From Halichondria panicea (lineage: Eukaryota; Porifera; Demospongiae; Suberitida; Halichondriidae), in assembly GCF_963675165.1 (NCBI RefSeq), contig NC_087377.1, positions 1,637,501-1,701,500 of the forward strand: a stretch of 64,000 nucleotides of DNA. The letters run 5' to 3'. A program made the position numbers and the translations under genes. How positions within the stretch are numbered: position 1 is the first letter of the stretch; the number at the start of each line of letters is the position of its first letter. Under the pieces are notes generated by a model. The model did no database searches. It was not told the origin of the DNA and saw nothing but the letters and a program-made list of their open reading frames with translations. This document shows positions 1-64,000 of this stretch, in pieces.

Positions 1-400
1 GGTGAAACCCCCTCCTCATCTGTTAGCTGATATCTGTACAATAATTATGAACAGTAATACGATCTTGTTAAACACTAAACACGGGCAAACCCACTGCCAA
101 TCCTATGTAAAACCTACTGGTTTTACTAATTTGAAAAATTGCACTATTTTCATATTTCACCGCGTTTCGTCTGACTGACTATAAGTAAGTAAGTAACATT
201 CTTGGAAAGCATTTCCTCCTTGTACAGACATGTTCAGAAGATTCTAGATACAGACTCTAGTCGACTAGAACCCGGACCATGGGCGTTTTTCTCAGAATTG
301 CGTCCGCTTCCAAGAGGCAGATGACCTCTCAGGCTCCACTTTTCTTACCTACGCAATTCCGCCATCTTTAAATGACTGCCACAGCAACGCACATGGCAAC

Positions 401-899
401 ATCGCCGCTCCACCATGGCCCAGAGCTACAGAAGAAACGAGATGGAGAAGAAGAGAGCATATGAACAGCGTGTAAGAGAAGTCGAACATGTTTTCTCTGC
501 TGCTGGAGGTATGGGTCCGGCTGCAGATATTGTCTACAAGAAACTAGCTTCAATGCTGGCAGAGAAACAGGACAAAACATACAGCACAACTCTGAATTGG
601 ATGAGATGTAGGCTAAATTTCTCCCTCATAAGATCAGAGATTATGTGCATCAGAGGCTCTAGGAAGTCATTCACCACCACCACACCATGGAAGGCCTTAG
701 ACACTGGCACTATTGACCTAGCAACTCAAGAAGGCCGGGTGCTATCGGTCTGAAACATGTGTTTTCACCCAGGAACTTTATAAAATTATGTCACATGTTT
801 TTGTTGTTTTTTCTTGGTTTGTTTTTTTGTTTTGTCTTTTGTCTTTTATCTTCTCACTTGCAATAAGTATTATAATTAAAAAAAAAAAAAAAAAAAAAC
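401..899 (+). mobile_element. Poly(A)-tailed retro-insertion in the repeat
   Basis: Two paralogous copies of the host repeat, near 43160 and 44550 on the minus strand, read straight through from CATGGCAAC to TTATGAG (one variant has GGAAAC). Here ~496 bp is inserted at that point, ending in a run of about 20 A. The duplicated target is short, AAC, and overlaps the tail. Absence from both paralogues, a 3' A tail and no inverted repeats indicate target-primed retrotransposition of a 5'-truncated transcript rather than a DNA transposon. Confidence 0.75.
415..753 (+). pseudogene. C-terminal fragment of a retroelement-type ORF
   Basis: 112 codons inside the poly(A) insertion, starting at an ATG in good context (ACCATGG) and ending about 125 nt before the A-tract. 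The most recognisable motif is a W-M-R-C-R-L-N-F-S-L-I-R-S block near residues 62-74, followed by C-I-R-G-S-R-K-S. From memory this W-x-R-C-R-L-x-F pattern closes the replicase ORF of some animal retroelements. The length is far below a full reverse transcriptase, so this is either the tail of a 5'-truncated copy or a small non-autonomous ORF. A host retrocopy is an alternative. Confidence 0.45.
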
Positions 900-1236
900 T
901 TATGAGATGGGCGTGGCCGGCTGTGACATCGATCGGTACACAAACCTAGTCCTTTTCTCCAACTTCTCTCCATTCTCAACTCAGGTATCATGCTACTGGC
1001 TAGATCTACCATGATAGGCCTCCATGCTTTTGCACTTTGAAGTATACACTCTAGTATTTAACATGCATAGATAAATGAACACTGTAATAAGAATTATGTG
1101 TTCATATTTTCCAGTCTGCATGGCCTGTCTTCTCTTCTCTTCTTGAACTTCTCTTGCTTCTTGACATTCCTCTTAGGCATTTCACATTTCATTATTGAAG
1201 AGTATAAAAATACTGCTGTACTGAAAAAGAAAGGGA

Positions 1237-1727
1237 ATCAAACTAAAAAAAACATTTTCAATGTGAACGTTGCTAAGATTGCCAGGAAAAGAGAAGCGCG
1301 AAAAAGTGAAGAAACAAGAAATTCGGCGAGTGCATAACTCCAATCCGTTACAACGCCATGAACATGTACAGCCGAGTGGCCTACAAAAATACAAGTTGGG
1401 TACAAATGAACCACGAATAACTGAATTCACAATCATCCACCCACACATCCAACACTTGCATGTTTGCTCAACACTGTAAGGGAAAACATCACAAACATTA
1501 ATTATTTATATAGGTTGCAAAAATTCACTATAATTATATGATAAAAATTACTGAAGGATTGGCCAAGCACAAAACGAACAAAAAATTGAAACAGTATACA
1601 TGTGAATGAAGTTGTAACGGATTGGAGTTATGCACTCGCCGAATTTCTTGTTTCTTCGCTTTTTCGCGCTTTTCTTTTCCTGGCAATCCTAGCAACGTTC
1701 ACATTGCAAATGTTTTTTTAGTTTGAT
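1237..1727. mobile_element. Foldback element with ~115 bp inverted repeats, copy 1
   Basis: Terminal inverted repeats at about 1237-1352 and 1614-1727 start ATCAAAC and include the near-perfect block GCCAGGAAAAG...AATTCGGCGAGTGCATAACTCC. About 260 bp of unrelated AT-rich sequence lies between. Two further copies lie at 42197-42671 and 43656-44101, all embedded at the same position of the 1.4 kb repeat. No transposase is encoded, so it is non-autonomous. Confidence 0.85.
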
Positions 1728-2454
1728 AGTAATTAGCATGACATTGGGCACAGAATGACACTCATATAGAATTTGTTGTTTACATTTAATTTGTGTTACG
1801 TTATTATTATGGAAAGATCGTTGTTAAAAATTATACTGTTCACTGCAAAAAATTTTGTTTGAAACTACATTGCATAATCGTTTTAACACTATTCTTAAAC
1901 AGTTGAATCAACTTAATATTTAGTAAAATAAAAAGACAACGTTAAAATAATCAGTATATGTGGTTTTAACTTAAAATAATTATTGTAGAATCACACAATG
2001 TCTTTTATTTCTACAATAATTTACATAGAATCTATTATTGATATCTTAAATCAAACTAACAAACTCATTTTGATTAAATTATATTTGAAACTCTATCATG
2101 CAGCATGTTAGAATACAATATATAAATTTAGATTTAACAATAATAATAATAATATTTGTTCTAACACAGGCACACATATAATTATATACAATCAATATTT
2201 TTAACAATCCATTTATAATAGCATGAGTGATGTGAAATTATATACAATCATGAACATTGTAAGGAAATGTACAAGTTTGCATAGAACCATAGATATTAGA
2301 GGACCTAGAAACTAAAATGAAATTGTGGGCGTGGCTATGCTAAGTCCAAGATTGCGCATGCTCAGTAGATCTAGAGCTGTGAAACCATGTGCTCCAAGAA
2401 AAGAGAACACCCTTACCATATGCTGGACATTTGCTGCTATAAATCTGACTGTGA

Positions 2455-2700
2455 TGATACTTCTGTGAGAGGTGAGGGACAGACATGAAGTGTTCTCAAC
2501 AGTATAATTATAAGACTTTAATAGGTATGACTGTGACTACACCAAGTGGATGATGATACTTCTAGTTCTGTGAGAGGTGAGGGACAGACATGAAATGTTC
2601 TCAACAGTATAATTATAAGGCTTTAATAGGTATTTAATAGGTATGACTGTGACTACACCAAGTGGATGATGTGAGAGGTGAGGGACAAACATGAAGTGTC
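2455..2700 (+). repeat. Tandem repeat, ~105 bp unit, about 2.4 copies
   Basis: The phrases GAGAGGTGAGGGACAGACATG and TTTAATAGGTATGACTGTG recur in order at about 2467, 2571 and 2673, with small internal duplications in the second unit. Non-coding. Confidence 0.85.
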
Positions 2701-3788
2701 TAGTTTTCTGGTGAACACTGTCACTGTCCCTCTAAGGATATATTTTTTCCTACAGAAATTCCTTAAACTGGCAAGCTTGACATGCGAGAACAAACGAAAC
2801 AAACAGACGAATGGATAGAAGTGGCGTCATTGTTGGATATCCTCTCGGTGATTGATAATACACGGTAATAATTAATATCAATAACAATGATGTATTTACT
2901 ATTATATAGGTGGACTCTGCGTGGTCAAGAGTGATCAGTCTGCTATACTTGTGAGTCCAGTATGTTACACCAAGAAGAACTATTCCTTGGGCTAATTAAT
3001 TTAAAACTGTCCTTCTAATTTAACATTGTATACCATTGTCTCACTCAGTTGTCACGAACGTTTCCTATCACTATTTTTGTATTAACATATTATTTATTGA
3101 ATTGAATAATAATTGTTATACCGATTCATTTGTAAATCGTTGTTTTAGGAATTTATTTAGCTATAATGAGTCTTATTTATTATAATAAGTATTTTCTTAA
3201 TGGTTGTTTTAATGTATGGCTTAAGTAGATTTGACAATAAAACACAATAGTTTTAACCTAGCAATAATAATATTAAAACTATATACTGTTGGAAAGGTCG
3301 TTAATTTCCTTAAACATTCCTCAACTAAAATTCGTTCTTGACACAAACTTTCTTCAAGGTGAAGATCATTCAGTACAGCCTCAAACTCATCTGGATGAAG
3401 ATCGTTAGGTAAACAAATGCTAAACATTGATTTCAAGCGCATGCGCATCATTATATATGCCATGCTGAGTTGTGACACCTTACCACTGCACTTGAAACCA
3501 ACCTGACAAGTACAGGATCAAACTTCTCTAGGAATTGAAACGGAGATATTGTGTGTATGTGCTTCTGTCCATTTCCTTATATCTCCCTTAATTTGTGTAT
3601 CCCAATAATGGCTACACTTTCTAATCTTCCTCTACACATATACACGTCATTATTGCTCGTTACCTACATTCATCATTATACCCATGTACAATGTCTTATT
3701 TCATAATTATTATCAATTCGTTGTTGCAAATAAAATAATTATAAACTATTTGTATAAAGAAACTTTCCCTTTTCTGTAACACTCTAAT

Positions 3789-3845
3789 ACTTTTGAGCGA
3801 AAGCATAAGGTATTAGCAAGCGCATGCTTGAAACACTCGTTATAT
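3789..3845 (+). repeat. Short dispersed repeat (TTTTGAGCGAAAGC family)
   Basis: A ~55 bp block beginning ACTTTTGAGCGAAAGC and ending AACACTCGTTA recurs at 30988-31048 and, more diverged, at about 60050-60115. It contains internal near-repeats of GCAAGCGCAnGC. Function unknown; possibly the end of a small transposable element. Confidence 0.6.
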
Positions 3846-4694
3846 ATAGATTTCAGATGTGTATTCAAAAAAGAAATTACTTTTGGATAATTACTCCATT
3901 CGGTCTGCACTTCATGCAATAATCAGGAGACGTCTGTTGACACGGCCAGAATGACTCGATGTACCATTGCCATATTCTGCAACCTTTGCTTTCATTGTCA
4001 CTTTATACTTAAGTCATGCCAAGCAACAAGCGAACATTACTAATTTTTAGTTGAGGAGAAAACAGCTAATGGCCTGGTTGGTGCCATTGCAACAACTTCT
4101 CAAAGTGAACAGATTGTTAGATTATAATTATATTTGCACACTGAATGTGAATAGAAAGAATTTGTACTTCATCGTGACCACACTGCGAAGAGTAACATCA
4201 AAACACTTCACTTCAATGCTGATTTCAGTTACAGGCATTGAAAGCTACACATAGATTACTTCACTAGAAACTGTATGACTGTATAAGGCACACATTCTGT
4301 TAGCTTATCTTTGCATTATGTAAATTATAAAATTAAATTGTTGCAGCGAGCGACCATAAAATTATTTAAAATACCATACAAGGGTATATAAGATGCCTCC
4401 GCCATGTGTGCCAACAATAATAATGAGCATATCTGTAACCAATAAATTGTGGTATATAATTATTAGTATTATGACTACACTAATAGTCTTACTTATTGCT
4501 TGGGCTACGCCTTGGGCTTGAGTGTATTAGCTGTATAATTATGTCCCTCATGCAGGAGTACTAACCTATACCTTAAATTTTGCTGGCATGAAATTTATGA
4601 GGAAGTGTTGAAGGAGAGAGATTGCACAATGCTGAGACGGTAAACCTTCTACATTATGCATCTATCCAACTATAACCCAGGTTCCTAATGTGCT

Positions 4695-5490
4695 ACCTTG
4701 TGTATATACGAACTACCAGCGCCAGGGAGCTGTAGTAAACATGACTGTGAGTGAGCTAAAGAGTGCAGAGACTAAGGATGAGTTTAAGGTGGTGTCAGTC
4801 TGGGAACACATGACGGCCACAACACATGGGGCAGCCAGAATAGAGTTATGCCAGAGAGGATTTACAAGCTTATCCTAGACCAATCACCGGGGGAGGAGAC
4901 AGATCTAGTGTTCAGAACTGCGGCTGCATGGGGGGAAGGTCACTCACCTCGGAGCTGAACATACCAAACTGGGAGACAACTTTGGGAAAAAGTTTGCTGT
5001 AAGTGTTAATTTAAGAGTTGAACTAACACTTGTTTTAATGAATACACAATGCACATCACTTGCATAGCCATAACTCTGCTCTCACTTGCAACAAACTCTG
5101 TCTATTGCTGCAGATAACACCCACCCTTAATAGCATGGCAATTGCCACGAAAGTGGGCAAAGAAGGTGGTACAGATGTCGAAGAACGGCAGGTGGCCAAG
5201 TTCATGACCCACTCCATAGATGTTGTTAACTATACCAACACCTGGCAACAACTGAGCAGGCTGTGCCTGTTTATTCTTCCCTAAACAAACAACGAATAGA
5301 ACAACCTCCCACAAAAAGAAGAAAGTATACAGATACCGAAGCTGAACTCATTAAAGACTATACTTCAAGCCAGAAGATCTGTCCAAAGCACCCAGCGCAG
5401 ACAGAGCCCGTGCTTTCCTCAAAGATCATCAAAAAGAAGGAGTGTTCACAGAAAGAAGTTTCCAGCAAATACAAGACAAAGTAAATTAAG
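4695..5490 (+). pseudogene. Decayed tyrosine-recombinase-like gene
   Basis: Fragments of one protein are spread over three frames. The first (4734-4830) reads N-M-T-V-S-E-L-K then V-V-S-V-W-E-H-M-T-A. After a 1-nt shift near 4845 it continues P-E-R-I-Y-K-L-I-L-D...D-L-V-F-R-T. Later come M-T-H-S-I-D-V-V-N-Y (5200-5240) and a C-terminal F-L-K-D-H-Q-K-E-G-V-F-T stretch (about 5415-5455) ending in a stop at 5484-5486. The order and wording resemble, from memory, an uncharacterised animal family with a phage-integrase-like fold (Crypton-type or domesticated). At least two frameshifts make it non-functional. The family call is tentative. Confidence 0.45.
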
Positions 5491-5766
5491 ACAATACTAA
5501 GACAGATTAGGACTATAGTTAGCTTTTAGTGTGCATGTACATTGATTATCAAGTTAATGAGTTATTAATTGGTGACCCTCCTGGCTAGGCTAGAACTTTG
5601 TCAACAATAAGGCAGGAGACATTAGGTCACAGCCCATGGCTAGTATGCGCAGCCCTCCTGGCTAGGCTAGGACTTTGTTCTTTTTTACAACAATAAGACA
5701 GGAGACATTTGGTCACCATAGTAATTATGAACACTTACTTCCACAATATTTATCCTGAATATTTAT

Positions 5767-5870
5767 CTTTTGCTTCTGTCTCTGAAACGCGATCTCTTGC
5801 TTCTGTCCCTGTCTCTAGAATGGGATCTCTTGCTTCTGTCCCTGGAACGCGATCTCTTGCTTCTGTCCAT
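5767..5870 (+). repeat. Minisatellite, GATCTCTTGCTTCTGTCC unit
   Basis: Four imperfect repeats of the phrase TTGCTTCTGTCyCTG with interspersed GAACGCGATCTC. Non-coding. Confidence 0.8.
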
Positions 5871-6564
5871 TATGATGAAGTTCATTTGGTCCGGTTTGTT
5901 GACAGATGAAATGCAACAAAATGAATAATGTCTGTGTGGCTGTCGGCCTTATCTCAATTGCCGTTGCTATACACGCACACGTTGACCGTCATAGTAGGTG
6001 AATGTAATTTGTATTCCAAAAATAAGAGTCTGATCATATTGGCATGTAAGTACTCCACAAGGCGTTATTCGGAGAACACCCAGTTTCAGTGCTCATAACT
6101 CTCTAACATAAAGTTATAATTATACTAATAATTATTATACACACAATCATAATAATTATCATGATGCATTAAGTTTGCTGCATTCAGGCAGAATCACAGA
6201 GAGTGGGAAATTATCGACCATGCATGCATGAAAAATTCTGTCGTGCATCTGTCAAATATTATAGCACCATTTATACTGTGTCTCGTTATTGAGTATATAG
6301 AGCTTTATAAAATTTGCCATGTAACATAAAAATTTGCTACGTAACATCATTTTGCACATGCATGCACTTGTTGCATGTAAAAGTGGCATGGAAAGTCTCC
6401 ACTTGGCAGGAAAGTTACGTTGGGATCGGAGTCGGTTACCAACAAGAGGTTGCTAATATAACTAACTCATTTCAGAGGCCAGGTGGCGGTGTTTTAACGA
6501 TTATTTATGGACAAGCTTGACCATAATAGATAAAAAAGCCAGCCAAGCTGAGCGATAAAAAGAG

Positions 6565-6730
6565 AATAAACAACCAGGAGGGGGAGACGGACCAGGTGAA
6601 CGATACACCGGACACCAACCAGGAGGGGGAGACGGACCAGGTGAACGATACACCGGACATGCACCAACCAGGAGAGAGAGACGGACCAGGTGAACGATAC
6701 ACCAGACACCAACCAGGAGGTGAAATATAC
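6565..6730 (+). repeat. Minisatellite, ~45 bp unit, about 4 copies
   Basis: Tandem units built from ACCAACCAGGAGGGGGAGACGG-type sequence followed by ACCAGGTGAACGATACACCGG. Open frames on the minus strand are by-products of the unit lengths. The array ends exactly where homology to the right palindrome arm begins, so it marks the outer breakpoint of the inverted repeat. Confidence 0.85.
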
Positions 6731-7924
6731 ACCGGAGACCAACACTGTTGTGTATAAATTATGAAACAGTTAGTTGTCCACCATGCACGTTCCTTTGTGA
6801 GCTTGGACACAGGGAACTAGCTGACAACCTCGACAGAGCAAACCACCTTAGTTGTACCGACATACGATGGACCAGTAAACACAGTTTTAGGTGGCAGATT
6901 TGTAGCAAATAGTTTCAAGGTTGAATAGAAGTTAATTCAGAGTCAGATATTAGATGAAAAAGGGCTAGCACTCCAAGTTCCAAAGTGGCAGCATCCGTGA
7001 CACCAGGATCACCTTCAGATTACACATGCTACGAGATCAATAACAGATACTCAATAATATAATATTGAAAAAAGAGAAGAAAAAAATATTTTAAAATGCT
7101 TTTTGCAATAATTGTGATCAAGAGTACAATGGCATAGTTTACTCTAAACAGATATTGTGAATAACACAAGGAAAATTAGCGCGGTTTTAATTTAGCGTTA
7201 ATTACAAATCGCTTAGTAAAATAAATAGTAGTGTTTATAAAAGTAACAATTAAGGTACTGGCTCACACAGAACTGTTAGTAATAGCTATGCATGTTACAT
7301 TTTTGACATTCTTCAAACAGCGATCATGATCGACTCTCTTTGGCATGCAAATACATGAATTTTTGTATTGATAGCTTCATGTCACGTTGTAGATAACTGC
7401 AGGCGGTGCTGCGTGGGCAGTTGATGTGTTGATTCTCTCGCCTAATTTTCGTGTTGTTTATTATTTCAGAATAGCTACATCACTTTGCAGGTGATAATGG
7501 AGTGACAACACTGGGTAATGTCTTGACTTTTTTCACCGGGGCATTTCGTCTATCCCTCCTCTGGGATACAACCGAGCCTTTCCTTTGATGACAGTGCATA
7601 GTTCCCGACCTTCTCTACGTGTGCCTTGTCACTAGTGCTACCAACCTGCTTCACTAACTATGGCAATTTTAAAACCAAGATGTTGCAGAGTCTCCAAATG
7701 CACGGAGGTTTTAGAAACTATTGAATCGGAAAACATAAAGTAAAAATAAAGTGTGGGAAGTCATTGTGTGTAGTCCATTGTGTGTTTTGTCATTAGCAAG
7801 TCATTGTGTGTTGCACATGCAGTAATTGTTGTCCTCAATAAAAAATATTGTGGGAAGTCATCGTGTGTTGCAAAGTAAAAAGAAGAACGTCGGAAAACAC
7901 TATCTTATTCATCTCCACCGAGGT

Positions 7925-8530
7925 ATCACTTCTGCTGCCCTCCACCCAGAAAGGACTCAAACACAAGAATCTCGTAAGTGTTACTGACTTATACTATACT
8001 TATGCAGCTAGCTAGCTATAATAGTTACGCTGGGCTGTAAATAACATCTATATATAGGACATACCAACGCCTCGGTACTTCCGCTTCTTTTCAAGAATGC
8101 TGAAGAACACTTACTACCATTTTGTGGGTAAGCCACTGATAGTAATGAAACTACTGGCATTGCTATTAGCATACCTCTAGGTAGCCTCGATCCTAGGCCG
8201 CACTTCTTTGAAGGTGAGCTCTAGCCAGCTAGCTAATATTGCAATCAGAGCTCCCGTAATCGTAAGAGGCGAAATTAAACTTAGCATGCAGTCTAAGTTA
8301 TTTATATCATGTGCATGCGGACGAAATTGTGTCGCTATGATGCAGCTTGTATTTTATTCCATACAGACGGAGTTCTCCTGGAATGAACGGGCTGATCTAA
8401 AGATCATCGAACTTATTCTGGACGGAAATTAAACATTATAATATCTGTCATGGAAGGCAAAATTCGTGAAACTTACTATGAACTTGCTTTATGTGTTTTG
8501 TATACAGGGTCTGACTTCAAAGAAGAAGAC
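7925..8530 (+). other. Possible small-exon cluster, unidentified
   Basis: Splice-like segments are seen at ~7925-7975, 8058-8127 (between TATATAG and GTAAGC), 8368-8432 (after CATACAG, frame E-F-S-W-N-E-R-A-D-L-K-I-I-E then stop) and ~8508-8532. The right-arm counterpart (about 49900-50330 minus) keeps the splice signals but has a 21-nt deletion and a 4-nt duplication in the second segment. No domain is recognised. It could be a decayed gene. Confidence 0.25.
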
Positions 8531-9504
8531 TGACCAATGAACAATTGAGAGAGCAGATATAACAGTCGTCTTATTACCAAATGTATTGCTCATCATAACG
8601 TGTTCATGTTATTCTTTATGTGAAAATATGTTCTATTAATAACAGGTGCAAACGATGAGACTGTTCCAAGATAATTAGAAGCTGCTGTAATAGAAAGAAG
8701 CGCATGTGAACAAGCACCTTAATTTTTCCGCAGGACATGCGGTACAAATATTCAAACCAGGAAAGGAGCACTAACTCACAAGATTGTGCCGTGGTGAGTG
8801 TCCTATAATTCATGACAAGAACTGGAACTACCGAGGTATACTGTTATGTCCTCCTCAATGTTACTTGCAACAGGGAGCCCAGGTAATCTTAAGTTCACAA
8901 CGAAAAGCTTATAGACTTGAAGAAGAAAAAAGTGTGTCACATATAGCGTTATTAGACGAAGAGGGGGACGCTGAGGTATACAACACTTGTACGTCATATA
9001 AGAGCATGCTACGATGTCATAGAAAAGAACAAAATTATAATAGAAAAAAATTAATAATTATAGGATAATAATGAATTCACTACCCATCTCAACAAGGTAT
9101 AAGTAGTCTTTTTGCTTCATCCACATGATCTGAGAGCTTGAAGAAATATTGAATGAAGTGAGCATGCATATACATACAATAATGTGAGCGTGTGATTGGT
9201 CCGTTTATATTTACTGCCCGCTGTGCTATATGCAAGCATGCAGCTCAACACATTTCTGACAGTACAATTATAAATTATCACTGTACTCGTGTCACAAAAG
9301 AGTTTGTACTTGGCCGCTCATTTCGACAACCTGGAAATGTTCACGGGGACTCACTCCTGCTGAACAAGTCAGTTTTTAAACAGCACAGATAGCTGAGTGC
9401 TTGTCCCTGTGGCAGAGAACTATAATATGGCTCTGTCATGCATGACATCGTTATAATTATACGCTTCAGCTACAGGCAATCTCCTCTAGACAGTTTAAAA
9501 GAGT

Positions 9505-9935
9505 CGCGTCATGCACAGGGTGGAAGAATTTATGCAGGCAAGTAACTCGGAGGCTGCAACTTACAAAGCTCTTGTGAAGATTATCAAAATTATAATTATT
9601 GTACTACCTTCAAAGCTATACTCAAAGGTTCGAATTTCGATGGATACACTCTTGAGGATTGAGTAAATATGACATTGCTAGTGAAGTGTTCAACTCATGC
9701 AGGCAGCCTTCGCCCTAATCCACTCAACGTCAAGTTCCTGGCCTGGCAACTGCGGGACTTAAGTTTCTGTCGGTGGAATAGGAATCGAGTATTCCCTATT
9801 ATTCCTCCCATTGGTCCCATTCCTCTAGATGCAATAGGTCCACCAGGGGCACAGGGACAACAAGGCCCAAGCACTGTATAATATCCTGAACATAAAGACG
9901 ATCATTTCCTTCAATTCCTCTTGAGTGATGGAAGA
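9505..9935 (+). pseudogene. Collagen-like gene fragment, left copy A
   Basis: An upstream piece reads V-E-E-F-M-Q-A-S-N-S-E-A-A-T-Y (9520-9565). After a break it continues F-K-A-I-L-K-G-S-N-F-D-G-Y-T-L-E-D then TGA (about 9664). After acceptor CATGCAG the exon from about 9702 reads [10 protein letters not shown] and ends with a short Gly-x-y run (G-P-P-G-A-Q-G-Q-Q-G-P), then stop. The right-arm copy (48580-48960 minus) has an open codon (TTA) where this one has TGA and four extra bases nearby, so this copy looks inactivated. The downstream part is cut by the element at 9947. Function unknown. Confidence 0.45.
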
Positions 9936-9946
9936 TATGAACATAA

Positions 9947-10876
9947 CCCTTTCCTTGCCATTCGTGAAATCTGGAACAGGAGCGTCTTTAGGTCGATCAA
10001 TTAGTGTGGATCCGGCCTCACCACGCCTCCATGTCATTCTATTAGTCTAGATCCGGCTAGCAATTCTAGCTGGGACTCCCAGTTCTAGCTCCTTTTGTTT
10101 AGCGTGTCAGAGACTGGGAGAAGATGATTGGCACTCCCTGGCTCCTTTGGATGTACAGCTGTCCAGATCCCTAGAACATACCCTCCATTCTGACGAGTTA
10201 TCAGTGCATAGGGTGCTTACTAGATTCTTGCCAGCCAGTACAGTTCAAGCTACACACAGCACCGCTCAACTATTCTCTACCCCATTATCTAGCTAAATCT
10301 GGTCCAACTAGACAGCAGACACAGCTAGTTAATTCAGTAAAGCCAGGGGTAGCCCTACTTCTACGGTTGTTCAGTACCCACGGTAACAATTCCTCTGGGC
10401 TGGGCTAACTAGTTGAGCCACGCCTCCCAATTCTCAAGGCTAGGTACATGTCTCTGTCTAGCTGCTTCTTCAGCTTCTTGCTCAGTTTTGTGGCTTAGAG
10501 AAAGGCCAGCTACTCAGGGGGAAGAGTCCAGATGAAAGTCTGGCAGCCAGGTGACGTCCAAACGGTCAGTTATTCTTTCCACCAACTTTTTAATCTAGTC
10601 TAGTCCTGCTTGCACTGCTACTACTACTGCTGCTACTCTTCCTAGCTAGTCAAAGGTTTCTTTTTTTTTTTTTTTTTTTTTATAACTACATATGCACAAA
10701 GAGACATCAAAGCTTACATCAAAGGACACAGATTTTTAGCCTACTTGACTGATAAGGCGGTTACCTAGACTACAGTTTGTTTGTCAGGGAGGAGCTCACA
10801 TACAACTTCATCTAATTCATCATAACGATTCCTTACCCATTGTTGTAATTTCTACAACAGATTGCCAAGGAAAGAG
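9947..10876 (-). mobile_element. Non-autonomous DNA element with CCCTTTCC ends, copy 1
   Basis: 930 bp with imperfect terminal inverted repeats: CCCTTTCCTTGCCATTC at the left and the reverse of CTCTTTCCTTGGCAATC at the right. It is flanked by ATAA on both sides (9943-9946 and 10877-10880). The corresponding right-arm site near 48510 lacks the insert, and paralogue 11880 reads ACATAAAC there, so a 4-bp ATAA/TTAT target duplication is directly supported. CCC-type ends and a TTAA-like target recall piggyBac, but the superfamily is unproven. No ORF of note; it contains an internal T-tract at 10662-10681. Confidence 0.85.
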
Positions 10877-11201
10877 ATAAACTTTCACGTGTAGCGCATT
10901 ATTTGTTATGTAAGCTCAATAAAAATACAAATCAATATTCAGTTTTTAACTGCGCTTCAGTGTTTGCCAATCTCTACACTAACACGTTACAATGTACCTG
11001 CCAAAATTAGGACAGGAAATAGGAAGGAATTTTTGTTATGGTATTAATAGCTGTCACGATATCGTACGATATAATTGTTACTCTTGCTTGCTAATAAAGC
11101 AAATTTCACTAATCATATTTTTTTCTAAAGTGAAAAAACAAGACTAGTCATAATTAAGTTGTTTTGTAGCTGACATAATTATAATTTCTTCCTATACACA
11201 G

Positions 11202-11305
11202 ATGCCATTCTCTTACAAGGGAGAAAATGTCCCAGTCTGGAATAATAAGGATCATTGTGCTACAGAGGCCTCGCGATACATGAAGCATGTCCAGAACGAC
11301 CACCG
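11202..11305 (+). other. Candidate exon, unidentified protein
   Basis: After acceptor ATACACAG an open segment reads M-P-F-S-Y-K-G-E-N-V-P-V-W-N-N-K-D-H and continues about 34 codons to a donor CC|GTAAGC. It lies just upstream of collagen-like copy B and could be one of its exons. No homologous segment is visible in the right arm, whose corresponding interval differs. Family unknown. Confidence 0.35.
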
Positions 11306-11639
11306 TAAGCTAGCATCATGCTAATTGTATTAAAAAAGCCTAATAAATATAATGTAATTATACCGTATAGCGGGAAGTTTTTGTGTGCAAATATTTTTCG
11401 TTTTTCGAGGGCGAAACAGTTAATGCGAATATTAAAACTGTGATAAACTCCCACACATTGGCATTTCACATGCAAAGCTAATGGTGGATGTGGTTTCCTG
11501 CATGGCATTGCACAAAGTTTTCTGCTGAAGAAACTTGAGCCAAATAACAAAAATGTGCACCCATTTTCTCGCTATACAGTACTGTGCAAGGTATAATGCA
11601 CGTTCAAGGTTGCTTAATGCCCCATTATATTTCTGCAGG

Positions 11640-11885
11640 CTCCCTCCGCGCCAATCCCTTAAACGTCAAGTTCCTGGCATGGCAACTCCTCCGGCCGGTC
11701 CACCTGGGGCGCAGGGTCTGCCAGGGGTACAGGGCCTACAAGGGGCGCAGGGTCTGCCAGGGGCACAAGGTCTACAAGGTCCACCAGGACCAATTGCGCC
11801 ACAGGGACAACAAGGCCCAAGCATATATCCTGAACATAAAGACGATCATTTCCTTCAATTACTCTTGAGTGATGGTAAGATATAA
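11640..11885 (+). pseudogene. Collagen-like gene fragment, left copy B
   Basis: After a TTTCTGCAG acceptor, the frame [11 protein letters not shown] is shared with copy A. The Gly-x-y stretch, about 15 triplets such as [13 protein letters not shown], lies in another frame and runs into [12 protein letters not shown] before a stop at 11883-11885. The frame change between the two halves suggests a deletion: the right-arm copy has ~55 nt more at this point (W-N-R-N-R-V-F segment). Fifteen triplets are too few for a stable collagen helix. The parent gene is not recognised. Confidence 0.5.
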
Positions 11886-12699
11886 ACATAAACTTTTACG
11901 TGTAGCGCATTATTTGTTACATTAGCCCGATAAAATCCAAATCAATCGAGTTTTTAACTGCGCTTCAGTGTTTGCCAATCTGTACACTAACACATTACAA
12001 TGTACAGATCTCCTGCCTTCTACTAGCCATACATAATCAAGATGCATGTCTGAATCAAATAATAAAATTAGTCTCATAACATTCTTGCTGTAATTATTAT
12101 TTCTCTATATGATTACAATCCTCCCCATTAACAAAATCATTTTCTTGGCCTTCTGGCTCCCGGAGCTGTATTTCATAAAGACAAAGAAGGTACACACGGT
12201 TGAGAACGAATTTAGCACACACACACCGGAGAGTGTTGTGAAAGAATAGCAATAATCGAAATGTGCACGGTCCGATAATCTGCATTAAATACAATACGTA
12301 CGGCGGGGATTGCAAATACGGCTCCAAATGCAGGTTCAGCCATGTTTGCAGTAAGTGTCGGGAGCTCACCTAGTAACGACATGTGTAACTAATATTACAC
12401 TATATTTCACAGTCTACAGGTGTTGGCATGATGCGTGTAGCTTTTGAAAAAAATAAATTTAAAGTTTTAGGAGATACAATCAGCGAGAGTTGAAATCTTA
12501 TAATTATGTACGTATGGAGTTTACGATGGTCTTGGTTTGTTTATTTATTTGTGTAATGGGGAGCACCTTTGTAAGGCAATATTGCCTCTGTGTGACCCTT
12601 TCCTCAGTGGATAAACTCAATTCAATTCAGTTCCCAAAGTTAATGTTGCAAACAACAGTAAAAGTTACGTCACTGGATGTTTGAACAACTGTGACAGAA

Positions 12700-12935
12700 T
12701 GGCAACTCCTAGCTATACCCAGTGCATCATGCTGTATACACAAAGCGTATATTATACTATCAACCAAGAGAATAGCAAGGTACACAAAGAGTCAAAGAAG
12801 GAGACAACAGCAATGAAACCAATAAATCTAAATCACTTGTATTATACATTACAGTATTCAAGCCTAGATATTTCCTCACCCCCAGACACATATTTGAACC
12901 AGTCAAACAAGGTTTAATTGAAGGACTCGATGATG
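12700..12935 (+). other. Candidate exons with a MATP start
   Basis: An ATG opens M-A-T-P-S-Y-T-Q (12701), matching the start of the RRM gene first exon at 15726 (M-A-T-P-T-T-P). A second segment (about 12853-12934) after ATTACAG ends at a GTGAGT donor and reads F-K-P-R-Y-F-L-T-P-R-H-I-F-E-P-V in one frame. The right-arm copy (45420-45644 minus) differs by two 6-nt indels that keep the frame of the M-A-T-P reading. Probably exon remnants of the RRM family or a neighbour. Confidence 0.35.
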
Positions 12936-13580
12936 AGTGAGTATACAGTGTGTGTGTGTAGGGGAGTAGGGAGGGGACGGGGCTGGAACACCCTTCCTCT
13001 AGTCTGGCTATCCTTCTTTGAACCTCCAGGCTCTGAAAACATCTTCCCCATGCAGACAGTCGGAATGTAAATGATGAACCCTCTCTAGACACGCCCATCA
13101 CAAAGATCAGACATAATTATGACGAGCACGAGCGCACCAAGACCACGAAACAGAAGAGCATTTTTATCAAACTTTTCTCAACTTGAAGAAGAACTAACAA
13201 TAATACAAATACATAAAAGAAGGTGATATCCACGGTCATGATCTTGAATATAATATATAATTTTATCTTCAACATTAATTAAGATTAGTTGTTAAAGGTA
13301 AGGGTAAGGGAAAGCTATCTATTTATAATTCACAAAATTAATGATGTCACACTACCGTCACACTACTGTCACACTAACGGCACACTGATGGTACCATTTG
13401 AAAGGTCTCTTTCTATAAGCTTTCAATCCGTGCATACACATTCATGCAGCTGTTGTGCCAAGAGTAAGGGGGTGGTCTATAGAGTTCATGAACTCTGACA
13501 CGGGTTTTGACCTAAATTACTTCTGTTAAAGAAATTTGTTTTGGCATGTAATACTGTGCCGTACTTTACCTCTCTTGCAG

Positions 13581-13757
13581 AATCTAATTCAGTCGGCGGT
13601 GGACGGGTACAACGTGTGCTTATTTGCCTATGAGCAGAGTGGGAGTGGCAAGACGTACACCATGATCGGGGGCAAAGACTCCAAGGGAGTGATCCAGGGA
13701 GTACTGTTGAAGTGTGGACTGAATGTTAAGCATCTTATAAAGATCATACTATTATAG
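13581..13757 (+). pseudogene. Kinesin motor-domain exon fragment, left copy
   Basis: After CTCTTGCAG the frame reads [17 protein letters not shown] then the P-loop [11 protein letters not shown]. This is the nucleotide-binding segment of a kinesin head (family consensus [13 protein letters not shown]), closest in wording to C-terminal-motor kinesins. The usual Gly is Glu and Thr is Ser. Nothing before or after matches the rest of a ~340-residue motor, and the frame stops about 20 codons past the exon-like part. It is a single captured exon, repeated in the other arm. Confidence 0.75.
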
Positions 13758-14436
13758 TTATTAATGTTAAAGTTGCTCTCAACGGCTATTATAATGAAGG
13801 ACTGGAAGAACAAGCCGTGCTATAGAGTCAGCTGAGGAAAGCCGTGCTATAGAGCCAGCTCAGGAAAGGGGCTACAAGCGAGAAAATACGAATTGTCCAC
13901 TGTAAGGTTTCTAAAAGAGCTAAAAGAGAAATACCTCAAGGACAATGTCCACACGAACTAACTCGCATGTATAGATTTGTTTCTCAGCCAGAGCGAGAAA
14001 AGAGACATAGACATTGGAACCCTAACATTAATTTTAAGGACTGGTGTTTTTTCATCTTGTGCTGTGCATTCTGATTGGTCCCTGGAGAAATGTATATAAA
14101 AGACATGCACATTACCATTCTTTTAGTTCAAGATTTTCTCAAGATAATCTGGTTCCAATTGATTCGTTCTTACCGCAAGGTTTCAACTCATCGCAAGTTA
14201 TTTATCAGAGCCAGAGTGAACAGAAGAATGATTGCGTGTATAAGTTAGTGACAGTACAAATTGTCACTGACATTTCTTTTTTTTTTACCCATAATTATTC
14301 TGTGATCCAAGTTTGGATTTAAGGCCATAGCAGAAACACATAGTGAGGGTTTGAAGTCAGTAAAGATATTAATTTCCTTGCCCACAGGAAGATCTTTGCC
14401 TAAAAAGGTTTATATAAATAAACCGTCTCCATGCAG

Positions 14437-14512
14437 GATTCGCCTTTGTCCCGTTTGACAATCAAGTATCGACAATAAAAAAAATTAACGTTTTAATGGA
14501 CAAAATGGTTCA
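14437..14512 (+). pseudogene. RRM RNP1 exon, isolated copy
   Basis: After CCATGCAG a phase-1 exon reads (G)-F-A-F-V-P-F-D-N-Q-V-S-T-I-K-K-I-N-V, the RNP1 strand and second helix of an RNA recognition motif, parallel to the exons at 16120 and 17031. The matching RNP2 exon is not found upstream. A possible last exon (T-Y-D-H-H-R-H-H then stop) follows acceptor TACAG at 15095. This part is replaced by other sequence in the right arm. Confidence 0.55.
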
Positions 14513-15051
14513 AATCAATAAAGTAGCTGTTTGTATTGAACGTAGGTCTTAATTAACCCGAGGCAGTGCTATTATTAATAGTTCGTGTATATGAATATTC
14601 TGTATGAATGGATTTGCCAATTACACATTGACTGAAAGTAACATGACTTCGAGGCAAGTGGCGGCTCCATCCAGGCACTCTGATTGGACGCGGCTGAAAC
14701 TGAGACGCCATATGGGAGTCTCACACAAAAAAGGGTCTTGGGAGCCGCACATAATTATACATTATAACTTCACTTAAATAATTATGTGTCATTGACGTCA
14801 TCTCCTTTACAGACAGCGGCCACCAATCATGGGGGAACATCCTCGGACATATCAGCGAGTATATATTAATGTGCATGGGTGTTGCATAATGGTAAAATAG
14901 CTTTAATGAGCATTTTTCCAATTATAATTATACACAATTTGCATTTTACTCTAATTCACAGAATAATAGCAAAACACGCGAAAATAAGATTTCACAGTTT
15001 ATCTTCCTAAACTCTTGGTATAGAATAAGGGTTGTGAGCTAAAGATTAACT

Positions 15052-15620
15052 ATAGTTGTATGTTGACAATTATTGTTGATTTTTTTTAGTACAGACATAC
15101 GACCACCACCGGCACCACAGCAAGATCGAACATTGATTGATTAAAGGACCGACCACTTGAGTATTGAACAAAATCACTTGCATGTATATACATTGTTTAA
15201 TTTGTCAAATTCCAAATTATTATGCTCAAAAGCAGTACCTTATGCTAACCCTAAAAAGTACTACCTTCAGGGCTTACCCCCTAGTAGCTAGGCGGTACTG
15301 GCCAGACTGCTCTTTTTTACATGTGTTGTTAGATATGGCGGTGTCGGAGGGGAGGGTGAAGCAGGTCCTTGTGCAGGATCTAGCGTGACAGTCAAAACTG
15401 ACACCATAATTACAATTACAGTGAAAAACAGTTCACAAAAAACAATTGTTTCAATAGTTGTATGTTGACAATTATCGTTGATTTTTTTTATTGTACAGAC
15501 ATACGACCACCACCACAACAACCCAACGACAACGATCAGCAACACAGAGAAGAACATTAATTAATTAAACCTTGACCCAACACTCCAAATCACTTGTATA
15601 CATTGTATTCTTGACATTTT
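15052..15620 (+). repeat. Direct duplication, two ~165 bp copies
   Basis: Blocks 15052-15215 and 15455-15620 share TAGTTGTATGTTGACAATTAT, a T-tract, TACAGACATACGACCACCACC and later AAATCACTTG/TATACATTGT. Each contains an acceptor-like TACAG followed by a short open segment beginning T-Y-D-H-H and soon a stop. They may be duplicated last exons of the RRM genes. Confidence 0.65.
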
Positions 15621-15725
15621 ATATGCCTCGATGCGCATGCACAAGACCATGTATTTTACATTTTACAGTAAAAGTTAGGTGACTTGTTTGTGTGGTTGGT
15701 TGCCAATTTGAACAACTGTGATAGA

Positions 15726-16195
15726 ATGGCAACTCCTACAACCCCCAGTGTGCCCCGGCGGCCGTAAGTCGTGCTCTTCCACCTTTTAATTGTTTGATTG
15801 TATAGAGATACAATGTACCTTCTATTAAACTTAGCTAGCTTGCATGCAAATTATTTAAGTCCCTCACAGACAGCGTCAAACAAATGGTGTCAAGTCTATT
15901 TAGCAAAGAGCAAAGGAGACATCAGGGAGGCCCTCCATTGCTTTGGAGCCACCAGCATGAGTCATTATTAAGGATGGTGGTTCGACCAATTAACTTGACT
16001 GTGCTATACTTCTCTGTTGTACATACAAGGTGTGGAAATACCAGGAGGGAGAACGGCGAGGGGTTAGTACCATGCATGCATCCATTCATATAAAATAAGT
16101 AGCAATGTATTGCTTGCAGGATTCGCTTTTGTCACATTCGAAATCACGTTTCAGCCGAAAGGGCAATAAAAGCAAATCAATTAATTGTGTCACTT
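15726..16195 (+). pseudogene. RRM RNA-binding gene, left copy 1
   Basis: Four exon-like pieces: a first exon M-A-T-P-T-T-P-S-V-P-R-R-P before donor GTAAGT (15726-15764); an RNP2/helix-1 exon from 15870 (C-Q-V-Y-L then S-K-G-D-I-R-E-A-L-H-C-F-G); a small beta-2 exon at ~16030-16062 (V-E-I-P-G); and the RNP1 exon from 16120 (G-F-A-F-V-T-F-E). In family terms this is one SR-protein-like RRM binding single-stranded RNA. Damage: ~18 nt lost after RNP2, donor GTGAGT changed to ATGAGT so an in-frame stop follows, and a frameshift after F-E in the RNP1 exon. The right-arm copy keeps the RNP1 exon open. Confidence 0.65.
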
Positions 16196-16672
16196 TGGCT
16201 ACATTATTGGCAAGTGTAAGTACTGGGCGCTCGGATTATAACTGTTGAATTCAACAAACTAGCGAGTGTCTCCTGTGTCACTGGACCATATTAACTATAG
16301 GATGTTTTACAATGAAAGATTATTATGGCTTGTATAATTATAATCGATTTGTTTGGCGCTATATATTATACATCAAAGGATCTTTGCTATAATTTAAAAA
16401 TAGACAAATTAGCCGAAGCAATACTAAATCTTAATTCAGCTCTCAGGAGTCTCAAACAAAGAAGGCCTGTGTGCCTCGGGAGTCTCCCATAATCAAGGTG
16501 TCGGCATAGTAATCAGTATTCTGTCCGTGGCTGTAACAATTGGAAGAACCTCCAGTTACATTATAATACTGAATAGTCATAATATACATGATTGTTGCAA
16601 CTCTGAGATGGTACAATGTACCTTCTAGCTAGCTTGCATGCTAATTATTCTGGTCATTTAATTCCCTCACAG

Positions 16673-17100
16673 ACACTATCAAAACAATGCAAGGTGTATT
16701 TGGGCGGCATCCCTGCTGCGGTGAGCAAAGGAGACATCAGGGAGGCCCTCCATTGTTTTGGAGCAACTAGCGTGAATCATTATTAAGGATGGTGGTTCGA
16801 CCAATTAACTTGACAATGTGCTATACTTCTCTATTGTACAGAGTAAAGAAATACCAGGGCAGAGAGTGACGAGGGCTTATAGTACCCGCATGATCTCTCA
16901 GACTCACTCAAAATAATACACACAAAAAGGCTCATCAATAACATGTCCCTGAAGTAACTTCCTTGAAATTGTCAACTTGGGAGCATTCAATATAATTATA
17001 AGATTACAATACATTTATTGCAGTCTTCAGGATAAGCCTCACATTCGAAAATCAAGTTTCGGCCGAAAGGGCCAAAAAATTGTAATTAATGGACAAAACG
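16673..17100 (+). pseudogene. RRM RNA-binding gene, left copy 2
   Basis: A tandem paralogue of the copy 0.8 kb upstream. The exon from 16673 reads K-Q-C-K-V-Y-L-G-G-I-P-A-A-V-S-K-G-D-I-R and continues E-A-L-H-C-F-G-A-T-S, a good RNP2 plus helix 1, ending at a weak donor AGC|GTGAAT. The small exon at ~16844-16876 reads E-I-P-G-Q-R-V-T-R. The last exon (17031-17099) has lost the RNP1 core by a deletion (GATAAGCCTCAC where GATTCGCCTTTG is expected) but keeps F-E-N-Q-V-S-A-E-R-A in another frame and a GTAAGT donor. Non-functional as it stands. Confidence 0.65.
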
Positions 17101-17104
17101 TAAG

Positions 17105-20100
17105 TTAAGACTGGAGTGTGTGTCACGGCATGACCACATTGACATGGACAGAATACACTGAAAGATTATTATGGTTTGTATGGCGCTATATATACATCAG
17201 AGGTTCTTTGCTATAATTATATTCGCAATTATAGCAACACTAAATAAACACCACGCATGCCTGCCTACACGTGCAAATACAGCTGCTTACAAAACTGCCT
17301 CACGAGGATCTACTGACTGCTGCTTAATTTTCGAGCCTCCCACCCCCCGAGTCTGTTACCACATATATATAAGAAGCAACAAATTTATGGCCTCCCTCGT
17401 TATAAAAGGGAGGTACGATCCATCTCTTCTAAATGCGTACGTTACCACCAGACACAAAAACAATACTATTTCCATCTGACAATGTGATTACCGGGAGGGG
17501 ACTGAATGCATGAGGGCCTCCCAAACATTTACGTGCCTATCGTTAACCACGGGGGCCCCTCTCTCAGGACTCCCCCAAAACCTAACCACAGTCATGTGAC
17601 CCTCGACCTCTACGGCGACAGAGTCCATGGGACACCAGCTTAGACCCGGTACTGCCAAAATGTTAATAATATCCGCTGCTTAAGTATTGCAACACTCTTG
17701 CAACCGTATAGTTAATGGACAAAATGTAAGCTTTAAAGCACCAGAAAACACATGGATAGGAGAATATAAAACCAGTTATGGTAGTTAGGATTTGAAGGAT
17801 ACCCTTGTTGGCATACATAGAAGGGATAATGATGAGACAACAGGCAGGCTTTAATCAACCTCAGTAGATAGCAAACACATTAAAATCAAGACAGCAATCA
17901 AAATCCATGGCATATGCAATTGCCGCGCCAATTTTTGTAACCTATTTATCAATTGAAAACAACGTTGTCATGTATACTATACTATAAATTTCCCCCACGA
18001 AAACGTAGGTATGCTTACTGTAACGCATACTAACAAAATTTATACTTGCGAAAATCACCATTTCCCATTCAGTTAAACGAATCTCCCGAAAATTTACCCA
18101 CTATAATTATATGGTAGTAAGACTTTTGCTCAGAAGTAGAGATACACACACCTGTTAAGCTCAGATGGCACCAATGCAAAACTGTGAAAACACTTTCAAT
18201 GTAAGTACAACCAGGAGTCTTGAGGTCAGCTGTGCGTTTACCTCCTCAAGAGAAGGCCACACACAGATTGAAGCTAGTACAAGAGCACTGACTTACACTT
18301 GTACCTCTGCTTCAGAGCAAAATGAGCAAAAATAAAATTGCTTCTCCTCTAAATGCTTCTCCTCCAAACATTTCAAGCTTTTTAAACTAGTCCGCCAATT
18401 CTTAATTTCATGAAAACATTCTCCCTTAGGTATTCCAATAGAGATATAATAATACAGTCCTACACTTTGCCCACTTTATGTGTTACCTCATTGAAATCAA
18501 TAATTAGCATTATTATAAATTAGGTATGGGCAAAGTGTAGTATCTGTTTTAATTTGTTTCACCTTATAATTATCACAGAGCTCAGACAATGGAAGATACC
18601 AGACTTGAGTTTCATTCTGATTTCTGTCACAGATCTTGATCCTTTGATATCGTAAAAACGGGACTTGCACGCATGCAGCAGTAATTCAGTCTGCAGGTGT
18701 GTTATGCATGTGTCAGTCAGTGGGAATCAAAGTGATAAGAACACATGCATGTTCAATGCTGTTAACAAGGTAGCCATTGTGCAACAGAGAATTTCCTAAC
18801 AGCAAAACCACAATAGATAATTATTTCTTAAACCTAAACTTGCACCAAGCAAGAGCACTCTTGTGTATAAATAAAACAGCCCCTATAAAGGCCACCTCTG
18901 TATAATGGCCATTGTACTATGGTTGCACCAAAGATCAAAGGCTTCAGTTGTAGTTTATACTACTTATACAAGCTGTCTGACCACAAGCCACGATATATGG
19001 CAGTTATACCCTAGTGTATAACAGCCATATACCGTGGCTTGTGGTCAAACTTACATGTACAGCTAGAACTGATTTTAGTCAACATAAAAAGAGCCAAGTT
19101 CGAGCGATGAATAGTTCCAAAAAGGAGGCAAATTTGGAAGAACTCCGTGAACCGAACGATACTGGTTTGTTTGTGTTGCTTTTTTTCAACTTTCAACATT
19201 GGTTGTCACAACCTGCTTATTACATTGCTGCATGGGACCAGGAGCAGTAAGAAGGGTCCAGACTGCCAAGTGTTTCTCAGACTAAAGAGACTGCACTGCA
19301 CTGGGCCAGTACAGTAGGCTTGTGGAATGATATTTTCGGGTATACTCTTTGCAGACAAGTAGCACCAGTGTACTTTCTTGAAGTGCCGCCTTCTATAAAG
19401 ATGCAGAAACACAGCCTTCACAATTGCTTGCTTGAATCAGCCATCGCTTTTTAAAAAGATAGCAAATTCATTGCATAGCTATAGCAACAGTGACGGCAAA
19501 CTGCAGTTATAAGCATATTCATTGAAGAAGCATAACAGGAAGTAGCTAAACATAGTGTACAGTTCTAAACATAGTACAAGCCAGTTAAACTAATTATTGC
19601 TCCACAAATGTGTTCTTGCAAGCATTCTTCATGCAGATACATGTACATATACTATAAGCTCAACACTGCTATCACAGGTTTGGTTTGGCCCTAATGATAT
19701 ACTACATGGTACTCTTCTTTTGCAAGTGAAAGTCTAGTCCACTTTCCAATAAAGTTATAATTATGTTCCCAAGGCTGTTTTAGAGCTATTGGAACATGTA
19801 ACGTGTAAGCGTGCTGGTTATGACTACTATACAATAGGTATAGACCTTGAAATATAAGTGAGTTGCACGGACTAAGCATGCACAGTTACTTAATTGTAGT
19901 TTATTATGCACTGGGTGTAGAAATAGATATTGTTGTGATGGCCTCAATTAAACCGCAGCGTAGCGCGGATGCTACTCGAGATACCAACGTTTCCTATTCC
20001 TCTATAACTCTTCAATCTATGGTTCAACTAACACTACAAGTCATATCTAACAATCTAATAGTGGTTTTGCTGTGGCATGCACTCTGTTGCAAGTCACTCT

Positions 20101-20170
20101 ATACATTTCCCACTGTGCACAAAACTCACAAGTGTGTGACTGAGGCAAAACAGTTGGTAAACCACAAGAC
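17105..20170. other. Non-coding stretch of the left arm
   Basis: No supported gene. The homologous right-arm interval (about 37.2-39.47 kb) shows ordinary neutral divergence with many indels. About 700 bp (18925-19620) is present only here. It holds the hairpin at 18977-19049. Small open frames such as 17171-17479 and 19863-20174 lack splice or paralogue support. Confidence 0.55.
18977..19049. repeat. Hairpin, ~30 bp stem
   Basis: TGACCACAAGCCACG at the left pairs with CGTGGCTTGTGGTCA at the right. The inner halves ATATGGCAGTTATAC and GTGTATAACAGCCATAT extend the stem with few mismatches around a short loop. It lies inside the 700 bp block absent from the right arm, so it probably belongs to an inserted element. 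Confidence 0.7.
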
Positions 20171-20408
20171 ATAAGACACTACCTACTTCTCACAACTCAA
20201 GGCATGGGGTCAGGACTGGGTAACAACTGTAGCTAGAGAATAGAGGACTGCAAGCCTCTCTGTACCAGCTATCCTCTCTGCACCAGATATCCTCTCTGTA
20301 CCAGCAAGCCTCTCTGCACCAGATACCCTTGATATTGTAAGCAATTCCTATACTAGGTTTGTGAGCTGTATACTACTAGTCACACAGACTGAATGTCTGG
20401 AGCTAAGC

Positions 20409-21050
20409 TAGCCTCCTTCATCGGCCTTTGAAAGAAGGCCTGCTATCGACTGCTTGCGCATGCGCCAAATTATTGGATTTTTTCCCCGTAAATATTTCTA
20501 TAATACTATAATATTGGATTTTTTACCCGTAAATATTTCTATAATACTGGATACATCAGAGAAAATATTCTAAAAGTCATACACAGAGCTATATAGCTAG
20601 CTAGCTAGAAACAGAGCTGTGTAGGTTTGTTGTACTGCTATTTTCTTCTGATAGAATCAGTAGCAGTAGTATAGTAGACTTTCACCAAAGTTAGTGTTAA
20701 ATGGGCGTGGCCTGTCCATATAGGCTCTTATCAGCCGTCACTCCTTTCAGACGATCGTCATCCACACTGTTGCAGGCTGTGAGTCTTTTGTTAACATAGC
20801 AGGCTAAGGGTAGCTATCAGAGAATGCTATCCGATGGGCTAGAAACCTTCAATCGAACTTTCTATCTACTTCCTTCAATCCACTTCCTTTCGTTGTGATG
20901 TCATAGTTTTACTGAGCATAAACGATGTTATCCAAAGCCCCCAGATACCGGGGGGATATTAGCGCATGCGCAAGCAGTCGATACCAGACCCACTTCCCTA
21001 GCGGGAAGTGCGGCCTGGGATCGAGGCTAGAGCTAAGCCGGAGAGAAACT
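20409..21050. mobile_element. Foldback element with GAGGCTA-type ends
   Basis: Near both ends the 22-bp block TATCGACTGCTTGCGCATGCGC (20443-20464) recurs inverted (20962-20983). The outer ends TAGCCTCC and GATCGAGGCTA belong to a short-end family seen in many places here (8188, 21770, 36580-36622, 42820, 50070). The right arm lacks this block: its sequence passes from ~37070 to ~37020 without it. No ORF was recognised, so it is a non-autonomous element. Confidence 0.55.
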
Positions 21051-21173
21051 GTCTCCTCAGCGTCGGGGCAAGGTACTTTAGATAGTTTTATATAGTTTTT
21101 TACATGTATACTGGAAGATAGAGTGTAACCAGTAATATATTCCCCATACATGCACTTAGCAATACTATGCTCA

Positions 21174-21335
21174 GGGTGTCATACAGGGGGAAAGGGGGGA
21201 TATCCCCCCCCCTTTCAATTATGACTGAGTGTCCATAGCTGGGTATTGAAATAACAGTTGACCTTTTTTTAGCAACATTTTCTGGTTACTTTTCTCATTT
21301 CCCCCCTCTACTTCAAAATCCTGTATGACACCCTG
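21174..21335. mobile_element. MITE, CAGGGTGTCATACAGG ends, 5-bp TSD
   Basis: 162 bp with inverted ends CAGGGTGTCATACAGG and CCTGTATGACACCCTG. The left flank ends ATGCT and the right flank starts ATGCT. The right arm (about 36985, reversed) reads ACTATGCTCACC uninterrupted, confirming the empty site. A related copy lies at 57349-57562. Ends beginning CAGGG suggest hAT-like affinity, but a 5-bp rather than 8-bp duplication is read, so the superfamily stays open. Confidence 0.85.
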
Positions 21336-23329
21336 ATGCTCACCAGATGGGATGTTGTAGGGGGGGGGGGGCTGCATGAGGTAACTGGATTAGGATTCTC
21401 ATGCAGGGGGGTCTTGTACACCCTTGCAGCTGGAAGGCCTGGGAGAGAAAAAAAGGATAGTCACTTATACTTAATAATAATTATTATGTTCCTCACTTGT
21501 CTAATTGTGTGTTTGCTTCCAACATGCTGCACTGTTCAGTCCATCACCATAATTATAGTGCTCACATGCAAGCCTGCAGCAGTCAGTGACACTCTCGCTG
21601 CACGGTTCGTGTAGAGTTGAAAGATTGAAGACATCAGCTGCAAAACCACAATAATTGTTAGCTAAATATTGGCTATAATTTTATTTTCCCTCACTTGTCT
21701 ATTTGAGAACTTGCTTCCAACATAATTTATACTGCACTGTTCAGATCATCACTCGATCACTTAGCCTCGATTCCAGGCCGCCTTGTTGAGGCCTTGTAAA
21801 GGAGGCTATCGATCACTGTCACTGCATGCATGGCATGTTCAGAAAACCACTCTGAAAAGCACTCGACGTGTGCATGCTAGCGCTAGAAGGTCACAAGGAA
21901 GTTTTAAAACCAAGTTGTCACTTAGAGTTGAAATGTGAAGACATCTGCAGAACAACAATAGCATGCATGGTTGCTGAATACACTGTATAATTATAGTCTA
22001 TACAATTTAATAATAATTATACTGAATAAAGTCCTCACTAGTGTAGTGCCTCCATTATGCAGCCAGTCAGTGACATCACTCTCGCTCGCTGGTTTGTGTT
22101 GTCACTAAGAGTTGAGACATCTGCAAAACAGCAAAACAGGCAATAATTGTTAGCTGTACAGACTGCAGAATTATGTATAATAATTATTATTGTGACAATG
22201 ACCTAACAGCAAAACTCATGCTTGCGCTTACTAGTTACATATATATACACAACTATAGGATTGTCATATTATACACAGCAATCCACTTACCAGTTGCTTG
22301 GATGGTTGGAAAGACACCATTTTCCTCTGGTGAGTTTCTTCATCCCCACAAGCAGGTTGTGCAATCAGATCTACGCATGTGCAGAAATAGTGAGCCCCAC
22401 CCCCCTTTTTGTTTTTGCACACATGGACTGTTTCTCATGTTAAATATAGCTTAGGCAGCTAGCTGTTGGCCTCAAGGATCCCACTTCTGTACAAGCGAAC
22501 TCCTGGAAGGAGGAGTAGGTATAATGTTTGACTCCCAAGTTTATTTTCAATAACATTGCTGCTAAATAATATTTAGCAAGAGAGGGTGCATGTGATACAC
22601 AACTGTTACAAGACTAATAGTTGATGGTTTCAAATGTTCAAGACTATGGACTTTAGAGAACTGATTTCTCGTTCCCTCGTGACATCCCAGCAGCTGGCTA
22701 TCTTGTTAACTGCGACTTCTCTTTAGTTCACCTGAGAGAGAGAGAAAGAGAGAGAGAGGTTACCATGCAAACAATGTAGGAGGAGGGTGTAATGTGTATA
22801 GAAATAAGTAAATTATCAATTTTCAAAAGGTATTGACTAAATATTGACCAGGTGCATGCTTCCTTTACCTTGCGAGGGACGGTATCCCAACTCTTTGAAA
22901 TCGGATGTTCGTAGTACAACCTCAAATTTAGCTATAAAACTCTGAAAAGTACATGCACCCATTTATAATAATTATAATAATTATTATAGCCCACGCTATG
23001 GACAATTTGGGCCTGAAATAAATCACGGATCTAAAAACACTGACGTTCCAAACACATTTATAAGGCAGACAAGAGTAATATATACTGTGTTTGGTCGTGC
23101 TTGGTCTAAATACAGTTACCATAAGACCTCAATTTAAAGTGACACTTTTAAGACCTCTGCCAGAGCTAGGTTGCTTTTTTTTGGAGGTGAAAAATTATTC
23201 GCATCTAATTGGATCGAGGTAGGTACACCTACTGTGGTTCTTTTGTGTGAAATAAGATATGCACATGCAGCTACTATATTATTGGAGGAGTCCAGTCAAA
23301 GCCTAGTATTAGTTGGTGTGAGTTCCTCT

Positions 23330-24020
23330 CACTAGGATAGACGGTGTAATAAAATAATAGCTCATCATACAGTCGGCCGAGTATAGCTTCACCTTCTCTC
23401 TAATAGTGAGCTGCCGGTAATATTGTAACAGTTTCTGGCTGGTCCTCTCGTGAGGTCCGTGTAGCGAATTCATCACGATAAAACTTCGGGTCGGCCTTAA
23501 ATTTCTTTATAAGTTGAGCGGAATCTTGAGAATAATTTCTGCATAGCAATTAGACAAGGATGACAAATATCCATTTTGAGGGTAGGAAATGTTCGTTCAT
23601 TTCAGAGGATTTGGTTTCAGTTACATAGCGACAAAACTCTGGGAAAGTTACGGAGATGTTGTAGTCACGTACTGTAATGACACGCCTCCACACTCGGAGC
23701 TCATTAGTGCCGTACCTATGAGTGGGCGTGTGTGTGTGTGTACAGAGACAACATAATTTTAAGTAATCAACTACACAATAATTATACAGTATAAGTATGC
23801 ACACGCACTCAGTATATTAGTCAATCCATACCTTTCTAAAATAGCCATCTTTATTTTGTCTGGGAACAGCTTGTCATAACCCATCTATAAGTCGACACCA
23901 ATCTCTCCAGGGGGTCCATGAACTTGTAGTATTCTGAAGAATATATACGTGACATTTTTGGTCGTGAGTTAGCGTACGATTGAGAAATGATACTCTACTC
24001 ATGGCGGGTACAATGAACCT
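23330..24020 (-). pseudogene. Carbohydrate sulfotransferase-like gene, C-terminal part
   Basis: Reading the minus strand, the exon from 24018 contains E-Y-Y-K-F-M-D-P-L-E-R-L-V-S-T-Y-R, which matches the family phrase Y-Y-K-F-x-F-V-R-x-P-F-E-R-L-x-S-A-Y-R, the 3'-PAPS phosphate-binding segment. The exon from 23715 contains V-T-F-P-E-F-C-R-Y-V-T-E and then, one frame over, D-I-C-H-P-C-L-I. The F-V-R residues of the PAPS motif are missing and there are frame changes after the S-T-Y-R and before D-I-C-H, so it is probably inactive. Golgi glycan sulfation would be the family role. A matching N-terminal exon lies far away at 53190-53361 on the other strand. Confidence 0.5.
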
Positions 24021-24310
24021 GTGTGTGGGTGTGTGGGTGGAGTGGGTGTGTAATAAGTGTTCAAGTGCATGTACAGGGATGTGCCCATACTGGTCGGTGG
24101 TGGTGGTTGGTACAAACCACCTCTGGACATAAATACTCATCTAGAGTCGCACGTTAGTCTATCAAAAGCAAATTTGTCAGGAAATTAAATATTAAAAATA
24201 GCCAGAACTTGGGAACATTTTAGGCAGATACATGTACCTGCATGTTGTGCATGACATATAATTACATCTTCCAATGCTGCAGCTAATAATTATAGCCTAT
24301 GATAGCTTAC

Positions 24311-24838
24311 TTGTTGTAGTCTACCCAGGGCCAGTCCAGAGTGTACATTGGTAGACTGTCACTCATGTACAGCATGAGACGCTTCATGTTCCTGCAACCA
24401 ACCTAGGGGAGAGGGCCGGGGGAAATTGCTGACATTATAGATTAAAGCAATCACTAATCTAAACACACCATTTGATAGGTCTTTCAAAGAGCTACAAAAT
24501 GCATTCTTTAGAATTGTAATTCGACAATCTCAAATTATTGCCAATCGCTTCTGAAATATAATGCCTCGTATAATTATTTCATTAAATTACCTTTCCCCTG
24601 AGCTCAATGTCTGGTTCTAGACTGAGTGTTAGTAGTCGCTGGTCAATATGCTGTTCAGCGCTGGATAGCTGACCACCGATAACTGTACGAGGAAAATAAA
24701 TGGCATTATTAATTTTTATAGAGATGATTGATACTAGGTGCAGAATATAATGGCTGGTAGATCCACACACCTTTCTGTACAGGATGCTGTACTCGTGGTA
24801 GCTCTTTATGACAGGAGAGACTTGTGTTGTTGAGATAG
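24311..24838 (-). other. Three candidate exons of an unidentified gene
   Basis: Minus-strand segments with clean splice signals: ~24838-24771 (V-S-P-V-I-K-S-Y-H-E-Y-S-I-L-Y-R-K before GTGTGT), 24682-24591 (after GTACAG: S-S-A-E-Q-H-I-D-Q-R-L-L, donor GTAATT) and 24391-24311 (after TTGCAG: M-K-R-L-M-L-Y-M-S-D-S-L-P-M-Y, donor GTAAGC). The first is duplicated at 52985-53062 on the plus strand. The gene is truncated by the element starting at 24839. I do not recognise the family. It may belong with the sulfotransferase-like exons downstream on the same strand. Confidence 0.35.
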
Positions 24839-25782
24839 CTCTTTCCTTGGCAATCTGTTGTAGAAATTACAACAATGGGTAAGGAATCGTTATGATGAAT
24901 TAGATGAAGTTGTATGTGAGCTCCTCCCTGACAAACAAACTGTAGTCTAGGTAACCGCCTTATCAGTCAAGTAGGCTAAAAATCTGTGTCCTTTGATGTA
25001 AGCTTTGATGTCTCTTTGTGCATATGTAGTTATAAAAAAAAAAAAAAGAAACCTTTGACTAGCTAGGAAGAGTAGCAGCAGTAGTAGTAGGAAGAGTAGC
25101 AGTAGTAGTAGCAGTGCAAGCAGGACTAGACTAGATTAAAAAGTTGGTGGAAAGAATAACTGACCGTTTGGACGTCACCTGGCTGCCAGACTTTCATCTG
25201 GACTCTTCCCCCTGAGTAGCTGGCCTTTCTCTAAGCCACAAAACTGAGCAAGAAGCTGAAGAAGCAGCTAGACAGAGACATGTACCTAGCCTTGAGAATT
25301 GGGAGGCGTGGCTCAACTAGTTAGCCCAGCCCAGAGGAATTGTTACCGTGGGTACTGAACAACCGTAGAAGTAGGGCTACCCCTGGCTTTACTGAATTAA
25401 CTAGCTGTGTCTGCTGTCTAGTTGGACCAGATTTAGCTAGATAATGGGGTAGAGAATAGTTGAGCGGTGCTGTGTGTAGCTTGAACTGTACTGGCTGGCA
25501 AGAATCTAGTAAGCACCCTATGCACTGATAACTCGTCAGAATGGAGGGTATGTTCTAGGGATCTGGACAGCTGTACATCCAAAGGAGCCAGGGAGTGCCA
25601 ATCATCTTCTCCCAGTCTCTGACACGCTAAACAAAAGGAGCTAGAACTGGGAGTCCCAGCTAGAATTGCTAGCCGGATCTAGACTAATAGAATGACTTGG
25701 AGGCGTGGTGAGGCCGGATCCACACTAATTGATCGACCTAAAGACGCTCCTGTTCCAGATTTCACGAATGGCAAGGAAAGGG
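24839..25782 (+). mobile_element. Non-autonomous DNA element with CCCTTTCC ends, copy 2
   Basis: 944 bp, reverse complement of the copy at 9947-10876, from CTCTTTCCTTGG to AAGGAAAGGG. It retains the ~80 bp segment around 24975-25035 that copies 3 and 4 lack. Flanks are ATAG and TTAT, so no perfect target duplication survives. It sits exactly at the broken edge of the minus-strand exons. Confidence 0.85.
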
Positions 25783-25904
25783 TTATTTTTCAAAACTTTT
25801 GAATCCAAATGGAGCTGATTGGACTCCTTGACACTGTCAGCGAGCTTGAGCACACTGTCAGAGAGCTTGAGGAGGACCAGGAAGTCTGTTATGACCATGA
25901 CGAG

Positions 25905-28795
25905 CCCTAACCCCCAGTTGTTAATGATATTCATAGCACCACACGCGTGCATTACGCCCACATATTGATATTCATGGTTGTTGTGGTTTGTTGGGCTCCT
26001 CCCACGAGCCTTTGATGTGGACGAGCCTTTTCCTCTGCTGTACTGTACCTATGTGCCCTAACCCCCCCAGTAGTTAATTATATTCATAGCACCACTAGCG
26101 TGCGGTACGCCCACATAATGACATTCATGGTTGTTGTGGTTTGTTGGGCTCCTCCCACGAGCCTTTGATGTGGACGAGCCTTTTCCTCTGCTGTACTGTA
26201 CCTATGTGCCCTAACCCCCCCCCCCCCAGTAGTTAATGATATTCATAGCACCACTAGCGTGCGGTACGCCCACATAATGACATTCATGGTTGTTGTGGTT
26301 TGTTGGGCTCCTCCCACGAGCCTTTGATGTGGACGAGCCTTTTCCTCTGCTGTACTGTACCTATGTGCCCTAACCCCCCCCCCAGTAGTTAATGATATTC
26401 ATAGCACCACTAGCGTGTGGTACGCCCACATAATGACATTCATGGTTGTTGTGGTTTGTTGGGCTCCTCCCACGAGCCTTTGATGGGGACGAGCCTTTTC
26501 CACGAGCCTTTTCCTCTGCTGTACTGTACCTGTGTGCCCTAACCCCCCCCCCCAGTAGTTAATTATATTCATAGCACCACACTCGTGCGGTACGCCCACG
26601 TAATGACATTCATGGTTGTTGTGGTTTGTTGGGCTCCTCCCACGAGCCTTTTCCTCTGCTGTACTGTACCTATGTGCCCTAACCCCCCCCCCCCCAGTAG
26701 TTAATGATATTCATAGCACCACTAGCGTGCGGTACGCCCACATAATGACATTCATGGTTGTTGTGGTTTGTTGGGCTCCTCCCACGAGCCTTTGATGTGG
26801 ACGAGCCTTTTCCTCTGCTGTACTGTACCTATGTGCCCTAACCCCCCCCCCAGTAGTTAATGATATTCATAGCACCACTAGCGTGTGGTACGCCCACATA
26901 ATGACATTCATGGTTGTTGTGGTTTGTTGGGCTCCTCCCACGAGCCTTTGATGGGGACGAGCCTTTTCCACGAGCCTTTTCCTCTGCTGTACTGTACCTG
27001 TGTGCCCTAACCCCCCCCCCCAGTAGTTAATTATATTCATAGCACCACACTCGTGCGGTACGCCCACGTAATGACATTCATGGTTGTTGTGGTTTGTTGG
27101 GCTCCTCCCACGAGCCTTTTCCTCTGCTGTACTGTACCTATGTGCCCTAACCCCCCCCCCCCAGTAGTTAATGATATTCATAGCACCACTAGCGTGTGGT
27201 ACACCCACGTAATGACATTCATGGTTGTTGTGGTTTGTTGGGCTCCTCCCACGAGCCTTTGATGTGGACGAGCCTTTTCCTCTGCTGTACTGTACCTATG
27301 TGCCCTAACCCCCCCCCCCCCAGTAGTTAATGATATTCATAGCACCACTAGCGCGTGGTACGCCCACGTAATGACATTCATGGTTGTTGTGGTTTGTTGG
27401 GCTCCTCCCACGAGCCTTTGATGTGGACGAGCCTTTTCCTCTGCTGTACTGTACCTATGTGCCCTAACCCCCCCCCCCAGTTGTTAATGATATTCATAGC
27501 ACCACTAGCATGTGGTACGCCCACGTAATGACATTCATGGTTGTTGTGGTTTGTTGGGCTCCTCCCACGAGCCTTTTCCTCTGCTGTACTGTACCTATGT
27601 GCCCTAACCCCCCCCCCCAGTAGTTAATGATATTCATAGCACCACTAGCGTGTGGTACACCCACGTAATGACATTCATGGTTGTTGTGGTTTGTTGGGCT
27701 CCTCCCACGAGCCTTTGATGTGGACGAGCCTTTTCCTCTGCTGTACTGTACCTATGTGCCCTAACCCCCCCCCCCCAGTAGTTAATGATATTCATAGCAC
27801 CACTAGCGCGTGGTACGCCCACGTAATGACATTCATGGTTGTTGTGGTTTGTTGGGCTCCTCCCACGAGCCTTTGATGTGGACGAGCCTTTTCCTCTGCT
27901 GTACTGTACCTATGTGCCCTAACCCCCCCCCCCCCCCCCCCCCCAGTTGTTAATGATATTCATAGCACCACTAGCATGTGGTACGCCCACGTAATGACAT
28001 TCATGGTTGTTGTGGTTTGTTGGGCTCCTCCCACGAGCCTTTGATGGGGACGAGCCTTTTCCTCTGCTGTACTGTACCTATGTGCCCTAACCCCTCCCCC
28101 CCCCCCCCCAGTAGTTAATGATATTCATAGCACCACTAGCGTGCGGTACGCCCACGTAATGACATTCATGGTTGTTGTGGTTTGTTGGGCTCCTCCCACG
28201 AGCCTTTGATGGGGACGAGCCTTTTCCTCTGCTGTACTGTATCTATGTGCCCTAACCCCCCCAGTAGTTAATGATATTCATAGCACCACTAGCGTGCGGT
28301 ACGCCCACGTAATGACATTCATGGTTGTTGTGGTTTGTTGGGCTCCTCCCACGAGCCTTTGATGTGGACGAGCCTTTTCCTCTGCTGTACTGTACCTATG
28401 TGCCCTAACCCCCCCCCCCCAGTAGTTAATGATATTCATAGCACCACTAGCGTGCGGTACGCCCACATAATGACATTCATGGTTGTTGTGGTTTGTTGGG
28501 CTCCTCCCACGAGCCTTTGATGTGGACGAGCCTTTTCCTCTGCTGTACTGTACCTATGTGCCCTAAACCCCCCCCCCCCCCCCCCAGTAGTTAATGATAT
28601 TCATAGCACCACTAGCGTGCGGTACGCCCACATAATGACATTCATGGTTGTTGTGGTTTGTTGGGCTCCTCCCACGAGCCTTTGATGTGGACGAGCCTTT
28701 TCCTCTGCTGTACTGTACCTATGCGCCCTAACCCCCCCCCCAGTAGTTAATGATATTCATAGCACCACTAGCGTGTGGTACGCCCACATAATGAC
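25905..28795 (+). repeat. Satellite, ~155 bp unit, 19 copies with poly-C tracts
   Basis: The phrase ATTCATAGCACCAC recurs 19 times, from about 25930 to 28756. Each unit runs through GTACGCCCACRTAATGACATTC, TTGTTGTGGTTTGTTGGGC, CTCCTCCCACGAGCC, CTGCTGTACTGTACC and GTGCCCTAA, then a C-run varying from about 5 to over 20. Units vary by a ~17 bp GATGTGGACGAGCCTTTT segment present, absent or doubled. Open frames on both strands are repeat artefacts. The last unit ends about 60 bp before the transposase reading region. Confidence 0.95.
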
Positions 28796-28856
28796 ATTCA
28801 TAGCCTGTCCCCCACCTGCACTGGCGAGCACTCTTGTGGTACTCTAATGATATTCA

Positions 28857-30442
28857 TGCTTTGTTTCCGTGCAGATGCTGCAGTGGAGGATGATGACGAA
28901 ATGGTCGATGGCATGGCTCCGACTCCCAAACGGAGGAAGCTGGCGAGGGACAATGGACTCCAAAAAGCTAAGTCCACAGGAAGATACCCCGTCTTTGGCG
29001 GTGTGGTCGGTCCTGTCGATCAACTTGATCCGTCTGTAACTCCATGCCTAGATTTTGTTAAGTTACTTTGGCCCGATAGTTTGTGTGAGTACATAGCCGA
29101 ACAGACCAACCTGTACGCTAGGCAGTGTGGTGCTAAGGGTTGGTCAGCTACAAACAGTGCCGAATTGTGGGTGTTTTTGGGGATTGTACTAGAGATGGGC
29201 ATTCATAGGCTCCCTGAAATTACGGACTACTGGTCCAAGGATCCCCTTTTAGGTGTACAATGTGTGAGCAATGTAATGTCGCTCAAAAGGTTCCAAAGTT
29301 TATGGCGGTATCTGCACTGTGAGGACAATACGTCCATCACTGATGCACGTAAGGTAACTAGCAAGCTAAAAACTGTTTTAGAGACTCTTAAAGCCAACTA
29401 CTTCATGAGGTATAATCCCAGTCAGGAGCTTTCCGTTGATGAGATGATGATAAAGTACAAGGGTCGTAAAAGCGGGAAAATTCATATGCCCAAGAAGCCT
29501 GTTAAACTGGGGTTCAAGGTATGGTGCTGCTCATGTTCATGCTGTGGGTATCTCTGTGTGTTTGATGTATACAGTGGTAAGCTCACCGATTCCTCTGGGA
29601 AAAAGATAGCTGTGAAAGGGCTTGTGAAAAATGTAGTCCATCGTTTACTCACTCCTTTTTATGGTCATCAGCATGTTGTGTACATGGACAACTTTTACAC
29701 GTCCGGTCCATTGATAGAAGAGTTGGCTAAGCAAAATGTGTTTACTGTCGGCACAATTTTGAAGAATGCTGCTGGTTTCCCAGCAAGTCTTAAGGATGTG
29801 GTACTCGACAAAGGTGACTATACGTCCATGACTGTTGGTGATATTTCTTACTCTATGTTTAACGACCGTAGAGTTGTGTCCTTTGCAACAAATGTGTTCC
29901 CTGACCATATGCCCCACACTGTAATGCGAATGCACAAAGACGGTACCCTACGCTCTCAGAGTGTCCCCCCCTGTCTCCCTGCATATAACATGTACATGGG
30001 AGGAGTTGACAATACAGGGCGTATGAGGAAAACCTATGGGTACGATAGAAAGTGTCGGCGGTATTGGTTCAGGATTTTCTTTCAATTCCTTGACGTTAGT
30101 GTGAATAATGCATACATTCTATACAGGCACAACTGTGTCAGGGTGGGTTCAAAGGCCATGCCTTTGAAAGGGTTTCGATTGGAACTAATTCATAGTCTAT
30201 TGGGTGTGCCACGTACTCGTAGCAGTGCCTCAGGTCTGGCCAGTCTAAATATCGTTTTCCCCCCATCACAGGGCGCACGTGTGAGTGCAAATAGTGTCGG
30301 AGTGTCTCGTGGGCGCTGTCAAGTGTGTGTTCGGGAGAAGATCCCTAGCAGAGAGCAGCAACACACTGCAATGGCATGTCCCCACTGTCGCATAAGAATA
30401 TGCAAAGGACACTCTGTTATCGGACACACATGTGCTAGCTAA
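28857..30442 (+). CDS. piggyBac-type transposase (PGBD-like)
   Basis: An uninterrupted frame of 528 codons from the ATG at 28857; the next ATG in frame is 28901, and a splice acceptor TTTCCGTGCAG ends at 28874, so the true first exon may lie upstream or be lost. Cut-and-paste DDE transposase: the three catalytic aspartates are in S-V-D-E-M-M (D at 29438), Y-M-D-N-F-Y-T-S (D at 29687) and G-G-V-D-N-T (D at 30008), in the right order and spacing. A basic K-R-R-K stretch near the N-terminus looks like a nuclear signal. The C-terminus has the cysteine-rich zinc-binding domain C-Q-V-C...C-P-H-C...C-K-G-H of piggyBac proteins. Usual family length is about 500-600 residues, so it is near complete. 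No terminal repeats or TTAA sites of an autonomous element were found, so it may be domesticated, or stranded beside the satellite. Confidence 0.93.
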
Positions 30443-31400
30443 TGTGCTGTGTGACTGATTTTTGTTAGATGGTACTCTCCTGGTCTAAATTGGCCTTGGA
30501 GAGGGGAGGAAAGGGGTATTATTTCAATGATTAATAAAATTGTGATAAAGAATTCAGTTGTATATGAGAGGCCCTAACCCACTCTGTTGTAAATTCTGTT
30601 GTAATTATTCGCTTTCATCTCTTTGGACACACCCTTTAATTATTCCTATGAATGTAATGCGCATGCGCGCTCATTCCCCATGTGTGAGAAAATAATATCC
30701 AAGATCCAGATCCAGATCCTCCTGGCAGAATCGTCTAAGCCACAAAACACTACCATATAACAATATAGATAACAATATGCATGTACACAGGTCTTTTCTT
30801 CTTAGATATTATATACACTGAACTACAGATCCTGGAAGAATCAATTTTATTCTTTCTTGAGGTCCTGGTAAGCCACATAATACAATAAATAATAACAACA
30901 ATAGATGCATGTCTTTTCTTCTCAGTGACTTTATATAGATAAGCTAACTTTAATATAAAATTCATTATAGAAACTAATATAACACTAATACTTTTTGAGC
31001 GAAAGCAAGCGCACGCATTAGCAAGCGCACGCTTGCAACACTCGTTTACAAAGTGAACATTGAGTGTTATTGTATAAATGAGTAAATAAATGAGCTAGAT
31101 ATAATTATATCTACTAGGTGAACACAAAACGTAAGTGATAGCTCAGAAACTCTGTTTAACATAATTATTGAGCATTTCCACTATTCACGGATGTGTCATG
31201 CATGTTGGTCAATCCTCACGCAATTAATGTGGAACCAACGTGCATGGACAGTAATCACATCCCACTCAATTCTCCTCGTCTCCTCACAGGGCCAGAAGTG
31301 GTAGTTTACAGCTTGTAAACTATGTTTGTACTTGCGAGTGTACATCATAGTTTACAATGTTGTTGAATTTTAGTTCATCTACAATAGTTTCCTTCATAGT
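30443..31400. other. Transposase 3' flank, no gene seen
   Basis: Contains a possible polyadenylation signal, AATAAA, at about 30533, about 90 nt after the stop codon. A phrase GGCCCTAACCCAC at ~30570 echoes the CCCTAACCCC of the satellite. The short dispersed repeat seen at 3789 recurs at 30988-31048. The rest is AT-rich and unremarkable. Confidence 0.5.
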
Positions 31401-31883
31401 TTACAAAGAAAGTTGATAGTGTACAACGTTGTATACTTCTGTAAATGAATTGTTTTGGCCCTGTGCCTGCCTGCTGGCACTGCTGACAAATGTTTGTGTC
31501 GAGTTGATCTTTTTGTTCATGCGTCTGCGTTTCACCACAGGGGTGGTACTGTGTCTCCCCTTCATCCGTTTGCTGCGCTTCAACACAGGAGTATTGTCTT
31601 CAGTACAAAGTGTAAGAGCACGCTTTAGTTGTTTTGTCACGGCTTCACCACTGCTCGCTGGATCTCTGTTCGTACCACTGACTGATGGAGGGTCTCTACA
31701 GCTACCACAGGAGGAGTTGTACTGCTGTTTGATGGAGGGATCTCTATAGCACGTGAGGGGTGTCTGATGATGGAGGGGTCTCTCTTTCCACACTGGTTTC
31801 CTTGGAGGAGTCTGACTCTCCCCGCCCCAAAGGCCACTGGAGTCCTTGTCAACTTCCTCTAGCTGAACACACCTCTTCTCCAT
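31401..31883 (-). CDS. Hypothetical basic protein, 160 codons
   Basis: Open frame from an ATG (M-E-K-R-C-V-Q-L-E-E-V-D-K-D-S) to a stop. It is rich in Ser, Pro, Thr and Arg/Lys, with basic clusters L-K-R-S-K-R-M-K-G-R and V-K-R-R-R-M-N-K-K that look like nuclear localisation or DNA-binding tails. Upstream on the same strand (about 32115-32031) is a second open piece, M-H-A-K-Q-K-K-C-S-Q-I-Y, ending at a GTGTAC donor, but I could not join the two in frame. No domain is recognised; it may be an orphan exon. Confidence 0.35.
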   Translation of the reverse strand: MEKRCVQLEEVDKDSSGLWGGESQTPPRKPVWKERPLHHQTPLTCYRDPSIKQQYNSSCGSCRDPPSVSGTNRDPASSGEAVTKQLKRALTLCTEDNTPVLKRSKRMKGRHSTTPVVKRRRMNKKINSTQTFVSSASRQAQGQNNSFTEVYNVVHYQLSL

Positions 31884-32125
31884 GTATAGCTATAAAAACT
31901 ACACAAAATTGTATGATTATAATTATATGCATGCTGCATATACTATCTATATTAAAGGTATATGCCCTGATAAATTATAAATTTTATGCTCGGAATAATT
32001 TTAGCATGAATAGTATTATAATTACGTACACCTGCTTCCAACTTTTCGAGAAAAGACTCGTCAAAGCTGGACTGGTAGATCTGCGAGCACTTCTTTTGCT
32101 TAGCATGCATGGATGCTAGCTATAT

Positions 32126-33001
32126 CTCTTTCCTTGGCAATCTGTTGTAGAAATTACAACAATGGGTAAGGAATCGTTATGATGAATTAGATGAAGTTGT
32201 ATGTGAGCTCCTCCCTGACAAACAAACTGTAGTCTAGGTAACGGCCTTATCAGTCAAGTAAAAAAAAAAAAAAAAAAGAAACCTTTGACTAGCTAGGAAG
32301 AGTAGCAGCAGTAGGCAGCAGTAGTAGTAGCAGTGCAAGCAGGACTAGACTAGATTAAAAAGTTGGTGGAAAGAATAACTGACCGTTTGGACGTCACCTG
32401 GCTGCCAGACTTTCATCTGGACTCTTCCCCCTGAGTAGCTGGCCTTTCTCTAAGCCACAAAACTGAGCAAGAAGCTGAAGAAGCAGCTAGACAGAGACAT
32501 GTACCTAGCCTTGAGAATTGGGAGGCGTGGCTCAACTAGTTAGCCCAGCCCAGAGGAATTGTTACCGTGGGTACTGAACAACCGTAGAAGTAGGGCTACC
32601 CCTGGCTTTACTGAATTAACTAGCTGTGTCTGCTGTCTAGTTGGACCAGATTTAGCTAGATAATGGGGTAGAGAATAGTTGAGCGGTGCTGTGTGTAGCT
32701 TGAACTGTACTGGCTGGCAAGAATCTAGTAAGCACCCTATGCACTGATAACTCGTCAGAATGGAGGGTATGTTCTAGGGATCTGGACAGCTGTACATCCA
32801 AAGGAGCCAGGGAGTGCCAATCATCTTCTCCCAGTCTCTGACACGCTAAACAAAAGGAGCTAGAACTGGGAGTCCCAGCTAGAATTGCTAGCCGGATCTA
32901 GACTAATAGAATGACTTGGAGGCGTGGTGAGGCCGGATCCACACTAATTGATCGACCTAAAGACGCTCCTGTTCCAGATTTCACGAATGGCAAGGAAAGG
33001 G
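32126..33001 (+). mobile_element. Non-autonomous DNA element with CCCTTTCC ends, copy 3
   Basis: 876 bp, same orientation as copy 2, from CTCTTTCCTTGG to AAGGAAAGGG. It lacks ~80 bp beside the internal A-tract, as copy 4 does, defining a shorter subfamily. Flanks are ATAT and TTAT, close to the TTAT target of copy 1. Confidence 0.85.
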
Positions 33002-33144
33002 TTATAGATGGAATCGTGGTCCTGTCAGTTGTATAACCATTGGGGATTGACAGTGTTCAAAGGGAAGTTGGCAATTCTCTTCTGAAAGTCTTGCACATGC
33101 AGTGATTGAGATCTGTTTGTCACTAAGTGCAGCACAGAGCTCCC

Positions 33145-33860
33145 ATACAATTACTTCACTACTCGACTACTTCACTACTTCACTACCCAACTATACTTCA
33201 CTACTTCACTACCCAACTACTTCACTACCCAACTACCCAACTACTTCACTACCCAACTACTTCACTACCCAACTACCTAGCTACTGCACTATCCAACTAC
33301 TTGACTACTTGACTACCCAACTACTTCACTACCCAACTACTTCACTACCCAACTACTTCACTACTTCACTACCCAACTACCCGACTACTTCACTACCCAA
33401 CTACTTCACTACTTTACTACCCGACTACTTCACTACCCAACTACTTTACTACTTCACTACCCAACTACTTCACTACTTCACTACCCAACTACTTCACTAC
33501 TCGACTACTTCACTACCCAATACTTCACTACCCAACTACCTAGCTACTGCACTACCCAACTCTACTTCACTATACCCAACTATACTTGACTACTTCATTA
33601 CCCAACTACCCAACTACTTCACTATACCTAGCTACTGCACTACCCAACTACTTGACTACCCAACTACTTGACTACTTCACTACCCAACTACTTGACTACC
33701 CAACTACTGGACTACCCAACTACCTAGCTACTGCACTACCCAACTACTTCACTATACCTAACTACTCGACTACTTGACTACCCAACTACCTATAGCTACT
33801 CCACTATACCCAACTTTATAGCTACTCGACTATACCAACTGAACTACCTGGCTATACTAC
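33145..33860 (+). repeat. Satellite of CTACTTCACTACCCAA-type units
   Basis: About 700 bp built from 5-bp words CTACT, TCACT, ACCCA and ACTAC in changing order, with an effective unit of 10-15 bp. It gives a long open frame of L-P-N-Y-F-T-T repeats (33102-33671) that I regard as an artefact of the repeat. Confidence 0.92.
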
Positions 33861-34089
33861 CCAACTAAGTCTCAGTTGGCTATAATTTATACCATACATA
33901 GACACTCAGCATATACATATATATATACGTGACTGCCCATCCTAGATATATACTTTTTTTTACATGACATTGTGACCTCAACTATATAGTCTACTCAGTT
34001 CTTTCCTCATTCACTGAAAATCGGCTGTCTTTGTTGACTACAACATTACTGGCTACCAATGGTAGTCAAAAGCTTGTCATTTAACAATC

Positions 34090-34755
34090 GTGCCATATCT
34101 ACCATTCTGACGAGTTATCAGTGCATAGGGTGCTTACTAGATTCTTGCCAGCCAGTACAGTTCAAGCTACACACAGCACCGCTCAACTATTCTCTACCCC
34201 ATTATCTAGCTAAATCTGGTCCAACTAGACAGCAGACACAGCTAGTTAATTCAGTAAAGCCAGGGGTAGCCCTACTTCTACGGTTGTTCAGTACCCACGG
34301 TAACAATTCCTCTGGGCTGGGCTAACTAGTTGAGCCACGCCTCCCAATTCTCAAGGCTAGGTACATGTCTCTGTCTAGCCGCTTCTTCAGCTTCTTGCTC
34401 AGTTTTTTGTGGCTTAGAGAAAGGCCAGCTACTCAGGGGGAAGAGTCCAGATGAAAGTCTGGCAGCCAGGTGACGTCCAAACGGTCAGTTATTCTTTCCA
34501 CCAACTTTTTAATCTAGTCTAGTCCTGCTTGCACTGCTACTACTACTACTGCTACTCTTCCTACTACTACTGCTGCTACTCTTCCTAGCTAGTCAAAGGT
34601 TTCTTTTTTTTTTTTTTTTTTACTTGACTGATAAGGCCGTTACCTAGACTACAGTTTGTTTGTCAGGGAGGAGCTCACATACAACTTCATCTAATTCATC
34701 ATAACGATTCCTTACCCATTGTTGTAATTTCTACAACAGATTGCCAAGGAAAGAG
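34090..34755 (-). mobile_element. Non-autonomous DNA element with CCCTTTCC ends, copy 4 (truncated)
   Basis: Reverse-oriented copy running from an internal point (CCATTCTGACGAG) to the intact GCCAAGGAAAGAG end. About 240 bp of the other end is missing. It shares the internal ~80 bp deletion with copy 3 and has an expanded CTACTACTG microsatellite at ~34540-34580. Confidence 0.85.
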
Positions 34756-35269
34756 CTTGTAAACACCAATAGGAGACTAGATCTAGCTAGCTAGGGCATC
34801 TTGTGCATCATATACTCTCTGAGCTGACAATATAACTTGGGTATCATCAAGTACAGTGCTACGTGGAGGGAGTTGAATACAGCAATGAAAGGAACAGAGA
34901 AGAGGCCTACAGATTCAAGGTGGTAGGTATTAGAGTCGAGTATAAATTAATACCTGGTACCCGTACCTCCTCTAGCTCTCTTTGGAAAGTATCGTGTGTG
35001 TGGCCGACTGGTGTCAGTTCTCAGTGAGCACCACCCCCTCAAGTATTAGGTTCTCAGTGAGCGCCCCCTTAAGTCTGGGGGGTTAGGTTGTGAGGTTCAT
35101 GGCTTACCTGCATGCTGTGTTTGACTGGAGAGGATCGACGGAGCAGAAAGTAAGATTTTTAATGTCGCTTTCTAAATGGAGGTAAATGTAGCCACACCCT
35201 AGCCTTGATTCCATGCCCACTGGAAAGGCATAAGTTTGAAATTGAGGTAGTTAGACTAGGTACTTGGTG
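34756..35269. other. Loop edge before the right arm
   Basis: Unique sequence. A short open piece near 34850-34925 (C-Y-V-E-G-V-E-Y-S-N-E-R-N-R-E-E-A-Y) could be an exon remnant but has no recognised family or clear donor. A direct repeat TTCTCAGTGAGC occurs at ~35018 and ~35052. No gene is called. Confidence 0.4.
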
Positions 35270-38200
35270 TATATACCTATACCTCCAATTAGATGCGAAT
35301 AATTTGTCATCTCCAAAAAAAGCAACCTCTGGCAGAGGTATTTAAAAGTGTCATTTTAAATTGAGGTCTTATGGTAACTGTATTTAGACTAAGCAGGACC
35401 AAACACAGTATAATTATTGCTCTTGTCTGCCTTAAATGTGTTTGGAACGTTCATGCAATAATAGATCCGTGATTTATTTCAGGCCCAAATTGTCCATAGC
35501 GTGGGCTATAATTATATTATTATAAATGGGTGCATGTACTTTTCAGAATTTTTCATTAACTGAAAATTGATTATTTCTATATACACATTACACCCTCCTC
35601 CTACATTGTTTGCATGGTAACCCTCTCTCTCTCTCTCTCTCTCTCTCAGGTGAACTAAAGAGATGTCGCAGTTAACAAGATAGCCAGCTGCTGGGATGTC
35701 ACGAGGGAACAAGAGATCAGTTCTCTGAAGTCCATAGTCTTATTATTAGTCTTGTAACAGTTGTGTATCACATGCACTCTCTCTTGTTTTAAATAATTCA
35801 GCAGCAATGTAATATTAGAACCAGAATAATTATAAAATGAACATAAACTTGGGAATGCAAACATTGTACCTACTCCTCCTTCCAGGAGTTGGCTTGTACA
35901 GAAGTGGGATCCTTAAGGCCAACAGCTAGCTGCCTAAGCTATAATTATTAAACATGGGCATGTGTGTGCAAAAACAAGAATGGGCCGGGGGTGGGGCTCA
36001 CTATTTCTGCACATGCGTAGATCTGATTGCACAACCTCGTGGGGATGAAGAAACTCACCAGAGGAAAATGGTGTCTTTCCAACCACCCAAGCAACTGATG
36101 GTAAGTGGATTGCTGTGTATAATATAAAAATCCTATAGTTGTGTATATGTAACTAGTAAGCGCAAGCATGAGTTTTGCTGTTAGGTCATTGTCACAATAA
36201 TATTATTCTGTGCATTAATAATTCTGCAGTCTGTATTCTGCAACCAGCTAACAATTATTGCCTGTTTTGCTGTTTTGCAGATGTCTCAACTCTTAGTGAC
36301 AACACAAACCAGCGAGCGAGATTGATGTCACTGACTATGGAGGCACTACACTAGTGAGGACTTTATTCAGTATTATTTTTATTATTAAGACTATATACAG
36401 TGTATTCAGCAACCATGCATGCTAACAATGTTATTGTTGTTCTGCAGATGTCTTCACATTTCAACTCTAAGTGACAACTTGGTTTTAAAACTTCTTATGA
36501 CCTTCTAGCACACGTCGAGTGCTTTTCAGAGTGGTTTTCTGAACATGCCATGCAGCGAGATCGAGCACAGTGGTCGATAGCCTCCTTCACAAGGCCTCAA
36601 CAAGGGGCCTGGAATCGAGGCTAAGTGATCGAGTGATGGTCTGAACAGTGCAGTATAAATTATGTTGGAAGCAAGCTCTCAAATAGACAAGTGAGGGAAA
36701 ATATTATTATAGCCAATAATTTAGCTAACAATTATTGTAGTTTTGCAGTCTTCAATCTTTCAACTCTACACGAACCGTGCAGCGAGAGTGTCACTGACTG
36801 CAGCGAGCACTATAATTATGGTGATGGAAGCAAACACACAATTAGACAAGTGAGGAACATAATAATTATTGAGTATAAGTGACTATCTTTTTTCTCTCCC
36901 AGGCCTTCCAGCTGCAAGACCCCCCCTGCATGAGAGTCTTAATCCAGTTACCCCATGCAGACCCCCCCCCCACAACATCCCAGGTGAGCATAGTATTGCT
37001 GAGTGTATGGGGAATAATTACTGGTTACACTCAAAGTAGGTCTATAGAGTGTAGAAGTGTCTTATGTCTGTGGTTTACCAACTGTTTTGCCTCAGTCACA
37101 CACTTGTGGGTTTTGTGCAGAGTGGGAAATGTATACAGTGACTTGCAACAGAGTGCATGCCACAGCAAAACCACTATTAGATTGTTAGATATGATCAAAA
37201 TACTTTTAGAACCATAGATTGAAGAGTTATAGAGGAATAGGAAACGTTGGTATCTCGAGTAACATCCGCGCTATGCTGCGGTTTAATTGAGGCCATCACA
37301 ACAATATCTATTTCTACACCCAGTGCATAATAAACTACAATTAAGTAACTGTGCATGCTTAGTCCATGCAACTCACTTATATTTCAAGGTCTATACCTAT
37401 TGTATAGTAGTCATAACCAGCACGCTTACATGTTACATGTTCCAATAGCTCTAAAACAGCCTTGGGAACATATAACTTTATTGGAAAGTGGACTAGACTT
37501 TCACTTGCAAAAGAAGACTGAGTACCATGTAGTATATCGTTGGGGCCAAACCAAACCTGTGATAGCAGTGTTGAAAAGCTTATAGTATGTACATGTATCT
37601 GCATGAAGAATGCTTGGCCATTATACAGAGGTGGCCTTTATAGGGGCTGTTTTATTTAGAGTTGGTGCAAGTTTAGGCTTAAGAAATCATATCTATTGTG
37701 GTTTTGCTGTTAGGAAATTTTCTGTTGCACAATGGCCTTGTTAACAGCATTGAACATGCATGTGTTCTTATCACTTTGATTCCCACTGACTACACATGCA
37801 TCGCATCTGCAGACTAAATTACTGCTGCATGCGTGCAAGTCCCGTTTCTACGATATCAAACGATCAAGATCTGTGACAGAAATCAGAATGAAACTCAAGT
37901 CTGGTATCATCCATTGTCTGAGCTCGGCGATAATTATAAGGTGCAACAAATTAAAACAGATACTACACTTTGCCCATACCTAATTTATAAATATGCTAAT
38001 TGATTTCAATGAGGTAACACATAAAGTGGGCAAAGTGTAGGACTGTATTATTATATCTCTATTGGAATACCTAAGGGAGAATGTTTTCATGAAATTAAGA
38101 ATTGGCGGACTAGTTTAAAAAGCTTGAAGTGTTTGGAGGAGAAGCAATTTTAATTTGCCTCATTTTGCTCTGAAGCAGAGGTACAAGTGTAAGTCAGTGC

Positions 38201-39474
38201 TCTTGTACTAGCTTTAATCCGTGTGTGGCCTTCTCTTGAGGAAGTAAACGTGCAGCTGACCTCGAAACTTCTGGTTGTACTTACATTGAAAGTATTTTCA
38301 CAGTTTTGCATTGGTGCCATCTGAGCTTAAGAAATGTGAACAGGTGTGTGTATCTCTACTTCTGAGCAAAAGTCTTACTACCATATAATTATAGTGGGTA
38401 AATTTTCGGGAGATTCGTTTAACTGAATGGGAAATGGTGATTTTCGCGAGTATAAATTTTGTTAGTATGCGTTACAGTAAGCATACCTACGTTTTCGTGG
38501 GGGAAATCGTGTAGGCCATGAAGCTTCCCCACAAAAATAACGAATATTTTACCCCACATTACCCGCTATACGATATGCATAGTATACATGACAACGTTGT
38601 TTTCAATTGATAAATAAGTTACAAAAATTGGCGCGGCAATTGCATACGCCATGGATTTTGATTGCTGTCTCAATTTTAATGTGTTTGCTATCTACTGAGG
38701 TTGATTAAAGCCTGCCTGTTGTCTCATCATTATCCCTTCTATGTATGCCAGCAAGGGTATCCTTCAAATCCTACCTACCATAACTGGTTTTATATTCTCC
38801 TCTCCATGTGTTTTCTGGTGCTTTAAAGCTTACATTTTGTCCATTAACTATACGGTTGCAATGGTGTTGCAAAACTTAAGCAGCGGATATTATTAACATT
38901 TTGGCGGTACCGGGTCTAAGCTGGTGTCCCATGTACTCTGTCGCCGTAGAGGTCGAGGGTCACGTGACTGTGGTTAGGTTTTGGGAGAGTCCTGAGAGAG
39001 GGGCCCCGCGGTTAACGATAAGCACGTAAGTGTTTGGGAGGCCCTCATGCATTCAGTCCCCTCCCGATAATCACATTGTCAGATGGAAATAGTATTGTTT
39101 TTGTGTCTGGTGGTAACGCATTTAGAAGAGATGGATCGTACCTCCCTTTTATAATGAGGGAGGCTATAAATTTGTTGCTTCTTATGTAGGTGATAGGTGG
39201 TAACAGACTCGAGGGGTGGGAGGCTCGAAAATTAAGCAGCAGTCAGTAGATCCTCGTGAGGCAGTTTTATAAGCAGCTGTATTTGCACGTGTAGGCAGGC
39301 ATGCGCGGTGTTTATTTTAGTGTTGCTATAATTGCGAATATAATTATAGCAAAGAACCTCTGATGTATATATAGCGCCATACAAACCATAATAATCTTTC
39401 AGTGTATTCTGTCCAAGTCAATGTGGTCATGCCGTGACACACACTCTAGTCTTAACTTACGTTTTGTCCATTAG

Positions 39475-39995
39475 TTACAATTTTCGGCCGAAAATTTATT
39501 TTCGAATGTGAAGCTTATCCTGAAGACTGCAATAAATGTATTGTAATCTTATCTATCTCCCAAGTTGACAATTTCAAGGAAGTTAATTACTTCAGGGACA
39601 TGTTATTGATGAGCCTCTTTGCGTGTATTATTTTGAGTGAGTCTGAGAGATCATGCGGGTACTAAGCCCTCGTCACTCTCTGTCCTGGTATTTCCACATA
39701 CTGTACAACAGAGAAGATAGCACATTGTCAAGTTAATTGGTCGAACCACCATCCTTAATAATGATTCACGCTAGTTGCTCCAAAACAATGGAGGGCCTCC
39801 CTAATGTCTCCTTTGCTCACCGCAGCAGGAACATCTACAACACGGACCATATGCTCGCTCCCACTACATAACCAGTTAAGGGTGACCTCTTTACGAGCTT
39901 TGGGTCTGTCCACGAGGACCTTGAGAGCATATTCCACAGGGAGGTTGCCCAAATACACCTTGCATTGTTTTGATAGTGTCTGTGAGGGAATTAAA
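39475..39995 (-). pseudogene. RRM RNA-binding gene, right copy 2
   Basis: Counterpart of 16673-17100. The RNP2 exon reads K-Q-C-K-V-Y-L-G-N-L-P, then an in-frame extra ~36 codons (V-E-Y-A-L-K-V-L-V-D-R-P...), then V-S-K-G-D-I-R-E-A-L-H-C-F-G. The insert is absent from the left copy and from the RRM fold, where strand 1 leads directly into helix 1. The small exon lies near 39710-39680. The RNP1 exon (39545-39480) carries the same deletion as the left copy plus further loss. The in-frame insert might be a second RRM half fused by recombination. Confidence 0.55.
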
Positions 39996-40499
39996 TGAAC
40001 AGAATAATTAGCATGCATGTGCGAGCTAGCTAGAAGGTACATTGTACCATCTCAGAGTTGCAACAATCATGTATAATTATTATGACTATTCAGTATTAGA
40101 ATGTAACTGGAGGTTCTTCCAATTGTTACAGCCACGGACAGAATACTGATTACTATGCCGACGCCTTGATTATGGGAGACTCCCGAGGCACACAGGCCTT
40201 CTTTGTTTGAGACTACTCCTGAAAGCTGAATTAAGATTTAGTATTGCTTCGGCTAATTAATTTTGTCTATTTTTAAATTATAGCAAAGATCCTCTTATGT
40301 ATAATATATAGCGCCAAACAAATCGATTATAATTATACAAGCCATAATAATCTCTCATTGTAAAACATCCTAGTTAATATGGTCTAGTGACACAGGAAAC
40401 ACTCGCTAGTTTGTTGAATTCAACAGTTATAATCCGAGCGCCCAGTACTTACACTTGCCAATAATGTAGCCAAAGTGCCATAATTAATTGATTTGCTTT

Positions 40500-40800
40500 T
40501 ATTGTCCTTTCGGCTGAAACGTGATTTTCAAATGTGACAAAGGCGAATCCTGCAAGCAATACATTGCTACTTATTTTATATGAGTGCATGATATACTAAC
40601 CTCTCGTCACTCTCTGTCCTGGTATTTCCACACACTGTACAACAGGGAAGTATATATATATCACATTGTCAAGTTAATTGGTCGAACCACCATCCTTAAT
40701 AATGACTCACGCTAGTTGCTCCAAAACAGTGGAGGGCCTCCCTGATGTCTCCTTTAATTTGCTCACATCAGCAGAGAAGCTTCCTAAATAGTTGACACCT
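40500..40800 (-). pseudogene. RRM RNA-binding gene, right copy 1
   Basis: Counterpart of 15870-16195. The RNP2 exon (about 40790-40690) reads Y-L-G-S-F-S-A-D-V-S-K, then a 4-nt insertion breaks the frame before the G-D-I-R-E-A-L segment. Its donor is the canonical AGC|GTGAGT. The small exon (about 40625-40592) reads C-V-E-I-P-G-Q-R-V-T-R with donor GTTAGT, and the RNP1 exon (from ~40557) reads G-F-A-F-V-T-F-E-N-H-V-S-A-E-R without break. This copy defines the correct exon phases of the family (0 then 1). Confidence 0.6.
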
Positions 40801-41779
40801 GTCTGTGAGGGACTTAAATGACCTGAAACATTTGCATGCAAGCTAGCTAAGTTTAATAGAAGGTGCATTGTATCTCTACAATCAAAATGTAGCCCATTTA
40901 TCTGTAAACTTACTACAGAAATTTGAAAGCTAAGCTATTAATTTTTCAAAAGTTAATACTCTAACCAAAAGTGTACTTAAAAACCGGTAAATCATGAATT
41001 ATAGATACTGTGAGTATATGTAAGACCCATAAAGGGATGGTCAGGATACCTAAACCATTAAACTATTGTGTGATAAAAGTCTAAGACCTTAGCTGCTTAA
41101 AGTTAGTGTTTATTACTCTAACCGATTACCCACTATAACAATTTGCTGTTGTTCTATTAATCACTACAAACCCACCACCTTATGTTTCTATGGAGACATT
41201 TTTGGATATGTTGTAGTTCAGTCATTCATCTACACACGGGTATCAACACTATTTCTTAGAAATACTCCAATCAAAAGATATTTACATTTCAGTACAACTA
41301 CTCACACATTTGTGGTAATCTACTCTCTAGACTAAATGAACTGTACACGCAATCATTCTTCTGTTCACTCTGGCTCGGATAAATAACTTGCGATGAGTTG
41401 AAGCCTTGCGGTAAGAACGAATTAATTGGAATCAGATTATCCAGAAAATCTTGAACTAAAAGAACGGTAATGTGCATGTCCTTTATATACATTTCTCCAG
41501 GGACCAATCAGAATGCACAGCACAAGATGAAAAAAAACACCAGTTCATGTTAGGGTTCCAAGGTCTATGTCTCTTTTCTCGCTCTGGCTGAGAAACAAAT
41601 CTATAGAAGCGAGTTTGTTCGTGTGGACATTGTCCTTGAAGTATTTCTCTTTTAGAAAACTTACAGTGGACAATTCGTATTTTCTCGCTTGTAGCCCCTT
41701 TCCTGAGCTGGCTCTATAGCACGGCTTGTTCTTCCAGTCCTTCATATAATAGCCTTTGAGAGCAACTTTGGCATTAATA

Positions 41780-41957
41780 ACTATAATAGTATGATCTTTA
41801 TAAGATGCTTAACATCCAGTCCACACTTCAACAGTACTCCCTGGATCACTCCCTTGGAGTCTTTGCCCCTGATCATAGTGTACGTCTTGCCACTCCCACT
41901 CTGCTCATAGGCAAATAAGCACACGTTGTAACCGTCCACCACCGACTGAATTAGATT
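41780..41957 (-). pseudogene. Kinesin motor-domain exon fragment, right copy
   Basis: Same exon as 13581-13757, including the unusual [14 protein letters not shown]-loop, with about five substitutions (two silent). The Glu and Ser changes therefore predate the duplication. No other kinesin segment is adjacent. Confidence 0.75.
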
Positions 41958-42196
41958 CTGCAAGAGTGGTAAAGTACGGCACAGTATTACATGCCAAAAC
42001 AAATTTCTTTCAACAGAAGTAATTTAGGTCAAAACCCGTGTCAGAGTTCATAAACTCTATAAACCACCCCCTTACTCTTGGCACAACAGCTGCATGAATG
42101 TGTATGCAATTATTGAAAGCTAAGAAAGAGACCTTTCATTTAATTCAAATGCGCGTGCTCTAACGTACTTGTGCATCATTTGTGAATTATATATAG

Positions 42197-42671
42197 ATCA
42201 AAACTAAAAAACATTTGCAATGTCAACGTTGCTAGGATTGCCAGGAAAAGAAAAGCGCGAAAAATCGAAGAAACAAGAAATTCGGCGAGTGCATAACTCC
42301 AATCCGTTACAACTTCATTCACATGTACTGTTTCAAGCAATACTTTTTTGTGCTTTTCCTGGCCAATCCTTCAGTAATTTTCATTGTTATAAGCAAGCTA
42401 TATAATGTGTTTGTGATGTTTTCCCTTACAGTGTTGAGCAAACATGCAAGTGTTGGATTGTGAATTCTTAGTTCTCGGTTCATTAAAAACCCAACCTGTA
42501 TTTTGATTCTAAAATCATTATCTACAGTAGGCCACTCGGCTGTACATGTTCATGATGTTGTAACGGATTGGAGTTATGCACTCGCCGATTCTTGTTTCTT
42601 CGATTTTTCGCGCTTTTCTTTTCCTGGCAATCCTAGTAACGTTCACATTGCAAATGTTTTTTAGTTTTGAT
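42197..42671. mobile_element. Foldback element with ~115 bp inverted repeats, copy 2
   Basis: Inverted repeats at 42197-42312 and 42556-42671 with ATCAAAAC termini. It differs from copies 1 and 3 by small changes in the stem (GATTTTTCG for GCTTTTTCG) and in the spacer. Confidence 0.85.
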
Positions 42672-43655
42672 TCCCTTTCTTTTTTCATACAGTAGTACAT
42701 TAATGATAAGATAAAAATGTGACGTTTATTAATTTGTCATTGCCCTGTAATCTTGTTGAAGATATTAAATGTCGTTGGACAGAAGTATACTATAGATCTA
42801 CTCCTCACTAAATAGTCTCGATCCCAGGCCGCACTTCACTCAGGGAATTGAGGCTCCTTCACCGGCCTTCTTTCTCAATAATGAAAGTGAAATACCTAAG
42901 AGGAACATCAAGAAGCAAGAGAAGTTCGAGAAGACAGGACTGGAATAAACATTATTATTTTATTCAGTCATTGATAAATATAATGACAGCCATGTTTATA
43001 CTGTAGATGTACTTCCAAGTGCAAAAGCATGGAGGCCTATGGTAGATCCAGTCAGTACATACGTCCAGCATAAATAGCATACGTACCTTAAAGTGAGAGA
43101 ATGGAGAGCTGAGCTGAAGAAAGGAGGTTTTGTGTTTATCGATGTCACAGCCACGCCCACCTCATAAGTTTCCATGTGCGTTGCTGTGGCAGTCATTTAA
43201 AGATGGCGGAATTGCGTAGGTAAGAAAAGTGGAGCCTGAGAGGTCATCTGCCTCTTGGAAGCGAACGCAATTCTGAGAAAAACGCCCATGGTCCGGGTTC
43301 TAGTCGACTAGAGGCTGTATCTAGAATCTTCTGAACATGTCTGTACAAGGAGGAAATGCTTTCCAAGAAAGTTACTTACTTACTTACTTACTTACTAACT
43401 TACTTACTTAGTCAGTCAGACGAAACGCGGTGAAATATGAAAATAGTGCAATTTTTCAAATATCAATAGTAATGCATGAGAATATTCATTGACTATAATT
43501 TCACACATTTAGACAGATAAAAGGCTAACTAAGCTATCTATCCGGTCCATTTCTTGCTGTGGCCTTTCCCTGCAGAAATAGAGCAGTCTAAACACGAGAC
43601 AAAATGTGTGCAATAATTGAAAACACACACTACTGCACTGTCAATCCTATGTACA

Positions 43656-44101
43656 ATCAAAACTAAAAAACATTTGCAATGTGAACGTTGCTAGGATTGC
43701 CAGGAAAAGAAAAGCGCGAAAAAGCGAAGAAACAAGAAATTCGGCGAGTGCATAACTCCAATCCGTTACAACGTCATTCACATGTACTGTTTCAATAAAT
43801 TAATTATAATTATTATTCTTGTTTTGGTACTTTTCCTGGCCAATCCTTTCACATTGCAAGTAATAATTATTTAGTTTCACTGTCCAAAGGTGAATTCTTA
43901 TTTAGTGCAATGTTTTACCCAACCTGTATTTTGATTCTAAATTCCTTATCAACAGTAGGCCACTCGACTGTACATGTGAATGACGTTGTAACGGATTGGA
44001 GTTATGCACTCGCCGAATTTCTTGTTTCTTCGCTTTTTCGCGCTTTTCTTTTCCTGGCAATCCTAGCAACGTTCACATTGCAAATGTTTTTTAGTTTTGA
44101 T
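43656..44101. mobile_element. Foldback element with ~115 bp inverted repeats, copy 3
   Basis: Inverted repeats at 43656-43772 and 43985-44101, sharing ATCAAAAC ends. The right outer flank (TCCCTTTCTTTTTTC) is the same as in copy 2 and, inverted, copy 1, so the elements multiplied as part of the larger repeat rather than by separate transposition. Confidence 0.85.
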
Positions 44102-45419
44102 TCCCTTTCTTTTTTCATACAGTAGTACATTATTGATAAGATAGAATTAATGTGACATTGATTAATTTGTCATCGTCCTGTAATCTGAAGATAATATAAT
44201 TATAAAAGTGGTCGTTGGACAGAAGTATATTATACTCCTCCATAACGAAAGTGAAATACCTAAGAGGAACTAGAGGAACATTAAGAAGCAAGAGAAGTTC
44301 AAGAAGAGAAGACAATACTGCATGGAATAAACATTATTATAATATTTTATTCTATGTGATAATAATTATGGCAGCCATGTTTATACTGTACTATACCATA
44401 GATTCCAAGTGCAAAAGCATGGAGGCCTATGGTAGATCCAGTCAGTGCATACGTCTAACATAAATAGCATACCTGAAGTGAGAGAATGGAGAGCTGAGCT
44501 GAAGAAAGGAGGTTTTGTGTTATCGATGTCAAAGCCACGCCCATCTCATAAGTTGCCATGTGCGTTGCTGTGGCAGTCATTTAAAGATGGCGGAATTGCG
44601 TAGGTAAGAAAAGTGGAGCCTGAGAGGTCATTTGCCTCTTGGAAGCAAAAGAAATTCTGAGAAAAACGCCCATGGTCCGGGTTCTAGTCCACTAGAGGCT
44701 GTATCTAGAATCTTCTGAACATGTCTGTACAAGGAGGAAATGCTTTCCAAGAAAGTTACTAACTTACTTAGTCAGTCAGACGAAACACGGTGAAATATGA
44801 AAATAGTGCAATTTTTCAAATATCAATAGTAATGCATGAGAATATTCATAGAGTATAATATCACACATTTAGACAGATAAAAGGCTAACTAAGCTATCTA
44901 TCCAGTCCATTTTTTGCTGTGGCCTTTCCCTGCAGAAATAGAGCAGTCTAAACACGAGACAAAATTTGTGCAATAATTGAAAACACACACTACTGCACTG
45001 TCAATCCTATGTACAACCTACTGGTTGTACTAATAGCTTTCCCTTACCTTTACCTTTAACAACTAATGTTGAAGATATAATAATATTGTAATCAAGATCA
45101 TGACCGTGGATATCACCTTCTTTTATGTATTTGTATTGTTGTTAGTTCTTCTTCAAGTTGAGAAAAGTTTGATAAAGGTGCTCTTCTGTTTAGTGGTCTT
45201 GGTGTGCTCGTGCTCGTCATATGTCTGACCTTTGTGATGGGCGTGTCTATAGAAAGGGTTCATCATTTACCTTCCTACTGTCTGGGGAGGATGTTTTCAG
45301 AGCCTGGAGGTTCAAAGAAGGATAGCCAGACTAGAGGAAGGGTGCTCCAGCCCCGTCCCCTCCCTACTCCCCTATACACACACACACACTGTATACTCAC
45401 TCATCATCGAGTCCTTCAA

Positions 45420-45645
45420 TTAAACCTTGTTTGACTGGTTCAAATATGTGTCTGGGGGTGAGGAAATATCTAGGCTTGAATACTGTAATGTATAATACAA
45501 GTGATTTAGATTTATTGGTGCTGTTGTCTCCTTCTTTGACTCTTTGTGTACCTTGCTATTCTCTTGGTTGATAGTATAATATACGCTTTGTGTATACATG
45601 CACTGGTTATAGCTAGGAGTTGCCATTCTGTCACAGTTGTTCAAA
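45420..45645 (-). other. Right-arm copy of MATP candidate exons
   Basis: Matches 12681-12935. Relative to the left arm it lacks 6 nt twice (inside C-I-M-L-Y and A-M-K-P), preserving the reading frame from the M-A-T-P start to the stop. Whether the frame is really coding is unclear. Confidence 0.3.
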
Positions 45646-46479
45646 CATCCAGTGACGTAACTTTTACTGTTGTTTGCAACATTAACTTTGGGAACTGAAT
45701 TGAATTGAGTTTATCCACTGAGGAAAGGGTCACACAGAGGCAATATTGCCTTACAAAGGTGCTCCCCATTACACAAATAAATAAATAAACCAAGACCATC
45801 GTAAACTACATACGTACATAATTATAAGATTTCAACTCTCGCTGATTGTATCTCCTCAAACTTTAAATTTAGCTTTATTTTTTCAAAAGCTACACACATC
45901 ATGCCAACACCTGTAAACTGTGAAATATAGTGTAACATTAGTTACACATGTCGTTACTAGGTGAGCTCCCGACACTTACTGCATGCACACATGGCTGAAC
46001 CTGCATTTGGAGCCGTATTTGCAGTCCCCGCCGTACCTATTGTATTTAATGCAGATTATCGGACCGTGCACATTTTGATTCTTGCTATTCTTTCACAACA
46101 CTCTCCGGTGTGTGTGCTAAATTCGTTCTCAACCGTGTGTACCTTTATTGTCTTTATGAAATACAGCTCTGGGAGCCAGAAGGCCAAGAAAAAGATTTTG
46201 TTGATGGGGAGGATTGTAATCATAGAGAAATAATAATTACAGCAAGAACATTATGAGACTAATTTTATTATTTGATTCAGACATGCATCTTAATTATGTA
46301 TGGCTAGTAAAAGGCAGGATCTGTACATTGTAATGTGTTAGTGTAGAGATTGGCAAACACTGAAGCGCAGTTAAAAACTCGATTGATTTCGATTTTATTG
46401 GGCTTATGTAACAAATAATGCGCTACACGTAAAAGTTTATGTTTATATCTTTCATCACTCAAGAGGAACCTAAAGAAAT

Positions 46480-47155
46480 GATCGTCTTTATGTTCAGGAT
46501 ATATGCTTGGGCCTTGTTGTCCCTGTGGCGCAATTGGTCCTGGTAGACCTTGTATACCCTGCGCCCCAGGTGGACCTGCCGGACCTATTGCACCTGCAGC
46601 TGGAGGAATGGGAGGAATACCCTATTACGATTCCACCAGCAGAAACCCATGTCCAGGAGCTGCCATGCCAGGAACTTGACGTTTAAGGGATTGGCGCGGA
46701 GGGAGCCTGCAGAAATAAAATGGGGCATTAAGCAACCTTGAACGTGCATTATTTTCCACTAATGACGAAAATCTTTTTGTGATAAAATCTAAACGTAACG
46801 GAAATGCATGAGTCTGTATATGGGTATTGAAGGGAACACAAACTGCACCATGGCCAGTTCCTCATCGGAAAACTCTAACATGGCGTAGCCTCGAGAGCCG
46901 GGGAATAGAGTTTGGTCGGTACCAATAGGGACACGCTCCCCAGTGGGTGTGATCACTCCATCGCTGCCAAGGGCTTGTATATAGTGAAGTGAACGAACGA
47001 AATAGCCTATAACTATTCTCTACTCTCCTAAGAATACGTAGTACTAAAGCGAACAACTAATCAAAAAAGACAGTGACTTACTTCGAAGGGGAGATCAGGT
47101 TGGAATCGTTCAATCACCAATCTCACTGCGTCAATATTCTATAGAAACGTGCAGT
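46480..47155 (-). CDS. Collagen-like gene exons, right copy B (partial)
   Basis: Minus-strand exons: ~47151-47081 (N-I-D-A-V-R-L-V-I-E-R-F-Q-P-D-L-P-F-E before GTAAGT); ~46973-46795 with about 55 open codons (G-S-D-G-V-I-T-P-T-G-E-R-V-P-I-G and G-S-R-G-Y-A-M-L-E-F-S-D-E-E-L); and ~46711-46480 after CTGCAG ([11 protein letters not shown], then Gly-x-y triplets ending [11 protein letters not shown]). The triplet part is in another frame from the first part of that exon, so it too may be broken. The middle exon has no counterpart in the left arm. Family not recognised. Confidence 0.4.
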
Positions 47156-47400
47156 GGTATACGTACAAAGCAAACAAAGATGGCTGAGATATAATAAATA
47201 TGGCTCTGCTATACCACTTTGCACCGTATTTTTCATCTAACATCCTTCACCAATTTGAAAATGTGTTTTTTCAAAAGTGCATACATGTATTACAGTATAG
47301 CTACTTAATTATAGAATACAAAATCACAAATCACAATTATTACTTTCTAAGTCAGATATTAATCTATAGCTATATATATATATATCAGTTAATATACAGT

Positions 47401-48397
47401 TCAACTGCGTGCACAACCGCCAAAGCAGTCATGAAAGAAACAAATACTATTAAATGGTTCGTCCTTTGTGCGTGCAATGTCATTGGAAATTAGCCATTGA
47501 TTTTCTAGACGCAAGAGGCAGAGGGGCGTGAGAATATTTTTAATCCCTTCTAGCCATAATATTCTCTTTCCCCGTTCGTTCCAGATCAATTTAGTTATTT
47601 TATCATCAATGAGCTTTTCAAATTCGTTCATAGACGCTTGCTTTTTTTGGGGGGCACATTTCAATGCAGTAATTTTAGTACCTTTGTTTGCAGATTTCAG
47701 CTGGAATTGCTCTTTAAACGTTTCTTCACCTTTTTCTATTAATCATATCTGCAAGTTTCTTAAAGCTGATAGCTTCCCAAGCAATGTTTTCCGTATTTGC
47801 AATCACCCATTTGCCATTATCGCCAGGTCTGTGTTCAGCCAAATTCAACTCCGGAATGTCTAAAAGTTCATTTTGCTGTTCATGATATACTTTATTTACC
47901 ATATTGCTATAACATTTGCATAGATCAATGCATTTGCAGACAGATCGCACCAATGTTCGAACTTGTTCAGGAGAATCACATATTGAAGCCTCTGGTATTT
48001 TAAGTCCACTGTCTTTAAGGACCAGGTTATTCACCACTGTTTGGTGGTTTCTTAGAGCCTTTTTGTTGCGACCATCCAAGCTAGGCTCATTGGTCCTTAT
48101 CTATAATTTTTTTGACTCCAAAAAAGCAGGTTTGCATAGCACAAGTAATTCCTTTTTTGATTACTTTTCCTCTTCGGACTCTTTCAAAATCCCCATATCG
48201 ATAAGTTTAATCTTTATCCATTTCTCAAGCTCTTCTGATTGAACTCCACGAATCGGCAGCTTCTGTTTTGTTTTGTTTTGACGGGCAGGTGTCCCTACAG
48301 GCTCGATCCCGAGTTTAGTATCATTCAACGACTGCACAAGGCCGTCAACTTCTGCTTCGCTACGTTTGTCCATGACCAAAACTTCAATACAGGACAT
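47401..48397 (-). CDS. Intronless hypothetical gene, broken into three frames
   Basis: Within a ~1.2 kb block absent from the left arm, the minus strand carries three consecutive open pieces: 48397-48161 (ATG start, S-C-I-E-V-L-V-M-D-K-R-S-E-A-E), 48079-47726 (D-S-P-E-Q-V-R-T-L-V-R-S-V-C-K) and 47664-47401 (K-Q-A-S-M-N-E-F-E-K-L-I-D-D-K). They are charged and helix-rich, with no visible introns, unlike every neighbour. Together ~290 codons, they look like one intronless gene with at least two frame breaks. I do not recognise it. Retrocopy, mobile-element ORF or transferred gene are all possible. Confidence 0.4.
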
Positions 48398-48579
48398 TTG
48401 TTGCTTGATTTAATGTAGAGGTCGGAAAACAAGCGCAGTTAAAAACTCGATATTTATTTGGATTTTTATTGGGTTTACATAACAAATAATGCGCTACATG
48501 TGAAAGTTTATATGTTCATATCTTACCATCACTCAAGAGGAATTGAAGGAAATGATCGTCTTTATGTTCAGGATATTAT

Positions 48580-48970
48580 ACAGTGCTTGGGCCTTGTTGT
48601 TCCTGTGCCCCTGGTGGACCTATTGCACCTAGAGGAATGGGACCAATGGGAGGAATAATACGGCGGAATACCCGATTCCTATTCCACCGACAGAAACTTA
48701 AGTCCCGCAGTTGCCAGGCCAGGAACTTGACGTTGAGTGGATTAGGGCGAAGGCTGCCTGCATGAGTTGAACACTTCACTATATAGCAATGTCATATTTA
48801 CTAAATCTTCAAGAGTGTATCCATCGAAATTCGAACCTTTGAGCATAGCTTTGAAGGTAGTACAATAATTATAATTTTGGTAATCTTCACAAGAGCTTTG
48901 TAAGTTGCAGCCTCCGAGTTACTTGCCTGCATAAATTCTTCCACCTTGTGGACGCGACTCTTTTAAACTG
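48580..48970 (-). pseudogene. Collagen-like gene fragment, right copy A
   Basis: Counterpart of 9505-9900. The piece F-K-A-M-L-K-G-S-N-F-D-G-Y-T-L-E-D-L-V-N-M-T is open here, where the left copy has a stop, and runs into the acceptor for the [10 protein letters not shown] exon ending in G-A-Q-E-Q-Q-G-P. The Gly-x-y run is degenerate (Glu in a Gly-adjacent triplet) and followed by a stop. Upstream V-E-E-F-M-Q-A-S-N is also present. Confidence 0.4.
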
Positions 48971-51900
48971 TCTAGAGGAGATTGCCTGTAGCTGAAGCGT
49001 ATAATTATAACGATGTCGTGCATGACAGAGCCATATAGTTCTCTGCCTCAGGGACAAGCACTCAGCTATCTGTGCTGTTTAAAAACTGACTTGTTCAGCA
49101 GGAGTGAGTCCCCGTGAACATTTCCAGGTTGTCGAAATGAGCGGCCAAGTACAAACTCTTTTGTGACACGAGCACCGTGATAATTTATAATTATACTGTC
49201 AGAAATGTGTTGAGCTGCATATAGCACAGCGGGCAGTAATATAAACTGACCAATCAGACGACCTCGACACACGCTCACATTATTGTATGCATGCTCACTT
49301 CAATTGAAAACGCTTCAAGATCATGTGGATGAATTAAAAAGACTACTTACCTTGTTGAGATGGGTAGTGCTTTCATTATTATGTTCTTATCCTATAATTA
49401 TTTTTCTATTATAATTTTCGATGACATCGTGGCATGCTCTTGTACAATGTGTTGTATGCCTCCATCCTCTTCGTCTAATAACGCTATAATTTATGTCACA
49501 CACTTTTTTATTTCAGTATTCGCATGCAAGTCTAAGCTTTCATTGTGAACTTAGATTACCTGGGCAAGTAGATTACTGTTGCAAGTAGCATTGAGAACAT
49601 AACAGTACCTTGGTAGTTCCAGTTAGAATTGTAGGACGCTCACCACCGCACCATCTTGTGAGTTAGTGCTCCTTTCCCTGTTTGAATATTTGTACCACAT
49701 GTCCTGCGGGACAATTAGGTTGCTTGTTCACATGCGCTTCTTTCTATCACAGCAGCTACTAATTATCTTGGAACAGTCTCATCGTTTGCACCTGTTATTA
49801 TATTTTCACATAAAGAATAAGATGAACACGTTATGATGAGCAATACATTTGGTAATAAGACGACTGTTATATCTGCTCTCTCAATTGTTCATTGGTCAGT
49901 CTTCTTCCTTGAAGTGTGACCCTGTATACAAAACACCTAAAGCAAGTTCATAGTAAGTTTCACGCATTTTGACTGCATGCTAAGTTTAATTTCGCTACTT
50001 ACGATTACGGGAGCTCCGATTGCAATATTAGCTAGCTGGCTATATAGAGCTCACTTTTGAGGAAGGCGGCCTGGGATCGAGGCTATAGCTAGCAATAATG
50101 CAAGTAGTTTCATAACTATTATTCTTTGTACAGCGGCTTACCCACAAAATGGTAGTAAGTGTTCTTCAGTACCGAGGCGTTGGTATGTATGTCCTAGATG
50201 TTATTTACAGCCCAGCTTAACTATATAGCTAGCTAGCTGCATAAGCTAGTATATAGTATAAGTCAGTAACACTTACGAGATTCTTGTGTTTGAGTCCCCT
50301 CTGGGTGGAGGGCAGCAGAAGTGATGCCTCAGTGGAGATGCACGTCTCATGTCTTGGAGTAAAATAATGGCCGCAAAAGAACAGGATGAAGGTCCTTAAC
50401 ACACAGTTTTAAAAATATCAACCATATTAATTTGACTTCCTCCTCTTGACCCAGGATCTTTCATAATTAACATAAAGCTATAACAATTATATACTAATAG
50501 CTATTACCTTATAACCTTATTTTCACTGACCTGACCTGTACTCGGTGTGGACGGCCACACTGTGGTCATCGTCATGATCCGCTCCTGTCCACTGCAGCAG
50601 TAGTATACGTTAGGGCTGAAATGCTTGACGTACATTTACACTGACACTTTGCTTAACCTGTATAATTATTGTTATGTACACCTATAGTATACCCATGCAT
50701 AGCTAGGCCTATATATAATAGTGTGATTGTTGTCATCTCAACTGAGCAATATCTTCTTGATTTTTCATAATGGCGATGAATGGGAATGGGATCAATTTTG
50801 CACAAATGAGTATATAAATTCAGCGATGGGATAAATTGAAAATTTCTTTCAAGATAGTGACAACAGTTATTCCGACGTTCTTCTTTTTACTTCCCACAAT
50901 ATTTTTTTGAGATTTATTCGGACAATAATTACTGTTGCAACACACAATGACTTGCTAATGACAAAACACACAATGGACTACACACAAGGACTTCCCACAC
51001 TTTTTTATATTTTATGTCAATAGTTTCTAAAACCTCCGTGCATTTGGAGACTCTGCAACATCTTGGTTTTAAAATTTCCATAGTTAGTGAAGCAGGTTGG
51101 TAGCACTAGTGACAAGGCACACATAGAGAAGGTCGGGAACTGTGCACTGTCATCAAAGGAAAGGCTCAGTTGTATCCCAGAGGAGGGATAGACGATATGC
51201 CCCGGTGAAAAAAGTCTAGACATTACCCAGTGTTGTCACTCCATTATCACCTGCAAAGTGATGTAGCTATTCTGAAATAATAAACAACACGAAAATTAGG
51301 CGAGAGAATCGACACATCAACTGCCCACGCAGCACCGCCTGCAGTTATCTACAACGTGACGTGAAGCTACCAATACACAAATTCATGTATTTGCATGCCA
51401 AAGAGAGTCGATCATGATCGCTGTTTGAAGAATGTCAAAAATGTAACATGCATAGCTATTACTAACAGTTCTGTGTGAGCCAGTACCTTAATTGTTACTT
51501 TTATAAACACTTATATACTATTTTATTTTTAGCGTATTTGTAAATTAAGACCGCGCTAATTTTCCTTACAGTGTTATTCTCAATATCTGCTTAGAGTGAA
51601 CTATGCCATTGAAACTCTTGATCAGCTAAAAATTTTTTTTTTTACCATGGAGTATCTGTTATCCTCCTTGATCTCGTAGCATGTGTAATCTGAACGTGAT
51701 CCTGGTGTCACGGATGCTGCCACTTTGGAACTTGGAGTGGTAGCCCTTTTTCATCTAATATCTGACTCTGAACTTCTATTCAACCTTGAAACTATTTGCT
51801 ACAAATCTGCCACCTAAAACTGTGTTTACTGGTCCGTCGTATGTCGGTACAACTAAGGTGGTTTGCTCTGTCGAGGTTGTCAGCTAGTTCCCTGTGTCCA

Positions 51901-52228
51901 AGCTCACGAAGGAACGTGGTGGACAACTAACTGTCTCATAATTTATACACAACAGTGTTGGTCTCCGGTGGATAATTACACACTATCTATCTTACTACCA
52001 TTATTAAAAAAAGTTCTATCAGTTCCATCTGTCATAATCGGATTGCTATTCGAAAGCTGGAAAATACATTATCTTGTTTCCTACATGCCCGGCATTCCCC
52101 ATTATTATACAAACACATGTTGTGTTGCTTGTAATAATAATTATTTGTGTATTTTCAGATGCTTATTGTACGCAATTTGTCATAAAACTGGCCATTTTCA
52201 ATGCAATAATAATCTTGTGTGTGTGTAG

Positions 52229-52597
52229 GATCATCACAAGAGGAGCCTACTAGCAGAAACCAAACAGTAGAAATTGCACAACAACAGTCGTCCATTGTTC
52301 TGACTGGAGATGATATTCTAACAATTTGTGAGAAGCTGAGAAGTGCAAACAAAGATTGGTTCAACTTGGGACTGGCCCTCGGAAGACATTGAAGATGCAT
52401 ACCGCCATAACAAACGCCGCCTAATGAAGATGGTAACCAAGCGTCTTGAAATTACTGATCCAAAGCACCCGATGACATGGCCTTACATATGTGAATGTCT
52501 AAGGAGTCCTACTGTTGAGCGTAACGATGTAGCCGAGGAAATTGAAGACAAGTATGTGAGGACAGCAACTGCAGTTGCTCATAGTGCCACCAATTGA
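52229..52597 (+). pseudogene. Death-domain exon with a frame break
   Basis: After acceptor GTGTGTAG the frame reads I-L-T-I-C-E-K-L-R-S...W-F-N-L-G-L-A-L-G, then meets TGA at about 52391. One frame over, E-D-I-E-D-A-Y-R-H-N-K, then T-W-P-Y-I-C-E-C-L-R-S-P-T-V and D-V-A-E-E-I-E-D-K-Y continue to a stop at 52595-52597. Together these are the six-helix death fold, a homotypic adaptor module in cell-death and innate signalling. One extra base (or two lost) near 52380 separates the halves. The upstream part of the gene would lie across the palindrome breakpoint at 51970, so it is truncated as well. Confidence 0.6.
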
Positions 52598-52909
52598 TCA
52601 TGATAACCTGACAAGGTACGTTTGTACTAATGTATTATTATGATCCATTACTGATATATACTTTTTTTATTGCATAGCTTGAAGGGGACGAATAAAGTAA
52701 AGAAGCATAAAGAAGCATACATGCAAGAATTAAGTAAAGAACTGACTGACTCTATTATAGATCTGTGCTAACAATGTCGTCTATATAGCTATTATTATAA
52801 AGTATGAGTACTGTGACATGTTCAAGCATTGTTCATTTGTTCCTTGTAAGGGATCAGCATCTTATTCTTATAGAATAATTATTTATAATTGAGGTGTTTG
52901 TTTGATGAT

Positions 52910-53092
52910 CCTTACCCACTGGCCATGTGGTACAATGAGGCCAAGGGTCAACAAAGTACTTGCACTAGCGCTACTCGCTGCTATTACTAACTGTCTGCCT
53001 CAACAACACAAGTCTCTCCTGTCATAAAGAGCTACCACGAGTACAGCATCCTGTACAGAAAGGTGTGTGGATCTACCAGCCATTATATATGA
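52910..53092 (+). other. Duplicated exon, unidentified gene
   Basis: Positions 52985-53092 match 24838-24731 in reverse complement: the exon piece V-S-P-V-I-K-S-Y-H-E-Y-S-I-L-Y-R-K, its GTGTGT donor and ~25 bp of intron, then divergence. Upstream D-P-Y-P-L-A-M-W-Y-N-E-A is open but in an uncertain frame. It links this region to the minus-strand exons in the palindrome loop. Confidence 0.4.
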
Positions 53093-53189
53093 TATATAGT
53101 CCTCTCCAATAGCTACAGAATGCACTATTCACTTATTACAAGCTTTTGATTCAACTCAATATTAATATCTCCCCTTGTTGAGCATCTTA

Positions 53190-53362
53190 TAAACATGCTC
53201 CCCCACACACAGTTTCAACACACACGTGTAGAGGAGCTCTGTCAGAATAATGTCTTCATAAGGGAACACAAGTTTCCCACGGATGAGGACCGCCTCACTG
53301 ACTTCCATTCTCATCTCTTGTTTGATGACGAGAGAATAATCATCTTCTGTTGTGTGCCTAAA
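53190..53362 (+). pseudogene. Carbohydrate sulfotransferase-like N-terminal exon
   Basis: Reads Q-H-T-R-V-E-E-L-C-Q-N-N, then D-D-E-R-I-I-I-F-C-C-V-P-K-V at a GTGAGT donor. In the HNK-1/chondroitin 4-sulfotransferase family this position carries Y-C-x-V-P-K-V-G-C-T-N-W-K-R, the 5'-phosphosulfate-binding loop of PAPS; the G-C-T-N-W-K-R half should start the next exon but is not seen downstream. The C-terminal half of such a gene is found at 23330-24020 on the minus strand. Confidence 0.5.
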
Positions 53363-53759
53363 GTGAGTGTGTGTGGAGGGGGTGTGTGCGTGTGTGTGTG
53401 GGTGTGTGTGTGGAGGTACTTTAGTAGCTATAATATCTTTGATGGTCAATAACTTACCGTACTTAATAATAATTATTTTGGCGAGTGTTTTTAAAAATGG
53501 TGGTGGTATGGTAAAGATTGTCAAATATATATTTCTGGTTAACACATCTTTGCTGTATAGTAGCCACGCCTAAGATAGTCTCGCGGACCCTGACCCTGAA
53601 ATATGATATATCAGCTGGTCCACGAGACTATGCCTAAGACGCCAAATTTAAAATTAAGTGCCAAGTTGGCTCTTTTGCAAAATGTATAATACCCGCCAAA
53701 TGTGTATAATTATTGGCAGCCATTATCCTTGTAATATTATCTTGTTCCTGTTTAATTAG

Positions 53760-54286
53760 GTAGCGTGGTGATGGAGTTGCTGACTCAACGATCACTCGAC
53801 TGAGACAACACTATCTGATATTGCTAAGGCCGTTGCTAGGCTACACCATCGGACAAAACCCACCATACATCGTGACCTCAAGGTCAGTACAATTCAACCT
53901 CTTTATAATTATTTGTGAAGTGAATGTGGTCTGTCTAGTCATCAAGACTGTGGAATGTGGGGGATGAGCGGTGGTAATGGGCTTAAACCAATTTCCTTGA
54001 ATCACGTTTACTGAACCATGTTAAGTATAAACACGTTTACTATTAGTGATACTCATTTGAAAGCTCTCAATGAGACGAATCTAATGGTACCCATATCATC
54101 ACACCCTCACACAACACACACCCGCCCACACACAGGCACTGGGCGTACTACTGTTCAAGCTGTGCTTCATGGATACTCCATTTGGTGACAACCCTCTAGC
54201 CATAGTCAGTGCTCAGTACAGCATTCCTGAAGACTCTCCCTACACACAAGACCTGCACAACTTCATAGGTACATGTACACACACAC

Positions 54287-54336
<50 letters not shown>

Positions 54337-55051
54337 CCTATAGTAAATGTAACCAGCACCACTGGGTGGGTGGGTATATAATTATACGTATATAATCTAG
54401 TTTAAGACTATTGTAATAGTGGGGTTTTTTCTTTGTGAACTGGACCTGTTTTTTCAGAGCTAATTGTATTTAAGAACACACACTAGCTACAGGTGCTATG
54501 ATACTCTGCCATCCTTAAGTGTATTGCTCTAATGATACGTGTGTTCTCCCCCTCCCTTGTAGGCTACCTGTTGACCTCTGACCCTGAGCTGTGTCCCAGT
54601 ATCTGGCAAGTGTGTGAGGTGGTGTCCAGGATCACAGGAACCACCAACCATGTCACTAATGTCTTTGTGAGTACCTTACTATTAGTATACCCTGTGTATG
54701 TATATAGTGGTGGGTAGACCAACAGTGGCTGTATTATAGAGGGTGGTCTGCTAACACAGGTCCAAACACATTCTATGGAGACTTTGGGGCCTATTAACCT
54801 GGCTGTATTATAGAGGGTGGTCTGCTAACACAGGTCCAAACACATGCTATGGAGAGATTATTATTGTGGTGCATATTAACCTGTATACTGAATATTCAAC
54901 TCACAACCTCCCCACACACACACACACACACACTACCCACCCACACACACAGACTGGCAGTTCATTTCCTACGGATGACTTTGGTAGCACTTCATTTGAC
55001 GGACGTTCCTCTACCCCGCCCACTCATAATACTGCTGACAATGCAAGATGA
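53760..55051 (+). pseudogene. NAK-family kinase remnant (AAK1/BMP2K/GAK-like)
   Basis: Exons 53760-53882, 54136-54268, 54563-54666 and 54953-55051 join in phase. The first reads V-V-M-E-L-L, then after a 1-nt frame shift A-K-A-V-A-R-L-H-H...I-H-R-D-L-K, the catalytic loop. The second begins A-L-G-V-L-L-F-K-L-C-F...P-F-G, i.e. after the activation segment. The third reads D-P-E-L-C-P-S-I-W-Q-V, the end of the kinase domain; then a Ser/Pro-rich tail and stop. Clathrin-adaptor and endocytic Ser/Thr kinases of this family have the A-R-L-H and L-x-K-L-C phrases. The N-lobe and the DFG-to-APE exon are missing, so no kinase activity is expected. No activation-loop exon is visible in the 253-bp gap. 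Confidence 0.7.
54275..54334 (+). repeat. (CA)n microsatellite
   Basis: About 50 bp of near-perfect CA dinucleotides in a kinase-remnant intron. Similar shorter tracts precede several acceptors in this region (54910-54935, 57622-57650, 57775-57812). Confidence 0.95.
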
Positions 55052-55514
55052 GACTTGTTTGGAGCACCCCCCCTTGGAGAGGGTTCAAAGATTACGACGA
55101 CAGTGACAACTGTAGATAAATTTGGAGCAGTTCCTTTTAGCTGAATTTTTAATATTTATTTTTTTGTGTGTGTAGTATGAGTGTTGTTTTGTGTGTAGTA
55201 GGATCACATGACTGGACTATTGACTGTGTGTAATAATTGACGTGCAGTTAGGCCATGCAAAGTCAATTTGTAGATTCTCAAGCCCTCGCCCTTGGAAATT
55301 GGCAGCTTTACAAAAAGTTAAATATCACGTAACCTCAAAATTAAAAGAAAAGAAAGGATAAATTTGTATGGTTTTTTGGTAGTGAAAATAATATATAATT
55401 ATGACTAAAATTAATTAGTAAAAATTATGCACTTCCGCTTATTGATAAAGTTAGGGGTGTGTTTTCAATTAAAATTCTATGAATATCATTAACATTAAAA
55501 TGGCTCCTGAGAAA

Positions 55515-56787
55515 CTATAGTAGCGATGTCAGACTGATTTTCATTTTTGCTATTTCTAACTCCTATGTATTACTATCTCTTTTGAACACTCTAGGCAAAC
55601 CAGAAAAACTTTACTGCATTGGATTTGGTCAAGCGAATGCAGAGATACAGCGTTTTGAAGAACACTAGTCAGGGAAAAATTGGTACAAAAATTTACCGCA
55701 TTTTAATGTACTTGGGCGGGACTTATGAAATTTGTTGTTAATACCGGAAATGATCTTAAAGTTAGCATATCTACTGAACCGCTTGGTCTATTCTCTTTTA
55801 AAAAAGTATGAAATGGACACTCAGGACTCAGGAGTTAACATTGTAACCATTAATTTTGATATCTATTATGAAGTTTATAATTTTTCTGTAATGTATATCT
55901 TTATGATGTCCCTATAATAGTATGATGTCTCCTGCTTCAGAGAGTTCTCTTGGATTTAAAGTAACCATGCTATCTTTTCAGTATATTGTATCATGTTTCA
56001 GAACTCTCATCAATGTCCACCTTACGCTTGTATCTGTTTCTTGATCTTTATAAGCAACTTTTCTGTCAATTTCATTTGGTCTAAATAATTCGTATTTAGT
56101 GTGATGTAGATTTAAGGCCATACAACTATAAATCTATGATACAACTCTGTTGACAGCCTCTAATTAATACAGTAGATTACTCTTGTCTTTTTTGTGTGCA
56201 AATTGAATCAGTTCTTGCAATTTAATAGTTTTGGTAGATTACATTGTTGTCCCTGGAATTATTCTCTCCAATCTTTCTTGTTTCTTTTCAACAGAGGCTT
56301 TCAAATTGCTTCAATAATTACTTTCAGTAACTTCTAAGAAATAAATACAGCTATTGGTACACTTGGCTTGATTTTACTGCATTTCTATTCTCAGCTCCAC
56401 CCATCTATCCATGCAATAATATGTGATTCCGCAAGAAATAAAAGCTTATTGTAGCAACTTTTTGCATAATCTGGAGAGAGTTAGAGATGAAAGACATGCT
56501 CACTTGTGTTTTTGTTCATTTTCATGTTTGGTTGCCAAAATGATGATCACTTTTGAGAAAAAATCACACACAAAACAAGCATCAAGCTAAAATCATAAAA
56601 AACTGTTATAAAAATCAAATTCTACGCTATTTTTTACCCCTGGGAACAGCTGTTGTTTGCTAGACTCTTCCAGGGCTTGCGGAAAGCCCTTCTTGTTCAC
56701 TCACTTTCTGGTCCCGTTTTTTACCATTGAATTACTGTACGAAAATACGCCCACACACTACTTCCGGTCTGACATCTCTAACTATAG
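55515..56787. mobile_element. Candidate DNA element with CTATAG ends
   Basis: The block CTATAGTAGCGATGTCAGACTG (55515-55536) recurs inverted at 56765-56787 (CGGTCTGACATCTCTAACTATAG) with few mismatches, bounding ~1.27 kb of AT-rich sequence between the kinase remnant and the ankyrin-GTPase gene. No transposase or long ORF is inside. The rest of 55.1-56.9 kb shows no gene. Confidence 0.5.
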
Positions 56788-56949
56788 CCTCGAGCTGGAC
56801 CCAGAGCTAGACCAGGCTGATTAAAATACGTATTTTAGATTCAAAACGCAAAAAGAGGGTGTGGTACTTTACTTTGTTTATACTGAAGAAGGGACGGGGA
56901 ACTGAGACTTACAAAGAAAGCTCAAGTGTGTGTCCAAAGCTTCAATATA

Positions 56950-57618
56950 ATGGCTACTGGACAAGACTCAGGGTGAGTGAACACATGTAGACTATAGAGT
57001 GCCACCTTGTGATTGCATGGAGGGAGGATCATTCCATTAGTCAGAGGTGGAATCAGCTCATCAGAATTGGAGCTCATCAATGGAAGCTCTGCATGTTGTG
57101 TTACTCTAGCTAGTAACTTGCATATACCACCATGCATCAAGAAGTACTTTGATTGTAATAATTATTATAATTGTCCGTACACAAACTTGACCCCCTAACA
57201 CACACATATCAGGTTAGTGCCGTGGATTCGCAAGAAACTCGGTTTCAAGACCCAAGCAGAGAGGAGAACGTGAGCAAAATACAGTTTAGCTTGCAATTAA
57301 TTTTAACAGGCTATAAAAATATTATAGCTAATCATTGTCAGGGTGTCATACAGGGATATCCTCCCTCTGGCTCCAATTCCCCCCCTCACCTAAAATTTGC
57401 ATTCAGGTACTAGTTGTATGACTGAGTGACCATAGCTGGCAGTGTTACATACTAAAACAGGGTATTGAAATAACAGTTGACCTTTTTCAGAAAAATGTTC
57501 TGGTTACTTTTCAAAAGCACGCCTTATTTCCCCCTCTATACTAAATCCTTATTGACACCACCTGATTGTTATAGTGTGGAGCTTATAAATGCTCACAAGA
57601 GCTTATTAATGTACATTG

Positions 57619-57655
<37 letters not shown>

Positions 57656-57770
57656 CACACAGGAGACTGGAAACTGAACCAGATATACCCAGGTAAGCAA
57701 TTTGTTGAATTACATGTCCCACACACACACCCACCCACACACACATACACACACACCATACACACACCTA

Positions 57771-57819
<49 letters not shown>

Positions 57820-60800
57820 GAGGCTGGACACTGAACCAGATACACCCAGGTAAGCAATTTGTTGAATTGCATGTCCCACACACACACCCACCCACACACA
57901 CATACACACACACCATACAAACACCTACACACACACACCTACACACACACACATGCACACAGGAGACTGGACACTGTGCCAGATACACCCAGGTAAGCAA
58001 TTTGTTGAATTGCATGTCCCACACACACATGCACACACACCATACACACACCACACACACACACCTACACACATCACACAGCAGACTGGAAACTGAACCA
58101 GATACACCCACGTAAGCAATTTGTTGAATTGCATGTCACACACGCACACCTACCTACAAAATGTACCTATACCCACACACACACACATGCACACACTATT
58201 GTACATGCAGTGTTCAGGAGCAGCTGGCCAGGGATCTGTGGGAGGCTGTAGACAATAGGGATGTCAGCAAAGTGAGGTCCGTTTTGGGACAGGGGGCCAA
58301 CCCCAATCACCAGCTCTACTGGAGTGAGGAGTGGAGTGCCAATTATAGACCACTTCCAGTACACGAAGCATGCTACCAGGGCTACCTGGAGATCACTAGA
58401 GCACTCGTTAGTGGTGGAGCTGATATTGAGAAAGGTGATGGAATGTTGCGCAGGACTGCATTTCACTGGGCGTGTGGGGGAGGACATATGGAGACTGTGG
58501 TGTATTTATCACAAGAGATAAAATGTCGTATTGGTAAGTGTGTGTCAGTCGCGTAGTGTTCATAGCTAAAGGATTGAGCCCAACAAGAATGTTTTTATAG
58601 ACTGTTTAATTTCCTAGATTACAAAACATGCATGTGTTGATGTACATGTAGATTGTAATAATAATTATAAGACATGTTTTTTCAAGTAATTTCTAATTTC
58701 CCACAATCCTTGATACTGTGTACACGCACACTAATAACATAATTATCTCACCCAGCTGGGATAATTACTGACCAGCACGGAGAAGCTTAATACTGCATGA
58801 TGTATTTATTATCATAATTAACTTCATTTTGAATACTATACAAACCAATAATACATTTTAGTTGAGTTGTCATTGTGTGTGCATGTCATCACTACACTGA
58901 GGTTATATCACCACATACAGATGTGAGGGGCAAGATAAACCAAACACCACTGCACCTGGCTTGTGCGGGAGGAAGTATACAAGTAGTGAAATACCTTGTG
59001 GAGGTACTCAAGGTTGATGTTGGTGAGTCATTTTGTAGTGGGTACCGTTTCATTAGATCCTCTGATTGGAAATGTAAACAACTCGTGAATTAATCAGTGT
59101 ACCTGTATGTATCATCATGTAGTCATAATTATAATTATGGTAACTGTAATACAATACATACACGATACTAATATTATAATAATAGGCATCCTGTACTCGA
59201 TAAGTATCAATGCTGTCAGTACTACTACAAGATCTCTGTCCCTTACCTGTCCAGATGTGACTGATTATTTTGGCAAGACTCCTCTTGACTATGCAGTACA
59301 TTATAGGAGCACTGAAGTTGTTGAATATCTCCGGTCTCTACAACCCTCCACTCCTAAACCAGGTATGTGTCTCTAGAAATCCCATACCTAATTTCCACAA
59401 ACAGTGGTGTATGAAGCTTAAATTTGGTACACCAATAGAGCAAGCCATGCCGGTTTCATAGATACCTTCGTTGTTTTTGTAGGACAAATGGTTGTGGTAC
59501 AATTACATGTTTTGTAGACCCCCAATAATACCGGCGTGGAATGTGGAATGTACCAGGCATACAGTACATGGGGATGAAAGTGGATCAATATACCCCCCCC
59601 ATAATGTTAGGGATATCCCCCTGGCTAACTTTCCCCCACCCCCTAACATTTGCATTAGATACTACGTTCCTAGGGATTAATTATAGCAGTAAACCCAAGC
59701 CCGATTACTTAAAGTCCTGGTATACCGGTTATTTTAAGCCACAAAAAACGACAATGATACTATAGAATAGATAACAATAGATGCATGTACATAAGTCTGG
59801 TAACAATATAGATAAATGTACACAAGTGCTTGTTTAGATACTATACTTACTCTGTGCCTTTGACAAAGGTTTGCTCCCACTGTTTGGCTACAGGCCATTT
59901 AAATAACATGCAGTTGCTTCAGTATCGTTGAAGATTATTCATCAAGCCATCAGATAGGCTTCTGTTTATATTAGGCTCCTCTCCTATAATGACTGTGTGG
60001 AATTCAATCAACAATAATAACGTAACATTATACCTCTTCACCTCTTCGTCTTCTTGAGTGAAAGCAAAACAACGGCGAGAGGCATTAGCACAGCGCAGCG
60101 TACACCACTCGTTATGTCAAGTGGTTCTGACCTTTTGTGTACAGTCTATTGAAGTTGGTTTGTATGACTGTCAGATAACTATCTCATTCCTCCTCCAGTG
60201 ACCTCTGACCCTCTCTATGGTCAACAGACACCCAGTGCTGGCAATGAACAACCAGAAACAACTGGTAGGAGACTCTATTATAGCCCAACAATGATCATGT
60301 GCATGCCTACCCATCTACTATAGAACGAAGACCTTTCTACGGTGGCCATGAGCGCTACTAGTATTTCACCTTAGCTACTTGATAGTTCAACTACCTTAGC
60401 TACTTCGCAGTTGACCTTTGAACTGTATGTTAATTCTAATTAATGCTGCTGTAGCCATGCTCTACATAGCGACTAGAGATCAACAATGAGAGCTACATAT
60501 GTATACAGGTACTGAGGATTATCTGCAGCCAAGTCAGTTCTACCCTATGGGTAACAGCAATGCAAGACGAGAGTGCCACACTTGATTCATTTGGAAGTTA
60601 CATGTTATTTAGCAAATACAATACTAGATAGAGCTAGGATTAGGGGACCTCTTTCTCCTCTTCCCCCTCCCCCCTCTGGCCCCCAGACTAATGCAGTTTA
60701 AGTTGTCCACGTTTATATCTCTGTGTAGGTCTATGCCTAATCCCATCGCAACAAAATAATTCTGTACTATAGATACAATGAATCTGGCTCTCGTCTTGCA

Positions 60801-63800
60801 TTGCTGTTAGCATAATTATGTAGCTCTCATTATTGATCTAGTCGCTATGTAGAGTATGGCTACAGCAGCGTTAACATACATACAGTTCAAAGGTCAACTG
60901 CAAAGTAGCTAAGGTACTAGGGTGAACTATCAAGTAGCTAAGGTGAACTACTAGTTAGCGCTCAGGGCCACCGTACCTTTCGGTTATATACTGTGTTACA
61001 TGACTGGTTACTTGTACACCCTCATGCAGATACTCCAAATGGTTCCACACAACTTTCAACGGATGACCAAACCTTGTCAAGTGAGTAATAAGGGCATACA
61101 GTACATGGGGAGGAAAGTGGATCAATTTACCCCCCCCCCACATAATGTTAGGGACATCCCCCTGGCTCACTTTCCCCCACCCACTAACCTCTATAAAATT
61201 ATATGTGTATTCAATTACTACCTTGTATGATCGAGTATGCAAAGACAACGTGTATATAGCCACCCAGAATTCGATCACCTAAGAACACCTAATTAAACAA
61301 AAATTGTCTGAGAGTACATGCCCGTATAGTGTTCATTTTAACATTTCTGTGATTCTGATTATCTGTGAGTGTTATAGCTGAAGTCACGTATCATGTTATC
61401 ATGCACTAGCTAATAGCAGTATGTATTCATTTGGTGTTTCGCATTGTCAGCTTTGTCAACATTGCTGGTTGTGTTTGCAGGCACTCCATTGACTGAGGAA
61501 GACTCTGATGCTCTAGAAAAGCTGCTCCTAGACAAAAAAATCAAAAGATTTGTTAAAAGGACATATGAGGCAGTAGTCCACCACCTTCGTGAGGAGCTCG
61601 GACACGGGGAACTCGCCGACAACCTGAGAGCGAACCTCGACAAAGGTGGGTAGTAGTTGTAAGAGCCGTGGGTAGTAGTAGGTGGGTTGCTGTATTGAAG
61701 TTATACTCACCTGTGTTGAATATTGCATTGTACGAAGCCTCTCAAGATGAAAGGGGGTTATTTCACTTTAAATATACCGTTGATCTGGGTTTCTGAAAGA
61801 GACCTTTCAAACGATTATTTGAATAGCACGAAGGCATATTAACGTAATAACTGCCATGGTTATTAGTAGACCACATTTAATGATATTCGTACCTATTTGA
61901 TACCACAAATAACCACACTAAGTTATTAGGTTGACGGGTGGTGCATTAGGCTTCCCCATCGTGTATATGATATCAGTATTGGAAGTGTCATGTTGCGTGG
62001 TCTGCCTGAGGGCATCACTGATGCATGTTCATGTCGAAAGATTATTTTAAACGAAGGGCCTGCATGGGGTTATTTTATAGTTGAACATTTTTAGTACTGA
62101 GCTTTTCGAATGTGTCAATCCAAAACTTCGTCCGGGGATATAATTTGTTGCATGTGGCCAATGTAATAATAAACTTTGTTGATAACTGAATTTGAAAGAT
62201 CTCTTTCTAAGCTCTTAGAAAAAATAAAATTGAATCCACTATATATACCTGTAGTAGACTGTCGCTATTCCGGCTCTCTGAAGTACGGCCACCTCGATAT
62301 ACCGGCCATTTGGCTTGGCACAGAATGCTAGCTATAATTATGTTTACTGCACAAAACTCACCCTGAAGTACGGCCACTCGCTATTCCGTTTACCAGCCAG
62401 TGCTGTCTGTCCCAAACAAGGTTTTCAATGTAATTTTATACGTATATTACGGCCGGATATGACGTTTTGGGTGTGGTTTAGCAAATAAAATTGAATTACA
62501 CTTAAATAGAGAACAGAATGATTCATTATCCTACATTATCCTCGAGACAAGAACCGCAAAAGTAGTCATTAGATTCGAGGTATGGTCGTTTTTAAGCCGC
62601 GGCTATTTCCTGAGCTACAGCCACCTCGCTATTCCGGCCAAGCTGCATGGTCTAGAGGGTGACCGGATTAACGAGAGTCTACTGTACATTATATTCGGCT
62701 TCAGTCCAAATTGCCTGTGTATAGTTGTAATGTAAACTCTCAGTGCATGTCTGTACAATATCAATAACATAACGTGTTTGAGTGTATACAGTTTAATAAT
62801 TATTGCTCTTTCTTATATGCAGTGATTGGAGAGCAAAAGCGATATCTGAAGAAATTGGATGATCTGATGACTGACAAAGACACTATCTCCATGCAGTACC
62901 TCCGCCTCCTTCTTGTCGGGCCACCATTCGTGGGGAAAACAACAACTCTTGGCCGCTTACTGAAAGATATCGAAAACATTAGTTCTGCTGGAGACAAGGC
63001 AAAGCTACGCAGTACGCTACTCACCAATTGCCACCAAGTGGTCGCCTACATGAACAAAGATGCCACAGAATGGGTTTGTTCCAAAGACGTAGAAGAGGAA
63101 GCAAAGATTCTCTTTGGCTACATGTACAGTAGCAAGGTCGATGAAGTTCCGAGTGCCCCAACTGAGAAAAAGACAAAAACTGTCCCTGAAAGCGAAAAGC
63201 ACACAAGCATACCCAAGCCACTCTCTTATGAAAAGCCTCAGTCAAAGCCTCAAGAAGAAACACGCTCTGAAATACAAGAGAATGCTCACCAACAAAACAG
63301 GCTCATACCCATTAAAGCTAGATTACAAAAACTGATAAAGAACGGAAACTACTCTGAAATGGCCAAATGTCTCGGCAACACCTTGCTAAACATCAACGAT
63401 GTTGGAGGACAACCTGCCTTCCTAGAAATGCTACCAGCCCTATGTAATGGTCCGGCCATGTATCTAGTGTTCTTGGATCTAAGCAAGGAACTTGACGAAC
63501 CCTACGATATTCCCTTCAGTCGTGACGACACAGTCATTACTCCATTCAAAGCTGTACACACAGTGGAAGCCACAGTCTCTCAAATCCTCTCAGCAGTTGC
63601 CAGTATCCATCACGTCTCTCGAGAAGATGCCAAGTACAAAACCACCTCCAAATTGAGCGAGAAATTTGAAAAGTTCCAACAAGTTCATCCGGTAGCAGCT
63701 TTGATCGGTACTCACGTGGACAAGCTGGAGAATCCAAAAGAGAAAATCAAGCAGGTCAACGATGCTCTGAAAGCAACCACTCAAAAGTTTGCCGGGATTC

Positions 63801-64000
63801 TTGTATCACCTCCGCCAGATTCTGAATCTTCCTTTTTTGCCGTGGACAACTTTGCTGGAACGGAACAGTCTGACATTGCCCCGATTCGTGATTTCCTGAG
63901 CGATGTTTTTGCGTCTCATTTCAAGGATGCATCTCTGCCCATCAAACCGAAATGGCTCCTACTGGGCACACTACTGCGGATGGAGTACTCAATCGTGTCG
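56950..64000 (+). CDS. Ankyrin-repeat Roc-like GTPase gene, 3' end beyond window
   Basis: Fourteen exons: 56950-56972, 57213-57269, 57663-57692, 57820-57849, 57963-57992, 58082-58111, 58211-58533, 58921-59022, 59255-59362, 60199-60264, 60509-60550, 61030-61080, 61481-61645, 62823-64000. All have AG/GT borders, junction phases agree (2 up to the seventh exon, then 1), and the sum is 745 codons without a stop. Order: M-A-T-G-Q-D-S-G start; four R-L-E-T-E-P-D-T-P repeats; about four ankyrin repeats (residues ~68-245, e.g. T-P-L-H-L-A-C-A-G-G); polar linker; helical exon; then a GTPase with P-loop G-P-P-F-V-G-K-T (385-392), D-V-G-G-Q-P (545-550) and G-T-H-V-D-K-L (648-654). The D-x-G-G-Q and T-H-x-D motifs are typical of Roc domains of ROCO proteins; a COR domain would be expected next. 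The ~150 residues between the first two motifs include a Lys/Pro/Glu-rich insert. Likely a cytoplasmic signalling GTPase; the substrate is unknown. The start is chosen because it is the only ATG giving a phase-2 first exon. Confidence 0.85.
57349..57562. mobile_element. MITE, CAGGGTGTCATACAGG family, copy 2
   Basis: Starts CAGGGTGTCATACAGG and ends near CCTTATTGACACCACCTG. The interior shares TGACTGAGTG.CCATAGCTGG, GGTATTGAAATAACAGTTGACC and TTCTGGTTACTTTTC with 21174-21335. It carries ~50 bp of extra interior sequence. It lies in an intron of the ankyrin-GTPase gene just before the microexon array. Confidence 0.8.
57655..58140 (+). repeat. Tandem array of four 30-nt microexons with their introns
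   Basis: Four units of ~120-160 bp, each a (CA)-rich acceptor tract ending CACACAG, a 30-nt exon (GAGACTGGAAACTGAACC... type), and the same donor intron start GTAAGCAATTTGTTGAATT. Exons at 57663, 57820, 57963 and 58082. They differ by a few substitutions and all keep phase 2, so any number can be included without breaking the frame. Each encodes ten residues, R-L-E/D-T-E/V-P-D-I/T-P-R/S/T. Arrays of this kind arise by unequal exchange through the intronic CA tracts. Confidence 0.9.
59550..59660 (+). repeat. Short intronic repeat, copy 1 (partner at 61098-61190)
   Basis: GCATACAGTACATGGGG, AAAGTGGATCAAT, a C-tract, ATAATGTTAGGGA, ATCCCCCTGGCT and AACTTTCCCCCACCC recur in order at 61098-61190. 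The two halves (GGGG.GAAAGTGG and CTAACTTTCCCCC) are weakly inverted, so it is probably a MITE fragment. Both copies lie in introns of the GTPase gene. Confidence 0.75.
60338..60976. repeat. Local inverted repeat spanning one exon
   Basis: Left arm 60338-60585 and right arm ~60775-60976: TACGGTGGCC.TGAGCGCTA pairs with TAGCGCTCAGGGCCACCGTA, and GCTGCTGTAGCCAT, CTACATAGCGACTAGA and CAGCAATGCAAGACGAGAG pair similarly. The left arm contains exon 60509-60550 with its splice sites; the right arm has only about ten unrelated bases at that point. The ~190 bp loop is C/T-rich. Confidence 0.8.
61646..62822 (+). other. Long last intron in window
   Basis: 1.18 kb intron of the GTPase gene with donor GTGGGT and acceptor TTATATGCAG. 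Apart from the MITE at 62250-62687 it shows no coding signal. Confidence 0.7.
62250..62687. mobile_element. Candidate pogo/Tc1-type MITE
   Basis: The left end TGTAGTAGACTGTCGCTATTCCGG and the right end, reversed, TACAGTAGACTCTCGTTAATCCGG form inverted ends beside TA. Internal repeats of GTACGGCCACCTCG and CGCTATTCCGG occur at ~62286, 62366 and 62626. Ends of the type CAGTAGACTCTCG.TAATCCGG are, from memory, common in non-autonomous pogo-like elements. No ORF. Confidence 0.55.

Follow-up and report, generated by a model that had tools for sequence, protein, structure and literature searches.

The 64,000-nucleotide stretch of the Halichondria panicea genome analysed here, referred to as the window, contains a predicted ankyrin-GTPase gene in which four near-identical 30-nt segments lie in a row upstream of the first ankyrin exon. 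The locus raises the question of whether these segments are coding microexons, the number of which changes between genes without damage to the reading frame, or repeats within an intron. The features of the gene are as follows.

56950..56972, + strand: predicted exon 1, 23 nt, with the MATGQDSG start, ending in phase 2
57213..57269, + strand: predicted exon 2, 57 nt, with phase 2 at both ends, encoding LVPWIRKKLGFKTQAERRT
57622..57662, + strand: CA tract and AG acceptor of candidate microexon 1
57663..57692, + strand: candidate microexon 1, RLETEPDIP, type C
57693..57819, + strand: first intron between microexons, 127 nt, starting with GTAAGCAATTTG, with a CA-rich 3' end
57820..57849, + strand: candidate microexon 2, RLDTEPDTP, type D
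57963..57992, + strand: candidate microexon 3, RLDTVPDTP, type a
58082..58111, + strand: candidate microexon 4, RLETEPDTP, type q, the initial CAG of which gives a NAGNAG acceptor (27 or 30 nt)
58211..58533, + strand: first ankyrin exon, 323 nt, hypervariable among paralogues
58921..59022, + strand: predicted second ankyrin exon, boundaries set by eye
59186..59362, + strand: predicted third ankyrin exon, boundaries set by eye (59187-59363 in the identity comparison)
62823..64000, + strand: exon with a P-loop GTPase of weak Roc similarity, start set by eye, extending beyond the window end

A sequence-only reading of this DNA had described four near-identical 30-nt units with CA-tract acceptors and a common donor, fitting in phase 2 between the N-terminal and ankyrin exons, and at the level of sequence this description was confirmed, the limits given for the array (57655-58140) being slightly wider than the segments themselves. 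Each of the four segments is preceded by ACACAG, is followed by GTAAGC and lies in phase 2. The distances from start to start are 157, 143 and 119 nt, and the second and third introns between the segments are 113 and 89 nt long; the acceptors of exon 2 and of the ankyrin exon are likewise CA-rich. In silico joining of exon 1, exon 2, the four segments and the first ankyrin exon gave a frame without a stop, with junctions in phase 2: MATGQDSG-LVPWIRKKLGFKTQAERRT-RLETEPDIPR-RLDTEPDTPR-RLDTVPDTPS-RLETEPDTPT-VQEQLARDLWEAV... Tandem exon duplication in general is represented by head-to-tail copies of a phase-symmetric exon, and the arrangement that defines it, namely, at least two adjacent homologous exons with their own splice sites in one gene, is present here as far as sequence alone can tell.

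The probability of such a pattern arising by chance was estimated from candidates consisting of YAG and GTAAG separated by 18-60 nt open in phase 2, counted in the stretch 57600-58210 and in 1000 first-order Markov resamples of it. The stretch contains five candidates, i.e., the four segments and the 27-nt NAGNAG variant of the fourth copy; the resamples contain 0.018 candidates on average and 2 at most, none of the 1000 reaching 4. In the whole 64-kb window, the + strand has 18 candidates and the - strand 19, and those of exactly 30 nt on the + strand are the four array segments only. The pattern of the array is not random; tandem duplication alone suffices for non-randomness, so splicing is not implied by it.

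The same array was then looked for in paralogues, a check that had been proposed together with the description, within the genome of the window itself (131 Mb, 39 contigs, one assembly). The first ankyrin exon has at least 115 genome matches at E 1e-5 (150 of the 279 candidates scored); 41 genes were examined, comprising the window gene and the upstream stretches, cut at about 2.4-2.7 kb, of 40 ankyrin-exon matches. A genome-wide DNA search with a 76-nt unit gave 42 matches, corresponding one to one with 42 copies, each situated ahead of a first ankyrin exon. The 15 genes concerned, namely, the window gene together with 14 of the 40 stretches, all lie on one contig between about 1.27 and 2.38 Mb. 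Two copies are present in eight genes, three copies in three, four copies in three and five copies in one, the copy number differing among close paralogues as is characteristic of variable internal tandem repeats. All 42 copies are intact: the length of 30 nt, the open phase-2 frame, the AG acceptor, in the form of a preceding ACACAG, and the GTAAG donor are retained without exception.

Among the remaining 26 stretches, L018 contains one diverged copy, absent from the whole-genome unit matches, L015 and L011 each contain a truncated copy that lacks the donor, and in 23 no match rises above noise; for these 23, a copy upstream of the cut is detectable only through the whole-genome search, which recognises close sequences only. 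The deletions in L015 and L011 took the end of the exon together with the donor, and the remaining exons, read by eye, are still joinable in phase 2. The L018 copy retains 24 of 30 exon bases with AG and GT intact, and the following intron bases match at 9 of 26 positions.

These observations bear on an alternative, according to which the units are pseudo-exons that form a minisatellite within an intron and are ignored by the spliceosome, the AG, the GT and the open frame being copied by duplication. Change in copy number and homogeneity of the copies would be possible in this case without splicing, and the genes without a found copy, as well as the loss of a usable one from L015 and L011, agree with it; the retention of splice signals, length and phase in 42 of 42 copies does not, nor does the preservation of exon and splice sites in L018 beside a diverged intron, although an insertion may simply have taken the place of the intron start in L018. 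The donor CAG|GTAAGC, found in 27 of 42 copies and close to the metazoan donor consensus, is a further argument against pseudo-exons. The absence of indels from intact copies is weak evidence for exons, since deletions in the exon do happen, as is evident from the two damaged copies.

Nucleotide diversity in 33 colinear copies is 0.086 in the microexon vs. 0.013 in the 26 intron bases that follow it; copies with an indel in the intron start (9 of 42) were dropped from this count. Variable sites number 8 of 30 in the exon and 2 of 26 in the intron, a difference that is not significant (Fisher p 0.087) and involves copies that are not independent; the strong conservation of the intron is expected from recent duplication alone. 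The nine variable microexon sites include one synonymous, seven residue-changing and one in a codon changing at two sites together. For the 27-nt core, the neutral expectation is 58 nonsynonymous, 21 synonymous and 2 stop changes out of 81, and since this expectation is also mostly nonsynonymous, selection was not inferred from the dominance of residue changes. The residues of the 42 copies vary in a way that reveals neither purifying nor positive selection, and the lack of visible purifying selection agrees with pseudo-exons.

Retrocopies were searched for as proof of splicing with a 258-nt spliced query; in none of the 77 matches does coverage of a second exon exceed an overhang of about 13 nt. 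At C1:1017499 (L042, C1:1012000-1019500), a long open frame was considered as an intronless copy and rejected, since the frame passes through N; the ankyrin exon of this paralogue enters a long N stretch.

The acceptors carry CA tracts and no clear polypyrimidine tract, which speaks against a coding role, although the same CA richness is found at the acceptors of exon 2 and of the ankyrin exon. The strict length, phase and splice signals of all 42 copies, together with the exon that L018 keeps over its intron and the joint loss of donor and exon end in both damaged copies, argue for exons, and coding use of the microexons is considered probable, the intronic pseudo-exon array being an unlikely explanation. 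The preferred reading, to which a probability of about 0.72 is assigned, is that the array consists of real frame-neutral coding microexons derived by tandem duplication of an exon-plus-intron unit, the copy number of which kept changing by exchange or conversion. One such unit would have been duplicated in tandem; every unit is flanked by a CA microsatellite, and unequal exchange or conversion between units would have altered the copy number (2-5, also loss) as the genes of the family duplicated. With recombination in the CA tracts as the probable cause of these changes and the microexons presumably spliced into mRNA, each copy would add ten residues to a linker that is charged, contains TP and is probably disordered. 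This linker would separate the MATGQDSG/exon-2 N-terminus from the first ankyrin repeats in a protein of ankyrin-GTPase (Roc-like) type, in which weak Ig-like and Death-like pieces perhaps follow. Linker length would then be a dial, either tolerated or selected. Any copy number keeps the frame, because the boundaries in the array slot are in phase 2.

Regulated choice of a subset of copies, perhaps via CA-binding factors, would yield several linker lengths per gene; such an alternative-splicing cassette is compatible with the preferred reading and implies coding use. In vertebrates, hnRNP L regulates splicing via CA-rich elements. The copies of the array are phase-symmetric, nearly identical and preceded by CA tracts, and the NAGNAG acceptor of copy 4 offers a further choice, but the strong, near-identical donors fit constitutive inclusion of every copy equally well, and regulated choice is regarded as somewhat unlikely.

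The order of the units differs between genes. With types named by sequence, the window gene is represented by the string C-D-a-q, L003 by C-D-B, L005 by A-B-C-D-B, L004 by A-B-Z-Z and L001 by A-B-Z, and the eight two-copy genes by A-Z, A-Y or A-z. The first copy belongs to type A in 13 of the 15 array genes, and the last copy has the TCACACAG acceptor in 14 of 15. These mosaic strings fit unequal exchange between CA-flanked units, with an ancestral layout that was perhaps two-copy, and type Y, the centre of which is A-like and the ends Z-like, suggests conversion. CA-tract repeats are prone to collapse or expansion, and the copy number might accordingly be an artefact of assembly; this is highly improbable, given that base differences and intron lengths set the copies apart from one another and that the two-copy layout with type A first recurs in eight genes.

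The introns between copies (n=27) are 66-188 nt long. Mean divergence among 15 genes is 1.0% in intron 1 and 2.9% in intron 2; the last 95 nt upstream of the ankyrin exon give 1.7%. One 50-column stretch of intron 2, with a pi of 0.108, equals the exons in divergence. Exon 2 and the last intron could be aligned only unreliably, and their values were left out. Since introns 1 and 2 diverge little, the changes in copy number are considered recent. Well-supported inner branches number 2 of 13 in the tree of the ankyrin exon and 2 of 12 in that of the introns, and the groupings differ between both; because of this poor support and disagreement, no number of copy-number events is given. The earlier interpretation was borne out in part: an exon-like tandem array, the copy number of which is changeable in a frame-safe way, is supported by the 15 paralogues, in which two, three, four or five copies occur with the unit types reshuffled; copy number may also vary between alleles, and splicing might select subsets.

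The slot occupied by the array also varies in its other exons. Exon 1 with its donor was matched (at most 6 edits) in 34 of the 41 genes, 17 of these 34 having no array copy or remnant below it; among the copy-less genes, exon 1 of L008 and L020 can, by eye, join the ankyrin exon directly. Of the 16 closest genes, 15 possess exon 2, and the one without it, L016, retains two microexons nonetheless; no exon 2 was recognised by search in L018. In L011 (positions 2085-2204 of L011, C1:4650532-4653532), a 120-nt WW-domain exon with boundaries set by eye (Pfam WW, 54.2 bits for the typed peptide) replaces exon 2, next to the microexon without a donor. L019 is an exception in phase, its shorter exon 2 joining the ankyrin exon in phase 0 (by eye). 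The slot thus appears to be mostly a phase-2 position where optional exons come and go with the frame intact. The microexon itself may conceivably be derived from exon 1, given that exon 1 of L011 reads GCTGAACCAGACCCAG as compared with ACTGAACCAGATACACCCAG, a match too short to judge.

The host gene had been called ROCO-like, and its GTPase exon does resemble Roc weakly, with a Pfam Roc match of 19.2 bits that remains below the curated cut-off of 27; the name is a fair nickname, though the threshold for ROCO proteins is missed. The GTPase domain may be a divergent Roc fold; the exon has no match among PDB sequences at E 0.1. No COR domain was detected in the downstream piece of 314 aa that was searched, which matched no Pfam family at E 0.1. 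Neither NACHT nor NB-ARC was found in the GTPase exon at E up to 1, which leaves the gene outside the definition of an NLR. Open frames beyond the window encode two further pieces, one weakly Ig-like and one weakly Death-like, neither of which reaches its Pfam cut-off; from their order and strand, the ankyrin, GTPase, Ig-like and Death-like pieces are predicted to belong to one transcript. Downstream of a paralogue, at L041:4288-5559, a 423-aa reverse-transcriptase-like frame is located, presumably part of a retrotransposon (by eye).

The ankyrin part of the protein is highly divergent. Among the 15 array genes and L015, which together form the 16 closest genes, mean divergence of the first ankyrin exon reaches 9.5%, against 1.0% and 2.9% for introns 1 and 2. 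Mean dN in this exon is 0.120 and mean dS 0.071, and dN exceeds dS in 115 of 120 pairs, which are not independent and the values of which can be disturbed by conversion. Variation along this exon is concentrated, pi in 30-column stretches ranging from 0.011 to 0.376. Judged by eye, the variable positions (58211-58533 and 58921-59022, paralogues L001-L017) are loop and inner-helix positions resembling a binding face; such positions are those randomised in designed ankyrin binders, and the closest solved sequences to the first ankyrin exon are designed ankyrins. Compared with two paralogues, the window gene shows 83-92% identity in its ankyrin exons and 98-99% in the intervening introns (gaps left out), an excess of exon over intron variation like that of the microexons. 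Over the GTPase stretch, identity to one of these paralogues is 97%, and the other, L043, shows no match to it within the cut stretch. This pattern of ankyrin variation suggests a recognition receptor, and the family resembles the fungal ankyrin-type NLRs.

Several known systems share some of these properties. Compared with tandem exon duplication in general, the exon here is very small, its turnover is high among paralogues with near-identical introns, and its flanks are microsatellites. The micro-exon genes of schistosomes are alike in their short exons (3-81 bp) and variable proteins; micro-exon lengths in schistosomes are mostly frame-neutral. They differ in that they encode secreted proteins and contain mainly different microexons, whereas one microexon is repeated in tandem here, in the first part of a protein with several domains. 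By definition, the coding sequence of a micro-exon gene lies for the most part in symmetric exons of up to 81 bp; in the window gene, small exons are restricted to the N-terminal part, the ankyrin exon measuring 323 nt and the GTPase exon more than 1 kb.

In recent human paralogues, variable internal tandem repeats change exon and intron structure (PMC2812944). In the human segmental-duplication paralogues considered there, e.g., morpheus/NPIP, minisatellite-scale units of 30 bp on average, present four times, vary in number among large paralogue groups, coding sequence or splicing is altered, and slippage or unequal crossover is suggested (PMC2812944). Those repeats are situated inside exons or at exon-intron boundaries (PMC2812944), whereas the unit in the window, in another animal, is a whole acceptor-microexon-donor cassette in CA-rich introns. 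As to the earlier remark that no described case was known in ROCO-like genes, no tandem microexon array or sponge ROCO-ankyrin case was found by title or abstract start, in a search by narrow word combinations with subscription journals mostly outside its reach, but the principle has a precedent in human paralogues (PMC2812944).

The fungal ANK-type NLRs are alike in forming large families with variation in repeat number and in having ankyrin repeats under positive selection, located, with one exception, mostly on the concave binding face (PMC4986451). In those proteins, variation in number concerns the repeats used for recognition, and NACHT or NB-ARC serves as the switch (PMC4986451), whereas here the varying array is a linker at the N-terminus and the nucleotide-binding domain matches Roc weakly.

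If the microexons are spliced in, the locus would offer a clear example from nature of an exon that, flanked by microsatellites, serves as a frame-safe dial of length in ten-residue steps. The 15 sibling genes with 2-5 copies, together with the two genes with damaged copies, represent a ready comparison set. The data also point to a large animal family, separate from the NLRs, in which the ankyrin surface seemingly evolves in the manner of a surface for immune recognition. A broader reading, offered tentatively and considered possible rather than probable, is that of a large non-NLR animal receptor family, in which the ankyrin face would be under diversifying selection and the linker would be tuned by an exon-level minisatellite between genes, alleles and transcripts, the slot also holding other exons such as WW.

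Other tandem repeats were found in the window and in the paralogue stretches. Positions 25911-28801 are occupied by a large array of about 18 tandem copies, the unit being about 159 nt long, and a 45-nt repeat (3.2 copies) is present at 6571-6720; the length of the latter unit is a multiple of three, and it is possibly coding, since by eye it could specify an acidic TP-containing peptide. A shared minisatellite with a unit of about 74-76 nt (TGGCTGTATTATAGAGGGTGG...) was detected in 6 of the 26 paralogue stretches scanned, namely, L015, L026, L030, L032, L035 and L036.
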